Assembly: GCA_020425125.1 (NCBI GenBank)
Contig: JAGQRV010000067.1
Span: forward strand, 20,134-66,588
Source: Paracoccaceae bacterium
GTDB taxonomy: Bacteria > Pseudomonadota > Alphaproteobacteria > Rhodobacterales > Rhodobacteraceae
Length of the DNA: 46,455 nucleotides
Reading direction: 5' to 3'
Part shown: positions 1 through 46,455 of the stretch, one piece after another
How the letters are laid out: each line of letters begins with the position of its first letter
Numbering within the stretch: position 1 is the first letter of the stretch
Position numbers and translations under genes: made by a program
Notes under the pieces: model-generated
What the model was told of the DNA's origin: nothing
The model's database searches: none
Seen by the model: the letters and a program-made list of their open reading frames with translations, nothing else

Positions 1-210
1 AACATGGAGATCGGCATGATCACGCCGCCGGTGGGTCTCAACCTCTTCGTGACCTCGTCGGTCGCACAGATGCCGATGATGAACGTGGTGCGGGCGGCGA
101 TGCCCTGGCTCGCCATCCTGTTCCTGTTCCTGATCATCGTGACCTACGTGCCCTGGGTCTCGACCTGGCTTCCCACCACCTTCATGGGGCCGGAACTGAT
201 CCTGAAGTAA
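1..210 (+). CDS. dctM: TRAP transporter large permease (DctM), C-terminal end
   Basis: The reading frame is open from the first base, so the gene is cut by the left edge and only its last 69 residues are visible. They carry the conserved DctM tail: a Glu-Ile-Gly-Met-Ile-Thr-Pro-Pro-Val-Gly-Leu-Asn-Leu-Phe stretch (from about base 7), then one long hydrophobic helix and a short polar end. In this family the subunit forms the inner-membrane channel that couples sodium entry to uptake of organic acids delivered by a periplasmic binding protein. A strong terminator-like hairpin follows at 326-358. The relics of a binding protein on the other strand downstream fit a former TRAP locus, but the substrate cannot be told from this fragment. 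Confidence 0.93.
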   Translation, partial: NMEIGMITPPVGLNLFVTSSVAQMPMMNVVRAAMPWLAILFLFLIIVTYVPWVSTWLPTTFMGPELILK

Positions 211-527
211 GCGACTGGCGCGGGCAGGTCTGTCCGCGCCTTCCCGCTTCTGTCGGGCGGGCAACGGAAAGGCCGTTGCCGGGACAGTGCCGGACCGCGG
301 CATATCTCCGGCACATTCTTACGAGGGGGCCGTGCGGATCTCGCCCGCGCGGCCCCTTCGTGTCTGGTCTGCACAACAGTCGTGCCTTAGAGACCTGCCG
401 CGCGGATCAGCCGAACATGGAGGTCGGCAGCAGGAGCGCGATCTGCGAAAAGTCGATGATCAGCATCAGGTTGGCCCGGTCGGGTTGTCTCGACCAAGTC
501 GGGGTTGCGAAGGCGCGGACCATGGGC
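211..527. other. Intergenic stretch with terminator and possible gene debris
   Basis: No credible gene. It holds the hairpin at 326-358. On the minus strand around 475-407 there is a short frame reading ANLMLIIDFSQIALLLPTSM then Phe-Gly-stop, which looks like the last helix of some membrane protein. I cannot assign it, and it lies in the same disturbed region as the broken genes that follow. Confidence 0.5.
326..358 (+). terminator. Intrinsic terminator-like hairpin after dctM
   Basis: GGGGCCGTGCGG (326-337) pairs with CCGCGCGGCCCC (345-356) in a 12-base-pair stem with one G-U pair and a 7-base loop, followed by TT. The T-tract is short, but stem strength and position downstream of dctM fit a terminator. 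Confidence 0.65.
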
Positions 528-936
528 TCACTGCGTCCTCATCGCATCGACGATGGCTTGCAGATTGCCGCCGACTTCGACCACGGCCGCCTGATCCTTG
601 TCCGAAAGCGACGACCAGACATCGCGATTCATCAGGATGAAGAAGGGCGAGTTCGTCGCGTCCATCCCGAGCGTCGGGCAGGTCGCCACCCCGCCCAGCC
701 GGAAGGCGCGGGTCGCGGTCGTGTCGATCATCGCGCCGTCGATCACACCGGTCTGGATGGCATTGCAGGTCTCCGACACCGGCATCGAGACCGGCGAGCC
801 GTCCCATGCCTCGACTTGCAGCCCGGTACTGCGCGAGGGCACCCGGATCTTCATGCCCTTGACGTCCTCGGGCATGAGGACCGGCATGTCGCGGGTGTAG
901 AGGACGTTCGGATCACGCGGTGCGACCTGCTTCGTC
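528..936 (-). pseudogene. TRAP transporter substrate-binding protein (DctP) remnant
   Basis: The minus-strand frame from about 936 down to the stop at 528 reads as the middle of a DctP-family protein. It contains Asp-Pro-Asn-Val-Leu-Tyr-Thr, then an EDVKGMKIRVPSR block typical of the family, a Val-Ile-Asp-Gly-Ala segment and Ser-Pro-Phe-Phe-Ile-Leu-Met-Asn. Only about 135 residues remain of the usual 320-340. The N-terminal half including the signal peptide is missing, and the C-terminus stops early. Above 936 the frame degenerates into antisense of a different fragment. The parent family are periplasmic proteins that bind organic acids. I infer a relic of a TRAP operon broken by rearrangement. 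Confidence 0.82.
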
Positions 937-1240
937 CTCGCCCTGCAGGTCGATGTCGAGGTCGTCGACGGCCAATCCCAGGCGACCCCGCACGGCGCGG
1001 TCGTCGTCCGCCGGATCGACGGGCTGACAGAGGAATTCTCCGTCGACCGCGACCGCCTCCACACGGCTGGCCGGTCGGGCGGCGGCATGCGGTCGATGTC
1101 GCTCGACTTCGCCCATCCCGGTCGCTTCGCCGCCTCGCCGCGTGTCGGCTGCCAGTGGGGCGTCAGCCTTGTGGACCCGATGGCCGACGACCGCCTCTTC
1201 ATCATCGTCGCCGCGGAAGGCGCCAAGGCGGTCCCCGGTC
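937..1240 (+). pseudogene. Unassigned gene fragment between dctP and aldolase remnants
   Basis: The plus-strand frame read from about 942 to 1240 has protein-like composition and third-position GC bias, including Val-Val-Arg-Arg-Ile-Asp-Gly, Ser-Leu-Asp-Phe-Ala-His-Pro-Gly and Leu-Val-Asp-Pro-Met-Ala-Asp-Asp. It has no start codon with a ribosome site, and the aldolase homology begins in another frame at 1241. I do not recognise the family. It is most likely an internal piece of a deleted gene; it could also be non-coding. Confidence 0.35.
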
Positions 1241-1657
1241 GGCCCTCGCGACAACGGCTATTTCGGCGATCTTCTGGCCATCTCGGCAATGGCGCGGGGC
1301 TGCTTCGGGCTGTTGATCGACGCGGGCGTCCGCGATGTGCGTGACCTGACCGCGATGGGCTTTCCGGTCTGGTCCAGGGCGATCAGCGACCAGGGCACGG
1401 TGAAAGAGACGCCGGGCTCGGCCAATGTACCCGTGGTCTGCGCGGGTGCCGCTATCGAGGCGGGGAACTTTATCGTCGCCGGCGACGACGGAGTCGTCGT
1501 CGTGAAACGTTCAGAGGTTGCAGAGGTGCTCGTTGCCGCCGGGGCGCGCACGGCGCGGGAGGAAGCCAAGCGCGCCCGTCTCGCCGCCGGCGAACTCGGT
1601 CTCGACATCTACGACATGCGGTTGCGTCTGGCCGAGAAGGGCCTGAAATACGTCTGA
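1241..1657 (+). pseudogene. 4-carboxy-4-hydroxy-2-oxoadipate aldolase (RraA family), C-terminal remnant
   Basis: From 1241 the frame reads Gly-Tyr-Phe-Gly-Asp-Leu-Leu, then [12 protein letters not shown], Pro-Val-Trp-Ser, [19 protein letters not shown] and ends in Gly-Leu-Lys-Tyr-Val. This is the C-terminal 60% (about 138 of 225 residues) of the class II HMG/CHA aldolase family (LigK, GalC, ProA). Those enzymes split 4-carboxy-4-hydroxy-2-oxoadipate into pyruvate and oxaloacetate at the end of protocatechuate 4,5-cleavage and gallate degradation. The Arg-Asp pair of the active site is present, but the N-terminal third, including the start, is gone and replaced by unrelated sequence. I infer a truncated pseudogene. 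The tautomerase scrap at 3049 belongs to the same pathway. Confidence 0.85.
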
Positions 1658-1694
1658 GGACGGGTAGACTGGAAAAGCGGAAAGGGAAGCTCTG

Positions 1695-3014
1695 ATGTCG
1701 TCGGTGAAGATTGCGCTTGCCGCACTGCTGCTTGGCCTGACCGGGCTCTGGTTCATGGCGGACAGCCTCTATTCCACGCCTTTCGACTATCGCGCGTTCC
1801 GGGATGCGGCGATCCAGCTTTCCGGCATCCTCGCGCTTGGCGCCATGTGCGCCGCGACGCTGCTCGCCGCCCGGCCGGTCTGGCTCGAACCCGCGTTCGG
1901 CGGGCTCGACAAGATGTACCGGCTGCACAAATGGCTCGGGATCGCCGCCCTTGTCGCCTCGGTCGGCCACTGGTGGTTCGCGACCGGCAGCCGCCTGTTT
2001 TCGAGCGGCGGCGAAGGCCCGCACGGCCCGCGCGGCGGCGGAGAGCAGACCCTGAGCCTCATCGACAGCCTTCGCGGTCTGTCCCACCCGGTCGGCGAAT
2101 GGGGGTTCTACCTCGTCGTGGCGCTGGTTCTGATCGCCCTGCTGACGCGGATCCCCTATCGGTGGTTCGCCTACAGCCACATTGTCATCACCCCGGTTTT
2201 CCTCGCACTGGTGTTCCACGGGGTCCTGCTCGCGACGCCTGCCTACTGGTCGCAGCCAGTCGGATGGGCCCTGGCGCTCCTTTGCATCGCGGGTGTGGCC
2301 GCGGCCGCCGTGGTTCTGGCGCGGCGGTTTGGCATCCTGCGCGGTGCCGGCGGGACCGTGGAGGCGCAGACCTGGTATCCGGAGCTTCGCGTGCTGGAAA
2401 CGGTCATCGTGCTTGACGAGCACTGGACCGGGCACCAACCGGGTCAGTTCGCCTTCGTCACGACTTCGCGGCTGGAAGGCGCACATCCCTTCTCGATCGC
2501 GTCCGACTGGGATCCGGCGAGCCGGCGCATCGTCTTCATTGCCAAGGAGCTTGGCGATTACACCGCCCGACTCCGCGACGAGTTCCTGCCCGGACGCAGG
2601 GTGGCGGTCGAAGGACCCTATGGCCGGTTCGATTTCGAGGATGACCGCCCGACGCAGATCTGGGTCGGGGCGGGCGTCGGGATCACGCCGTTCATCGGCC
2701 GGATGCAGCGGATTGCCGGTCAAGGACAGGCTCAGGCGATCCACCTCTTCCACACGACCGAGGAGGTCTCGGAAGCGGCGTTGGACAAGATGCGGGCCGA
2801 TGCGGCCGCAGCCGGGGTCGCGCTGCATCTCACGCTGTCAAAGCGCGACCCGCTGCTCGACGGAGAACGGATCCGCGCGACGGTTCCCGACTGGCCGTCG
2901 GCGAGCCTCTGGTTCTGCGGCCCGGCCGGATTCGGCGCCACGCTCCGCAAGGATTTCCTGGCGCACGGATTCAGCCCGACCCATTTCCATCAGGAGCGGT
3001 TCTCCATGCGCTGA
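1695..3014 (+). CDS. Ferric reductase-like transmembrane flavoprotein
   Basis: A 439-residue protein. Residues about 1-215 form a heme-type ferric-reductase-like membrane domain with roughly six helices and histidines in the helices (around His75, His88 and the Tyr-Ser-His segment near 160). Residues about 220-439 are an FNR-like module, with the FAD-binding His-Pro-Phe-Ser-Ile-Ala and the NAD(P)H loop Val-Gly-Ala-Gly-Val-Gly-Ile-Thr-Pro-Phe. The family passes electrons from cytosolic NAD(P)H through FAD and heme across the inner membrane; the acceptor here is unknown. GGGAAG just before the ATG supports this start. The gene is intact although it lies between an aldolase remnant (38 bases upstream) and a tautomerase remnant (35 bases downstream). 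It may have belonged to that lost operon. Confidence 0.87.
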   Translation: MSSVKIALAALLLGLTGLWFMADSLYSTPFDYRAFRDAAIQLSGILALGAMCAATLLAARPVWLEPAFGGLDKMYRLHKWLGIAALVASVGHWWFATGSRLFSSGGEGPHGPRGGGEQTLSLIDSLRGLSHPVGEWGFYLVVALVLIALLTRIPYRWFAYSHIVITPVFLALVFHGVLLATPAYWSQPVGWALALLCIAGVAAAAVVLARRFGILRGAGGTVEAQTWYPELRVLETVIVLDEHWTGHQPGQFAFVTTSRLEGAHPFSIASDWDPASRRIVFIAKELGDYTARLRDEFLPGRRVAVEGPYGRFDFEDDRPTQIWVGAGVGITPFIGRMQRIAGQGQAQAIHLFHTTEEVSEAALDKMRADAAAAGVALHLTLSKRDPLLDGERIRATVPDWPSASLWFCGPAGFGATLRKDFLAHGFSPTHFHQERFSMR

Positions 3015-3048
3015 GGCGCAGGCAACCCGCTCAAGAAGAGAGCGACCC

Positions 3049-3105
3049 TTGAGCGACGCTATTCCCTGCCTGTGGATGCGCGGCGGCACGTCGAAGGGCG
3101 GTCGT
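3049..3105 (+). pseudogene. 4-oxalomesaconate tautomerase (GalD/PrpF family), N-terminal scrap
   Basis: A TTG codon at 3049, preceded by an AGAGAG-type ribosome site, opens a frame reading IPCLWMRGGTSKGG. This is the diagnostic N-terminus of the PrpF/GalD isomerases, which interconvert tautomers of 4-oxalomesaconate in gallate degradation. Homology stops after about 19 residues, where the usual Tyr-Phe-Leu segment should follow, and the next gene converges from the other strand. I infer a deletion that removed the remaining 330 or so residues. It is not a functional gene. Confidence 0.75.
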
Positions 3106-3143
3106 GTCTCAGGTCGAAATCTGGCGGTGCGGCGGCCCGATTG

Positions 3144-4565
3144 TCACGTGCCGCCGAGGACGGCAATGGGCATCACGTCCATCGCCTCTGCGGGCATGAG
3201 GCTCTCGGCGTCGATGCGCAATCCCGGCCCGTCGACGATCGCTCGGCGCGCACCGAGAGTGGTGCGCCAGCGCGTGCTCCGGCCCGGCGTCCAGCCGTCC
3301 ATCCGGTCGAGCAGGACGTGCAGCAGCAGAGCCTTGTCCCGGTCCGAGCCGGTCCGGTAGCGCATGGTTTCGTCCGGAAGCGCGATGCGGTCCCGGTCAT
3401 CGAAAATGGACTCGGTGCCCTCGCAGGCGCGGACCACGGACAGGCATTCCTCGACCGAGGTGGGTCGCGGCAGAAAGGTTTCGGCCAGACCGCTCGAATG
3501 GCCGGCGAAAAGGTAGACCGACGGATCGGGAACATCGACCGCGCGAAAGACGTGCAGCGCCCGGACGGCAAACGGATCGCGCGCATCGAAGGCGCGGGAC
3601 CGGATGCGCTCGGCCACGTCGGCAGCGCCGGAGAAATCTCCCAGGCTGGCAAACAGGACACCGGGATGCGCGAGTTCTTCCCGGAAACCCACGGTCGCCT
3701 CTTGCCGTAGGCGCGTCAACTGGCGCGTTGCGGCGCCGAGAAAACGCTCGGCGATGTCGATGGTGGCGGCGTGCCGCCCCAAATCCAGCGTGGACCCGGA
3801 CTCCCCGCAGGTGACAAGACCTTCGGCCGTCGCGATGGTATCGCAATCGTGCAGTTTGTCGTCGAAAGCGAGCTGGACGTCCCCGGCGTAGTCCTGGGTC
3901 ACCAGACGCCTCCAGTCCTGTCGGGAGAATTGCAGCTTCTTGCTGTAATACCAGTGCGCGTCATCCGCATTCCAGTGCATCACGGTGCAGTGCGACGGCT
4001 CCATCAGGAAGAAGAGCCGCGCGGCAGCGAATTCGGGGAATGCCAGAAGGAGGGCGGCGTAAAGCGCCGCCTCGTCGACACAGCAGGTCAGACCGAGCGG
4101 CTTGTGGTGCCGGTGGCCAAGCAGGCGGCGGCAGGCATGGGCTTCGTCGATGGTGCCATAGGTGAATGCCGGCACCTCGCCGCGGCGAAACCGCGGTACA
4201 TCCAGCGTCTCGGGTGTCAGGTTTCGCGCCTCGCGCCACGCAAATTCGTCGTTGATGCTCTCAAGCGCGTACCGGATCGTGTCTGCCCCGATGCGCTCTG
4301 CCTGCCGCTCCAGATCGAGCGTGCCATACATCTCGAATAGCTGCGCGGGGGGAACGTGCTCGAAATGGTGGTCGATGTATTGTGCAGCGCGTGCCGCGAT
4401 GTCGCGCGGCTCCTCCCCGGCTTCGGCGCGGATGCGCGCAACGATATCCCAGAGTCGGGGCGACATCAGGTTGGCGAGGGTCAGGGCATAGACCAGTTCG
4501 GGATCGGCGATCGCATCCAGAAGGTTCGGCGCGATCCATCGAAGGGCGGTCTGCCGGTCTGTCAT
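3144..4565 (-). CDS. Transglutaminase-like hypothetical protein
   Basis: A 473-residue soluble protein that I cannot assign to a characterised family. Residues about 155-210 look like a transglutaminase-type (papain fold) core: a paired cysteine (161-162) at the head of a hydrophobic helix, then His192, His197 and acidic residues 201-202 in a His-Trp-Asn-Ala-Asp-Asp context ending in Tyr-Tyr-Ser-Lys-Lys. No signal peptide or membrane segment is visible. The ATG at 4565 overlaps the stop of the MFS gene in an ATGA, so the two are almost certainly co-translated. I rejected the longer open frame upstream because it is antisense of the exporter reading frame. The fold is inference from spacing; a Cys-His-Asp hydrolase or a peptide-processing enzyme is possible. 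Confidence 0.75.
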   Translation of the reverse strand: MTDRQTALRWIAPNLLDAIADPELVYALTLANLMSPRLWDIVARIRAEAGEEPRDIAARAAQYIDHHFEHVPPAQLFEMYGTLDLERQAERIGADTIRYALESINDEFAWREARNLTPETLDVPRFRRGEVPAFTYGTIDEAHACRRLLGHRHHKPLGLTCCVDEAALYAALLLAFPEFAAARLFFLMEPSHCTVMHWNADDAHWYYSKKLQFSRQDWRRLVTQDYAGDVQLAFDDKLHDCDTIATAEGLVTCGESGSTLDLGRHAATIDIAERFLGAATRQLTRLRQEATVGFREELAHPGVLFASLGDFSGAADVAERIRSRAFDARDPFAVRALHVFRAVDVPDPSVYLFAGHSSGLAETFLPRPTSVEECLSVVRACEGTESIFDDRDRIALPDETMRYRTGSDRDKALLLHVLLDRMDGWTPGRSTRWRTTLGARRAIVDGPGLRIDAESLMPAEAMDVMPIAVLGGT

Positions 4566-6082
4566 GTGCTGCCTTTCTCGTTCCGCGCCGAGCCCGGTTT
4601 GAGGCGCGCAAGGGCGGGGACCGCGGCCAGCGCAAGAAGGGCGCCGCAGATGAAGACCGCGTGAAAGCCGGACTGCATGTCGGCAGGTACGGCGCCAGAG
4701 CGTGGCGCGCCGGTGAAAGTGCCTGGCGAGAGTTGCGACAGGATCGTCTCGAAGGCGACGAGCCCCAGAAGCTGCGATAGCACGCGTAGCGTGGCTTGCG
4801 CGCTTCCCGCGGGGGCAACGAGATCTGGCGGAACCTGCAGGAGACTGGCGTGCAACAGGGCGGGAAGCGTCAGCCCAATTCCGCAGCCCACCAGCGCCAG
4901 CGCGGCGAGCAGTGCCGGCACCGGGGTGGCATGGTCGGCAACGATCAGCGCGCCGTACCCGGCAAGGACGGCGACCAGACCGGCAATGCATTGGGTTCGT
5001 GCCGCTGGGCCGCTCGGAAGAAGGCCAAGCAGGATCGACGTGGCCACGGTGGCCAACGGCAAGATCGATACCGTGCGACCCATCGCATCCGTGTCCAGTC
5101 CGCGGAACCATTCGAAATAGAATGGCAGCACGAAATTGAGCCCACCCATGCCGGCGCTGACGGCGGCAATGATCAGCGTCGCTGTCACGAACCCACCGGC
5201 GTCCAGGATCTGCGCATCGACCAGCCGGACCTGTGCCGATTGTTCCGCCGCCCACACCGCTGCCGCGGCGGCAGCCCCGAGACCGAAGAGCGTCAGGATC
5301 GGCAGGCTCCGCCATCCCCATTCCTGACCCTGATTGAGAGCAAGGACCAGCGCGCCCACCGACAGCGACAGTCCTGCCACCGAGATCGGCCGGGGCATCC
5401 TCCGGGACAGTGGTTCCGCGCCCGAGGGAGTGCGGCCAAAGAATACTCGGGCGAGGACGAAAGCAACAGCGGACATGGGCAGGTTCATCCAGAACACTGC
5501 CTGCCAGCCGAACGCTTCGGTAAAAGCGCCGCCGACGACGGGGCCGGCGACCAGCCCCGTGAAGGACCCCGTGGCGTACAGCGCGAAGGCCCGCTTCTGC
5601 TGCAGGTCGGGGAAGCAGCTTCGGATCAGAACCGGTCCGATCACGTACATGATCGCCGCGCCACAACCCTGAATGGCACGCAGGGCGCCGAGCAGGGCAA
5701 GAGATCCGGAGAGGGCGGCCCCGGCGGATGCAGCGGCAAAGACGGCCAGGCCCAGCGTCAGGCTCCGGCCGGGACCGATGCGGGCGATCAGGAAACCGCT
5801 GACCGGCAGCAGCGTCACCATCGACAGCATGTAGGCGATCGAGGCCCACGAGACGCCGCTGGTGCTGGCATGGAAATACGCGGTCAGGGTTGGAAGCGCG
5901 ACATTGATCGCCGAGAAGTCCAGGCTCACGAGGAAGATGCTCAGCCAGACCAGCACGAGCGGAATCGCGAAGGATTGCCGCGCTTCCGCGTCCGCCCGTC
6001 CTTTTGCAGCGTCTGAGCTCCCGGACATTCGCGGCATCCCAAATCGGCCAGTGTGCCGTTGATCTGCGATCACCGTGCACAC
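4562..6082 (-). CDS. MFS transporter, DHA2 (EmrB/QacA-like) drug-proton antiporter
   Basis: About 506 residues of mostly hydrophobic sequence with the 14-helix layout of the DHA2 family. Helix 1 carries LDFSAINVALPTL (the family D1 motif), and helix 4 carries an Arg-Ala-Ile-Gln-Gly-Cys-Gly-Ala-Ala segment (motif B). The Gly-Pro-x-x-Gly-Gly of motif C is present as Gly-Pro-Val-Val-Gly-Gly-Ala-Phe. The family exports amphipathic compounds in exchange for protons at the inner membrane. Alternative starts exist at residues 16 and 19. Its stop codon shares bases with the start of the downstream transglutaminase-like gene. That pairing suggests export of, or protection from, something the partner makes or modifies, which is inference only. 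Confidence 0.9.
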   Translation of the reverse strand: MCTVIADQRHTGRFGMPRMSGSSDAAKGRADAEARQSFAIPLVLVWLSIFLVSLDFSAINVALPTLTAYFHASTSGVSWASIAYMLSMVTLLPVSGFLIARIGPGRSLTLGLAVFAAASAGAALSGSLALLGALRAIQGCGAAIMYVIGPVLIRSCFPDLQQKRAFALYATGSFTGLVAGPVVGGAFTEAFGWQAVFWMNLPMSAVAFVLARVFFGRTPSGAEPLSRRMPRPISVAGLSLSVGALVLALNQGQEWGWRSLPILTLFGLGAAAAAAVWAAEQSAQVRLVDAQILDAGGFVTATLIIAAVSAGMGGLNFVLPFYFEWFRGLDTDAMGRTVSILPLATVATSILLGLLPSGPAARTQCIAGLVAVLAGYGALIVADHATPVPALLAALALVGCGIGLTLPALLHASLLQVPPDLVAPAGSAQATLRVLSQLLGLVAFETILSQLSPGTFTGAPRSGAVPADMQSGFHAVFICGALLALAAVPALARLKPGSARNEKGST

Positions 6083-6256
6083 GCCCCTGGCGAAACCCTA
6101 GCACGATCCTGTCCAACCCGCCAAAGCGCTGGTTCCCTGAGGGTGCCGCTGCGGGAGCGGCTGTATCGCGGCAGCACGCCTTGCCTTATGTGACACTTGG
6201 GCAATTCGCCTCCGGGCGGTCGAAGCCCGGCCCGGCGTGTCCACCTCAAAGTCCGC

Positions 6257-7012
6257 CTACACGCTGACCGTGATGCCGCCATCGACATAGAGCGTGTGGC
6301 CGTTCACGAAGGAGGAGGCGTCGGACGCAAGAAAGACGGCGGCGCCGATCAGTTCGCCCACCTCGCCCCAGCGGCCGGCCGGCGTGCGGGCCGCGAGCCA
6401 GGCGGAAAAGCCGGCATCGTCGACGAGGGCCTGGTTCAGGGGCGTGCGGAAATATCCCGGTGCAATGGCGTTGACCTGAAGGCCGTGCCGCGCCCAATCC
6501 GTTGCCATGCCGCGGGTGAGATTGCGGACCGCGCCCTTGGTGGCGGTGTAGGGCGCGATGCCGGGGCGGGCGAGCTCGCTCTGGACCGAGGCGATGTTGA
6601 TGATCTTGCCCCGGCCGCGGGCGATCATGCCGCGCGCCACCGCCTGACCCACATAGAAGAGGCTGGAGACGTTGGTCTCCAGCAGCGCATGCCAGCGCTC
6701 GACGGGAAAGTCCTCGAGCGGAGCACGGTGCTGGATGCCGGCATTGTTGATCAGGATGTCGACCGGCCCCTCCGCCTCCAGATCCGCGATGGCGGCCGCG
6801 GCGGCGCCGGGATCGGTCACGTCGAAGGCCGCAATCGTCGTACCCGGCCCCAGACGCGCTGCCGCTTCGGCCAGGCGGTCCCGGTTGCGGCCGTTCAGGA
6901 CGACATTGGCGCCATGTGCCGCCAGACCTTCGGCCAGCACAAGGCCGATGCCCTGGCTCGAGCCGGTGACGAGCGCGCGTCGGTCCGAGAGATCGAAGAG
7001 CGGAAAGGTCAT
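6257..7012 (-). CDS. SDR oxidoreductase, gluconate 5-dehydrogenase type
   Basis: A 251-residue short-chain dehydrogenase. The NAD(P)-binding motif is TGSSQGIG near residues 13-20, followed by Asn-Asn-Ala-Gly. The catalytic Ser lies in NIASVQSE and the Tyr-x-x-x-Lys in YTATKGAV. The blocks RGMATDWARHGLQVNAIAPG and NGHTLYVDGG match the gluconate 5-dehydrogenase (IdnO/Gno) subgroup, which interconverts gluconate and 5-ketogluconate. I chose the ATG at 7012 because GGAGAAG precedes it by a few bases; a longer frame to 7117 has no such site. It stands alone on the minus strand with no other gluconate genes nearby, so the true substrate could be another sugar acid or polyol. Confidence 0.88.
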   Translation of the reverse strand: MTFPLFDLSDRRALVTGSSQGIGLVLAEGLAAHGANVVLNGRNRDRLAEAAARLGPGTTIAAFDVTDPGAAAAAIADLEAEGPVDILINNAGIQHRAPLEDFPVERWHALLETNVSSLFYVGQAVARGMIARGRGKIINIASVQSELARPGIAPYTATKGAVRNLTRGMATDWARHGLQVNAIAPGYFRTPLNQALVDDAGFSAWLAARTPAGRWGEVGELIGAAVFLASDASSFVNGHTLYVDGGITVSV

Positions 7013-7425
7013 GGTGCTTCTCCGGCCGGCTCTGTTTCTGCTGCCGCCCCCGCGGCGGAGCCGGCGCCGAGGCTGCCGAGACGTATCCGGCCGCCTGTCC
7101 CGGCCATCGTGCGTCACCGCGGCGAGCGCGGATAGCGCCCCCCGACGATATCGCGTGTCGATGGGCCGATGTCCACGGGGGAGGGCGCCCGGATCGGCGT
7201 GCAGCAGGTCGCGGTTGCTGCGCTTGAGGGGTCAACAGGACGCGATCAATGCCGGCGACGGCTCTCCGGCAATCATCGCCCGGCGAATATTGCCATGGCG
7301 ACTGTTGCGCGCGGAAACCGGCCGTAATGTATCGGTCCTTCCTTCACTGGTCGGTGTCGGCACGAGCCATCGTCCGCAATTGGCCGCCGGTGCTGCCCGG
7401 ACGCCTCACATATCCGCGTCGTGGC
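7013..7425. other. Intergenic stretch without a recognisable gene
   Basis: About 410 bases between the isomerase gene and the SDR gene, both on the minus strand. Open frames here are low-complexity, Arg/Pro-rich and lack ribosome sites. An imperfect inverted repeat (GGCAAT 7268-7273, ATTGCC 7289-7294) is the only structure noted. It probably contains the promoter of the SDR gene. Confidence 0.5.
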
Positions 7426-8202
7426 TTAACTTCCTCGGTAGCGGGCGGGCCGCTTCTCAAGGAAGGCGTCGACGCCTTCGCGAAAGTCGTGCGTGTCGCC
7501 TGCCAGGCCCTGAAGCTGTGCTTCCAGGGCGAGCTGGTCGGCGAGCCGGTTCTGCAGGCTCGACCGGAGCGCCTGCTTGGCAAGCCGGTAGGCGGCCGTC
7601 GGTCCGGCGGCGAGCTGGCTGGCGCGGCTCCGGATCGTGGCGGCAAAGTCCGCGTCGGGAACGGCCTGCCAGATCATGCCCCAGTCCGCGGCCTGTTCGG
7701 CCGTCACCGGCTCGGCGAAGAGCACCGCGCCCATTGCGCGGGCAAAGCTCACCTGACGCGGCAGCCAGAAGGTGCCGCCGGCATCCGGGATCAGGCCGAT
7801 GCGCGTGAAGGCCTGAAGGAAGACCGCCGAATGCGCCGCGATCACCACGTCGGCGGCGAGCGCCAGGTTTGCCCCGGCTCCGGCTGCGGGACCGTTCACC
7901 GCGGCGATGGTCGGCACCGGGCAGTCGTAGACTGCGTGCAGCATCGGCTCGTATTCCTCGCGCAGCAGGCATTCGAGCTCGTGTGGTTGGATACCCGGTA
8001 CCTCCGACAGATCCTGCCCCGAGCAGAAGCCGCGCCCGGCGCCTGTCAGCACCAGAACACGAGCAGTCTTCCCGGCGTCTTCGACTGCCGCGCGGATCTC
8101 GCGCCGCATGGTGGAGGTCAGCCCGTTCATCACCTCCGGACGGTCGAGGGTGAGGGTGGCGATATCGCCGTCCCGGCTGTACCGGATTGTCTCGTAGGTC
8201 AT
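7426..8202 (-). CDS. paaG: Enoyl-CoA hydratase/isomerase, PaaG-like
   Basis: A crotonase-fold protein of 258 residues. The oxyanion-hole segments are GAGRGFCSGQDL and Val-Asn-Gly-Pro-Ala-Ala-Gly-Ala-Gly. RIGLIPDAGGTFWLPR carries the Asp used by PaaG-type isomerases in place of the second hydratase Glu. The tail with Asp-Phe-Arg-Glu-Gly-Val and Phe-Leu-Glu-Lys-Arg also matches the family. PaaG (2-(1,2-epoxy-1,2-dihydrophenyl)acetyl-CoA isomerase) turns ring-epoxide phenylacetyl-CoA into the oxepin; relatives act on other enoyl-CoAs. No other paa gene is visible here, so it may be an orphan copy or belong with the adjacent SDR, whose stop-to-start gap is 45 bases. The assignment to the isomerase subgroup is good; the exact substrate is not proven. 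Confidence 0.78.
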   Translation of the reverse strand: MTYETIRYSRDGDIATLTLDRPEVMNGLTSTMRREIRAAVEDAGKTARVLVLTGAGRGFCSGQDLSEVPGIQPHELECLLREEYEPMLHAVYDCPVPTIAAVNGPAAGAGANLALAADVVIAAHSAVFLQAFTRIGLIPDAGGTFWLPRQVSFARAMGAVLFAEPVTAEQAADWGMIWQAVPDADFAATIRSRASQLAAGPTAAYRLAKQALRSSLQNRLADQLALEAQLQGLAGDTHDFREGVDAFLEKRPARYRGS

Positions 8203-8247
8203 GGTCCCTCCTTCCGCGTGTGCGGCGACGTCCTTGTCGATTGAGCC

Positions 8248-9024
8248 TTACAGGCCCATCGGAGCGCCGCTGAGGAGCCAGCCGCCATCGGCCGGAACGA
8301 TTGCGCCGTTCACGTAGCTTGCCGCGTCGGATCCGAGAAAGAGACAGACCGCGGCCACGTCCGCCGGAACGCCCATCCGCCCCAGCGGAACGCTCGCGGC
8401 AGCCTGCGCGCGCCGCTCCGGCGTGGGGGCAAGGCGGGCCATGCCCTCGGTGCCGTCGATCGGGCCGGGACAGACGCCGTTCACACGCAACCCTTCGCTG
8501 CCCCACTCGATGGCGAGACAACGGGTCACCATGTCGACCCCGGCCTTAGCGGCGCAGACATGGATCTGCTGTGCCATGGCCACCTGTGCCTGCGGCGCCG
8601 AAATATTGATGAGACTGCCGCCCGGGCGGCGCATGTGCGGATAGGCGGCCTTCATCACGTGGTAGGTGCCGATCAGGTCGATATCCACCACGGCCTTGAA
8701 CCCGTTCGGGCTGATGTCGCGGGCCAGCGCGGGAAAATTGCCCGCGGCGCCGGAGACGACGACGTCGATGCTGCCGACCGTTTCGGCGAAACCGCTCAGC
8801 GCGCCAGTGACAGCTTCCGTGTCCCGCACGTCGAAAACGTAGCCGAAGGCCGGCCGGGCATCGCCGAGCCGGGCAACGGCTGCATCGACCTTCTCCTGGC
8901 TGCGACTGCCGACACCGACCTGTGCACCTGCGGCGGCAAAGGCTTCGGCAATGCCCAGATTGATGCCGCTGGTTCCCCCGGCGACAAATACGCTCCGCCC
9001 CGAATAGTCGAAAGTTGCCGTCAT
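8248..9024 (-). CDS. SDR oxidoreductase, 2,4-dienoyl-CoA reductase-like
   Basis: 258 residues. The cofactor motif is GGTSGINLGIAEAF near residues 16-29 (GIN in place of the usual GIG). A Gly-Ala-Ala-Gly-Asn-Phe block follows, and Asn-Ile-Ser-Ala supplies the serine. The catalytic Tyr-x-x-x-Lys is altered: the lysine in HVCAAKAGVDM is kept but valine occupies the tyrosine position. This pattern, together with LAIEWGSEGLRVNGVCPGPI, is that of peroxisomal-type 2,4-dienoyl-CoA reductases, which use a different proton donor. They reduce dienoyl-CoAs with NADPH in degradation of unsaturated acyl chains. The start at 9024 is chosen because the longer frame upstream is low-complexity. Probably co-transcribed with the PaaG-like gene. 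Confidence 0.85.
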   Translation of the reverse strand: MTATFDYSGRSVFVAGGTSGINLGIAEAFAAAGAQVGVGSRSQEKVDAAVARLGDARPAFGYVFDVRDTEAVTGALSGFAETVGSIDVVVSGAAGNFPALARDISPNGFKAVVDIDLIGTYHVMKAAYPHMRRPGGSLINISAPQAQVAMAQQIHVCAAKAGVDMVTRCLAIEWGSEGLRVNGVCPGPIDGTEGMARLAPTPERRAQAAASVPLGRMGVPADVAAVCLFLGSDAASYVNGAIVPADGGWLLSGAPMGL

Positions 9025-9309
9025 TGACTGCGTCTCCCTGTCCCGCGTTTTCGCGGCGGCCTCTGCGGACCTTGGCTCACCTTGACCGCTTCGGGCCGCA
9101 AGTCCAGACGGCACGTTCGTGACCGGACGGAAGCCTGACGCCTGCACGCGGCCCGGTCGCGATAACCGGATTGCCGGTTTGATGGATGAAATTGCGGGGA
9201 AATTGCCGTAGATCGGACTTGATGGCGCCATGTTCGGCGTGCAGGGCCGGCGGCGCGAGCTTCGATCCGGCTGCTTTGGGTGAACGGCGGAACGGATCGG
9301 AGAGATGTC

Positions 9310-9552
9310 ATGAAGATCACGGTGAATATCGATTGTACGCCCGAGGAGGCGCGCGATTTTCTCGGCTTGCCGGATGTCAAGCCGATGCAGGACACGCTGA
9401 TGAAGGAACTGCACGACCGGATGTCCGCCAGTATCCGGGTCATGGAGCCAGAGGAGATGATGCGCGCCTGGCTGCCGCACACCGTCAAGGGCTTCGAGCA
9501 GATGCAGGCATTCTTCACGCAGATGGCAGCCGCGGCGGCCAAGCGCGACTGA
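9310..9552 (+). CDS. Small DUF6489-type protein
   Basis: An 80-residue acidic protein beginning MKITVNIDCTPEEAR and containing FLGLPDVKP, the conserved signature of a small family common in Rhodobacterales (DUF6489 as I recall it). The first strand is followed by a predominantly helical, Met-rich second half. No signal peptide or membrane helix. GGAGAG six bases before the ATG at 9310 fixes the start; an upstream in-frame ATG at 9280 lacks one. The gene is divergent from the SDR gene and convergent with the RND pump. The function is unknown, and the name only records family membership. Confidence 0.8.
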   Translation: MKITVNIDCTPEEARDFLGLPDVKPMQDTLMKELHDRMSASIRVMEPEEMMRAWLPHTVKGFEQMQAFFTQMAAAAAKRD

Positions 9553-9651
9553 TCCTCAGGTCCGCCGGCGCCGCGCAGCCCGCGTCGGCGCCCGGGCAGG
9601 CCATTCGACCGTGCGCCGACTCAGGGGCGGGAGCATCGGGCGCTCGGTCGG

Positions 9652-12600
9652 CTATTCCGCCGCCTCCAGGTGGCCGCGCGGTCCCTTTCGCTCGGTCCCT
9701 TCGAGCTTGGCGACCCGCGCCGCGAGGCCGTCGATCTCTTCCTGAGCATTCGAAAGGCCCGCGGCGAGGTCCGGCACCTCGGGTTCGGACTCCTTCTGGC
9801 CGACGACGCCGCGGAACATCCAGGCGAGGAGGCGCTGGAAGTCGTCCATGATCAGGAAGAAGGACGGTACCACCACAAGGCTGAGTGCCGTCGACACGAC
9901 GATCCCGCCGATCACGGCGATGGCCATGGGCGCGCGGAAACTGCCGCCTTCGCCGACACCAAGCGCCGACGGCAGCATGCCGGCGGACATGGCAATCGAC
10001 GTCATCACGATCGGGCGCGCGCGTTTGTGGCCGGCCTCGATCATCGCTTCGACGCGGCTCATGCCCCGGTTGCGCATCTCGATGGCGAAATCGACCAGCA
10101 GGATGGCGTTCTTGGTGACGATGCCCATCAGCATCAGGATGCCGATCAGCACCGGCATCGAGACCGGGTTGCCGGTCAGGATCAGCGCCGCCGCGACCCC
10201 CCCGATTGCCAGCGGCAACGAGAAGAGAATGGTGAAGGGCTGGATCATCGACCCGAACAGCAGGATGAGCACCGTCAGAACCAGCATCAGACCCATCAGC
10301 ATCGCGTTGCCGAAGCTCTGGGTCAGTTCGGCCTGAATCTCTGCATCGCCCGATTCCGCGACGCGCACGCTGGGCGGCAGGTCGACCTGATCGACGATCT
10401 CCTTGAACCGCGCCGTTGCCGATCCGAGGGCAACGCCGACCGGAAGGTTCGCGCCGATGGTTGCCTGACGCTCCCGGTCGAGACGTTCGATCGCGGCAGG
10501 CCCTTCGGACAGGGTGACGTCGGCGACCGCGGCCAGCGGTACGGTTCGGCCGGATGCGGTGGGCACGCGGAGGGCGCGGATGCGGTCGAGATCGGCCTTG
10601 ACCCTGTCGTCGAGCTGCACCCGGACCGGAATCTGGCGGTCATCGATCGAAACCTTGGCGAGTGCGGCGTCAAAGTCGCCTATGCTCGCCACCCGGACCG
10701 TTTCGGCAATGCCGGCAGTGGTCACACCCAGCCGGGCCGCTTCCGCCTTGCGGGGCGTGATCTGAACCTCCGGCCGGGGCAGGGCGCCCTCGGCCGCAAC
10801 GTTGGCCAGCATCGGATCGCCGCGCAGCGCCTTTTCTAGGCGCGCGACGGCTTCGTTCAGATCAGCCTCGTTCGGCGACAGGATCGAGAACGAGATGTCG
10901 CGTTCGCCGCGGTCGTTAAGCTTGTAGGCGTGCACGTCCGGGATCGCCTGGAGCCTGGCGAAGATCTCCGCCTCGATCTGGTTCTGCGGTCGGTCGCGTC
11001 CGGTATTCTCGACTTTCGGAACGAACTGGCCGAGCACCGGAATGTCTCGCCCGATCTGCGAGAGCTTCAGCGGCAGGGAGTGGTCGAGCTTCTTGAGAAG
11101 CACGGTGACCGAGGCGCGCCGCACATCGAGATCGCCCGTGGGCGAAGACCCGCCCAGAACGAAGACGTTCTCGACCCCGTCGATACCCTTGATGATGTCG
11201 ACCATCTGCTGGGTGGTCCGGTCGGTATCGTCGAGCTTCGACCCCGGCGGAAGTTCGACCGAGATCGGAATCCGGCTGACGTCTTCCGGCGGGATGAAGC
11301 TGCCCGGGATCTGCACCATGAAGAAGAGCGAGACGGCCAGCGCGCCGATGGCGGCCAGAAGAGTGAGGTAGCGCCCGGGCACGAAAAGCAGGCGGCCCGA
11401 GGTCGTGCGGCCCACCAGCCACATGTAGCCGCGCATCACGAAGCCGTCCTTCTGGCCCTCGTGGTCGGCCAGCGCGTCCTTCCCGCGCATCAGGTAGGCG
11501 GCCATCATCGGCGTGATGAGCCGCGCGACGAGCAGCGAGAACAGGACCGCGATTGCGACGGTGAGGCCGAACTGGCGGAAGTACTGCCCCGGAATTCCGG
11601 GCATGAACGAGACCGGCACGAAGACGGCGACAATGGTCATCGAGGTCGCGATCACCGCCAGGCCGATTTCGTCCGCAGCGTCGATCGCGGCCCGATAGGG
11701 CGTCTTTCCCATCCGCATGTGCCGCGCGATGTTCTCGATCTCGACGATGGCGTCGTCGACCAGGATCCCTGTGGCCAGCGTCAGGGCAAGGAACGACACC
11801 AGGTTCAGCGAGAACCCGATCAGATCCATGATGTAGAAGGTGGGGATTGCCGACAGCGGCAAGGCAATGGCTGCGATCAGCGTCGCGCGCCAGTTCCTGA
11901 GGAACGCGAGCACCACCAGCACTGCGAGCAGCGCGCCTTCGATCAGGGTGTGAAGCGCGGCCTCGTAGTTGCCGTAGGTATAGAAGACGGTGTCGTCCAC
12001 CGGCGTGATGGCGACATCGGGATACTCCGTCCGGATACGGTCGAGTTCCGAATTGACCTGCTCGGACACGCTGACCTCGGAGGCGCCCTTTGCGCGGAAG
12101 ACCGCGAAGGTCACGACCTGGTCGCCGTTGAACCGCGAGAACGAGCGCAATTCCTCATAGGTGTCGATCACCCCGCCCAGATCGCCGAGCTTCACGAAAC
12201 GCCCCGACGGCAGCGCGATGGTGGTATTGGCAAGTTCGGATGCGGCGGCAGCGTCTCCGAGAACCCGGATTGCCTGCTCGGAGGCGCCGATTTCGGATCG
12301 GCCCGACCCCAGATTGGCGTTGGTCGCCCGGACCTGCTGGCTGACCTGGGCTGCGGTGATGCCGAACGAGTCAAGCTTCAGGGGGTCGAGCACGACACGA
12401 ATCTCGCGGTCCGCACCACCGAAGCGGTCGATGCGTCCGACCCCTGGCTTGCCCTGAAGCGCGCGCTTGACCACGTCCTCGACGAACCAGCTCAGTTCCT
12501 CGATGGTCATTGCCGGCGAGGACACGGCGAAAGTCATGATCGCCTGCCCCTCGACGTCGATCTTCGTCACGATCGGCGTCTCGACGCTGCCCGGAAGATC

Positions 12601-12951
12601 GCCGACGATCTGGTCGATGGCGTCCTTGACGTCCTGAACCGCCTGCTCGGTCGGAACCTCCATCCGGAATTCGACCGCGGTCGTGGAACTGCCGTCGGTC
12701 ACGGTGGAGGTGATCTTCTTCACTCCGGTGATGCCGGCGACGGCGTCTTCGACCTCCTTCGTCACCTGGGTTTCAAGTTCGGCCGGGGCGGCGCCCGACT
12801 GGGTCACGGTGACGGCGACCAGCGGAACGTCGATGGTCGGAAAGCGGGTGATCGGCAGTGCGTTGAACGATTGCAGGCCGACCACGACAAGAATCACGAA
12901 GGCCAGGATCGGGGCGATCGGATTGCGGATGGACCAGGCGGAGAAGTTCAT
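9652..12951 (-). CDS. RND efflux pump inner-membrane subunit (AcrB/HAE1 family)
   Basis: 1099 residues with the duplicated RND layout: helix 1 near residues 10-30, two large periplasmic loops and two six-helix bundles. Proton-relay residues are visible in GILVDDAIVEIEN (the Asp-Asp pair near residue 400) and in Gly-Ile-Val-Thr-Lys-Asn-Ala-Ile-Leu (the essential Lys in helix 10). The family exports drugs, detergents or lipophilic compounds from the periplasm in exchange for protons, as trimers with an adaptor and an outer-membrane channel. The C-terminal 40 or so residues add a charged, heptad-like tail absent from AcrB. It is last in the tetR / adaptor / pump operon, 11 bases after the adaptor. 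No outer-membrane channel gene is present. Confidence 0.95.
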   Translation of the reverse strand: MNFSAWSIRNPIAPILAFVILVVVGLQSFNALPITRFPTIDVPLVAVTVTQSGAAPAELETQVTKEVEDAVAGITGVKKITSTVTDGSSTTAVEFRMEVPTEQAVQDVKDAIDQIVGDLPGSVETPIVTKIDVEGQAIMTFAVSSPAMTIEELSWFVEDVVKRALQGKPGVGRIDRFGGADREIRVVLDPLKLDSFGITAAQVSQQVRATNANLGSGRSEIGASEQAIRVLGDAAAASELANTTIALPSGRFVKLGDLGGVIDTYEELRSFSRFNGDQVVTFAVFRAKGASEVSVSEQVNSELDRIRTEYPDVAITPVDDTVFYTYGNYEAALHTLIEGALLAVLVVLAFLRNWRATLIAAIALPLSAIPTFYIMDLIGFSLNLVSFLALTLATGILVDDAIVEIENIARHMRMGKTPYRAAIDAADEIGLAVIATSMTIVAVFVPVSFMPGIPGQYFRQFGLTVAIAVLFSLLVARLITPMMAAYLMRGKDALADHEGQKDGFVMRGYMWLVGRTTSGRLLFVPGRYLTLLAAIGALAVSLFFMVQIPGSFIPPEDVSRIPISVELPPGSKLDDTDRTTQQMVDIIKGIDGVENVFVLGGSSPTGDLDVRRASVTVLLKKLDHSLPLKLSQIGRDIPVLGQFVPKVENTGRDRPQNQIEAEIFARLQAIPDVHAYKLNDRGERDISFSILSPNEADLNEAVARLEKALRGDPMLANVAAEGALPRPEVQITPRKAEAARLGVTTAGIAETVRVASIGDFDAALAKVSIDDRQIPVRVQLDDRVKADLDRIRALRVPTASGRTVPLAAVADVTLSEGPAAIERLDRERQATIGANLPVGVALGSATARFKEIVDQVDLPPSVRVAESGDAEIQAELTQSFGNAMLMGLMLVLTVLILLFGSMIQPFTILFSLPLAIGGVAAALILTGNPVSMPVLIGILMLMGIVTKNAILLVDFAIEMRNRGMSRVEAMIEAGHKRARPIVMTSIAMSAGMLPSALGVGEGGSFRAPMAIAVIGGIVVSTALSLVVVPSFFLIMDDFQRLLAWMFRGVVGQKESEPEVPDLAAGLSNAQEEIDGLAARVAKLEGTERKGPRGHLEAAE

Positions 12952-12962
12952 CGGCTCCGCCC

Positions 12963-14138
12963 TCAGTTCGAGACCGCCGGTGCCTCGTCGGGCACCGGAT
13001 TGATGCGGTCGCCATCGCGCACGAACACGCCCGCACGGCTGACGAGCGTGTCGCCTTGGACCAGCCCGCTTCGGATCTCGATCCGGCTGCCATCGCGGAT
13101 CCCGGTCTCGACCGGCACCCGGCGGACCTGACCGTCCTGGACCAGAAGCACGGTACTGTCGGCGGCGACGGCCGTGACCGGCACGGCGAGCGCTTCGCGC
13201 TGGGCGACCAGAATTTCGGCCTCGCCGAACATGCCGTCGCGGACCAGGCCAGGGTCGTCGAGCGCGATCCGGACCCGGCCCAGCCGCGTGTCGAGGTCGA
13301 CGGTCGGCTCGACCAGGCGGACATGGCCGGTGACCGGCAGACCGCGGCCGACCACGCGCATTGTCGCGGGCTGTCCGGCCTCGATCCGCAGCAGATCCTG
13401 TTCGGGCACGTCGGCATAAAGCTCCAGCGCGCCGTCCCGGATCAGCGTGAACATCGGCGTGCCGCCGGCCGACGCGATCGCGCCGATCCGCGCGTTTCGG
13501 TCGGCGATCACGCCCGCGACGGGGGCGGTCACGTTGGTCCGGCTGAGATTGAGGTCGACGTCCGCGATCTGGGCGTCGATCAGTCCGATCTGCGCCTCGG
13601 CGGCGGCAAGGCCCTGGACCGCGGCGTTGAGTCGGGCCGACGCCGTTGCCGACTGCGCGACGGCCTGGTCAAGCGCGGCCTGCGAGGCAGTGCCCTGTTT
13701 CTGCAGCGTCCGCGTCCGGTCCAGCGTACGTTCGGCATCGTCCCGCAGCGCCTGGGCTTCGGCAATTTGGGCCTTGGATTGGGCGACGGACGCCACGGCC
13801 GCGGCGCGACTCGCGGAAAGCTGGCTGCGCTGATGGCTCAGCGTCCGGTCCGAAAGCCGCGCCAGAACCTGCCCGGCCTCGACCCGGTCGCCCACATCCG
13901 CCTTCAGTTCCTCGATCGCCTGTCCTTCGATCTGCGGCTGGATGAACACGGTCTCGGCCGGCTGGAACAACCCGGTGGCAATGACGGTGTCGCGCAGCGT
14001 CGCGTTTGCGGCGGGAGTCACCCGGATCGCCGGCAGGCTTGCCGCAACGGTATCGGGCGGCGCCGAGGTTTCGGCCGCCAGAGCGGGGGTCAGGAAGGCC
14101 AGTGCGAGGATGGCAAGGGCCGGAGCAAAGCGGGGCAT
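12963..14138 (-). CDS. RND efflux periplasmic adaptor (membrane fusion protein)
   Basis: 391 residues with a Sec signal peptide (hydrophobic segment about 5-20 ending Ala-Leu-Ala-Ala). Then come the first lipoyl half (VFIQPQIEGQAIEELKADVG), a long alpha-helical hairpin rich in Ala, Gln and Arg (about 95-190), the second lipoyl half with Val-Thr-Ala-Pro-Val-Ala-Gly-Val-Ile, and beta-barrel and membrane-proximal domains. The family bridges the inner-membrane pump to the outer-membrane channel. The gene sits between the tetR gene, whose stop is 3 bases before this start, and the pump gene. Such spacing implies one transcript and a matched pair. Confidence 0.94.
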   Translation of the reverse strand: MPRFAPALAILALAFLTPALAAETSAPPDTVAASLPAIRVTPAANATLRDTVIATGLFQPAETVFIQPQIEGQAIEELKADVGDRVEAGQVLARLSDRTLSHQRSQLSASRAAAVASVAQSKAQIAEAQALRDDAERTLDRTRTLQKQGTASQAALDQAVAQSATASARLNAAVQGLAAAEAQIGLIDAQIADVDLNLSRTNVTAPVAGVIADRNARIGAIASAGGTPMFTLIRDGALELYADVPEQDLLRIEAGQPATMRVVGRGLPVTGHVRLVEPTVDLDTRLGRVRIALDDPGLVRDGMFGEAEILVAQREALAVPVTAVAADSTVLLVQDGQVRRVPVETGIRDGSRIEIRSGLVQGDTLVSRAGVFVRDGDRINPVPDEAPAVSN

Positions 14139-14141
14139 CGA

Positions 14142-14780
14142 TCACTCCCTGGCAATGGACATGTCTGAAATGCGCGTGGCGGCAGGCCCGGCCGTCTCGG
14201 GAAGCAGCGCGTCGACCGTCGCAACGCTCAGGTCGATCAGTGCCGCGTCGGCGTTCGGCTGCATGGCCACGCCCTTGAAGATGATCATGATCAGTGCGGC
14301 ATGACCGGAGAAGCGCGCTTCGGCCTCCCTTTCGGCCAGCCCGCCAATCAGGGCGAAGGTCCGGATCAGATAGCGGATCACGCCCTGTTCGATGCGGCAG
14401 TGGATCTCGCCGATTTCGGGTCGACGGGCCGAGGCCGCTTCGATCTCGGCCCAGAGCGGTCCGTCGCAGGTCTGGGTGTGGGCATTCATCTCGGCCCGCA
14501 GGGCAGCGAGGAAGGTTGTACGGGGGTCCTCGGATGCGAGGATATGACGGAAAATCTCGCCGACATCGCTGAGGTCGAGTTCCACCATGGCTTCGATGAT
14601 CGCGTTCTTCGACGGAAAGTAGCGATAGAAGTTGCCGGCGCTCATCCCGGCGGCGCGCGACAGGTCCTGCATCGACGCCCCGTCGAAGCCCTTCTGAGCG
14701 AAGACCGTCTTGATCTTGCCAAGGATCTCGATGGTTCGCGGATCCCGGTTGGTGGTCGCTTCCATTTGCACGTGCGGCAT
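14142..14780 (-). CDS. TetR-family repressor of the RND pump operon
   Basis: About 212 residues. The N-terminal helix-turn-helix reads Asp-Gly-Ala-Ser-Met-Gln-Asp-Leu followed by AAGMSAGNFYRYFPSKNAII, as expected for TetR proteins; the C-terminal half is the ligand-binding helical domain. I place the start at the ATG at 14780. The open frame continues to a GTG at 14822, but those codons would lie inside the palindromic operator. It is the first gene of an operon with the adaptor and pump, so it very likely represses its own transcription through the site at 14802-14823 and is released by a pump substrate. The inducer is unknown. Confidence 0.9.
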   Translation of the reverse strand: MPHVQMEATTNRDPRTIEILGKIKTVFAQKGFDGASMQDLSRAAGMSAGNFYRYFPSKNAIIEAMVELDLSDVGEIFRHILASEDPRTTFLAALRAEMNAHTQTCDGPLWAEIEAASARRPEIGEIHCRIEQGVIRYLIRTFALIGGLAEREAEARFSGHAALIMIIFKGVAMQPNADAALIDLSVATVDALLPETAGPAATRISDMSIARE

Positions 14781-14801
14781 GGTCCAGTTGAGTCGCGGTG
14801 G

Positions 14802-14823
14802 AGTGAATGAACGTTCATTCACT
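14802..14823. promoter_or_regulatory. Perfect 22-bp palindrome, TetR operator
   Basis: AGTGAATGAAC followed directly by its exact reverse complement. TetR proteins bind such palindromes. The site lies 22 bases before the chosen tetR start and overlaps the proposed -10 box, the classic autorepression position. It could also affect the divergent ABC transporter gene. Confidence 0.85.
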
Positions 14824-14847
14824 ACATCTGCCTTCCGTGAAGGTCAA
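14819..14847 (-). promoter_or_regulatory. Candidate sigma-70 promoter of the tetR/adaptor/RND operon
   Basis: On the minus strand TTGACC (14847-14842) is followed after 17 bases by TAGTGA (14824-14819). The -35 box is good and the -10 box is weak. The -10 box is half buried in the palindromic operator, consistent with steric repression. Confidence 0.5.
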
Positions 14848-15027
14848 CGAAAATTTGGGGCGCAGGACCGGCCGGACAAGGCCTGATCCGGGAAAGAGGG
14901 ATGGGGCAGGCCGGCGCGGACAATCGCCGATCTGTCCCGTTTTCGTGTCGCCATGGCGCCTGACATCCGATCTGGCGCATAGACTGGCCAAACCGATGCG
15001 AATCCCCCGTGATCGATTGTCCGGACC

Positions 15028-16890
15028 ATGACCAGAACCCTGCTCAAGCAACCGCTCGACGAAAGCTTCGCCCATCAGCTCGGCACCATCGTCGGGTCGC
15101 TGCGGTCAGAAACCGGCGGGCGCCGGCTGGTCCTGCTGGTCGCGGCGATCATCGCGGTGATCATCGGAACGGCGATCGCGCAAGTCGAACTGAACGCCTG
15201 GAACCAGCCCTTCTACGACGCGATTCAGCGCAAGGACTTGCCGGAATTCCTGCACCAGCTCGGCGTCTTCTTCGCGATCGCTGCCGTTCTGCTGGTGCTC
15301 AATGTCAGCCAGACAGGCCTGACCCACCTGATCAAGCTTAAGCTTCGGGAACTTGCCACGCAGGATCTGGTCCGGCACTGGATGCGCGACCGGCGCGCTG
15401 CCCGCATCGGCCGGGCCGGCGAGATCGGCGAGAACCCCGACCAGCGCATGCATGCGGACGCGCAGCATCTGGCGGATCTCAGTACCGGGCTCTGGGTCGG
15501 GCTTGTGCAGTCGTCGATTCTTCTGATCAGTTTCGTCGGCGTGCTGTGGGTCTTGTCCGAGAACGTGACGCTGAGCTTTGGTGGAACCCATCTCCAAATC
15601 CCGGGCTACATGGTCTGGGCGGCACTGATCTATGCGGCCGGCGGTTCATGGGTGTCCTGGCGGGTCGGCCGGCCCCTGGTGCGGCTCGAATCCACCCATT
15701 ATGCGCTGGAGGCCGGGCTGCGGTTTGCCATGGTGCGCGGCGCGGAGCAGGCCGATGCCATCGCCCTCAACGGGGCGGAAAAGGATGTGCGCCACCAGAT
15801 CGAAGGCGAATTGTCCCGCGTTCTGACCTTGCTGCGGCGCATGGTTCTGGCCCGGATTCGCCTTGCATCCGTCACTGCAGGATACGGCTGGGTTGGCCTT
15901 GTCGTGCCGATCATTGTCGCGGCGCCTGGATATTTCGGCGGCAAGTTGAGCTTCGGCGAGTTGATGATGGTGGTGGGCGCATTCCGGCAGGTGCAATCCG
16001 CGCTGGCCTGGTTCGTGGACAATACCGAGACGATTGCCGATTGGCGCGCGACCCTTCTGCGCGTGATGACCTTCCGGAAAGGGCTGCGGGAACTCGACCG
16101 GTACCAGTCGCGGATCGACCGCATCACGCGGGTCCGCGATCCCGACCGCGGAATTGCCGTCGACAAATTGGTGGTCACAAGCATGCACGGGCGGATCGAA
16201 CTGGCCGAGCCGCACTTAGAGGTGTCGCCGGGGGAGCGGATCCTCCTGCTCGGCCGGCCGCGCACCGGAAAGAGTACGGTATTCCTCGCGATGGCGGGGC
16301 TCTGGGAGTGGGGCAGCGGCCGCATCAGCCTGCCCGCCGAGGCGCGGACGATGTTCCTTTCCCAGCGTCCCTTTGCGCCGCCCGGCACCCTGAGGATCGC
16401 GCTGACCTACGGCGGGGACCGCATGCCCGCCGACGATGAGCTGAGGGCCGCCCTGGAGCGGGTTCGCCTTGGTCACCTCGGCCCCAGACTTGACGATGTG
16501 GCGCGATGGGACCGGGAGCTTTCCGTGGGCGAGCAGGAACGGCTGGGCTATGCGCGGCTGCTGGTCCGGCGCCCGGACTGGCTGATCTGCGATGACGGGC
16601 TCGATCCGCTCGACGATGCCGACCGGACACTGATCCGCGCAATCCTTGAAGACGACCTTGCCAGAACGGCCGTCATCAACATTGCCGGCGCGGGGGACCC
16701 CAGGAACTTCTATTCCCGTGTCGTCCGGCTGGTCTGCCATCCCGAGGCTGAGACGGACTCGAACCCGGTTCCGGACGGGAATTCCGGCTCTCCCGCGTCG
16801 AAGGGTGCGGCTGTGGCTGGAATCGGTCCGGCGCAGGAGCCGGGTGGCCCGACCGGCCCAGATGCGGGCACGCCCGGAGCGACCGGCTGA
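15028..16890 (+). CDS. ABC transporter half, YddA/SbmA-BacA type permease-ATPase fusion
   Basis: 620 residues. Residues 1-330 form the membrane domain of the SbmA/BacA-like family (Trp-Asn-Gln-Pro-Phe-Tyr-Asp-Ala-Ile near 55 and Glu-Asn-Pro-Asp-Gln-Arg near 135 are signatures). Residues about 380-590 form the ATPase, with Walker A Gly-Arg-Pro-Arg-Thr-Gly-Lys-Ser-Thr (about 408-416) and signature LSVGEQERL. Walker B ends in Asp522-Asp523, so the catalytic Glu is replaced by Asp. The last 45 residues are a Pro/Gly-rich tail. The family moves long-chain fatty acids, B12-like compounds or peptides as homodimers. It is divergent from the tetR operon and has no partner gene. Function is assigned at family level only. 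Confidence 0.88.
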   Translation: MTRTLLKQPLDESFAHQLGTIVGSLRSETGGRRLVLLVAAIIAVIIGTAIAQVELNAWNQPFYDAIQRKDLPEFLHQLGVFFAIAAVLLVLNVSQTGLTHLIKLKLRELATQDLVRHWMRDRRAARIGRAGEIGENPDQRMHADAQHLADLSTGLWVGLVQSSILLISFVGVLWVLSENVTLSFGGTHLQIPGYMVWAALIYAAGGSWVSWRVGRPLVRLESTHYALEAGLRFAMVRGAEQADAIALNGAEKDVRHQIEGELSRVLTLLRRMVLARIRLASVTAGYGWVGLVVPIIVAAPGYFGGKLSFGELMMVVGAFRQVQSALAWFVDNTETIADWRATLLRVMTFRKGLRELDRYQSRIDRITRVRDPDRGIAVDKLVVTSMHGRIELAEPHLEVSPGERILLLGRPRTGKSTVFLAMAGLWEWGSGRISLPAEARTMFLSQRPFAPPGTLRIALTYGGDRMPADDELRAALERVRLGHLGPRLDDVARWDRELSVGEQERLGYARLLVRRPDWLICDDGLDPLDDADRTLIRAILEDDLARTAVINIAGAGDPRNFYSRVVRLVCHPEAETDSNPVPDGNSGSPASKGAAVAGIGPAQEPGGPTGPDAGTPGATG

Positions 16891-17052
16891 AACGCGCTTG
16901 ACCGCGCTTTCTATGCCGCGACGGATGGTCGCCCGCAACGTCAAAACCGCATCTTGGCGAGCGGCGTGGCGCCACTCGCGCAGCCCTGGACGGCCATGAT
17001 CGTCCAAATCGGGCCCGGCGTGTGCGGAGTCAACGTTGGCACCGGAGAGAAA

Positions 17053-17067
17053 TTTACAATCTGTAAA
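17053..17067. promoter_or_regulatory. Inverted repeat TTTACA-N3-TGTAAA
   Basis: TTTACAATCTGTAAA is a perfect dyad with a 3-base centre, conspicuous in GC-rich surroundings and typical of a dimeric regulator site. The protein that would bind it cannot be told, and it lies far (about 860 bases) from yjcH. Confidence 0.4.
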
Positions 17068-17357
17068 GTGACGCCCGTACCAGACGCAGTCGGTCGCTTG
17101 GCATTTCGGGGCGGCGGTCGGACGCCCTGTGGAATGGCAGCATCGCGCGTCCGCACCGGCGTGGGGCTTGCATCCGGCAACTTGTGGTGCGCGACGGCGC
17201 CTCGCCAGGATTGCCGCGCGAGGATCTGAACGAGTGGCCGGGCAGTGCGCGAAGAACGATCAAGTCGGCTTCGCGCCTGTACGCCCGATGAAATGGCTAC
17301 ATGAGGATATTTCCGTAACGCGATAAAGAAAAATAGAAAACGATCATGGATTGGTTT

Positions 17358-17386
17358 GCGATCGGCGGGACCTGTCCCGCAATCGC
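17358..17386. other. Strong 11-bp interrupted hairpin
   Basis: GCGAT (17358-17362) pairs with ATCGC (17382-17386), and GCGGGA (17365-17370) pairs with TCCCGC (17375-17380) around a CCTG loop. An AT-rich island precedes it on the plus strand. No T-run follows directly on either strand, so it is not a standard terminator; a structured RNA or protein-binding site is possible. Confidence 0.4.
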
Positions 17387-17624
17387 CGTGGATCGGATCA
17401 TCCGGTCGCGTGCGAGATTCCCGGTCTGGTCGAACGGGCGGCATGGTCCGAACAGGTCGCGTATCGATTTGCACGCGATGTCGCACACGCGGACCGCGTC
17501 GGGTTAGGCCTGCATCCCTGCGCCGATTTCGTCGCCGGCGGCGGGCGACACCGGGTTTGCGTCCCAAGTGAACCGGCCATTCTCGCCCCCGCCTTTACGC
17601 TCCAGGTCCGCAACGGAAAAGGAA

Positions 17625-17632
17625 TTTGCAAA
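17625..17632. promoter_or_regulatory. TTTGCAAA palindrome upstream of yjcH-actP
   Basis: An 8-base perfect palindrome. From memory, ScfR/RamB-type regulators of short-chain fatty acid metabolism in Rhodobacteraceae recognise TTTGCAAA elements, which would suit an acetate transporter. Only one copy is present and it is about 300 bases from yjcH, so the call is tentative. Confidence 0.35.
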
Positions 17633-17930
17633 GCTGCCCCAACCGCGACACGGGGCCGCTTGCTGCACGTCATTGTGAACAGCTACGCTTCATTCAGCGC
17701 GAGCGTCGGGTCCAGGCATTGTCCTGGGCTGGGAGGAGGACCAGGATGCCGAAAGCTGCCGAGTGCTGCCATGCGTGCCACCGTGCGCGCACAGTCCCCG
17801 GCATTGCTTTGGGCGGCGCGGCCTCATGATTTCTCCCAGTGGGTCGGCTTCCGGCGGTGTCTTCACCGTCGCAGCCACACCCCCGAGCCCGGACAGAAGC
17901 GCTTACTAGGGTGGAACCAGAGGAACTCAA

Positions 17931-18239
17931 ATGGAACTCAAGCTAGCGGAGCGGATCGAAGCAGATCCGAACTACGTGGCGCTGAAGGAACGGCGATCGC
18001 GCTTAGGCTGGACGCTGACAATCGCCATGCTCGTCGTCTATTACGGGTTTATCCTGCTTATCGCATTCCGTCCGGGCGTACTGGCGACCCGGATCGGCGA
18101 TGGCGTGATGACCTGGGGCATTCCGATCGGTTTTGGCGTGATCGTGTTCACGGTCCTGATCACGGCCTACTACGTGATGCGCGCCAACAGCGAATTCGAC
18201 GACCTCAACGAGAAGGTCAAGCGGGAGGCCCTGAAGTAA
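17931..18239 (+). CDS. yjcH: DUF485 membrane protein YjcH
   Basis: 102 residues: a charged N-terminus, two membrane helices (about 27-48 and 62-84) and a charged amphipathic tail. This is the DUF485 layout; such proteins accompany ActP-type acetate symporters in many proteobacteria and their role is unsettled, perhaps as an accessory or stability subunit. Its stop codon overlaps the actP start in a TAATG, so the two are translationally coupled. AGAGG a few bases before the ATG supports the start. Confidence 0.92.
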
Positions 18240-19972
18240 TGTCGTTCAAGCCACTTTCGGGCTTCGGCCGCGCCATCGGCGTGGCAGCCCTGACCGGCCT
18301 GCCGAGCCTCGCGCTCGCCGCCGGACCTGATCTCGGCCATGTCGAGAAGCAGGCCACCAACTACACCGCGATCGTCATGTTCGCGCTGTTCGTGATCATG
18401 ACCCTCTTCGTCACCAAGTGGGCTGCCGCAAAAACCAAGTCTGCGGCCGACTTCTACACGGCAGGCGGCGGCATCACCGGCTTCCAGAACGGTCTCGCGA
18501 TCGCCGGCGACTACATGTCCGCGGCCTCGTTCCTCGGGATTTCGGCGGCGGTCATGGCCTCCGGCTTCGACGGTCTGATCTACTCGATCGGCTTCCTCGT
18601 CGGCTGGCCGATCCTGACCTTCCTGATGGCGGAACGTCTCAGGAACCTGGGCAAGTTCACCTTCGCGGACGTGGCGGCCTTCCGCTTCGCCCAGACGCCG
18701 GTGCGGATGTTCGCGGCGGTCTCGACCCTCGTCGTCGTCTCGTTCTACCTGATCGCCCAGATGGTCGGTGCAGGTCAGCTCATCCAGCTCCTGTTCGGTC
18801 TCGACTACTGGATGGCGGTGGTGATCGTCGGTGGCCTGATGATGGTCTACGTGCTGTTCGGCGGCATGACGGCGACCACCTGGGTCCAGATCATCAAGGC
18901 GGGCCTGCTGCTTGGCGGTGCGACCTTCATGGCCTTCATGGTGATGCGCACCTACGGCTTCAGCCCGGAGAAGTTCTTCGCCGCGGCGGTCGACGTCAAG
19001 GCGCAGCTTGCCGCCAAGACGCCCGACACGACGCCCGAAGCCGCTGCCGCGGCCGGCCAGTCGATCATGGGACCGGGCAAGTTCATCAAGGATCCGATCT
19101 CGGCGATCTCGTTCGGTATGGCGCTGATGTTCGGCACCGCCGGCCTGCCGCACATCCTGATGCGCTTCTTCACCGTGCCGAGCGCCAAGGAAGCGCGGAA
19201 GTCGGTGATGTGGGCGACCACCTGGATCGGCTACTTCTACCTGCTGACCTTCATCATCGGCTTCGGTGCGATCACCTTCGTGCTGACCAACCCGGGCTTC
19301 CTCGACGCCAACGGTGATCTTATCGGCGGCAAGAACATGGCGGCCATCCATCTGGCCCATGCCGTCGGCGGGAACCTGTTCCTCGGCTTCATCTCGGCGG
19401 TCGCCTTCGCGACGATCCTCGCGGTGGTCGCGGGCCTGACCCTGGCCGGTGCCTCGGCGGTGTCGCATGACATCTATGCGACGATCATCAAGGGCGGAAA
19501 CGCCGATAGTGCCTCGGAACTGCGGATGTCGCGCTACACGGTGCTTGCGCTCGGTGTACTTGCGGTCCTGCTCGGCATCGTCTTCGAGAAGCAGAACATC
19601 GCCTTCATGGTCTCGCTCGCCTTCGCGGTCGCGGCTTCGGCGAACTTCCCGGTGCTGTTCCTGTCGGTGCTGTGGAAGGGCTGCACGACCTGGGGCGTGG
19701 TGATCGGCGGCTTCATCGGTCTGACCGTCTCGGTGGTGCTGACCATCCTGTCGCCCTCGGTCTGGGAAGCGACGCTCGGCCATCCGGTCGGATCGGCGCC
19801 GTTCCCCTACACCTCTCCGGCACTGTTCTCGATGACCGCAGGCTTTGTCGGCATCTGGCTCTTCTCGGTCCTAGACCGGAGCGCCCGCGGCAATGTCGAC
19901 CGCGCCGGGTTCGTGGCACAGCAGGTGCGCTCGGAAACCGGCATCGGCGCTGCCGAAGCCTCGGCGCACTGA
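18239..19972 (+). CDS. actP: Cation/acetate symporter ActP
   Basis: 577 residues of the sodium/solute symporter family. A signal-like hydrophobic N-terminus (Leu-Pro-Ser-Leu-Ala-Leu-Ala) precedes the first core helix. The following segments are characteristic of Act[21 protein letters not shown], [12 protein letters not shown], and [20 protein letters not shown]. The protein takes up acetate and other short monocarboxylates with a cation at the inner membrane. The loop around residues 255-280, with a Pro-Asp-Thr-Thr-Pro-Glu insertion, is longer than in the E. coli protein. I reject the long open frame back to 17351 because it covers the intergenic leader and overlaps yjcH. The sensor genes downstream suggest acetate-responsive control. 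Confidence 0.94.
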
Positions 19973-19988
19973 GTTCGGGAGGGGCGCC

Positions 19989-21500
19989 ATGGCGACAACC
20001 GGTTCGAACTCGCCGGGTCCGGCCACGGGCGCCCCGACTGATCCACACGGCTCCCCCCCGACGGGGGGGGCCGTTTCCGTCCGGCGGGAGCGCCGGGAAT
20101 TCGTGTCGCTGATGACGACCCCCGTGCGCGATGCCCTGGTGCACAAGCCCCTGTTCGTCGATGGCGGGACCGACCTCGTCAGCCTCTGCGGCGAGCTGTC
20201 GAGGCGTGGCCTTGGCGAAGCGCTGGTCCGCGACGATGGCCGCATCGGCATCTTCACCACCACCGACCTGCGCGACGCGCTGTTACACGGCGTACCGCCC
20301 GAGGCTCTGGAGGTGCGCGAGATCGCGCATTTCGATCCCTTCACGGTGTCGGCCGACGACGAGCTTTTCGACGCCCTGATCCTGATGCTGCGGCATCGCA
20401 TCCACCGCGTCCTTGTCCGGGAGGGCGACGAAGTCGTCGGGCTTCTGCGGCAGCTCGACCTGATGGCCTTCGTGGCCAGCCATTCCCATCTGATTGCGCT
20501 CAAGGCGTCGCACGCCTCGGACATTGCCGAGCTGGGCGAGGCGGCGCGTCAGATCGACGGCCTGATCCGCGTCCTGCACGAGGACGGTGTCCGCATCGAG
20601 GTGATCGCCGGACTCGTCGGTGGTCTCAACCGCCAGGTCTTCCAGCGTCTTTGGGAACTTCTGGCGCCCGAGCCGTTGCGCGCCAACAGCTGCGTGATCG
20701 TCATGGGCAGCGAAGGCCGCAACGAGCAGATCATCAAGACCGACCAGGATAATGCGCTTCTTCTGCGTGACGGATTCGAATTCGACGGGCTCGAGAAGAT
20801 CACACAGGCCTTCACCGACGCGCTCCTCGATTTCGGTTATCCGCTCTGCCCGGGCGGCATCATGCTCAGCCGCCCGCTCTGGTGCCAGCCGGTGGCCCGA
20901 TTCCGTGAGACGATGCGCGACTGGATCCATGGCAGTGATCCGGAAGGTCCGATGAACCTCGCGATCTTTCTCGACGCTGGTGCCGTCACCGGCGACGCCA
21001 CGTTGCTGGCCGAAGCACGGGACCATGTCGATCGCTTGCTGACCGGAAGCGATGCCTATTTCGCGCGCTTTGCGGCGGCGGTGGAACAGTTCCGGTCCGA
21101 CGGCAGCTGGTGGCGCCGCCTGCCGGGAATGCGCGGACGCGAGGCGGCTGAGGTCGACCTGAAGAAGCTTGGCATCTTCCCTCTGGTCCACGGCGTTCGA
21201 TCGCTCGCGCTGCAATATGGGATCCGCGCAGTGGGAACCATGGACAGGCTGACGGCACTGACGGCGGCAAATCGGATCGAGACATCCCGGGCCAAGGATC
21301 TGAGCGAGGCGCTGCGCTTCCTGATGTCGCTCAAGCTTGACAACAACCTCAGACAGATGGAGGCCGGCCGGACGCCCGACAACGCCATCCGCCTTTCCGA
21401 GCTTGGCACGCTGGAGCGCCAGACCCTGAAGGACTCGCTGGCGATCGTGCGCGACTTCCAACAATGGATCTCGCACCACTATCGGCTGGACGTCCTGTGA
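19989..21500 (+). CDS. CBS-pair / DUF294 nucleotidyltransferase-like signalling protein
   Basis: 503 residues. Two CBS motifs occupy about 40-160, with Ile-Phe-Thr-Thr-Thr-Asp-Leu-Arg-Asp and LLRQLDLMAF marking the two halves. The DUF294 nucleotidyltransferase core follows at about 237-260, containing GSEGRNEQIIKTDQDNALL (the GlnD-like Gly-Ser and Asp-x-Asp residues are present), and then the DUF294 C-terminal helical domain. Relatives often carry a cyclic-nucleotide-binding domain in front; this one does not. CBS pairs usually bind adenosyl ligands, so the protein may sense energy state and modify a partner. GGGAGGGG just before the ATG at 19989 fixes the start. It lies 16 bases after actP and overlaps the next gene by four. 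Confidence 0.87.
   Translation: MATTGSNSPGPATGAPTDPHGSPPTGGAVSVRRERREFVSLMTTPVRDALVHKPLFVDGGTDLVSLCGELSRRGLGEALVRDDGRIGIFTTTDLRDALLHGVPPEALEVREIAHFDPFTVSADDELFDALILMLRHRIHRVLVREGDEVVGLLRQLDLMAFVASHSHLIALKASHASDIAELGEAARQIDGLIRVLHEDGVRIEVIAGLVGGLNRQVFQRLWELLAPEPLRANSCVIVMGSEGRNEQIIKTDQDNALLLRDGFEFDGLEKITQAFTDALLDFGYPLCPGGIMLSRPLWCQPVARFRETMRDWIHGSDPEGPMNLAIFLDAGAVTGDATLLAEARDHVDRLLTGSDAYFARFAAAVEQFRSDGSWWRRLPGMRGREAAEVDLKKLGIFPLVHGVRSLALQYGIRAVGTMDRLTALTAANRIETSRAKDLSEALRFLMSLKLDNNLRQMEAGRTPDNAIRLSELGTLERQTLKDSLAIVRDFQQWISHHYRLDVL
20048..20073 (+). other. C7/G8 hairpin inside the start of the CBS/DUF294 gene
   Basis: A run of seven C (20053-20059) pairs with a run of eight G (20063-20070) around a GAC loop, extended by CGGC/GCCG outside with one bulge, and followed by TTTCC. 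It covers codons 20-28. It looks like a terminator or attenuator between actP and the sensor genes, yet lies within the best-supported reading frame. The homopolymers are also prone to slippage and sequencing error. Confidence 0.55.
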
Positions 21501-21730
21501 GCAGCGGGCGCGAACCGCGGCCGCGGCTTCTGATTGCGCTTTGCGCCGCCGGGTTCGTGCTGTTCAACTTCCCGCTCGTGATCGTCTGGGACAAGGACGT
21601 CACGGTCTTCGGCCTGCCGATGCTTCCGGTTGCGCTGTTCGTGATCTGGGGCGGACTGATCCTGGCGCTCGCCGCGGCGATGGAGCGTCGCGCTCCCCCG
21701 CGCGATGAGGACGGGCGCGAGCGGCGATGA
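21497..21730 (+). CDS. Small membrane protein preceding the symporter-kinase
   Basis: 77 residues starting at the GTG that overlaps the upstream stop (GTGA). Two membrane helices (about 10-30 and 38-58) are separated by a short loop with Trp-Asp-Lys-Asp and Phe-Gly-Leu-Pro; the tail is Arg-rich and cytosolic. The layout resembles the small two-helix subunits found next to sodium/solute symporters (DUF3311-like or YjcH-like), but I cannot name the family. Its stop overlaps the start of the histidine kinase gene (ATGA). I infer an accessory subunit of the symporter-like sensor. Confidence 0.75.
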   Translation: MSSGREPRPRLLIALCAAGFVLFNFPLVIVWDKDVTVFGLPMLPVALFVIWGGLILALAAAMERRAPPRDEDGRERR

Positions 21731-24480
21731 TCGCCGCGCCCCTCGTCCTGGCGGCTTCGCTTGCCTATCTGCTGACGCTTTTTGCCATTGCCGCCTTCGC
21801 GGATCGGCGTGCGACACAGGGAAGGTCGGTGATCGACAATCCCTGGATCTACGCGCTCTCCTGGGCAGTCTATTGTACCGCCTGGACCTATTTCGGCAGC
21901 GTCGGCACAGCCGCCGTGTCGGGCGTCTGGTTCCTGCCGATCTATCTCGGTCCGCTCCTCGCGATGCTCGTCGCCTGGATCGTCGTGCGCAAGATGGTGC
22001 GGATCGCGCAAACCTATCGCATCACCTCGATCGCGGACTTCATCGCCAGCCGTTACGGCACCAGTCCGATGCTGGCGGCCGTGGTTACGCTGATCACGGT
22101 GATCGGCATGGTGCCCTACATCGCGCTTCAGCTGAAGGCGGTCTCGGGCGGCTTCCATCTGCTGACCGCCGGCCCGACGCCGCACGCGGAGGCCGCCATT
22201 GTCTGGTGGCGGGACGGGGCACTTCTGGTTGCGCTGGCGATGGCGGCCTTTACCATCGTCTTCGGCACCCGCCACCTCGATGTCTACGAGCGGCACGAGG
22301 GCCTTGTCGCCGCCATCGCCTTCGAATCCATGCTCAAGCTGGTGGCGTTCCTCGCCGTCGGCGCGTTCGTGACCTGGGGGCTGTTCGGCGGCATGGGCGA
22401 CATCTGGGCTCGGGCGCAAGCGCTGCCGGAGCTGGACGGCCTGCTGCGCCTGGGCGGGGCGGAAAAGGCCGGCGCACCGGACTATGCCCGATGGTTCGCA
22501 CTGATCACCCTGTCCATGCTGTCGGCGCTGGTGCTTCCACGGCAGTTCCAGATGATGGTGGTGGAATGCGTGGGCGAACGGCACATCCGCCGGGCGGCCT
22601 GGGTCTTTCCCGCCTACCTTCTGCTGATCAATGTCTTCGTGCTGCCGATCGCAATCGGCGGACAGGTGCTGTTCGGCCCCGGCAAGATGGATGCCGAAAC
22701 CTTCGTTCTGTCCCTGCCGCTGACGCAGGGCGCGCACTGGCTGGCGCTGCTGGCCTTCGTCGGCGGATTGTCCGCCGCCACCGGCATGCTGATCGTCGAG
22801 ACGATCGCGGTCTCGACCATGGTCTGCAACGATCTGGTCATGCCGTCGCTGCTGAGGCTGCCAGGGTTCGGGACGCGGCAGGACGGCGATCTGACCCGGC
22901 TTCTGCTCAATATCCGGCGTGCGGCGATCGTCGGCATCCTGATGCTCGGCTATCTCTATTTTCGCATCGCCGGCAACGCCTATGCGCTGGTCTCGATCGG
23001 GCTGATCAGCTTTGCCGCTGTGGCCCAGGTGGCGCCCGCGCTTCTGGGCGGGATGTATTGGCGGGGCGCGACCAAGGCTGGCGCCTTCGGCGGGCTGATC
23101 GGCGGATTCGCGGTCTGGTCGTATACTCTGATGCTGCCGTCGCTGGCGAAGTCCGGCTGGATCCCCGGCGGCTTCATGGATGACGGCCCGTTCGGCATCG
23201 GTCTTCTGGCGCCAGAGCATCTGTTCGGCCTTACCGGGCTCGACAATCTCACGCATTCGCTGTTCTGGAGCCTGCTGGTCAACGTCACGCTCTATGTCGG
23301 CCTCTCCTTCGCACGGAACCCGTCCGCCCGTGAGGCGAGCCAGGCGCTCCTGTTCGCCGACGTATTCACGCGCGCGAACTCGTCCGACCCGGCGCCAGTC
23401 TTCTGGCGGGGCGCCGCACGCCTGGAGGACCTGCGGTCGCTCGCAGGGCGCCTGCTCGGGGCGTCCCGCGCCGACACCTTGTTCCAGGATCTGGCACAGC
23501 AGCAGGGCGTGGCGCCGCCGGATCTGGTTCCCGACGCCCGTCTGGTGGACCGCGTCGAGCGGCAGCTTGCCGGTGCCGTCGGCGCGGCATCCGCGCGCGT
23601 CATGGTGTCGTCGGTCGCGCAGGAGGAACCGCTGACCGTCGACGGTGTCTTCGAGATCCTCGAGGAGGCGTCGCAACTGCGAGGATATGCCCGTGCGCTC
23701 GAGGAAAAATCGCTGTCGCTCGAACAGGCGACGTCGGAATTGCGCGCCGCCAACGAGCAGTTGAAAAGCCTCGACCATCTGAAGGACGATTTCATGTCCT
23801 CGGTCACCCACGAGCTGCGGACGCCGCTGACGTCGATCCGCGCGCTTTCCGAGCTGATGCTCGACACGCCCGACATGGAAACGGAGCAGCGCGAGGAATT
23901 CCTGCGCATCGTGGTCTCGGAAAGCGAGCGTCTGAGCCGCCTGGTCAACCAGGTCCTCGACATGGCCAAGATCGAATCCGGCAACGCGGAATGGCGCAAC
24001 AGCGATGTCGACATGGGCGCATTGGTGAGCAATGCGGTGCGAGCCACGTCGGAGCTGTTCCGCGGTCGCCATGCTGCCGTGGAATTGAGCGTACCGGACG
24101 GCGGCGTTCCGGTGATCCGCGCCGATCCCGACCGGCTGACCCAGGTCATGCTGAACCTGCTGTCGAACGCCGCGAAATTCGTGCCGGAAGAGCACGGCAG
24201 GGTCCTGGTCGCCCTCGACAGCGACGAGGACGGTCTGACGGTCGAGGTCCGGGACAACGGACCCGGCGTGCCCCTGAAGGATCAGGCGAGTGTCTTCGAG
24301 AAGTTCCGCCAGGGTGGCGACGCCCTGACCCGCCCGGCCGGGACCGGGCTGGGGCTTCCGATCAGCCGCCAGATCGTCAATCATTTCGGTGGGCGCATGT
24401 GGCTGGATTCGCAGCCGGGCCAGGGCGCGTGTTTCGCGTTCTGGTTGCCGCTCGGGGCTCGGGAGGAGGAAGAGCCATGA
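21727..24480 (+). CDS. Sodium/solute symporter-type sensor histidine kinase (CbrA/CrbS-like)
   Basis: 917 residues. Residues about 1-510 are a sodium/solute symporter domain of about 13 helices. A linker (about 540-680) with a coiled coil (LEEKSLSLEQATSELRAANE) leads to the kinase: H box His695 in SSVTHELRTPL, N box QVMLNLLSNAAKF, G1 Asp-Asn-Gly-Pro-Gly-Val and G2 GTGLGLPIS. All catalytic motifs are intact. Family members couple a transporter-like domain to phosphorelay; CrbS in Vibrio and Pseudomonas governs acetate use, CbrA carbon/nitrogen balance. Downstream of actP an acetate-related role is plausible. No PAS domain was found. The start and stop overlap both neighbours by four bases. Confidence 0.93.
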   Translation: MIAAPLVLAASLAYLLTLFAIAAFADRRATQGRSVIDNPWIYALSWAVYCTAWTYFGSVGTAAVSGVWFLPIYLGPLLAMLVAWIVVRKMVRIAQTYRITSIADFIASRYGTSPMLAAVVTLITVIGMVPYIALQLKAVSGGFHLLTAGPTPHAEAAIVWWRDGALLVALAMAAFTIVFGTRHLDVYERHEGLVAAIAFESMLKLVAFLAVGAFVTWGLFGGMGDIWARAQALPELDGLLRLGGAEKAGAPDYARWFALITLSMLSALVLPRQFQMMVVECVGERHIRRAAWVFPAYLLLINVFVLPIAIGGQVLFGPGKMDAETFVLSLPLTQGAHWLALLAFVGGLSAATGMLIVETIAVSTMVCNDLVMPSLLRLPGFGTRQDGDLTRLLLNIRRAAIVGILMLGYLYFRIAGNAYALVSIGLISFAAVAQVAPALLGGMYWRGATKAGAFGGLIGGFAVWSYTLMLPSLAKSGWIPGGFMDDGPFGIGLLAPEHLFGLTGLDNLTHSLFWSLLVNVTLYVGLSFARNPSAREASQALLFADVFTRANSSDPAPVFWRGAARLEDLRSLAGRLLGASRADTLFQDLAQQQGVAPPDLVPDARLVDRVERQLAGAVGAASARVMVSSVAQEEPLTVDGVFEILEEASQLRGYARALEEKSLSLEQATSELRAANEQLKSLDHLKDDFMSSVTHELRTPLTSIRALSELMLDTPDMETEQREEFLRIVVSESERLSRLVNQVLDMAKIESGNAEWRNSDVDMGALVSNAVRATSELFRGRHAAVELSVPDGGVPVIRADPDRLTQVMLNLLSNAAKFVPEEHGRVLVALDSDEDGLTVEVRDNGPGVPLKDQASVFEKFRQGGDALTRPAGTGLGLPISRQIVNHFGGRMWLDSQPGQGACFAFWLPLGAREEEEP

Positions 24481-24836
24481 AGGTGCTGATCGCGGATGAC
24501 GAGCCCAACATCGTCATCTCGCTGGAATTCATGATGAAACGCGAAGGCTATGAGGTAATCGTAGCGCGGGACGGGAAGCAGGCGCTCGATGCGATCCGGC
24601 GCGAGCGACCGGCGCTCGTGCTGCTGGACGCGATGATGCCGGAGATGACCGGATTCGATGTCTGCGCCGCGGTCCGGTCGGACGAAACGGTGCGCGACAC
24701 GCGAATCCTGATGCTGACCGCCAAGGGCCGCGAGACCGACCTGGCGCGCGGCGCCGGCGTCGGCGTCGACGCCTACATGACGAAGCCGTTCTCGACCCGC
24801 GATCTCGTCGCCAAGGTGAAGGAGCTTCTGGCGTGA
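24477..24836 (+). CDS. Single-domain response regulator
   Basis: 119 residues, one receiver domain and nothing else. The acidic pair is Asp7-Asp8, the phosphoacceptor Asp51 (in LVLLDAMMPEMTGFD), the switch residue Thr81 and the conserved Lys103 in Met-Thr-Lys-Pro-Phe. There is no DNA-binding or enzymatic output domain, unlike CrbR or CbrB, which are full transcription factors. It should accept phosphate from the adjacent kinase and act by protein contact. The exonuclease/pseudo-kinase encoded next, or the CBS/DUF294 protein, are the obvious candidates. ATGA overlap upstream and GTGA overlap downstream. Confidence 0.94.
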   Translation: MKVLIADDEPNIVISLEFMMKREGYEVIVARDGKQALDAIRRERPALVLLDAMMPEMTGFDVCAAVRSDETVRDTRILMLTAKGRETDLARGAGVGVDAYMTKPFSTRDLVAKVKELLA

Positions 24837-26986
24837 AGGTCGACCGCGGACTTGTGCTGGCAATGGTGCTGCCTGGACTCCTGCTGGCGATCTGGCTGGT
24901 GGCCGGCGTTGCCCTGCTTTGGGTTACGCTCGATGCGGCGCAGCGGGGGGCCATCGGCGCGGCGGTCGGTCCGCTGGTCGAAACTCACGGCGTCCTTCCC
25001 TTTGCCTGGTGGGCCGTCGCTGCCGGGCTGGCGGCCTGGGCGGCCCAGCGGCTTTACGTTGCCCATGTTCAGCCGCACGCGCGACTGACGGACGCGACCC
25101 GAGTTCTTTTGCGCGATCCGCGCGCGCCCGCGATCGAGGCGCCGACAGTCGCAGTCGGCGATCTGACCGGTGCCATCAATGCGCTGGCGGACGAACGGCG
25201 CGCGCTTGTCGAGAACACGGAGCGGCTGGTGGCGGAGGCCAGCCGCGGCGTCGCCGAGGAACGGGACCAACTCGGCGCGCTGATGGCGGAGCTGCATCAG
25301 AGCGTCGTGGTGTGCAACCTCGCGGGACGGATGCTGCTCTACAACGGCCGTGCGCGCAGCTTGTTTCGCCGCCTGTCGCAGGCGCCGCGCGCGATGGGCG
25401 GGTCCGAACTGGTCGGGCTCGGCCGTTCGATCTTCGGCGTGATCGACCAGGCGCTGATCGCCCACGCGCTGGAGACCGTCGAACGGCGCATCGCGCGCGG
25501 CGAGGCGACGGTAACGACGCGCTTCGTCACCGGGACGCCCGCCGGCCATCTGCTGCTCGTCAGCCTCGCTCCGGTCCGGCCCGCCACCCGCGACGGCGCG
25601 TTGACCGGGTACGTTCTGCTGCTCGATGACATTACCGACGATTATGCCCAACAGTCGCGGCGCGACGGGCAGCTTCTGGAACTCACCGAGGCGAGCCGGG
25701 CTTCGCTCGCGAGCGTACAGGCGGCACTCGACATGCTCGAATATCCCGATCTCGGTCCCGAAGACCGCGAGCGGTTCCATGGCGTTGTGCGCGAGGAAGT
25801 CGCCGCGATGGGACAGCGCCTTGCCGCGCTGGATGCCGGCGCGTCGCAGGATCTGATGACGCGTTGGCCGTTGCAGGAAATGCTGGCCACCGACCTGGCC
25901 GCCGCCGCCGCGCGGCAGATCGAGGCGGCAACCGGCCGGCCGGTCGCAGTGGCGGAGGTGGAAGCCGATCTCTGGATCAACGTCGACAGCTTCGCCCTGA
26001 TCGAGGCGTTGTCCTTCCTCGGGCGCCGTCTTGCAGACGCCTTCGACCAGACCGAATTCCGCCTGCGTCTCTCCGGCGCTGGCACCCGCGCGCATCTCGA
26101 CCTGATCTGGACCGGCGGGAACGTGTCGTCCGAGACGCTGGCAGACTGGGAATCAGGGCCAATGCAGATCGGCGGTGAACGCTCGCCCCTGTCCGTGCGC
26201 GACGTGGCCGAGCGTCATGGCGGCGAGGTCTGGTTCGAGCGGGACCGGGGGCAGGGGCCGGGATTCTTCCGTTTCCTTCTGCCGCTGGCCTCGGTGGAAC
26301 TCGATGCCGCGGCGCCTTTGGCCGCGCGCCCCGAATTCTACGATTTCGACCTGTTTGCCGCCACCGAGTCGACAAACGCTCTGGACGACAGGCCGCTGAC
26401 CGAGCTTGCGTATACGGTCTTCGATTCCGAGACGACCGGTCTCGACCCCGCCAGCGGCGACGAGATCATCCAGCTTGGCGCGGTGCGGATCGTGAACGGC
26501 AAGCTCCTCCGCGGCGAGAGCTTCGATCAGCTGGTCGATCCCGGGCGCAGCATTCCCGAAGCCTCGATTCCATTCCATGGCATCCGGCCCGAAATGGTGC
26601 GCGGCCAGCCGCTGATCGGAGAGGTCCTGCCCGCCTTCCATGCCTTTGCCGAGGACACGGTGCTGGTCGGTCACAACGTCGCCTTCGACATGCGCTTCCT
26701 GAAGCTGAAAGAGGACACGACCGGCGTGCGGTTCGAACAACCGGTTCTGGACACGCTGCTGCTTGCCAGCGTGGTGCATCCCAAAGAGGAAAGCCAGAGC
26801 CTCGAAGCCATTGCCGGGCGGCTGGGAGTGGAGGTTCGGGCGCGGCATTCGGCGGCCGGTGACGCGCTGACGACCGCGCAGGTCTTCCTGAAGATCCTGC
26901 CGCTTCTGGGCGAGCGGGGCATCTCCACGCTGGGTGCAGCGCGGGCGGCGTCGGAAAGCTCCTATTACGCCCGGTTGCGCTATTGA
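24833..26986 (+). CDS. Membrane PAS / degenerate kinase / DEDDh exonuclease fusion
   Basis: 717 residues starting at a GTG inside the upstream stop. Two membrane helices (about 8-32 and 58-78) lead to a linker helix, then a PAS-like segment (about 150-270). A kinase-shaped region (about 280-490) lacks the H-box His and the N-box Asn but ends in HGGEVWFERDRGQGPGFFRF, like HATPase domains. A DnaQ-type 3'-5' exonuclease runs from about 525 to 700, with all catalytic residues: Asp531, Glu533, Asp619, His672 and Asp677. The exonuclease should be an active nuclease on DNA, RNA or small oligonucleotides in the cytosol, tethered to the membrane. Inference: a receptor whose nuclease is controlled by the receiver or kinase next door. 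Confidence 0.88.
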   Translation: MKVDRGLVLAMVLPGLLLAIWLVAGVALLWVTLDAAQRGAIGAAVGPLVETHGVLPFAWWAVAAGLAAWAAQRLYVAHVQPHARLTDATRVLLRDPRAPAIEAPTVAVGDLTGAINALADERRALVENTERLVAEASRGVAEERDQLGALMAELHQSVVVCNLAGRMLLYNGRARSLFRRLSQAPRAMGGSELVGLGRSIFGVIDQALIAHALETVERRIARGEATVTTRFVTGTPAGHLLLVSLAPVRPATRDGALTGYVLLLDDITDDYAQQSRRDGQLLELTEASRASLASVQAALDMLEYPDLGPEDRERFHGVVREEVAAMGQRLAALDAGASQDLMTRWPLQEMLATDLAAAAARQIEAATGRPVAVAEVEADLWINVDSFALIEALSFLGRRLADAFDQTEFRLRLSGAGTRAHLDLIWTGGNVSSETLADWESGPMQIGGERSPLSVRDVAERHGGEVWFERDRGQGPGFFRFLLPLASVELDAAAPLAARPEFYDFDLFAATESTNALDDRPLTELAYTVFDSETTGLDPASGDEIIQLGAVRIVNGKLLRGESFDQLVDPGRSIPEASIPFHGIRPEMVRGQPLIGEVLPAFHAFAEDTVLVGHNVAFDMRFLKLKEDTTGVRFEQPVLDTLLLASVVHPKEESQSLEAIAGRLGVEVRARHSAAGDALTTAQVFLKILPLLGERGISTLGAARAASESSYYARLRY

Positions 26987-27004
26987 GGCCGCGGTCGAAG
27001 CGGG

Positions 27005-29437
27005 TCAGGCGTTGACGGTCCGACCCGCGCCGGTCGTCGTTCCGTCGGCCGGTTCGAGTGCGGCTCGAATGGCGTCGTCGACAGTCTCGATCCAGACGAA
27101 GCCCAGCCTGTCGCGTGCCTCTTTCGGGATGTCGTCGTAGTCGCGGCGGTTCCGCGCCGGAAGCAGAACCTGAGTCAGCCCGGCCGAAGCCGCCGCGACA
27201 ACCTTTTCCTTGATCCCGCCGACCGGCAGGACGAGGCCCCGAAGCGAAATCTCGCCGGTCATCGCCGTGTCGCTGCGAACCTTCCGGTCGGTCAGCAGGG
27301 ATACCAGCGCGGTGTAGAGCGCCACGCCGGCACTCGGTCCGTCCTTCGGGATCGCGCCCGCCGGGATGTGGATATGGATGTCGCTCTTGGCCAAGACCTC
27401 CGCGTCGACGCCGAGAGACCCGGCGCGGTTCTTGACCAGTGTCATCGCCGCTTGCGCGCTTTCCCGCATCACGTCCCCAAGCTGACCGGTCAGGATCAAC
27501 GCGCCCTTGCCCTGCGCCCGGCTCGCCTCGATGAACAGGATGTCGCCGCCGACCGGCGTCCAGGCCAGGCCGGTGGCGACGCCGGGCAGGCTGGTCCGCA
27601 TGGCGACCTCGTTCTCGAACCGGGGCGCGCCGAGTATCGCGGTCAGGTCGGGAGCACCGATCTCGACATGCTCGGCCTTGCCTTCGGCGATGCGGACCGC
27701 GGCGTGGCGCAGGACCGCGCCGATCTCGCGTTCCAGATTGCGCACCCCGGCTTCGCGGGTATGGCCCCGGATGATCGCGCGGATCGCATCGTCGCTTAGT
27801 TCGGCCTGCCCCGGCGCGAGCCCGTTCGCCTCCATCTGCCGGCCGACGAGGTAGCGCAGCGCGATCTGGAGCTTCTCCTCTTCGGTATAGCCTGCGAGGC
27901 TGATCACCTCCATCCGGTCGCGCAGCGGTCCCGGAACCGTGTCGAGCACGTTCGCCGTGGCGATGAAGACGACCCGGGAAAGGTCGAAATCGACACCGAG
28001 GTAGTTGTCGCGGAAGGTCGCGTTCTGCTCGGGGTCGAGCACTTCGAGCATCGCCGCGGACGGATCCCCCTGAATGCCCCGCCCCAGCTTGTCGATCTCG
28101 TCGAGCATCATCACGCAGTTGCGTGACCCCGCACGGCGGATCGCCTGGATGATGTTGCCGGGCATGGCGCCGATATAGGTGCGCCGGTGACCGCGGATTT
28201 CCGCCTCGTCATGGACACCGCCAAGGCTGACCCGCACGAAGGACCGGTCCATCGCCCGAGCAATCGATTGTCCGAGAGAGGTCTTCCCGACCCCCGGCGG
28301 CCCCGCGAAGCACAGAATCGGCGCCTTGCCGCCCGGTGCCAGCTTGCGAACGGCGAGAAATTCTAGAATCCGGCTCTTGATCTTGTCGAGCCCGTAATGG
28401 TCGGCATCGAGGATCCGGCGGGCCTCGGCGATGTCGATGGGCGACGGCTCGGGCAGACGCCAAGGCAGCGCGATCATCCAGTCAAGCCATGTCCGCACCA
28501 TGCCCGCTTCGCCCGCAGCCTCCGGCATCCGTTCATAGCGGCGAAGCTCCCGACGCACCTGCTCCTCGACCTCGGGCGGCATTTCGGCCTTCTCGATCGC
28601 CGCGGACAGTTCGGCCACCTCGCCGGCACGGCCGTCGCCTTCCCCGAGTTCGCGCTGGATCGCGGCCATCTGTTCGCGCAGCACTGCCTCGCGCTGGCGT
28701 TCATCGAAGGCGGCACGGGTCTGCTGGCCGATCTCGCGGCTGATCCGCAGCACCTCGATCCGCCGCGCCAGGATCCGGGAGACCTTGTCCATCCGCTGCG
28801 CAAGGTCGAGCGTTTCCAGAATGCCCTGCTTCTCTGCGGCGGGGATGTCGAGATAGGCGGTGGTCAGATCGGCGAGGGCTCCGGCTTCGGTCATGCCCCT
28901 GACCGAGTCCGCAAGGCCCTGCGGCGCCTGCGGCAGAAGCTCGATCGCCTCGACGGCCTGTCCCTTGAGATGAAGGAACCGGGCCTCGATCTCGGGTTGG
29001 GGACTCGGGGTCTCGGCAATCGTCTGAAATCGCGCCATCGGGAAGGGCGTCCCGCGCAACACCTCCAGGATGCGGAATCGGCTGACGCCCTGGCAGACCA
29101 CATGGTGCGCTCCATCCGGGGTCGTGACGTAGCGCAGGATATTGGCGACCGTTCCGACACGGCAGAGAGCTCCTGCCTCCGCACCCTCCTGTTCGGGCTG
29201 ACGCTCCAGAACTACGCCAACCTGGCGCTCCTCGCGCACCGCCTGCTGGATTGCCGCAATGGTGGGCGCGCGCCCGATCACCAGCGGCACCACCAGGCCC
29301 GGAAACAGCACTGAGTCCCTGACCGGGAGCAGGATGATGCCGTCTTCAGGAACCGGAACGGAGTCCTTCGGTTGCGCCGGGGCAGCTGCGGGGCCGGTGT
29401 CCTTGTCGCTTTTCTCGGAGCCGCCGAACAGCTTCAT
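27005..29437 (-). CDS. lon: ATP-dependent protease Lon
   Basis: 810 residues with the full Lon order: N-terminal substrate domain (about 35-230), coiled region, AAA+ module (Walker A GPPGVGKTS, Walker B Met-Leu-Asp-Glu-Ile-Asp-Lys) and the protease domain with Ser702 in Lys-Asp-Gly-Pro-Ser-Ala-Gly and Lys743 in GGIKEK. It degrades misfolded and regulatory proteins in the cytosol. The start overlaps the stop of the Hsp20 gene in an ATGA, so chaperone and protease are made together. The first 30 residues are a low-complexity Lys/Asp/Pro extension. The usual housekeeping lon lies next to clpX or hupB; this context suggests a second, stress-linked Lon paralogue (inference). Confidence 0.95.
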   Translation of the reverse strand: MKLFGGSEKSDKDTGPAAAPAQPKDSVPVPEDGIILLPVRDSVLFPGLVVPLVIGRAPTIAAIQQAVREERQVGVVLERQPEQEGAEAGALCRVGTVANILRYVTTPDGAHHVVCQGVSRFRILEVLRGTPFPMARFQTIAETPSPQPEIEARFLHLKGQAVEAIELLPQAPQGLADSVRGMTEAGALADLTTAYLDIPAAEKQGILETLDLAQRMDKVSRILARRIEVLRISREIGQQTRAAFDERQREAVLREQMAAIQRELGEGDGRAGEVAELSAAIEKAEMPPEVEEQVRRELRRYERMPEAAGEAGMVRTWLDWMIALPWRLPEPSPIDIAEARRILDADHYGLDKIKSRILEFLAVRKLAPGGKAPILCFAGPPGVGKTSLGQSIARAMDRSFVRVSLGGVHDEAEIRGHRRTYIGAMPGNIIQAIRRAGSRNCVMMLDEIDKLGRGIQGDPSAAMLEVLDPEQNATFRDNYLGVDFDLSRVVFIATANVLDTVPGPLRDRMEVISLAGYTEEEKLQIALRYLVGRQMEANGLAPGQAELSDDAIRAIIRGHTREAGVRNLEREIGAVLRHAAVRIAEGKAEHVEIGAPDLTAILGAPRFENEVAMRTSLPGVATGLAWTPVGGDILFIEASRAQGKGALILTGQLGDVMRESAQAAMTLVKNRAGSLGVDAEVLAKSDIHIHIPAGAIPKDGPSAGVALYTALVSLLTDRKVRSDTAMTGEISLRGLVLPVGGIKEKVVAAASAGLTQVLLPARNRRDYDDIPKEARDRLGFVWIETVDDAIRAALEPADGTTTGAGRTVNA

Positions 29438-29853
29438 TGCGCGTCTCCCGTCGTCTTCTCGAGCACCAGTTCAAGGCAGCCGTCGACGGCACGCGTGCGG
29501 ATCGCGTATTGGCCGGCAGGTATCGGGATGCGCCGCTCGAATCGTCCTTGCGGTAACTCCAGACGATGGATCGTGGCGTTTCGAAACTCGGCAGGCAGCA
29601 TCCGGCGGCCTCTCACCAGAAGGGCGTTTCCGTCGATCCGGACCTCGACCTGCTTGGTGTCGACGCCAGGCAGCGCGACCAGGACCAGAATCTCGCGTTC
29701 GGTTTCCAGGATGTCGACGGGCGGTTCCCAGCAGGGCGGGCCCGACTCGGCGTTGGGGGACAGCGCGAAGAAGCGCCGCTGCAGATTCTCCGCCCGCGCC
29801 AGCGCGTTCAGCGCCTCGGACAGCATCCAGTTTCGTGCATCCCTGCTTGGCAT
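29434..29853 (-). CDS. Hsp20-family small heat-shock protein
   Basis: 139 residues. The alpha-crystallin domain begins at about 47 (Pro-Pro-Val-Asp-Ile-Leu-Glu-Thr) and includes LVALPGVDTKQVEVRIDGNALLVRG-type strands; it ends with a Leu-x-Leu motif in Leu-Glu-Leu-Val-Leu-Glu. Such proteins hold unfolding clients for refolding or proteolysis. The ATG at 29853 is preceded by GGGGGGAA at good spacing, and the longer open frame upstream is rejected. The gene runs into lon with a 4-base overlap, a direct holdase-protease pairing. Confidence 0.9.
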   Translation of the reverse strand: MPSRDARNWMLSEALNALARAENLQRRFFALSPNAESGPPCWEPPVDILETEREILVLVALPGVDTKQVEVRIDGNALLVRGRRMLPAEFRNATIHRLELPQGRFERRIPIPAGQYAIRTRAVDGCLELVLEKTTGDAQ

Positions 29854-29930
29854 CACGTTCCCCCCTGCCGCTTCGGCATCCGCGCCCCATCCATATAGGC
29901 GTCCGGGCAACCGGGGCGAAGTGCCGGAAG

Positions 29931-29954
29931 CGCGGCCTTCCTCAGGAAGGCGCG
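29931..29954. other. Hairpin between Hsp20 and phosphoribosyltransferase genes
   Basis: GCCTTCC (29935-29941) and GGAAGGC (29945-29951) form a 7-bp stem on a TCA loop, extended by CGC/GCG outside with one bulged G. It sits 78 bases upstream of the Hsp20 start. It may be a regulator site or a leader structure; no thermometer motif over the ribosome site was seen. Confidence 0.35.
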
Positions 29955-30149
29955 TGATCATTTGCCCGGAAAGCGCGCCGACGGATGACGCACGCGGCCC
30001 GATATGCGATCCTTGATCCGGCCCTGTGCAGACGGGATGGACCGCCTCGGTGTGACGTTGCCAGATCGGGCGATGACTGATCGCGCCCAACTCGCGCCAG
30101 GGGCGTCGATCGGCACCGGCCCGCCGCCCAGGAAGGAGGGGGGCAACAG

Positions 30150-30821
30150 ATGGACCGCTTTCGGGACCGCCGCGCTGCGGGTTCGGCTCTGGCGGATCGC
30201 CTGGCCGCCGAGTCGCTCGTGCACCCGGTCGTACTTGCGCTTCCGCGCGGCGGCGTGCCCGTCGGTCTGGAGGTGGCGCGACGGCTGGGTGCTCCTCTGG
30301 ATCTTGTGATGGTGCGCAAGATCGGCGTGCCGTCGCAGCCCGAACTTGCCGTGGGCGCGGTGGTGAATGGCGATGCGCCCGAAACCGTGGTCAACGATGA
30401 GATCGCTGCTGCCATGCGCCTGAACCGGCGCGAGATCGACGCGCTTGCCCGTGTCCAGTTGGCAGAGATCGCCCGCCGCAGGAAGATCTATCTGCAAGGG
30501 CGCGGTCCGGTCCCCATCGTGGGCCGCACCGCCATCGTGATCGACGACGGTATTGCCACAGGTGCCACCATGCGGGCCGCCTTGCGGTCGGTGCGGCGCA
30601 AGGGTGCTGTCGAGGTCATCCTCGCCGTGCCGGTCGCGCCGCCTGACACGCTCGCCGCCCTGGCGGCCGAGGCGGATGGCGTCGTCTGTCTTTCGCGGCC
30701 TGCCCACTTCTCGGCTGTTGGGGCGTTCTACGTTGATTTCAGGCAAGTCGAGGACGCCGCCGTGGTCGAGATGCTGGCGGAGGCCGCGCGAATGGCCCCG
30801 GACGGACGCGCAGGGGACTGA
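30150..30821 (+). CDS. Phosphoribosyltransferase-like protein
   Basis: 223 residues with a type I phosphoribosyltransferase fold. Its PRPP loop is Ile-Val-Ile-Asp-Asp-Gly-Ile-Ala-Thr-Gly-Ala-Thr near residue 135, and the hood segment is LALPRGGVPVGLEVA near 30. This subfamily (often with a MVRKIGVP block) is found in stress-regulated clusters in alphaproteobacteria, and its base substrate is unknown. A strong GGAGGGGGG site precedes the ATG. It is divergent from the hsp20-lon pair, and shared stress control of the intergenic region is likely but not shown. Confidence 0.9.
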   Translation: MDRFRDRRAAGSALADRLAAESLVHPVVLALPRGGVPVGLEVARRLGAPLDLVMVRKIGVPSQPELAVGAVVNGDAPETVVNDEIAAAMRLNRREIDALARVQLAEIARRRKIYLQGRGPVPIVGRTAIVIDDGIATGATMRAALRSVRRKGAVEVILAVPVAPPDTLAALAAEADGVVCLSRPAHFSAVGAFYVDFRQVEDAAVVEMLAEAARMAPDGRAGD

Positions 30822-30923
30822 AGCACAAGGGCTGCGGTGCGCGCGGCGATGCCCGGATCCGTGCCGTGTTCCGGCCGTCATGTCACGGGGCCGCTGTCAG
30901 ACGGTGCCCTGGGCATGCGACGC

Positions 30924-32511
30924 CTATTGCGCGCGTTCCCAGACGAAGCGCTCCCGTTTCTTGAATCCGGCGGCCTTGAGGCGCGCGATCACGTCCTCCA
31001 CTTCCTGATCCAGACCAGTGGATTGGTGGGCGTCGATCATCACCACCACATCCCGAGCGAGGCCAAGCTCCGCTGCCGCGAAGATCTCTTCGGGCGTCCG
31101 CACGACCTCGGCCGGCGTCGCAGGAGGAACGCTGTGGGTCCAGAGCCCGACCATCCCGCGCGAGGTGGTCGGAAGAATGAAGATCGCGCGATCCGGGGGC
31201 ACCCGGCCAAGCGCCGCATTCACGCCCGCGATCATCTCGACCCGTTTCCAGGGCATCACCCGGAGCAGCCCGTCGTCGAGCCAGGGAATGGCGGCCAGCG
31301 CACCGACCGTACCGAGAACGAGAACGGCGAGAATTCCGCCTGCGACCCGAGCCGTGTTCCAGGCCAGTTGGATCGCGATGCCCAGCAGGAGCGCAACGAA
31401 GGGAAACGCGAAGGCAATGTACCGCACCGCGTTGTCGAGGCTGAGATACTTGTCGCCGTGCCAGATCATGCCGATGACGCAGACGGCATAGAAGACCGGC
31501 ACGACAAGGAGAAGCAGGATGCGCCGGTCGCGAAAGGCCGCCGGCGAACCCCGCAAGCGCCGCGAGCCCAAGAAGGGCACCGCTGGCGCAGAACGCTTCG
31601 AACGTCCAGATGTAGCGCTGCGGAATTTCCGTGAACTGTTCCACGAACGCGCGAAAGAGCGCGAGAAGCTCGGCGGTCAGGCCGCGGAATCCGACGTATT
31701 GGTTGGGCCGGGCGTCGATCTGGACGGCCAGGTAGGGCAGTGCGACGAAGGCGGCAAGCAGTGCAAGTATGGCGGCGGCGATCACGGCGACCGGGTGGCG
31801 GCGCAGCGCAAAGATGCCCATGAGTCCGAGCGCCGGCGCGGTGGCGAAGAGGGTGAAGTAATGGGTCAGGAATGCCGCGCCGCCAAAGGCGCCTGCGGCG
31901 GCGATGGCGAAGTCCGCTCCACGATCCGCCTCGCCGCCGTCGGGGTCGGACGGGCGGATGCCGCGCAAGGCGCAGGCGGTCATGGCGACCAGCAGCAGCA
32001 GCGCGAGCCCGTAGCCGCGCGCGTTGATGGCCGCAAAGATCGTGGCCGGGGAGACGAGGAAGATGATTGGCGCCGCGACCTGTGCAAACGGCCCGAAGAT
32101 CGCGCCGATGCGCGACAGAAGGAAGGCGGCCAGCAGGATGCATGCCAGCGACAGGCTTCGCAAGCCTGTCTTGGTCTGGCCGACGATGTCGCCCCAAAGG
32201 CTTGCCGTCCAGTAATAGAGCGGGGGGTGGACGTCCGTCGCCTTCAGCAGTTCTCCCAGACCCGACAGCGACGCATGGCCGTCGAACGCGCTCGCGATCG
32301 AGCCCGCGGTGGTCAGCCCGTGGGGCCAGTCGGGGGCGGCGTCGCCGGCGAGTTCCAGAAGCGTGATCGCCTCGTCGAAATCGATCGTCAGCCGCGCGAT
32401 GTTGTAGCCGCCGAAGACGGCCGCCGCGGCTATGAGCGCGATCACCAGCCAGGTGGCAACCAGGTGGGCGCGGCCGGGTTCCGGGTGTCGGGGCGACATG
32501 GATACAGACAT
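30924..32511 (-). pseudogene. GT-C family glycosyltransferase (GT39/PMT-like), frameshifted
   Basis: A membrane glycosyltransferase of about 525 residues read in two frames. The first frame (32511 to about 31535) has an early catalytic acidic pair in Ile-Asp-Phe-Asp-Glu-Ala, then His-Pro-Pro-Leu-Tyr-Tyr in the first large loop, and about eight helices. The second frame (about 31555 to 30924) resumes with Arg-Asp-Arg-Arg-Ile-Leu-Leu-Leu-Leu, further helices and a soluble periplasmic tail. A one-base shift near 31530-31541 (CGCGAAAGGCCG) separates them, and both halves keep good codon bias. AGGAGA before the ATG at 32511 supports the start. Family members transfer sugars from polyprenyl phosphates in the periplasm. 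This is either a recent pseudogene or a sequencing error. Confidence 0.82.
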
Positions 32512-32551
32512 GGCGGTCTCCTGAAGCGACGTCCGGATCGGGTGGGCGGCC

Positions 32552-32860
32552 TCAGGCCTCAGGGATCGGCCGGTCCGCATTCTCGAGCTGACGCAGGGCT
32601 GCGCGCGTGGCCTCGCTGTCGTCGACATCGACGGGGCGGCGGAAGATCAGCACCGTGCGGAAGGTTGTCCGCGTACGCCGGAAGCCGCTCCGCTCTTCGA
32701 CGGGCAGGGTTTCGGCGCGGAGATATTCCCAGCCGTCGGCCCCTTCCCGGTTCAGCGTTTCGGCCAAGGTCTCGGCATAGCGAGCCTCGACCGTGTCCGC
32801 GCCGCGGATCTTGCGCGCGCGCGCCGGAGCCGGTGTCACCCTGTATTCGTACTGCGCCAT
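32552..32860 (-). CDS. DUF4177 domain protein
   Basis: 102 residues beginning MAQYEYRV and containing GADGWEYLRAETLP, the compact beta-alpha-beta DUF4177 signature. A basic patch and an acidic tail follow. No signal peptide. GGGAGGGGCA directly before the ATG at 32860 sets the start; the longer frame is not supported. It lies 40 bases upstream of the GT-C gene on the same strand and may share its transcript. Function unknown. Confidence 0.8.
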   Translation of the reverse strand: MAQYEYRVTPAPARARKIRGADTVEARYAETLAETLNREGADGWEYLRAETLPVEERSGFRRTRTTFRTVLIFRRPVDVDDSEATRAALRQLENADRPIPEA

Positions 32861-33082
32861 TGCCCCTCCCGTCATGACGCGCCCATTATTGGCGCAAGGG
32901 GGCCGGGCGGAAGCCCCAATGCTTCGATGAACGCCGGGGCGCCGCGAACGTCTCCCGGATGCCACAGACGCGTGACGAGGCGTTAACCAGTTGCGCCGAA
33001 ACTCCCCTGCAGAACTCCGGCGATGCGCTAGACCCGTTCCGGGTGGTCAGCCGGGCGTATTGGGTCACGGTTGAGGGTTTGC

Positions 33083-33460
33083 ATGAGATACGCTTATCGG
33101 CTCTGCGTTGTTTGCGTCTTGCTGTCCGCCTGCGCAGGCACGCCGCACCGACCGGAGCGTGCCTCGGCGGTCGAGACGCGGCTCTATTCCCGAGAGACGA
33201 TCGATTCCCGGAGCGAGTTCAAGGACGCGATTGTCGGTCAGCAGCTTCGCGGTGAGGGGGTGGACGTGACCGTCGGCCCGAACGGGATGCTTGTGGGCAC
33301 CTATTACGGCCAGCCGTTCCTGGGCGGGTGGGACTATCGCGACGGGGAGTTCTGCGTCTCTCTCAGCAAGGTCGAGGTGCGCCGCGCCGATGACAGGAAA
33401 TGCTTCCATGCGGCCATCTCCGGGCGGAGCGTGCTGCTGGTCCCGGTCGACGAAGGCTAG
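33083..33460 (+). CDS. Small putative lipoprotein
   Basis: 125 residues with a type II signal peptide: MRYAYRL, a hydrophobic core and the lipobox Leu-Ser-Ala-Cys at about residues 18-21. The mature part has a short beta-rich domain with a Tyr-Gly-Gln-Pro-Phe-Leu-Gly-Gly-Trp-Asp-Tyr segment and two further cysteines, and no family I recognise. An in-frame TTG at 33071 is a less likely start. It is convergent with the Pmp3 gene. Confidence 0.72.
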   Translation: MRYAYRLCVVCVLLSACAGTPHRPERASAVETRLYSRETIDSRSEFKDAIVGQQLRGEGVDVTVGPNGMLVGTYYGQPFLGGWDYRDGEFCVSLSKVEVRRADDRKCFHAAISGRSVLLVPVDEG

Positions 33461-33466
33461 GCGCGA

Positions 33467-33667
33467 CTATTTCCGCTCCCGCATCAGTCGTGCGGTTCCC
33501 GACTGGTGGATCAGAAACCAGGCGAGAATGACGAACATCGGATGCGTAAGCCCGCCCGAGAACAGGATCGCCGGGATCCAGATGAAAAAGGTCACGATCG
33601 CCACGAAGGGCCGGCCGGCAATGGCGATCGACAGCGGCGGCAGGAAGATCGCGAGAATGTAGTTCAT
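33467..33667 (-). CDS. Pmp3/UPF0057 small membrane protein
   Basis: 66 residues and two membrane helices, with [12 protein letters not shown] in the first and Phe-Ile-Trp-Ile-Pro-Ala-Ile-Leu-Phe at the start of the second, the Pmp3/YqaE signature. Homologues affect membrane potential and salt tolerance in yeast and plants; the bacterial role is unclear. The ATG at 33667 overlaps the trmFO stop (ATGA), so it is coupled to a tRNA-modification gene. A longer start at 33697 would lie well inside trmFO and is rejected. Confidence 0.85.
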
Positions 33668-35025
33668 GCCGCGCTCACTTCCCGCGCGGCCAGCCACCGG
33701 TCCCAGGCCGCCTTGGCCCGGTCGGTATAGGCCTTGTATCTGTCACGGCGCCCCTTGCGTCCCCCACGCGCATCGATCGGGGGGAACAGGCCGAAATTCA
33801 CGTTCATCGGCTGAAAGGTCTTCGCTTCGGCCCCGCCGGTGGTGTGGTGGACCAGCGCGCCCATCGCCGTTTCGGGCGGCGGTGCGCTCAGCGGACGGCC
33901 GAGAATTTCGGCTGCGGCAAGACGACCCGCCAGCAGCCCCATCGCGGCGGATTCCACGTAGCCCTCGACGCCGGTGATCTGACCGGCAAAGCGGATATGC
34001 GGGCGCGCGCGCAGGCGCAGCTGTTCGTCGAGCAGCGTTGGCGAATTGAGAAAGGTGTTGCGGTGGATGCCGCCGAGCCGGGCAAAGCGCGCGTCCTGAA
34101 GCCCCGGAATCATCCGGAGGACGTCCGCCTGCGCGCCGTATTTCATCTTGGTCTGGAAGCCGACGATGTTGAAGAGCGTTCCCAGCGCGTTGTCGCGCCG
34201 CAATTGCACCACGGCCCAGGGCTTGACGTCGGGGGCGTGCGGATTGGTCAGCCCGACCGGCTTCATCGGTCCGTGGCGCAGCGTCTCCCGGCCGCGCTCC
34301 GCCATGACCTCGATCGGCAGGCATCCATCGAAATAGGGCGTGCCGCCGTCGGTTTCGCCGGCGTGGAACTCGGTCTTGTCCGCGGCCAGCAGCGCGTCGA
34401 TGAACGCCTCGTAGGTGGGCCGGTCCATCGGGCAGTTCAGATAGGCGCGGCGGTCCTCCTCGGTCTCGCCCTTGTCGTAGCGTGACTGGAACCACGCCTT
34501 CGAAAGGTCGATGGAGTCGAAATGGATGATCGGCGCGATGGCGTCGAAGAAGGCAAGCGCTTCCGAGCCGGTCTCGGTCCGGATCGCCTCGGCCAGGCGG
34601 CTCGATGTCAGCGGGCCCGTTGCGACGATCCAGTACCCCTCGCGAGGCAACTCGGCGATTTCGCCGGGGACCACAGTGACAAGCGGATGCGAGCGGAGAC
34701 GGGTGGTGACGGTTTCCGAAAAGGGCTCTCGGTCGACGGCGAGCGCCCCGCCCGCGGGAAGTGCGTGGGTGTCGGCGGCTTCCATGATCAGACTGCCCGC
34801 GCGGCGCATTTCCCAATGCAGCAATCCGACTGCATTCTGCTCATGGTCGTCCGAGCGGAACGAGTTGGAGCAGACCATCTCGGCCAGATTGCCGGTCCGG
34901 TGGGCAAAGGTGCCGATGGCGGGGCGCATCTCGTGGAGAACCACAGGCACGCCCATCGAGGCGGCCTGCCACGCGGCTTCCGATCCGGCCATGCCGCCGC
35001 CGACAATATGCAAGGGGTCCGTCAT
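33664..35025 (-). CDS. trmFO: Folate/FAD-dependent tRNA m5U54 methyltransferase TrmFO
   Basis: 453 residues. The FAD-binding motif is [14 protein letters not shown] near the N-terminus, followed by MRP and VCSNSFRSD, hallmarks of Trm[15 protein letters not shown] and Pro-Met-Asn-Val-Asn-Phe-Gly-Leu in the C-terminal half are also conserved. The enzyme uses methylene-tetrahydrofolate and FADH2 to make 5-methyluridine at position 54 of tRNA in the cytosol, in place of SAM-dependent TrmA. Length is normal. It is followed by the Pmp3 gene with a 4-base overlap and is separated by 51 bases from xerD upstream. Confidence 0.96.
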
Positions 35026-35076
35026 GGCCGCCAGATAGGGCCTTCGGCTATGGAAGGAAAGAGGCGGCTGCGCCGG

Positions 35077-36009
35077 TCAGCGTGAATCCCTGTCGGCCAG
35101 CGGATGGTGGTTCAGCACCAGGTCCTTGAGACGGGTCTCGACAACATGCGTGTAGATTTCCGTGGTGGAGAGGTCGGCATGGCCGAGCAGAATCTGGATC
35201 GCCCGCAGATCCGCGCCATGCTCCAGCAGATGCGTGGCAAAGGCATGGCGCAGCGTGTGGGGGGTCACGTTCGCCGGGTCGATCCCGGAGTCGACGGCCA
35301 GCGTCTTCACCATTGCGAAGAACGCCTGCCGCGTGACATGGCCACTCTTGCTGCGGCTCGGAAACAGGTACGGCGACGGGCGCGTGCCCCGCGCTTGTGC
35401 CTCAGTTTCGGCCGCATCGCGCGCGGTGAGCCAGGCGTCGAGCGCGTCCCGCGCCGGCCGCGAGAGGGGCACGAGCCGCTCCTTCGAGCCCTTGCCGCGT
35501 ACCAGCAGAACCTGCGGGTCGCCCCGTGCCGCCGCGACTGGAAGAGTGACGAGTTCGCTTACCCGGAGGCCGGTCGCATAGAGCAGCTCCATCATCGCGG
35601 TGGCACGCACACGCTCGGACTCGCTTCGTCCGTGGCGCCGCGCCGCGTCGAGCAGTCCGGTGACTTCGGCCTCGGTCAGGCTCTTCGGCAGCGTCTTCGG
35701 CTTGCCGGGGCCTTTCAGGCGGATCGCGGGATTGTCGGCGCGCAGCCCTTCCTCGAACGCGAAGCGGTAAAGTTGCCGGATCGAAGCGAGCCGCCGGGCG
35801 CGGGTCGCGGCTGCCAGGCCCTGAGCGTCGCAATGGACGAGGTAGGCTTCGATGTCGGCGCGGCTCGCCGTATCGAACCCGCGTCCCTTTCGCTCGAGCC
35901 AGTCGTGGAAGTCCTTCAGATCGCGCCCGTAGGCGAGCTGGGTGTTGAACGCTGCGTCCAGTTCCGCGGCATGGGCTTCGAGGAAGCGGCCGATCCAGCG
36001 CCGGCTCAT
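35077..36009 (-). CDS. xerD: Tyrosine recombinase XerD
   Basis: 310 residues with an N-terminal SAM-like core-binding domain (about 1-90) and a C-terminal catalytic domain. The catalytic set is visible: Arg in ATGLRVSEL, Lys in Arg-Gly-Lys-Gly-Ser-Lys-Glu-Arg, His-x-x-Arg in HTLRHAFATHLLEHGADLR, His in Leu-Gly-His-Ala-Asp and Tyr in Glu-Ile-Tyr-Thr-His-Val. With XerC it resolves chromosome dimers at dif. The position beside aroK-aroB, with size and sequence, favours XerD over XerC or a mobile integrase. The ATG overlaps the upstream gene stop (ATGA). Confidence 0.92.
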   Translation of the reverse strand: MSRRWIGRFLEAHAAELDAAFNTQLAYGRDLKDFHDWLERKGRGFDTASRADIEAYLVHCDAQGLAAATRARRLASIRQLYRFAFEEGLRADNPAIRLKGPGKPKTLPKSLTEAEVTGLLDAARRHGRSESERVRATAMMELLYATGLRVSELVTLPVAAARGDPQVLLVRGKGSKERLVPLSRPARDALDAWLTARDAAETEAQARGTRPSPYLFPSRSKSGHVTRQAFFAMVKTLAVDSGIDPANVTPHTLRHAFATHLLEHGADLRAIQILLGHADLSTTEIYTHVVETRLKDLVLNHHPLADRDSR

Positions 36010-37580
36010 CCTCGGGGATCCAGCAACAGGACCTCGAGCGCGCTCTGCCTGGCGATGTCCGTCAGACCGGCGCTGCGGATCAGCGCGATGGCATCGCCGG
36101 CGTCGACCGGATCCGCGCCGGGTCCGTCCGCAAGAACCGCGATCGCTTCGAGAAGCGCTTCGCCCAGCCGGTCGCCGGCGATCATCGCCGCATAGCGCAC
36201 GGGCGTCTTCTCCTCGGCAAGGCCGTGCTGCACGGACGAGGCCAATGCGTTCGGCGCGTCGACCGGCGGCGGTTCGTCCTGGGCCATGGCCGACGCGAAG
36301 GCGAGCCTGCGCGGCAGGGTGGCGTCCTTCGGCGGTGGGGCGAAGGCGGTGCGGGTATTCGAGACCAGCGCCAGTTCGTAGGCTCCGACCGCCGCCGTAT
36401 CGGGCAGGGCGATGCGGGACAGGCGTGGTGCGAACATTTCGGCAAAGACCGCCTCCAGTCCGGCCTCGTACATGGCCGCTGCAGTCTGCGGCAGCAGCCG
36501 GGCGACGTCGTCTGCGTTGCCGGCCGTCAGCGCGATGTCGAGCGCCTGGACCAGCGCGACCCGGTCCCAGACGCCGCCCGAGGCGGCGGGTTTGCGCGCC
36601 GTGTAGATGCCGAGCAGACGGTTGGCGGGCAGCGCGCCGACCTCGGCCAGGCGCTCGGCGGCTTCTATCTGCGCCTTCCAGCCGATGATGTGGCGCAGGT
36701 CGGTCTGCGCGAAGGCAAGCGGCAGCGTGGATGTCGGGACCGGCTCGCCGACCGCTTCGAGCAGTCGGAAATCGAGCGGTGTGACCGGATCGGGAACCGG
36801 CGGGCTCGGGTCCCCCTCGAACAGGTCGGGATCAAGGAAGCGAGCCATGCGGTCGCGGGCCGCGCCATCGATCTGGCCAAGTGCGGTTGCCGTTTCCAGC
36901 GTCAATGCCGCCGTGTCCCAGCGTCCCGACCTGGCCAGGCAGAAGATGCGGGTCGGGTAGTTCGGCGTAAGGTCGGGCTTGGCCTGGAACGTGGCGCAGG
37001 CCCGGTCTTCCGTGCCTTCGAGGAGCGAGATGTCGAACCAGCGCCGGAACAGGTCGGGCGTGTCCGGTCCGGCACGTTCCAGCAGCGCCTGGGCCGGATC
37101 GAGGCTGCCATGCAGCAGCAGCGCGTCGACACGTGCCAAGAGAAGCGCGTCGCCGCCCCCCGGCGGCGGGTCGGCCTCGACGAGGAGGAGCGTCTCGAAC
37201 AGATCCTGAAGGGACGGTTGGGTGAGGGGCGGCATGCCGCGCATCAGGTCGGCGAGCTTCTGCGGCTCCGATCCCTGCCAGAGCGTCGGCGGCAAGCCGG
37301 CCAACTTCGGCGAGAGCAGTCCGGTGGCACCGCGATCCGGGGCGCCCAGCGGCTGGACGGTGATCTCGCCGATTGCCGGCGCCCCGGTCGCAGGCGGTTC
37401 CTCGGTGGCGGTCGGATCGGCTGCGGTTACGGCGTCCGTCGGCCGTTCCAGCGTCTCGGACAGCCACGGGATGGCCGAAAGCGGCGCCTCGCTGCCGGCA
37501 GTCGCGGGCAGGGCTGCACATGCGCCGATGGCAAGTGCGCCGGCGAGGCGGCGAACCGGACTCTTTTCGTCAGCCGCCAT
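36006..37580 (-). CDS. Conserved hypothetical secreted/periplasmic protein upstream of xerD
   Basis: 524 residues with a twin-basic start and a hydrophobic signal segment (about 11-28) ending Ala-Thr-Ala. The mature protein is Ala/Leu/Asp/Pro-rich and mostly helical, with repeated helix pairs (about 130-480) suggesting a TPR- or Sel1-like superhelix. I recognise no catalytic motif. Its start lies inside the end of the 43-residue membrane protein gene, and its stop overlaps xerD by four bases, so all three are co-translated. Function unknown; a periplasmic scaffold is one possibility. Confidence 0.78.
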   Translation of the reverse strand: MAADEKSPVRRLAGALAIGACAALPATAGSEAPLSAIPWLSETLERPTDAVTAADPTATEEPPATGAPAIGEITVQPLGAPDRGATGLLSPKLAGLPPTLWQGSEPQKLADLMRGMPPLTQPSLQDLFETLLLVEADPPPGGGDALLLARVDALLLHGSLDPAQALLERAGPDTPDLFRRWFDISLLEGTEDRACATFQAKPDLTPNYPTRIFCLARSGRWDTAALTLETATALGQIDGAARDRMARFLDPDLFEGDPSPPVPDPVTPLDFRLLEAVGEPVPTSTLPLAFAQTDLRHIIGWKAQIEAAERLAEVGALPANRLLGIYTARKPAASGGVWDRVALVQALDIALTAGNADDVARLLPQTAAAMYEAGLEAVFAEMFAPRLSRIALPDTAAVGAYELALVSNTRTAFAPPPKDATLPRRLAFASAMAQDEPPPVDAPNALASSVQHGLAEEKTPVRYAAMIAGDRLGEALLEAIAVLADGPGADPVDAGDAIALIRSAGLTDIARQSALEVLLLDPRG

Positions 37581-37701
37581 TCAGATCGACCGGAACACGC
37601 ATCTCGGACTGCTCCGGTGTCAGGTCGCCGAGATAGGCGAACGCGACCAGCCCGATGCCGGCCAGAAGAACGATGAAGGCGAGGATCTTGAAACTGCGCA
37701 C
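37570..37701 (-). CDS. 43-residue membrane protein
   Basis: A GTG at 37701 opens a 43-residue frame: VRSFK, one hydrophobic helix with ILAFIVLLAGIGLVAFAY, then GDLTPEQSEMRVPVDLNGG. A short N-in anchor with a periplasmic acidic tail is predicted. The stop at 37570 overlaps the start of the secreted-protein gene by 11 bases. Ribosome site and start codon are weak, but the composition is clean and I remember similar short frames at this position in Rhodobacterales. Function unknown. Confidence 0.72.
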   Translation of the reverse strand: MRSFKILAFIVLLAGIGLVAFAYLGDLTPEQSEMRVPVDLNGG

Positions 37702-37749
37702 GTTTTCGGGGTGTCCTGTGCCTGATAACCTGTCTCGAGTCCGCGTTTT

Positions 37750-37778
37750 TTGACCGCTTTGCGAACATTCTATATGGG
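37750..37778 (+). promoter_or_regulatory. Candidate promoter of aroK-aroB
   Basis: TTGACC at 37750-37755 is followed after 17 bases by TATGGG (37773-37778), which overlaps an AT-rich CTATATG. Placed 60 bases before the aroK start. Plausible sigma-70 promoter in a gap of about 140 bases between divergent genes. Confidence 0.4.
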
Positions 37779-37838
37779 AACCGCGACAAGATCACGTCAT
37801 AGAGACGCAATAATTTCCAGACGGAGTCACTGGGTCCT

Positions 37839-38402
37839 GTGCCCCACAAGTTGAAGAAGACGATTGTCCTTGTGGGGATGATGGGCGCCGGCAAGACGGC
37901 CGTCGGGACTGCGCTGGCGCGCAAGCTGGGTGTGCGCTTCATCGATCAGGACGACGAGATCGAAGCTGCCGCCAACAGCACCATCGCCGAGATCTTTCGC
38001 GACTATGGAGAACGGTTCTTTCGCGAGAAGGAAACCAAGGTGCTGTCGCGCCTGCTGAGCGGCGTTCCGTGCGTCCTGTCGACAGGCGGCGGCGCCTATT
38101 TGTCGGAGCGCAACCGTGAGCTGATTGCCGAACATGCCGCAGCGGTCTGGCTGAAGGCCGAACTGAATCTGCTCTGGGCGCGGGTCCGGCACCGCACCAC
38201 GCGGCCGCTTCTTCAGACCGAGAATCCGTTCCAGACCCTGAAGACGCTCTACGAGGCGCGCGAGCCGATCTATGCGCTGGCACCCATTCACGTCGAAACC
38301 CAGGCCAGCTATTCGGTCGAGGACACGGCGAACGAAGTGCTGCGCGCGCTCGCATGCCATCCCGAAATTCTGCAGGTATCCCAGCATGTCCCGCCCCGTT
38401 GA
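37839..38402 (+). CDS. aroK: Shikimate kinase AroK
   Basis: 187 residues. Walker A is GMMGAGKTAVG near 13-23, the shikimate-binding Asp is in Phe-Ile-Asp-Gln-Asp-Asp-Glu-Ile, Arg is in FRDYGERFFREKE, the Gly-Gly-Gly is in LSTGGGAYL, and the lid Arg is in Arg-Thr-Thr-Arg-Pro-Leu-Leu. It phosphorylates shikimate at position 3 in aromatic amino acid synthesis. GTG start with GGAG about 10 bases upstream. The 3' end overlaps aroB by 17 bases, so the two pathway steps are coupled. Confidence 0.95.
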   Translation: MPHKLKKTIVLVGMMGAGKTAVGTALARKLGVRFIDQDDEIEAAANSTIAEIFRDYGERFFREKETKVLSRLLSGVPCVLSTGGGAYLSERNRELIAEHAAAVWLKAELNLLWARVRHRTTRPLLQTENPFQTLKTLYEAREPIYALAPIHVETQASYSVEDTANEVLRALACHPEILQVSQHVPPR

Positions 38403-39525
38403 GATCGTCCATGTAGACCTCGGCACCCGCGCCTATGACGTCGAGATCGGCGAAGGACTGATCGAGGCAGCCGGCGCGCGCATCGCCCCCCATCTCGCGC
38501 GACCGCGGGTCGCTGTGGTCACCGACGCCAATGTGGCCGCGCTGCATCTCGACGCCTTGCAGGACGCTCTTGCCCGGGAAGGGATCGCCATGACGGCGCT
38601 GGCGTTGCCGGCAGGCGAGGCGACCAAGGGCTGGAGCGAATTCGCGCGCTGTGTGGAATGGCTGCTGGCCGAGCAGGTCGAGCGGCGTGATGTGGTGGTG
38701 GCGCTTGGCGGCGGGGTGATCGGCGATCTTGTCGGCTTTGCCGCGGCGGTGCTGCGGCGGGGCGTGCGCTTTGTGCAGGTGCCGACGTCGCTGCTGGCGC
38801 AGGTCGACAGTTCGGTCGGCGGCAAGACCGGGATCAACACGCCCCAAGGCAAGAACCTCGTCGGCGCGTTCCACCAGCCGAGCCTGGTTCTGGCCGATAC
38901 TTCAGCGCTTTCGACACTGACCGCGCGTGATTTCCTGGCCGGCTATGGCGAGGTGGTGAAATACGGCCTGCTCGGCGATGCGGAGTTCTTCGGCTGGCTC
39001 GAGACGAACGGCCCGGCTCTCGCGGCCGGTGACGGCGCCGCGCGGATCCATGCGGTGCGACGGTCGGTCGAGATGAAGGCCGAGATCGTCGCGCGGGACG
39101 AGACCGAACAGGGGGACCGGGCGCTTCTCAATCTGGGGCACACCTTCTGTCATGCGCTCGAGGCGGCGACCGGCTATTCGGACCGGCTGCTTCACGGCGA
39201 AGGCGTGGCGATCGGCTGCGCGCTTGCCTTCGATCTGTCGGCGCGTCTGGGCCTGTGTTCGCAGGAAGAGCCAAGCCGGGTCCGCGCGCATCTGGCGGCG
39301 ATGGGCATGAAGCGCGATCTGGCCGACATTCCCGGAAACCTGCCGGACTCCGGGCGGCTGATCGACTTGATGGGACAGGACAAGAAGGTTGTGGACGGGC
39401 GGCTGCGGTTCATTCTCGCGCGCGGCATCGGCGCCGCCTTCGTGACCGACGAAGTGCCGGCCGACGTGCTGAAGACGGTTCTGGACGAGGCCCTGGCCGC
39501 GCGTTCGGCGCCGTCACTGCCCTGA
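38386..39525 (+). CDS. aroB: 3-dehydroquinate synthase AroB
   Basis: 379 residues. The NAD-binding and catalytic blocks are VVALGGGVIGDLVGFAAA, QVPTSLLAQVDSSVGGKTGI, Glu-Val-Val-Lys-Tyr-Gly-Leu and LLNLGHTFCHALE with the zinc-binding Glu and His residues. It converts DAHP to 3-dehydroquinate in the shikimate pathway. The ATG at 38386 lies inside the end of aroK; the longer open frame upstream is antisense-like and rejected. Length is typical. An A/T-rich dyad follows the stop. Confidence 0.96.
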   Translation: MSRPVEIVHVDLGTRAYDVEIGEGLIEAAGARIAPHLARPRVAVVTDANVAALHLDALQDALAREGIAMTALALPAGEATKGWSEFARCVEWLLAEQVERRDVVVALGGGVIGDLVGFAAAVLRRGVRFVQVPTSLLAQVDSSVGGKTGINTPQGKNLVGAFHQPSLVLADTSALSTLTARDFLAGYGEVVKYGLLGDAEFFGWLETNGPALAAGDGAARIHAVRRSVEMKAEIVARDETEQGDRALLNLGHTFCHALEAATGYSDRLLHGEGVAIGCALAFDLSARLGLCSQEEPSRVRAHLAAMGMKRDLADIPGNLPDSGRLIDLMGQDKKVVDGRLRFILARGIGAAFVTDEVPADVLKTVLDEALAARSAPSLP

Positions 39526-39535
39526 ATGATCAGGA

Positions 39536-39560
39536 AAAAAATTCGTGAAAACAATTTTTT
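39536..39560. terminator. A/T-rich dyad between convergent aroB and M48 genes
   Basis: AAAAAATT (39536-39543) pairs with AATTTTTT (39553-39560) around a 9-base loop. The stem is weak, but the T-run on each strand and the position between two convergent genes suggest a bidirectional terminator. Confidence 0.5.
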
Positions 39561-39572
39561 GAGCGCCGACCC

Positions 39573-40262
39573 TCAGGTGGCGGCGTGCCAGCGGGTCTCG
39601 TTCGTCTCTATCGCGGCGATCCGGGCTTCGGCGCTGGGATGGCTGAGAAACCAGGCCGGTATGCTGGCGCGGCCGGCACTGGTCAGTGCTCCGAGCTTGC
39701 GGAAGAGGCTCTTCTGCGGGGCGGTGCCGATCCCGGCCTTGATCAGCAGGGCGGTGGCATAGGCGTCGGCCTCGAATTCGTCGTCGCGGGACATGCGGGC
39801 GGCGAGCAGTGTCGCGACCGAATTGGCGATCCAGACGCCGACACCGGGAATGAACCGCGACAGAAACACGGCGAGCGCGGTGCGCAGCGCGTTCTGCCCG
39901 GAAAAGTCGATGAGCCGCTTGCGCGAATGGCCGAGCGCCACATGGCCGATCTCGTGTGCGACCACCGCGGCAAGTTCTTCGCCCGAAACGTCGCCCAGGC
40001 GGAACTTGTTGTAGAAACCGCGGGTTAGGAAGATCCGCCCGTCCGGCGCAGCGAGGCCGTTCACGGCGTCGATCTCGTAGAGCATCACCTTGATGCGCGG
40101 CACTTCGAGGGCCTTCGCGAGCCGGTCGAAATGCCCGGTGAGCCGGGGATCGACCAGTTCGGCCGACCGCGCGTCGAGCTCGCGCTTGGTGCGGAAGGCC
40201 GAGACCGCGTACATCGCCAGCGCGTAGAGGATGGCCAGCAGGATCGGCGTGAACTTGAGCAT
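39573..40262 (-). CDS. M48-family zinc metallopeptidase (HtpX-like)
   Basis: 229 residues. One N-terminal membrane helix (about 4-20) is followed by the M48 domain with the zinc motif AAVVAHEIGHVALGH and the third ligand Glu in Asp-Asp-Glu-Phe-Glu-Ala-Asp-Ala. Members degrade damaged membrane or secreted proteins. I place the start at 40262, where the membrane helix begins; the open frame back to 40379 covers the repeat region and is rejected. A set of phased hexamers lies 55-93 bases upstream. Confidence 0.87.
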   Translation of the reverse strand: MLKFTPILLAILYALAMYAVSAFRTKRELDARSAELVDPRLTGHFDRLAKALEVPRIKVMLYEIDAVNGLAAPDGRIFLTRGFYNKFRLGDVSGEELAAVVAHEIGHVALGHSRKRLIDFSGQNALRTALAVFLSRFIPGVGVWIANSVATLLAARMSRDDEFEADAYATALLIKAGIGTAPQKSLFRKLGALTSAGRASIPAWFLSHPSAEARIAAIETNETRWHAAT

Positions 40263-40316
40263 GGTCCAGAGATGGCGGCAGGTCCGGCCGAGGGCAAGGT
40301 CCGACCCGAAATCCCG

Positions 40317-40355
40317 ATCGGAATTGCATCGGACTTTTATCGGAATTCCATCGGA
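40317..40355. repeat. Four ATCGGA hexamers at exact 11-base spacing
   Basis: ATCGGA occurs at 40317, 40328, 40339 and 40350. Units 1 and 3 extend to the near-identical 18-mer ATCGGAATT(G/C)CATCGGAC, giving a 22-base super-period. Hexamers one helical turn apart face the same side of DNA, as for cooperative regulator binding. They lie between the divergent M48 and flavin monooxygenase genes. Confidence 0.7.
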
Positions 40356-40554
40356 CCGCGGACCGGCGGGCCGGCCCAAGCGGCGAGGGGGAGGCGCCGC
40401 ATCTTGTGATCCGGAGTGTCCGGGATTGGGGTAAGATCACCCGACCCTATCGAGGGCCCGGTGTGAAGCCTGGGCTGTGACGGATCGGGGCGCGGGGTTG
40501 GTCCGGGCTCTCGGCGGGACTGCCGGGACGGACGGAAGGTTGGGGGAGACAGGG

Positions 40555-41739
40555 ATGAAAATCGCCATTTGCGGTGCCGGGATCGCCGGGCCCACGCTGG
40601 CCCATTTCCTGCTGCGCGAAGGTCACGAGCCCATGCTGATCGAGTCGGCGCCCGCCTTCCGTACCGGCGGATACGTGGTGGACTTCTGGGGGCTCGGCTT
40701 CACGATCGCCGAGCGCATGGGCGTGATCGACGCGGTGCTCGACCGCGGCTACCAGGCCGAGGAGGTGCGTCTCGTCACGCGGGACGGTCATGCGGCGGGC
40801 GGCTTCAAGGCCGATGTCTTCCGCCGCATGACCCATGACCGGTTCACCAGCATTCCCCGCGGCGATCTTGCCGAGATCCTGTTCGAGACCGTGAAGGACA
40901 GGGTCGAGACCAGATTCGGGGACTCAGTTGCCGCGCTGCACGACACCGGTGACGGGATGGAGGTCCGGCTGGAGAGCGGCGGGTCGTGGGACGTCGACAT
41001 GGTGGTGGGGGCCGACGGGCTGCACTCGCGCATCCGGCAGCTGGCCTGGGGGGCGCAGTCCGAATTCGAACGTCCGCTCGGCTACCATGTCGCCGCGTTC
41101 GAGGCCGCGGGATATCCGAAGCGGGACGACAACGTCTACGTCACCCATTCCGAGCCGGGGCTCAGCCTGGCGCGGTTTTCCCTGCGCGGCGACCGGACCC
41201 TGTTCATGATGCTGTTCTCGGACGAGCATTTCGGCGCCGAGACGCCCGAAACGCTGGCGGACCAGCGCGCGCTGCTGCGTTCGGTCTTCGACGGTGCGGG
41301 CTGGGAGGCGCAGGAGATCCTGGGGGTGCTCGATACCGTCGAGGCGTTCTATTTCGACCGCATCAGCCAGATCGAGATGCCGGAATGGAGCCGGGGCCGG
41401 GTGGTGCTTCTGGGCGACGCGGCGGCCTGCGCCTCGCTGATGGCGGGGGAAGGCACCGGGCTGGCGATGACCGAGGCCTATGTCCTGGCCGGAGAACTCG
41501 GCCGGTCCGGTGGCGATGTCGTTGCGGCGGGCAGAGCCTACGAGGCGCGATTGCGCCACTTCATCGATGCCAAGCAGAAGGCGGCCCGCGCCTTTGCCGG
41601 ATCGATGATTCCCGAAACCGCTTTCGGGGTCTGGGTGCAGCGGATCGCGACCCGCGCTATGGTGCTGCCGCCCATCGCGGACTTCTTCATCGGCGACAGC
41701 CTGCGCGACGATTTCGTGCTGCCGGATTACGAATTCTGA
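40555..41739 (+). CDS. FAD-dependent monooxygenase (TetX/PHBH-like)
   Basis: 394 residues. N-terminal FAD dinucleotide motif ICGAGIAGPTLAHFL, a Asp-x-x-x-Gly-Ala-Asp-Gly-type segment (VVGADGLHSRIR), and the FAD ribityl motif GDAAACASLMAGEGTGLAM identify group A flavin monooxygenases. They hydroxylate aromatic or polyketide-like substrates with NAD(P)H and oxygen. GGGGGAGAC before the ATG at 40555 sets the start; the longer frame to 40477 lacks this. It stands alone, so the substrate cannot be inferred. Confidence 0.88.
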   Translation: MKIAICGAGIAGPTLAHFLLREGHEPMLIESAPAFRTGGYVVDFWGLGFTIAERMGVIDAVLDRGYQAEEVRLVTRDGHAAGGFKADVFRRMTHDRFTSIPRGDLAEILFETVKDRVETRFGDSVAALHDTGDGMEVRLESGGSWDVDMVVGADGLHSRIRQLAWGAQSEFERPLGYHVAAFEAAGYPKRDDNVYVTHSEPGLSLARFSLRGDRTLFMMLFSDEHFGAETPETLADQRALLRSVFDGAGWEAQEILGVLDTVEAFYFDRISQIEMPEWSRGRVVLLGDAAACASLMAGEGTGLAMTEAYVLAGELGRSGGDVVAAGRAYEARLRHFIDAKQKAARAFAGSMIPETAFGVWVQRIATRAMVLPPIADFFIGDSLRDDFVLPDYEF

Positions 41740-41839
41740 GGCGGCTCGCAGGCTGTGTCCGGCAGCGGCGTTTCACGGATTGATGACGGTGGGCTCGCGC
41801 TCAAGGGGGCGGGGACCGCCAGGCAGCCGTGAGGCCGGT

Positions 41840-42259
41840 TCAGACCTCGTAGAACTCCACCGGCAGCCCGTCCGGGTCGGCGCAGAAGGTGAAACGGCGG
41901 CCGGTATATTCGTCCGTGCGGACGGGCTCCACCGCGACGCCTTTGGCTTCGAGCCGCTCGACCGTGGCGTCGATATCCGGCGTGGCGAAGGCGATGTGGC
42001 GCAATCCGATGGCCTCGGGGCGCGACGGGCGGGGCGGGGCGCCGGGGAAGGTGAAGAGCTCGATCCCGATGCCCGAGGGATGGCGCAGGTCGACCTTCCA
42101 GCTGTTCCGCGCATCGCGAAAGTTCCGCGCGATCTCGACGAAGCCGAGCGCGCCGCACCAGAAGGCAAGGCTGGCGTCGAGATCCGATGCGATAACCGCC
42201 ATATGGTGCAAGCGGGAAATTGGGGGCACGTTCTGACGCTCTGTCTTCCGCGAAGCCAT
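41840..42259 (-). CDS. VOC-family protein, YaeR-like
   Basis: 139 residues of the glyoxalase/bleomycin-resistance (VOC) fold. The first beta-alpha unit has the metal-ligand His in Leu-His-His-Met-Ala-Val-Ile; then come FRDARNSWKVDLRHP and Pro-Arg-Pro-Ser-Arg-Pro-Glu-Ala, then GLRHIAFATPDID and FCADPDGLPVEFYE with the closing Glu. This pattern is that of E. coli YaeR. Metal-dependent chemistry is likely; the substrate is unknown. It starts 8 bases after the HEPN gene and may be the tail of that operon. Confidence 0.86.
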   Translation of the reverse strand: MASRKTERQNVPPISRLHHMAVIASDLDASLAFWCGALGFVEIARNFRDARNSWKVDLRHPSGIGIELFTFPGAPPRPSRPEAIGLRHIAFATPDIDATVERLEAKGVAVEPVRTDEYTGRRFTFCADPDGLPVEFYEV

Positions 42260-42267
42260 GGCAGTCT

Positions 42268-42969
42268 CTAACCCACAATCCGTTGATTGAATCCCAATTC
42301 AGCGGGTTCGAGTTTTTCGCTGCCAGTTCTCAGCCCTAAGCTGATCGCTTGAAAATAATGAAGCGAATATCGACGCCAGATGTCTCGGTCCTCCTCGGGA
42401 CTCATGCTTTCTCCCATGACAATCAATCGAAGATTCTGGCGGATGTTGTCACCCAGCCGAACGCAGGCTGCTACTTCGTTAAAAGTTGGGTAGTTCCTCT
42501 TCATTTCAATCGCGGCGTGGGCGATCTCTCGATTGCGGAATGAATTGAGTGAGGCTAGGTGCGGTCTAATCAGGCTCATGTCGAGACGTATTTCTTTTAG
42601 GAGGTCGTCTAGTGTTTGCTGGCTGCGCTTGACCCTATCCCGCTCGTAGGCAATTGACGGCCACTCAGAGATCTTGCTGCAAATCGTTCTGCGAATCTCT
42701 GATATTGCCAGATTCTCTTGGATGGCGGCGACGCACGCATATGACTTGGTCTTGTCTGAGACACTGATCAACAACGAAGATACGGCGCGCTGGACAAGAG
42801 AGGAGAATACCAGTCGGTGAACGTGGTTGGAGTAAGTGCCGTTGACGGCTTTCCCAAAATCCTCCTGTTCGTTGCCGGTCCAAGCCGTGTCGAAGCAAAC
42901 AGAGGCAATCCTGAGGTTTTGGCAGACAGTTGTGGTTTGGCCGCGCAACTTGCCAATCAGGTCGCTCAC
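42268..42969 (-). CDS. AbiU2-like HEPN-domain protein (putative RNase toxin)
   Basis: 233 residues starting at the GTG that overlaps the VWA gene stop (GTGA). The protein is helical and charged. Residues about 107-152 resemble the AbiU2-type HEPN core, with the RNase motif Arg145-Asn-Arg-Glu-Ile-Ala-His151 (R-N-x4-H). HEPN toxins cut RNA, and AbiU2 relatives belong to abortive-infection loci. Hand counts give about 45-48% GC in sampled 60-base lines, against about 68% in the VWA gene, so it looks horizontally acquired. It nevertheless overlaps a native operon. No antitoxin gene is obvious. The HEPN motif is seen; toxin function is inferred. Confidence 0.75.
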   Translation of the reverse strand: MSDLIGKLRGQTTTVCQNLRIASVCFDTAWTGNEQEDFGKAVNGTYSNHVHRLVFSSLVQRAVSSLLISVSDKTKSYACVAAIQENLAISEIRRTICSKISEWPSIAYERDRVKRSQQTLDDLLKEIRLDMSLIRPHLASLNSFRNREIAHAAIEMKRNYPTFNEVAACVRLGDNIRQNLRLIVMGESMSPEEDRDIWRRYSLHYFQAISLGLRTGSEKLEPAELGFNQRIVG

Positions 42970-44147
42970 GTCAGCACCTTCACGCCCCGGCCGATCCCGT
43001 CCAGCGTCATCGGCACCATGCGGTGTTCGAAGATGTCGCGGATCATCCCGATCGACTGGGTGTAGTCCCAGAATTTCTCGGGCACCGGGTTGATCCACAG
43101 ATGGTCCGGCCATTGCGCGCAGGCGCGGCGCAGCCAGGTCTCGCCCGACTCCGCGTTCCAGTGTTCGTTGGCGCCGCCGGGATGGAGCACCTCGTAGGGG
43201 CTCATCGACGCGTCGCCGACGAAGATGCACTTGTAGTCGGGTCCGTAGGTATGCAGCACGTCCCAGGTCGGGGTCTGTTCGGTCCAGCGCCGGGTGTTGT
43301 CCCGCCAGACGCCTTCATAGAGGCAATTGTGGAAGTAATAGTGTTCGAGGTGCTTGAACTCGGCGCGGGTGGCCGAGAAGAGCTCCTCCACCACCTTCAC
43401 GTGGTCGTCCATCGAGCCGCCATTGTCGAGGAAGAGCAGCACCTTGACCGCGTTGTGCCGCTCGGGGCGGGTCTTGACGTCGAGGTAGCCGTGCTCGGCG
43501 GTCGAGCGGATCGTGCCGTCGAGATCCAGTTCCTCGTGCGCGCCTTCGCGGGCCCAGCGGCGCAGACGCTTGAGCGCCACCTTGATGTTGCGGGTGCCGA
43601 GTTCGACCTGGTCGTCGAGATTGCGGAATTCGCGCTTGTCCCAGACCTTGACCGCGCGCCGGTGGCGGCTTTCGTTCTGGCCGATCCGCACGCCTTCGGG
43701 ATTGTAGCCATAGGCGCCGAAGGGCGACGTGCCGGCGGTCCCGATCCATTTCGACCCGCCTTGATGGCGGCCCTCCTGTTCCTTCAGGCGCTCCCGCAGG
43801 GTGTCCATCAGCTTGTCGAAGCCGCCGAGCGACTGGATCGCTTCCATCTCCTCGGGGGTGAGGTGCTTTTCGGCCATCTTCTTCAGCCAGTCGGCGGGAA
43901 GCTCCACATTCTCCAGCATCGCCCCGAGGTCGATCGACTCGATCCCCTTGAACGTCTCGGCGAAGGCCCGGTCGAAGCGGTCGAGATGGCGTTCGTCCTT
44001 CACCATCGCGGTCCGGGCGAGATAATAGAATCCTTCGATGTCGTAATCGACGAGCCCCGCCCCGACCGCTTCGAGGAAGCCGAGATACTCCCTCAGCGAT
44101 ACCGGCACGCCGGTCTTCCGCAGGATCTCGAAGAAACGCAGGAACAT
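42966..44147 (-). CDS. VWA-domain protein, CoxE-like
   Basis: 393 residues. The N-terminal two thirds is the charged helical CoxE/YehP-like region. The VWA domain begins near 235, with the metal site Asp241-Asn-Gly-Gly-Ser245 in LLFLDNGGSMDD. CoxE-like VWA proteins work with MoxR AAA ATPases as metal- or cofactor-insertion chaperones. A moxR gene heads this operon, which fits. I place the ATG at 44147; the longer frame runs into the upstream small gene. The stop overlaps the HEPN gene by four bases. Confidence 0.9.
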   Translation of the reverse strand: MFLRFFEILRKTGVPVSLREYLGFLEAVGAGLVDYDIEGFYYLARTAMVKDERHLDRFDRAFAETFKGIESIDLGAMLENVELPADWLKKMAEKHLTPEEMEAIQSLGGFDKLMDTLRERLKEQEGRHQGGSKWIGTAGTSPFGAYGYNPEGVRIGQNESRHRRAVKVWDKREFRNLDDQVELGTRNIKVALKRLRRWAREGAHEELDLDGTIRSTAEHGYLDVKTRPERHNAVKVLLFLDNGGSMDDHVKVVEELFSATRAEFKHLEHYYFHNCLYEGVWRDNTRRWTEQTPTWDVLHTYGPDYKCIFVGDASMSPYEVLHPGGANEHWNAESGETWLRRACAQWPDHLWINPVPEKFWDYTQSIGMIRDIFEHRMVPMTLDGIGRGVKVLT

Positions 44148-44151
44148 CGCG

Positions 44152-44316
44152 TCACCCCATGCGGTCGATGAAGACGGTCGCGAAGAGGCCGAGCAGCGCG
44201 AAGGCGATGGCATAGACGGCGGCGTATTGGGCGATGTCCGCGGCCTTGCCGCCGCGGCGGCGGGCGAGCCATCCGCCGTAGCTGCCGCCCAGAATGGCCC
44301 CGGCGATGACGATCAT
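44152..44316 (-). CDS. 54-residue membrane protein
   Basis: Two membrane helices (about 2-16 with Gly-Ala-Ile-Leu-Gly-Gly-Ser-Tyr-Gly-Gly, and about 30-50) separated by an Arg-rich loop, LARRRGGKAAD. Glycine-rich first helix suggests tight packing. The ATG overlaps the lipoprotein stop, and the VWA gene starts 4 bases later. No family recognised; a subunit or anchor for the operon product is possible. Confidence 0.75.
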   Translation of the reverse strand: MIVIAGAILGGSYGGWLARRRGGKAADIAQYAAVYAIAFALLGLFATVFIDRMG

Positions 44317-45680
44317 GCTTCCCCCTGCGGCACCAGCGCTTCGATCTCGGCCGCGCGGCGAATGACGGCCTCGTCGGACCGTAGCCCGTAGCGCGCCCAG
44401 CCGTAACCCTCGCGCCGGTCGCGTTTCGCCTGCGCGGTCTTGCCAAGCGCCTCTTCCGACGCGGCCCTGACCAGCAGGAAATCGGCGAGCAGCGCGGCGT
44501 TCTCTTCCTTCTGCGTGACCGGGATGTAGCGGTCGGCCAGCGCGATGGCGGTTTCGAAATCGCCGGCCGCCAGGGCGAAGGCGGCGATCTGGATGCCCAC
44601 ATTGGCGGCATGGATGCGAGTGGCCTCGCGCGAGTCGTAGACCTCCCGTGCCTTCAGGAAGGCTTCGAGCGCGAAGGCGCCGTCCTGGCCGGAGGCAAGC
44701 CGCGCGCTGGTCAGCAGCGACAGCCCGAGCCGGGTGTCCTGCCAGCCCTGGTCCTGGGCGATCACCAGCGCTTGGATCGAGGATTGCCGCCGCGCGCCGA
44801 TGCCGCGGTCGAGCGTCAGGGCGCCGTCGATCGCGTCCTTCCATTCCCGCGGGGTGGGCGACAGGGGGCGCGTCGCGTAGCGCTCGCCGCGCGGATTGAT
44901 CCGGGCCAGGATCGCCGGCAGCCGGGCGGCGACCTCGTCGCGGGTCATGCCGTCCTGCAGTGCCGGATCATAGGCGGCGCGCAGGACGATCATGTCGAAC
45001 CCGGTCAGCACGGAATGCATGTTGTCGTCGTTGAAGATCGAATCCTCGAGCCGGTAGAGGTCGTTGACCGGCCCCAGCGCCTGGGCGGTCTCCTCGTGCA
45101 GGCAGTCGCGGACCTCCTGCGGGCTGACATCGGCGGGCACGAAGATCGTCGCCGCATCGCGCTTGCGCAGGCTGCCCCAGTCCAGATCCTTGCGGCGCAT
45201 GTTCGCTCGGAAATCGGCCCAGGTGATGCGTCGGGGCAGCACGAAACAGGCCGCCGAGGGAACCGCGTGGCGCAGGTCGTCGCTGCTGATTGCCTCGACG
45301 ACGATGGCGGCGGTGGCGGGATCGTCGGTGCGGCGGATGTCGATCCCGGCCTCGCTGCGCATGCGGTCGATCAGCCGATCGAGTTCGATATCGAAGATCG
45401 GCCGGCTGTCGCCGGTCAGCGCGATCGTCACCGGTTCGTCGAACCGGGTGAAGACCGGCAGCGACTCGCCGTTCTCCAGCTCGAAGGTCAGGTCGAGGAA
45501 GTCGCGGGCGATCTCTTCGTTGGAGCGTTGCGGCGGCGACGGTTCGGGCCGGCCGAAGGTGCGCATCGGCGGCAGGGCGAATTGCGCCACCGGCGGTAGC
45601 GACGGCCCCGCGGGCGGCACGGTGGCGCAACCGCCGACCAGGCCAAGCGCGAGAAGCAGGGCGCCGATCCGCACCATCAC
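44313..45680 (-). CDS. DUF2927 lipoprotein
   Basis: 455 residues with a lipoprotein signal (lipobox Leu-Val-Gly-Gly-Cys near 15-18) and a Pro-rich linker. A DUF2927 domain (about 50-260) has Cys-Leu-His-Glu-Glu, a segment that resembles a metallopeptidase HE pair. The last 190 residues are TPR-like helices. Probably outer- or inner-membrane anchored in the periplasm. It overlaps the small membrane protein gene by four bases and follows the GNAT gene after three. Confidence 0.85.
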   Translation of the reverse strand: MMVRIGALLLALGLVGGCATVPPAGPSLPPVAQFALPPMRTFGRPEPSPPQRSNEEIARDFLDLTFELENGESLPVFTRFDEPVTIALTGDSRPIFDIELDRLIDRMRSEAGIDIRRTDDPATAAIVVEAISSDDLRHAVPSAACFVLPRRITWADFRANMRRKDLDWGSLRKRDAATIFVPADVSPQEVRDCLHEETAQALGPVNDLYRLEDSIFNDDNMHSVLTGFDMIVLRAAYDPALQDGMTRDEVAARLPAILARINPRGERYATRPLSPTPREWKDAIDGALTLDRGIGARRQSSIQALVIAQDQGWQDTRLGLSLLTSARLASGQDGAFALEAFLKAREVYDSREATRIHAANVGIQIAAFALAAGDFETAIALADRYIPVTQKEENAALLADFLLVRAASEEALGKTAQAKRDRREGYGWARYGLRSDEAVIRRAAEIEALVPQGEA

Positions 45681-45683
45681 CGC

Positions 45684-46127
45684 TCAGGCCCGCTGATACT
45701 TGATGAAGGGCGTGACCTGGGCCACGCGGTCATAGAGCTGGCGTGCGGTCGCGTTGAACTCCTGCGTGAGCCAGTAGACGCCCGAGGCGCCTTCCCGGTC
45801 GGCCATGTCGTAGACGGCCTCGATCAGCGCGCGCCCGGCACCCGTGCCGCGTGCCTCGGGCGCGACGTAGAGATCCTGGAGATAGGCGACGTCCGTGGGC
45901 TTCCAGCCATGCGGGTGAAAGATGACATGGACGAGGCCGACGAGCCGCCCCCCGGATTCGGCGACAAGGCCGCGCATGTCCGGCCGGTCCGCGTTGGTCA
46001 GGCGCGCGAACTCTAGATCGTACTGCGCCTGCGGCAGTTCGGTCTCGTAGAAGGCCAGGTAGGCGCGCCACAGATCCTGCCATTGCGCCCGGTCGTCCGG
46101 TCGGACCGGGCGGATCGCCGCGCTCAC
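45684..46127 (-). CDS. GNAT-family N-acetyltransferase
   Basis: 147 residues. IRPVRPDDRAQW opens the fold, LQDLYVAPEARGTGAGRALIEAV carries the acetyl-CoA pyrophosphate loop (Arg-Gly-Thr-Gly-Ala-Gly), and VYWLTQEFNATARQLYDR is the last conserved block. It transfers an acetyl group from acetyl-CoA to an amine of an unknown target, cytosolic. Overlaps the moxR stop by four bases. Confidence 0.9.
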   Translation of the reverse strand: MSAAIRPVRPDDRAQWQDLWRAYLAFYETELPQAQYDLEFARLTNADRPDMRGLVAESGGRLVGLVHVIFHPHGWKPTDVAYLQDLYVAPEARGTGAGRALIEAVYDMADREGASGVYWLTQEFNATARQLYDRVAQVTPFIKYQRA

Positions 46128-46455
46128 CGGCGTCCGCTCCGTGCCAGGAAGGCGAGGCGTTCGAAGAGCTGCACGTCCTGCTCGTTCTTCAGGAGCGCGC
46201 CGTGGAGCTTGGGCAGCGCACTGGCCGTATCGGTCTTCAGATCCTCGGGCTGCATGTCCTCGGCCAGAAGCAGCTTGAGCCAGTCCAGCACTTCCGAGGT
46301 CGAGGGCTTCTTCTTCAGCCCGCCGGTGTCGCGCAGGGTGTAGAACTGTTCCAGCGCGGCGCTGAGCAGGCGCGGCTTGATCCCCGGAAAATGCACTTCG
46401 ACGATTTCCTTCATCGTCTCCATGTCCGGGAAGCGGATGTAGTGGAAGAAGCAGC
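46124..46455 (-). CDS. moxR: MoxR-type AAA+ ATPase, C-terminal part (cut by window edge)
   Basis: The frame is open to the right edge and gives 110 residues, the lid region of a MoxR ATPase, beginning CFFHYIRFPD (sensor-2 area) and ending in a four-helix tail with KKKPSTSEVLDWLKLLL. MoxR proteins partner VWA proteins such as the CoxE-like protein four genes downstream. An internal Met at 46423 is not a start: the upstream codons match the family. Confidence 0.88.
   Translation of the reverse strand, partial: CFFHYIRFPDMETMKEIVEVHFPGIKPRLLSAALEQFYTLRDTGGLKKKPSTSEVLDWLKLLLAEDMQPEDLKTDTASALPKLHGALLKNEQDVQLFERLAFLARSGRR

Follow-up and report, generated by a model that had tools for sequence, protein, structure and literature searches.

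Receivers usually act through an output domain to which they are fused or through a partner protein. DivL of Caulobacter crescentus is described as a PAS-bearing kinase fold in which a tyrosine replaces the phosphoacceptor histidine and the other kinase boxes are kept. Its binding of the phosphorylated receiver, DivK~P, uses the interface that is canonical for receivers, and this binding is disrupted when R553, three residues beyond Y550, is changed to alanine; the preference for the phosphorylated form is set by the PAS domains. According to the same account, the DHp-CA part of DivL is frequently absent in lineages that lack DivK (PMC4211667).

A second described system concerns a nuclease. 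PP_0353 of Pseudomonas putida KT2440 is an RNase_T protein whose gene shares an operon with that of PP_0354, a CBS-domain protein, and the two belong to the MxtR/ErdR (CrbS/R) regulon. Deletion of PP_0353 is reported to slow growth when pyruvate is supplied but not with 20 mM acetate, and deletion of PP_0354 to have no such growth phenotype; the authors speculate on mRNA decay. The homologs of this pair adjoin actP in P. aeruginosa PAO1 (PMC9927547). In P. fluorescens, Pflu5625 is described as a member of the CrbS/R regulon with CBS and nucleotidyltransferase domains, the deletion of which had a negligible effect on growth on acetate (PMC5715377). From that description, by analogy, PP_0354 probably carries DUF294 as well.

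The CrbS/R and RpuS/R systems are described as tied to carboxylate transporter genes (PMC5715377, PMC9100948). For Pseudomonas CbrA, another SLC5-STAC kinase, the structure of that part was determined together with CbrX, a small protein of two helices (PDB 10ED; PMC13022988). In this report, we describe a locus to which these are the closest known systems. Its last gene is best explained as encoding a membrane-anchored DEDDh exonuclease, with predicted 3'-5' activity, in which a repurposed histidine-kinase core serves as the control module.

Operon and domain architecture

The stretch of DNA analysed here (the window; 46,455 nucleotides from a Paracoccaceae bacterium) contains an operon whose genes all lie on the plus strand. 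It begins with a cation/acetate symporter, ActP (18275..19972, with a provisional start), within a longer open frame that runs from 17351. There follow a CBS-DUF294 nucleotidyltransferase (19893..21500), identified by Pfam and by its GS-x10-D-x-D motif; a small protein of 88 residues (21464..21730), seen as an open reading frame that overlaps the start of the kinase gene by 4 bp; an SLC5-STAC sensor histidine kinase of 917 residues (21727..24480), with HisKA and HATPase_c matches, intact kinase boxes and no receiver of its own; and a single-domain receiver (REC) of 119 residues (24477..24836), assigned by Pfam and alignment. The fusion gene comes last (24833..26986; 717 residues by the reading-frame list and translation), just where the initial annotation had placed it. 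Its start codon, GTG, overlaps the stop of the receiver gene, the two genes sharing the 4-bp overlap GTGA (24833-24836).

Residues 8-629 of the kinase match PDB entry 10ed in a sequence search (E 7.9e-72), and residues 1-620 have no Pfam or NCBIfam match. The protein is thus an SLC5 and STAC part, recognised by the 10ed match, joined to a kinase core recognised by Pfam. For the 88-residue protein, no family rose above cut-off in profile searches; by position and size, it is perhaps a CbrX-like subunit. An SLC5-STAC kinase is common to this operon and to CrbS/R, RpuS/R and CbrA/B. CrbS and RpuS, however, are hybrid kinases that work with LuxR-type regulators, whereas the kinase of the window is non-hybrid and its receiver has no DNA-binding part. 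Of the 87 long-flank loci, which extend 5 kb or more to each side, 80 contain DUF294, 66 the symporter, 60 the SLC5 kinase and 66 the receiver. In Paracoccus denitrificans (L010), too, the fusion gene is accompanied by receiver and kinase.

The structure prediction that the initial annotation had proposed as a check was made with AlphaFold2 from the 60-row family alignment; the model has a mean pLDDT of 86.8, and a kinase fold is seen in it. The membrane anchor (residues 5-94; 24845..25114) is assigned from predicted helices and hydropathy. Its first helix (TM1, 5-32) is clear by hydropathy, and the second (54-94) is less hydrophobic, none of its 19-residue windows reaching 1.6; of the two membrane helices proposed at the outset, one is therefore clear and the other weaker, and a pair is likely. 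A long helix (109-153) precedes the PAS-like domain (157-266; 25301..25630), in which the order of strands and helices in the model is that of a PAS domain. In the window protein, PAS_4 scores 18.7 bits, below the cut-off of 23.1; it is matched by 39 of the 60 family members at E<=0.05 (best 2.5e-9), which bears out the annotated PAS-like region. The middle part consists of a pseudo-DHp hairpin (268-343; 25634..25861), modelled as helices 268-302 and 309-343, and an alpha/beta domain (348-485; 25874..26287) that forms a pseudo-CA, HATPase-like, domain. A low-confidence linker (488-504) leads to the exonuclease domain, which begins at residue 526 (526-700; 26408..26932) and was assigned by Pfam, alignment, model and structure match.

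Pfam RNase_T covers residues 529-685 of the exonuclease (E 5.3e-35, above cut-off). The five catalytic residues of the DEDDh (RNase_T, DnaQ-like) family are in place in the fold as D531, E533, D619, H672 and D677. All 60 rows of the family alignment (A1; 59 relatives together with the window protein, P0001) have them, as do all 81 rows of a close set made up of P0001, the same gene refetched (L081) and 79 homologs, L072 having been left out as truncated. The intact set of active-site residues that had been read from the one sequence is thus a property of the family. By sequence and structure matches, the domain is nearest to those of PolC-type and DnaQ exonucleases, a resemblance that does not fix its substrate. 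The fusion differs from these enzymes in that it has no polymerase, is membrane-bound and carries a signalling module.

We regard PP_0353 as the likely standalone counterpart of the fusion, a comparison made at family level and by description. In both cases an RNase_T gene has a CBS-domain partner gene (CBS-DUF294 in the window) and is tied to two-component signalling by an SSS/STAC kinase; an actP gene belongs to the operon here and adjoins the P. aeruginosa homologs of the P. putida pair. The published description of PP_0353 differs in that it mentions no membrane, PAS or pseudo-kinase part and in that control is transcriptional, via ErdR.

A kinase fold stripped of its catalytic residues

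In the window protein, neither HisKA nor HATPase is matched by Pfam, and HisKA is matched in 5 of the 60 family members (best E 0.0024). A profile-profile comparison (hhalign) was more telling: residues 268-490 align with histidine-kinase cores over 213 of 223 columns, with a probability of 99.0 and an E of 5.2e-18. The kinase-core profile comprised 102 rows, the window's own kinase and 101 others from the fetched loci, all 102 having the His, the N-box Asn and the G1 Asp. None of these rows lies inside a fusion protein, and the comparison is therefore not circular. As controls, 20 column shuffles gave probabilities of at most 0.6 and the reversed profile 0.7. A structure search with the whole fusion model (VIA-align 2) was filled by exonuclease matches; the middle part was therefore folded alone, and it gave structure matches to histidine kinases. 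Profile comparison, model and structure matches thus concur on a DHp and CA fold, as the initial annotation had supposed when it called the region kinase-shaped. That annotation was to fall if the middle region had no PAS or HATPase similarity; such similarity is present, and the reading stands.

The residues on which kinase activity depends are gone. At the position of the phosphoacceptor His the window protein has E286, and the 60 rows of A1 have 41 Glu, 5 Asp and no His. The N-box Asn is replaced by R399 (Asn in 1 of 60 rows), and the G1 Asp by W426 (55 Trp and no Asp in 60 rows). The lost His and N-box Asn of the initial annotation are thus confirmed, and the loss extends to the G1 box. 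No row with His at this position was found when an active-kinase ancestor was sought among the A1 relatives down to 26% identity. Because His is absent from all 60 aligned rows, we consider its loss to be old rather than a sign of decay. Other positions are held firmly: H462 is invariant, and R289, E322, D385 and W426 are nearly so. The neighbours stand in contrast to this dead kinase, for the six box residues that were checked are kept in 121 of 121 aligned SLC5-STAC kinases, and every one of the 162 receivers aligned has its phospho-Asp and Lys.

R289, an Arg in 55 of the 60 rows, lies three residues beyond the lost His and so matches the position of R553 in DivL. The two proteins have in common the lost phosphoacceptor, this same Arg, PAS domains, a single-domain receiver as partner (at the level of the gene, for the fusion) and a similar joint loss of receiver and kinase part. 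DivL, by contrast, keeps the N and G1 boxes, acts on the kinase CckA and has no nuclease part in the published description. The fusion has neither box; it is therefore not filed as a DivL, and we make no claim of orthology.

Retention of the hairpin with the receiver gene

If the dead kinase is a docking site for the receiver, its survival is expected only in loci that have a receiver. In every locus, the hairpin was scored with a hidden Markov model and a single-domain REC gene was sought upstream on the same strand; the threshold for hairpin presence, 10 bits, was chosen after the scores had been seen. The locus sources, a set of genome contigs and further genomes, overlap. Counting started from 222 sources, less 14 locus ids: 13 repeats of loci already counted (L153, L159 and L160 were judged to be repeats by their identical scores, and other near copies may remain) and L161, which has no exonuclease domain. 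From the 208 left, L012, L072, L073, L133, L154 (which has a REC) and L181 were set aside for having less than 2.1 kb upstream of the exonuclease domain.

Upstream DNA sufficed in 202 loci. Hairpin and REC occur together in 160 of these, 35 have neither, five have the hairpin only (L047, L048, L051, L067, L093) and two have REC only (L116, L204). In the 182 that are fusions, defined by an exonuclease start no earlier than residue 400 of the frame, the corresponding counts are 160, 15, 5 and 2 (Fisher p 6e-16, uncorrected for kinship). L047, L048 and L051 retain a weaker hairpin (40-46 bits) without REC, and in L116 and L204, where the hairpin score is poor beside a REC, a shortened hairpin is nevertheless discernible in the alignment. 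When the 40 REC-less loci were rechecked, REC-like matches (24-66 bits) were found elsewhere in seven of them (L093, L110, L113, L114, L118, L120 and L121).

Each of the 20 REC-less fusions was compared with its five nearest REC-bearing relatives, using models built from REC-bearing rows. A score below 0.7 of that of kin was found for the DHp hairpin in 19, the CA domain in 11, the anchor in eight, PAS in one and the exonuclease in none; among REC-bearing rows, DHp scores are equally low in 10 of 162. Decay in REC-less fusions is centred on the hairpin, with CA declining as well. The single exception, L067, keeps its hairpin without REC, and its genome has a second operon copy with a kinase, a receiver and, where the contig ends, the first part of another fusion. 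The anchor and PAS domains separate the receiver from the hairpin, so that one deletion does not explain their joint loss. The initial annotation's suggestion of signal control is strengthened by this pattern of genes, the hairpin being mostly kept beside a receiver gene and mostly eroded without one.

Two further analyses bear on the strength of the association. Seven of the REC-less rows (L201, L106, L212, L107, L103, L211 and L129) form one clade, and the 20 REC-less fusions are therefore not 20 events. A tree-corrected test found seven independent pairs on well supported branches, of which on average five changed in the same way, none in the opposite way and two were equal, a borderline result (median p 0.0625, range 0.031-0.25); on a tree of the exonuclease domain there were five pairs (median p 0.125). 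Across 162 pairs of REC and fusion, the hairpin was not favoured by mutual information, with 5 of the top 100 pairs versus 10.8 expected. The control of REC versus true kinase was itself weak (39 versus 31.7 expected), and the co-variation test is therefore of little power; it lends no support to docking.

Proposed control of the exonuclease, and alternatives

We propose that the SLC5-STAC kinase would sense a small carboxylate, of the acetate or pyruvate class, and phosphorylate the free-standing REC. The receiver would then dock on the pseudo-DHp hairpin of the fusion, as DivK~P does on DivL, and the PAS-DHp-CA module would reshape, switching the nuclease domain behind its flexible linker (488-504) on or off. 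The nuclease may trim the 3' ends of RNA or of another nucleotide-bearing target, and in one pathway with the CBS-DUF294 nucleotidyltransferase it might adjust carboxylate uptake or use. As the explanation of the whole, control running from kinase to REC to pseudo-kinase to nuclease is, in our judgement, modestly probable; within it we infer the docking, the gating, the signal, the direction of control and the substrate.

The link to the nucleotidyltransferase comes from gene arrangement. Exonuclease, CBS and DUF294 occur in one protein in L110, L117, L118 and L121 (the four reading frames scanned with Pfam), and in L119 and L122 DUF294 has as its neighbour an exonuclease that is 234 or 244 residues long. 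The one-protein forms and the DUF294 neighbour suggest that the two enzymes may share a pathway, perhaps the addition and removal of nucleotides. The one-pathway step is weakened by P. putida, where deletion of PP_0354 had no phenotype and deletion of PP_0353 had one.

Among the alternatives, the least improbable is a role of the pseudo-kinase as a regulator of phosphate flow: its target would be the SLC5 kinase, which it would join in mixed dimers or rival for the receiver, the exonuclease being a separate output. The presence of the SLC5 kinase in the same operon in 60 of the 87 long-flank loci agrees with this. So do the genomes of L047, L048, L051, L077 and L093, in which the best SLC5-kinase matches cover the kinase core only (completeness being reported only for that of L093); receiver and SLC5 kinase are both missing there, and the two are therefore indistinguishable as partners. 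On the other hand, 9 of the 66 REC-bearing long-flank loci have no adjacent SLC5 kinase, and the hairpin scores at least 57 bits in eight of the nine. REC is the more constant neighbour of the fusion. Moreover, a nearly full-length SLC5-kinase match (40-45% identity) was found elsewhere in 12 of 12 checked genomes of the window's family, whether the hairpin was kept or not. We consider this alternative unlikely.

It is quite unlikely, too, that a ligand is sensed by the PAS and pseudo-kinase domains themselves and the nuclease gated independently of the receiver, which would act elsewhere, for example in motility or transcription. PAS outlasts REC and hairpin in all but one of the 20 REC-less fusions, and several fusions retain the pseudo-CA without REC, which speaks for this view. 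Against it stands the close coupling of hairpin and REC, and no ligand site was identified in the fusion.

Improbable, in our estimation, is the view in which a former kinase survives in the middle part as no more than a passive spacer and the protein serves constitutively as a membrane exonuclease in housekeeping or repair. The missing His, N-box Asn and G1 Asp and the likeness to PolC-type and DnaQ proofreading domains are in keeping with it. The invariant and nearly invariant residues of the pseudo-kinase, and a loss centred on one domain, are not what a spacer would give. The breadth of conservation argues against it as well, the best 80 loci, in alpha-, beta- and gammaproteobacterial records, being 46-68% identical.

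These 80 are the best of 433 loci: a relative of the fusion is encoded by 433 of 473 pattern-matched stretches in genome contigs. Among 398 genomes drawn from the phylum, 46, that of the window among them, have a match that reaches the pseudo-kinase part, with a query start no later than residue 410. Matches at E<=1e-45 occur in 85 of 198 genomes of the window's family; in 41 of them the match lies in the pseudo-kinase part, and in 44 it covers only the exonuclease part, the frames being 460-688 residues long. In one other family, 60 of 250 genomes match at E<=1e-60. Finally, the widespread full-length relatives and the loss of His common to all 60 rows rule out a recent pseudogene or a chance fusion.

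Control of the nuclease through the receiver and the former kinase thus remains our preferred reading. The component parts of this system are known; their arrangement, and the evidence of a dead kinase kept for a receiver, were not found described among the open-licence papers listed. None of the listed titles and abstract openings mentions a fusion of this kind, which does not imply its absence from print, and no open-licence paper was found for DUF294 in combination with exonuclease; PMC5436829 contains none of six nuclease or locus terms. The initial annotation's statement that no function is described for the combination accordingly holds for the fusion itself, as far as that search extends, and not for its standalone counterpart, PP_0353, which has been tied to the MxtR/ErdR regulon and to growth on pyruvate (PMC9927547).

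A more far-reaching version, which we offer tentatively and as a rather doubtful one, is that the two-component system has a nuclease as its direct output. Phosphorylated REC would dock on the dead kinase as an input port, and carboxylate would change RNA or nucleotidylated targets without a transcription factor, with a putative writer (CBS-DUF294) and eraser (the exonuclease) encoded together and, in some lineages, as one protein.

If the preferred reading is true, an output enzyme reads a receiver through a former kinase, which is the DivL arrangement with an enzyme as the output. It would give a testable function to a family whose pseudo-kinase part occurs in 41 of the 198 sampled genomes of the window's family, and also to an exonuclease partnership whose growth phenotype, though known, is unexplained.

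Surroundings of the fusion gene

The gene encoding the fusion of membrane anchor, PAS, pseudo-kinase and DEDDh exonuclease (24833-26986, + strand) is faced by a Lon protease gene (27005-29437, - strand) that runs towards it, and the stops of the two genes lie 18 bp apart in the window. Base composition dips at 42001-44000, where G+C falls to 0.603 vs. 0.64-0.69 in the remaining 2-kb steps.

A small protein preceding the SLC5-STAC kinase

The reading frame of an 88-aa protein (21464-21730, + strand) runs into the first bases of the SLC5-STAC kinase gene. The protein's position relative to this kinase is equivalent to that of CbrX relative to the Pseudomonas kinase CbrA (PMC13022988). By this positional analogy, it is perhaps a small subunit of the kinase.

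Variant architectures in related loci

Among the loci compared, L110, L117, L118 and L121 encode a single protein of 704-819 residues that unites the exonuclease, two CBS domains and a DUF294 nucleotidyltransferase; L120 resembles this form, as judged by tblastn only. The receiver-exonuclease pair occurs twice within L068 (520-14518), the second time with no adjoining SLC5 kinase. In L045 and L052 (8950-9609), the kinase adjoining the receiver matches the kinase core only (47-48%), and the SLC5 part is absent; hence, the input seems to have been swapped there.
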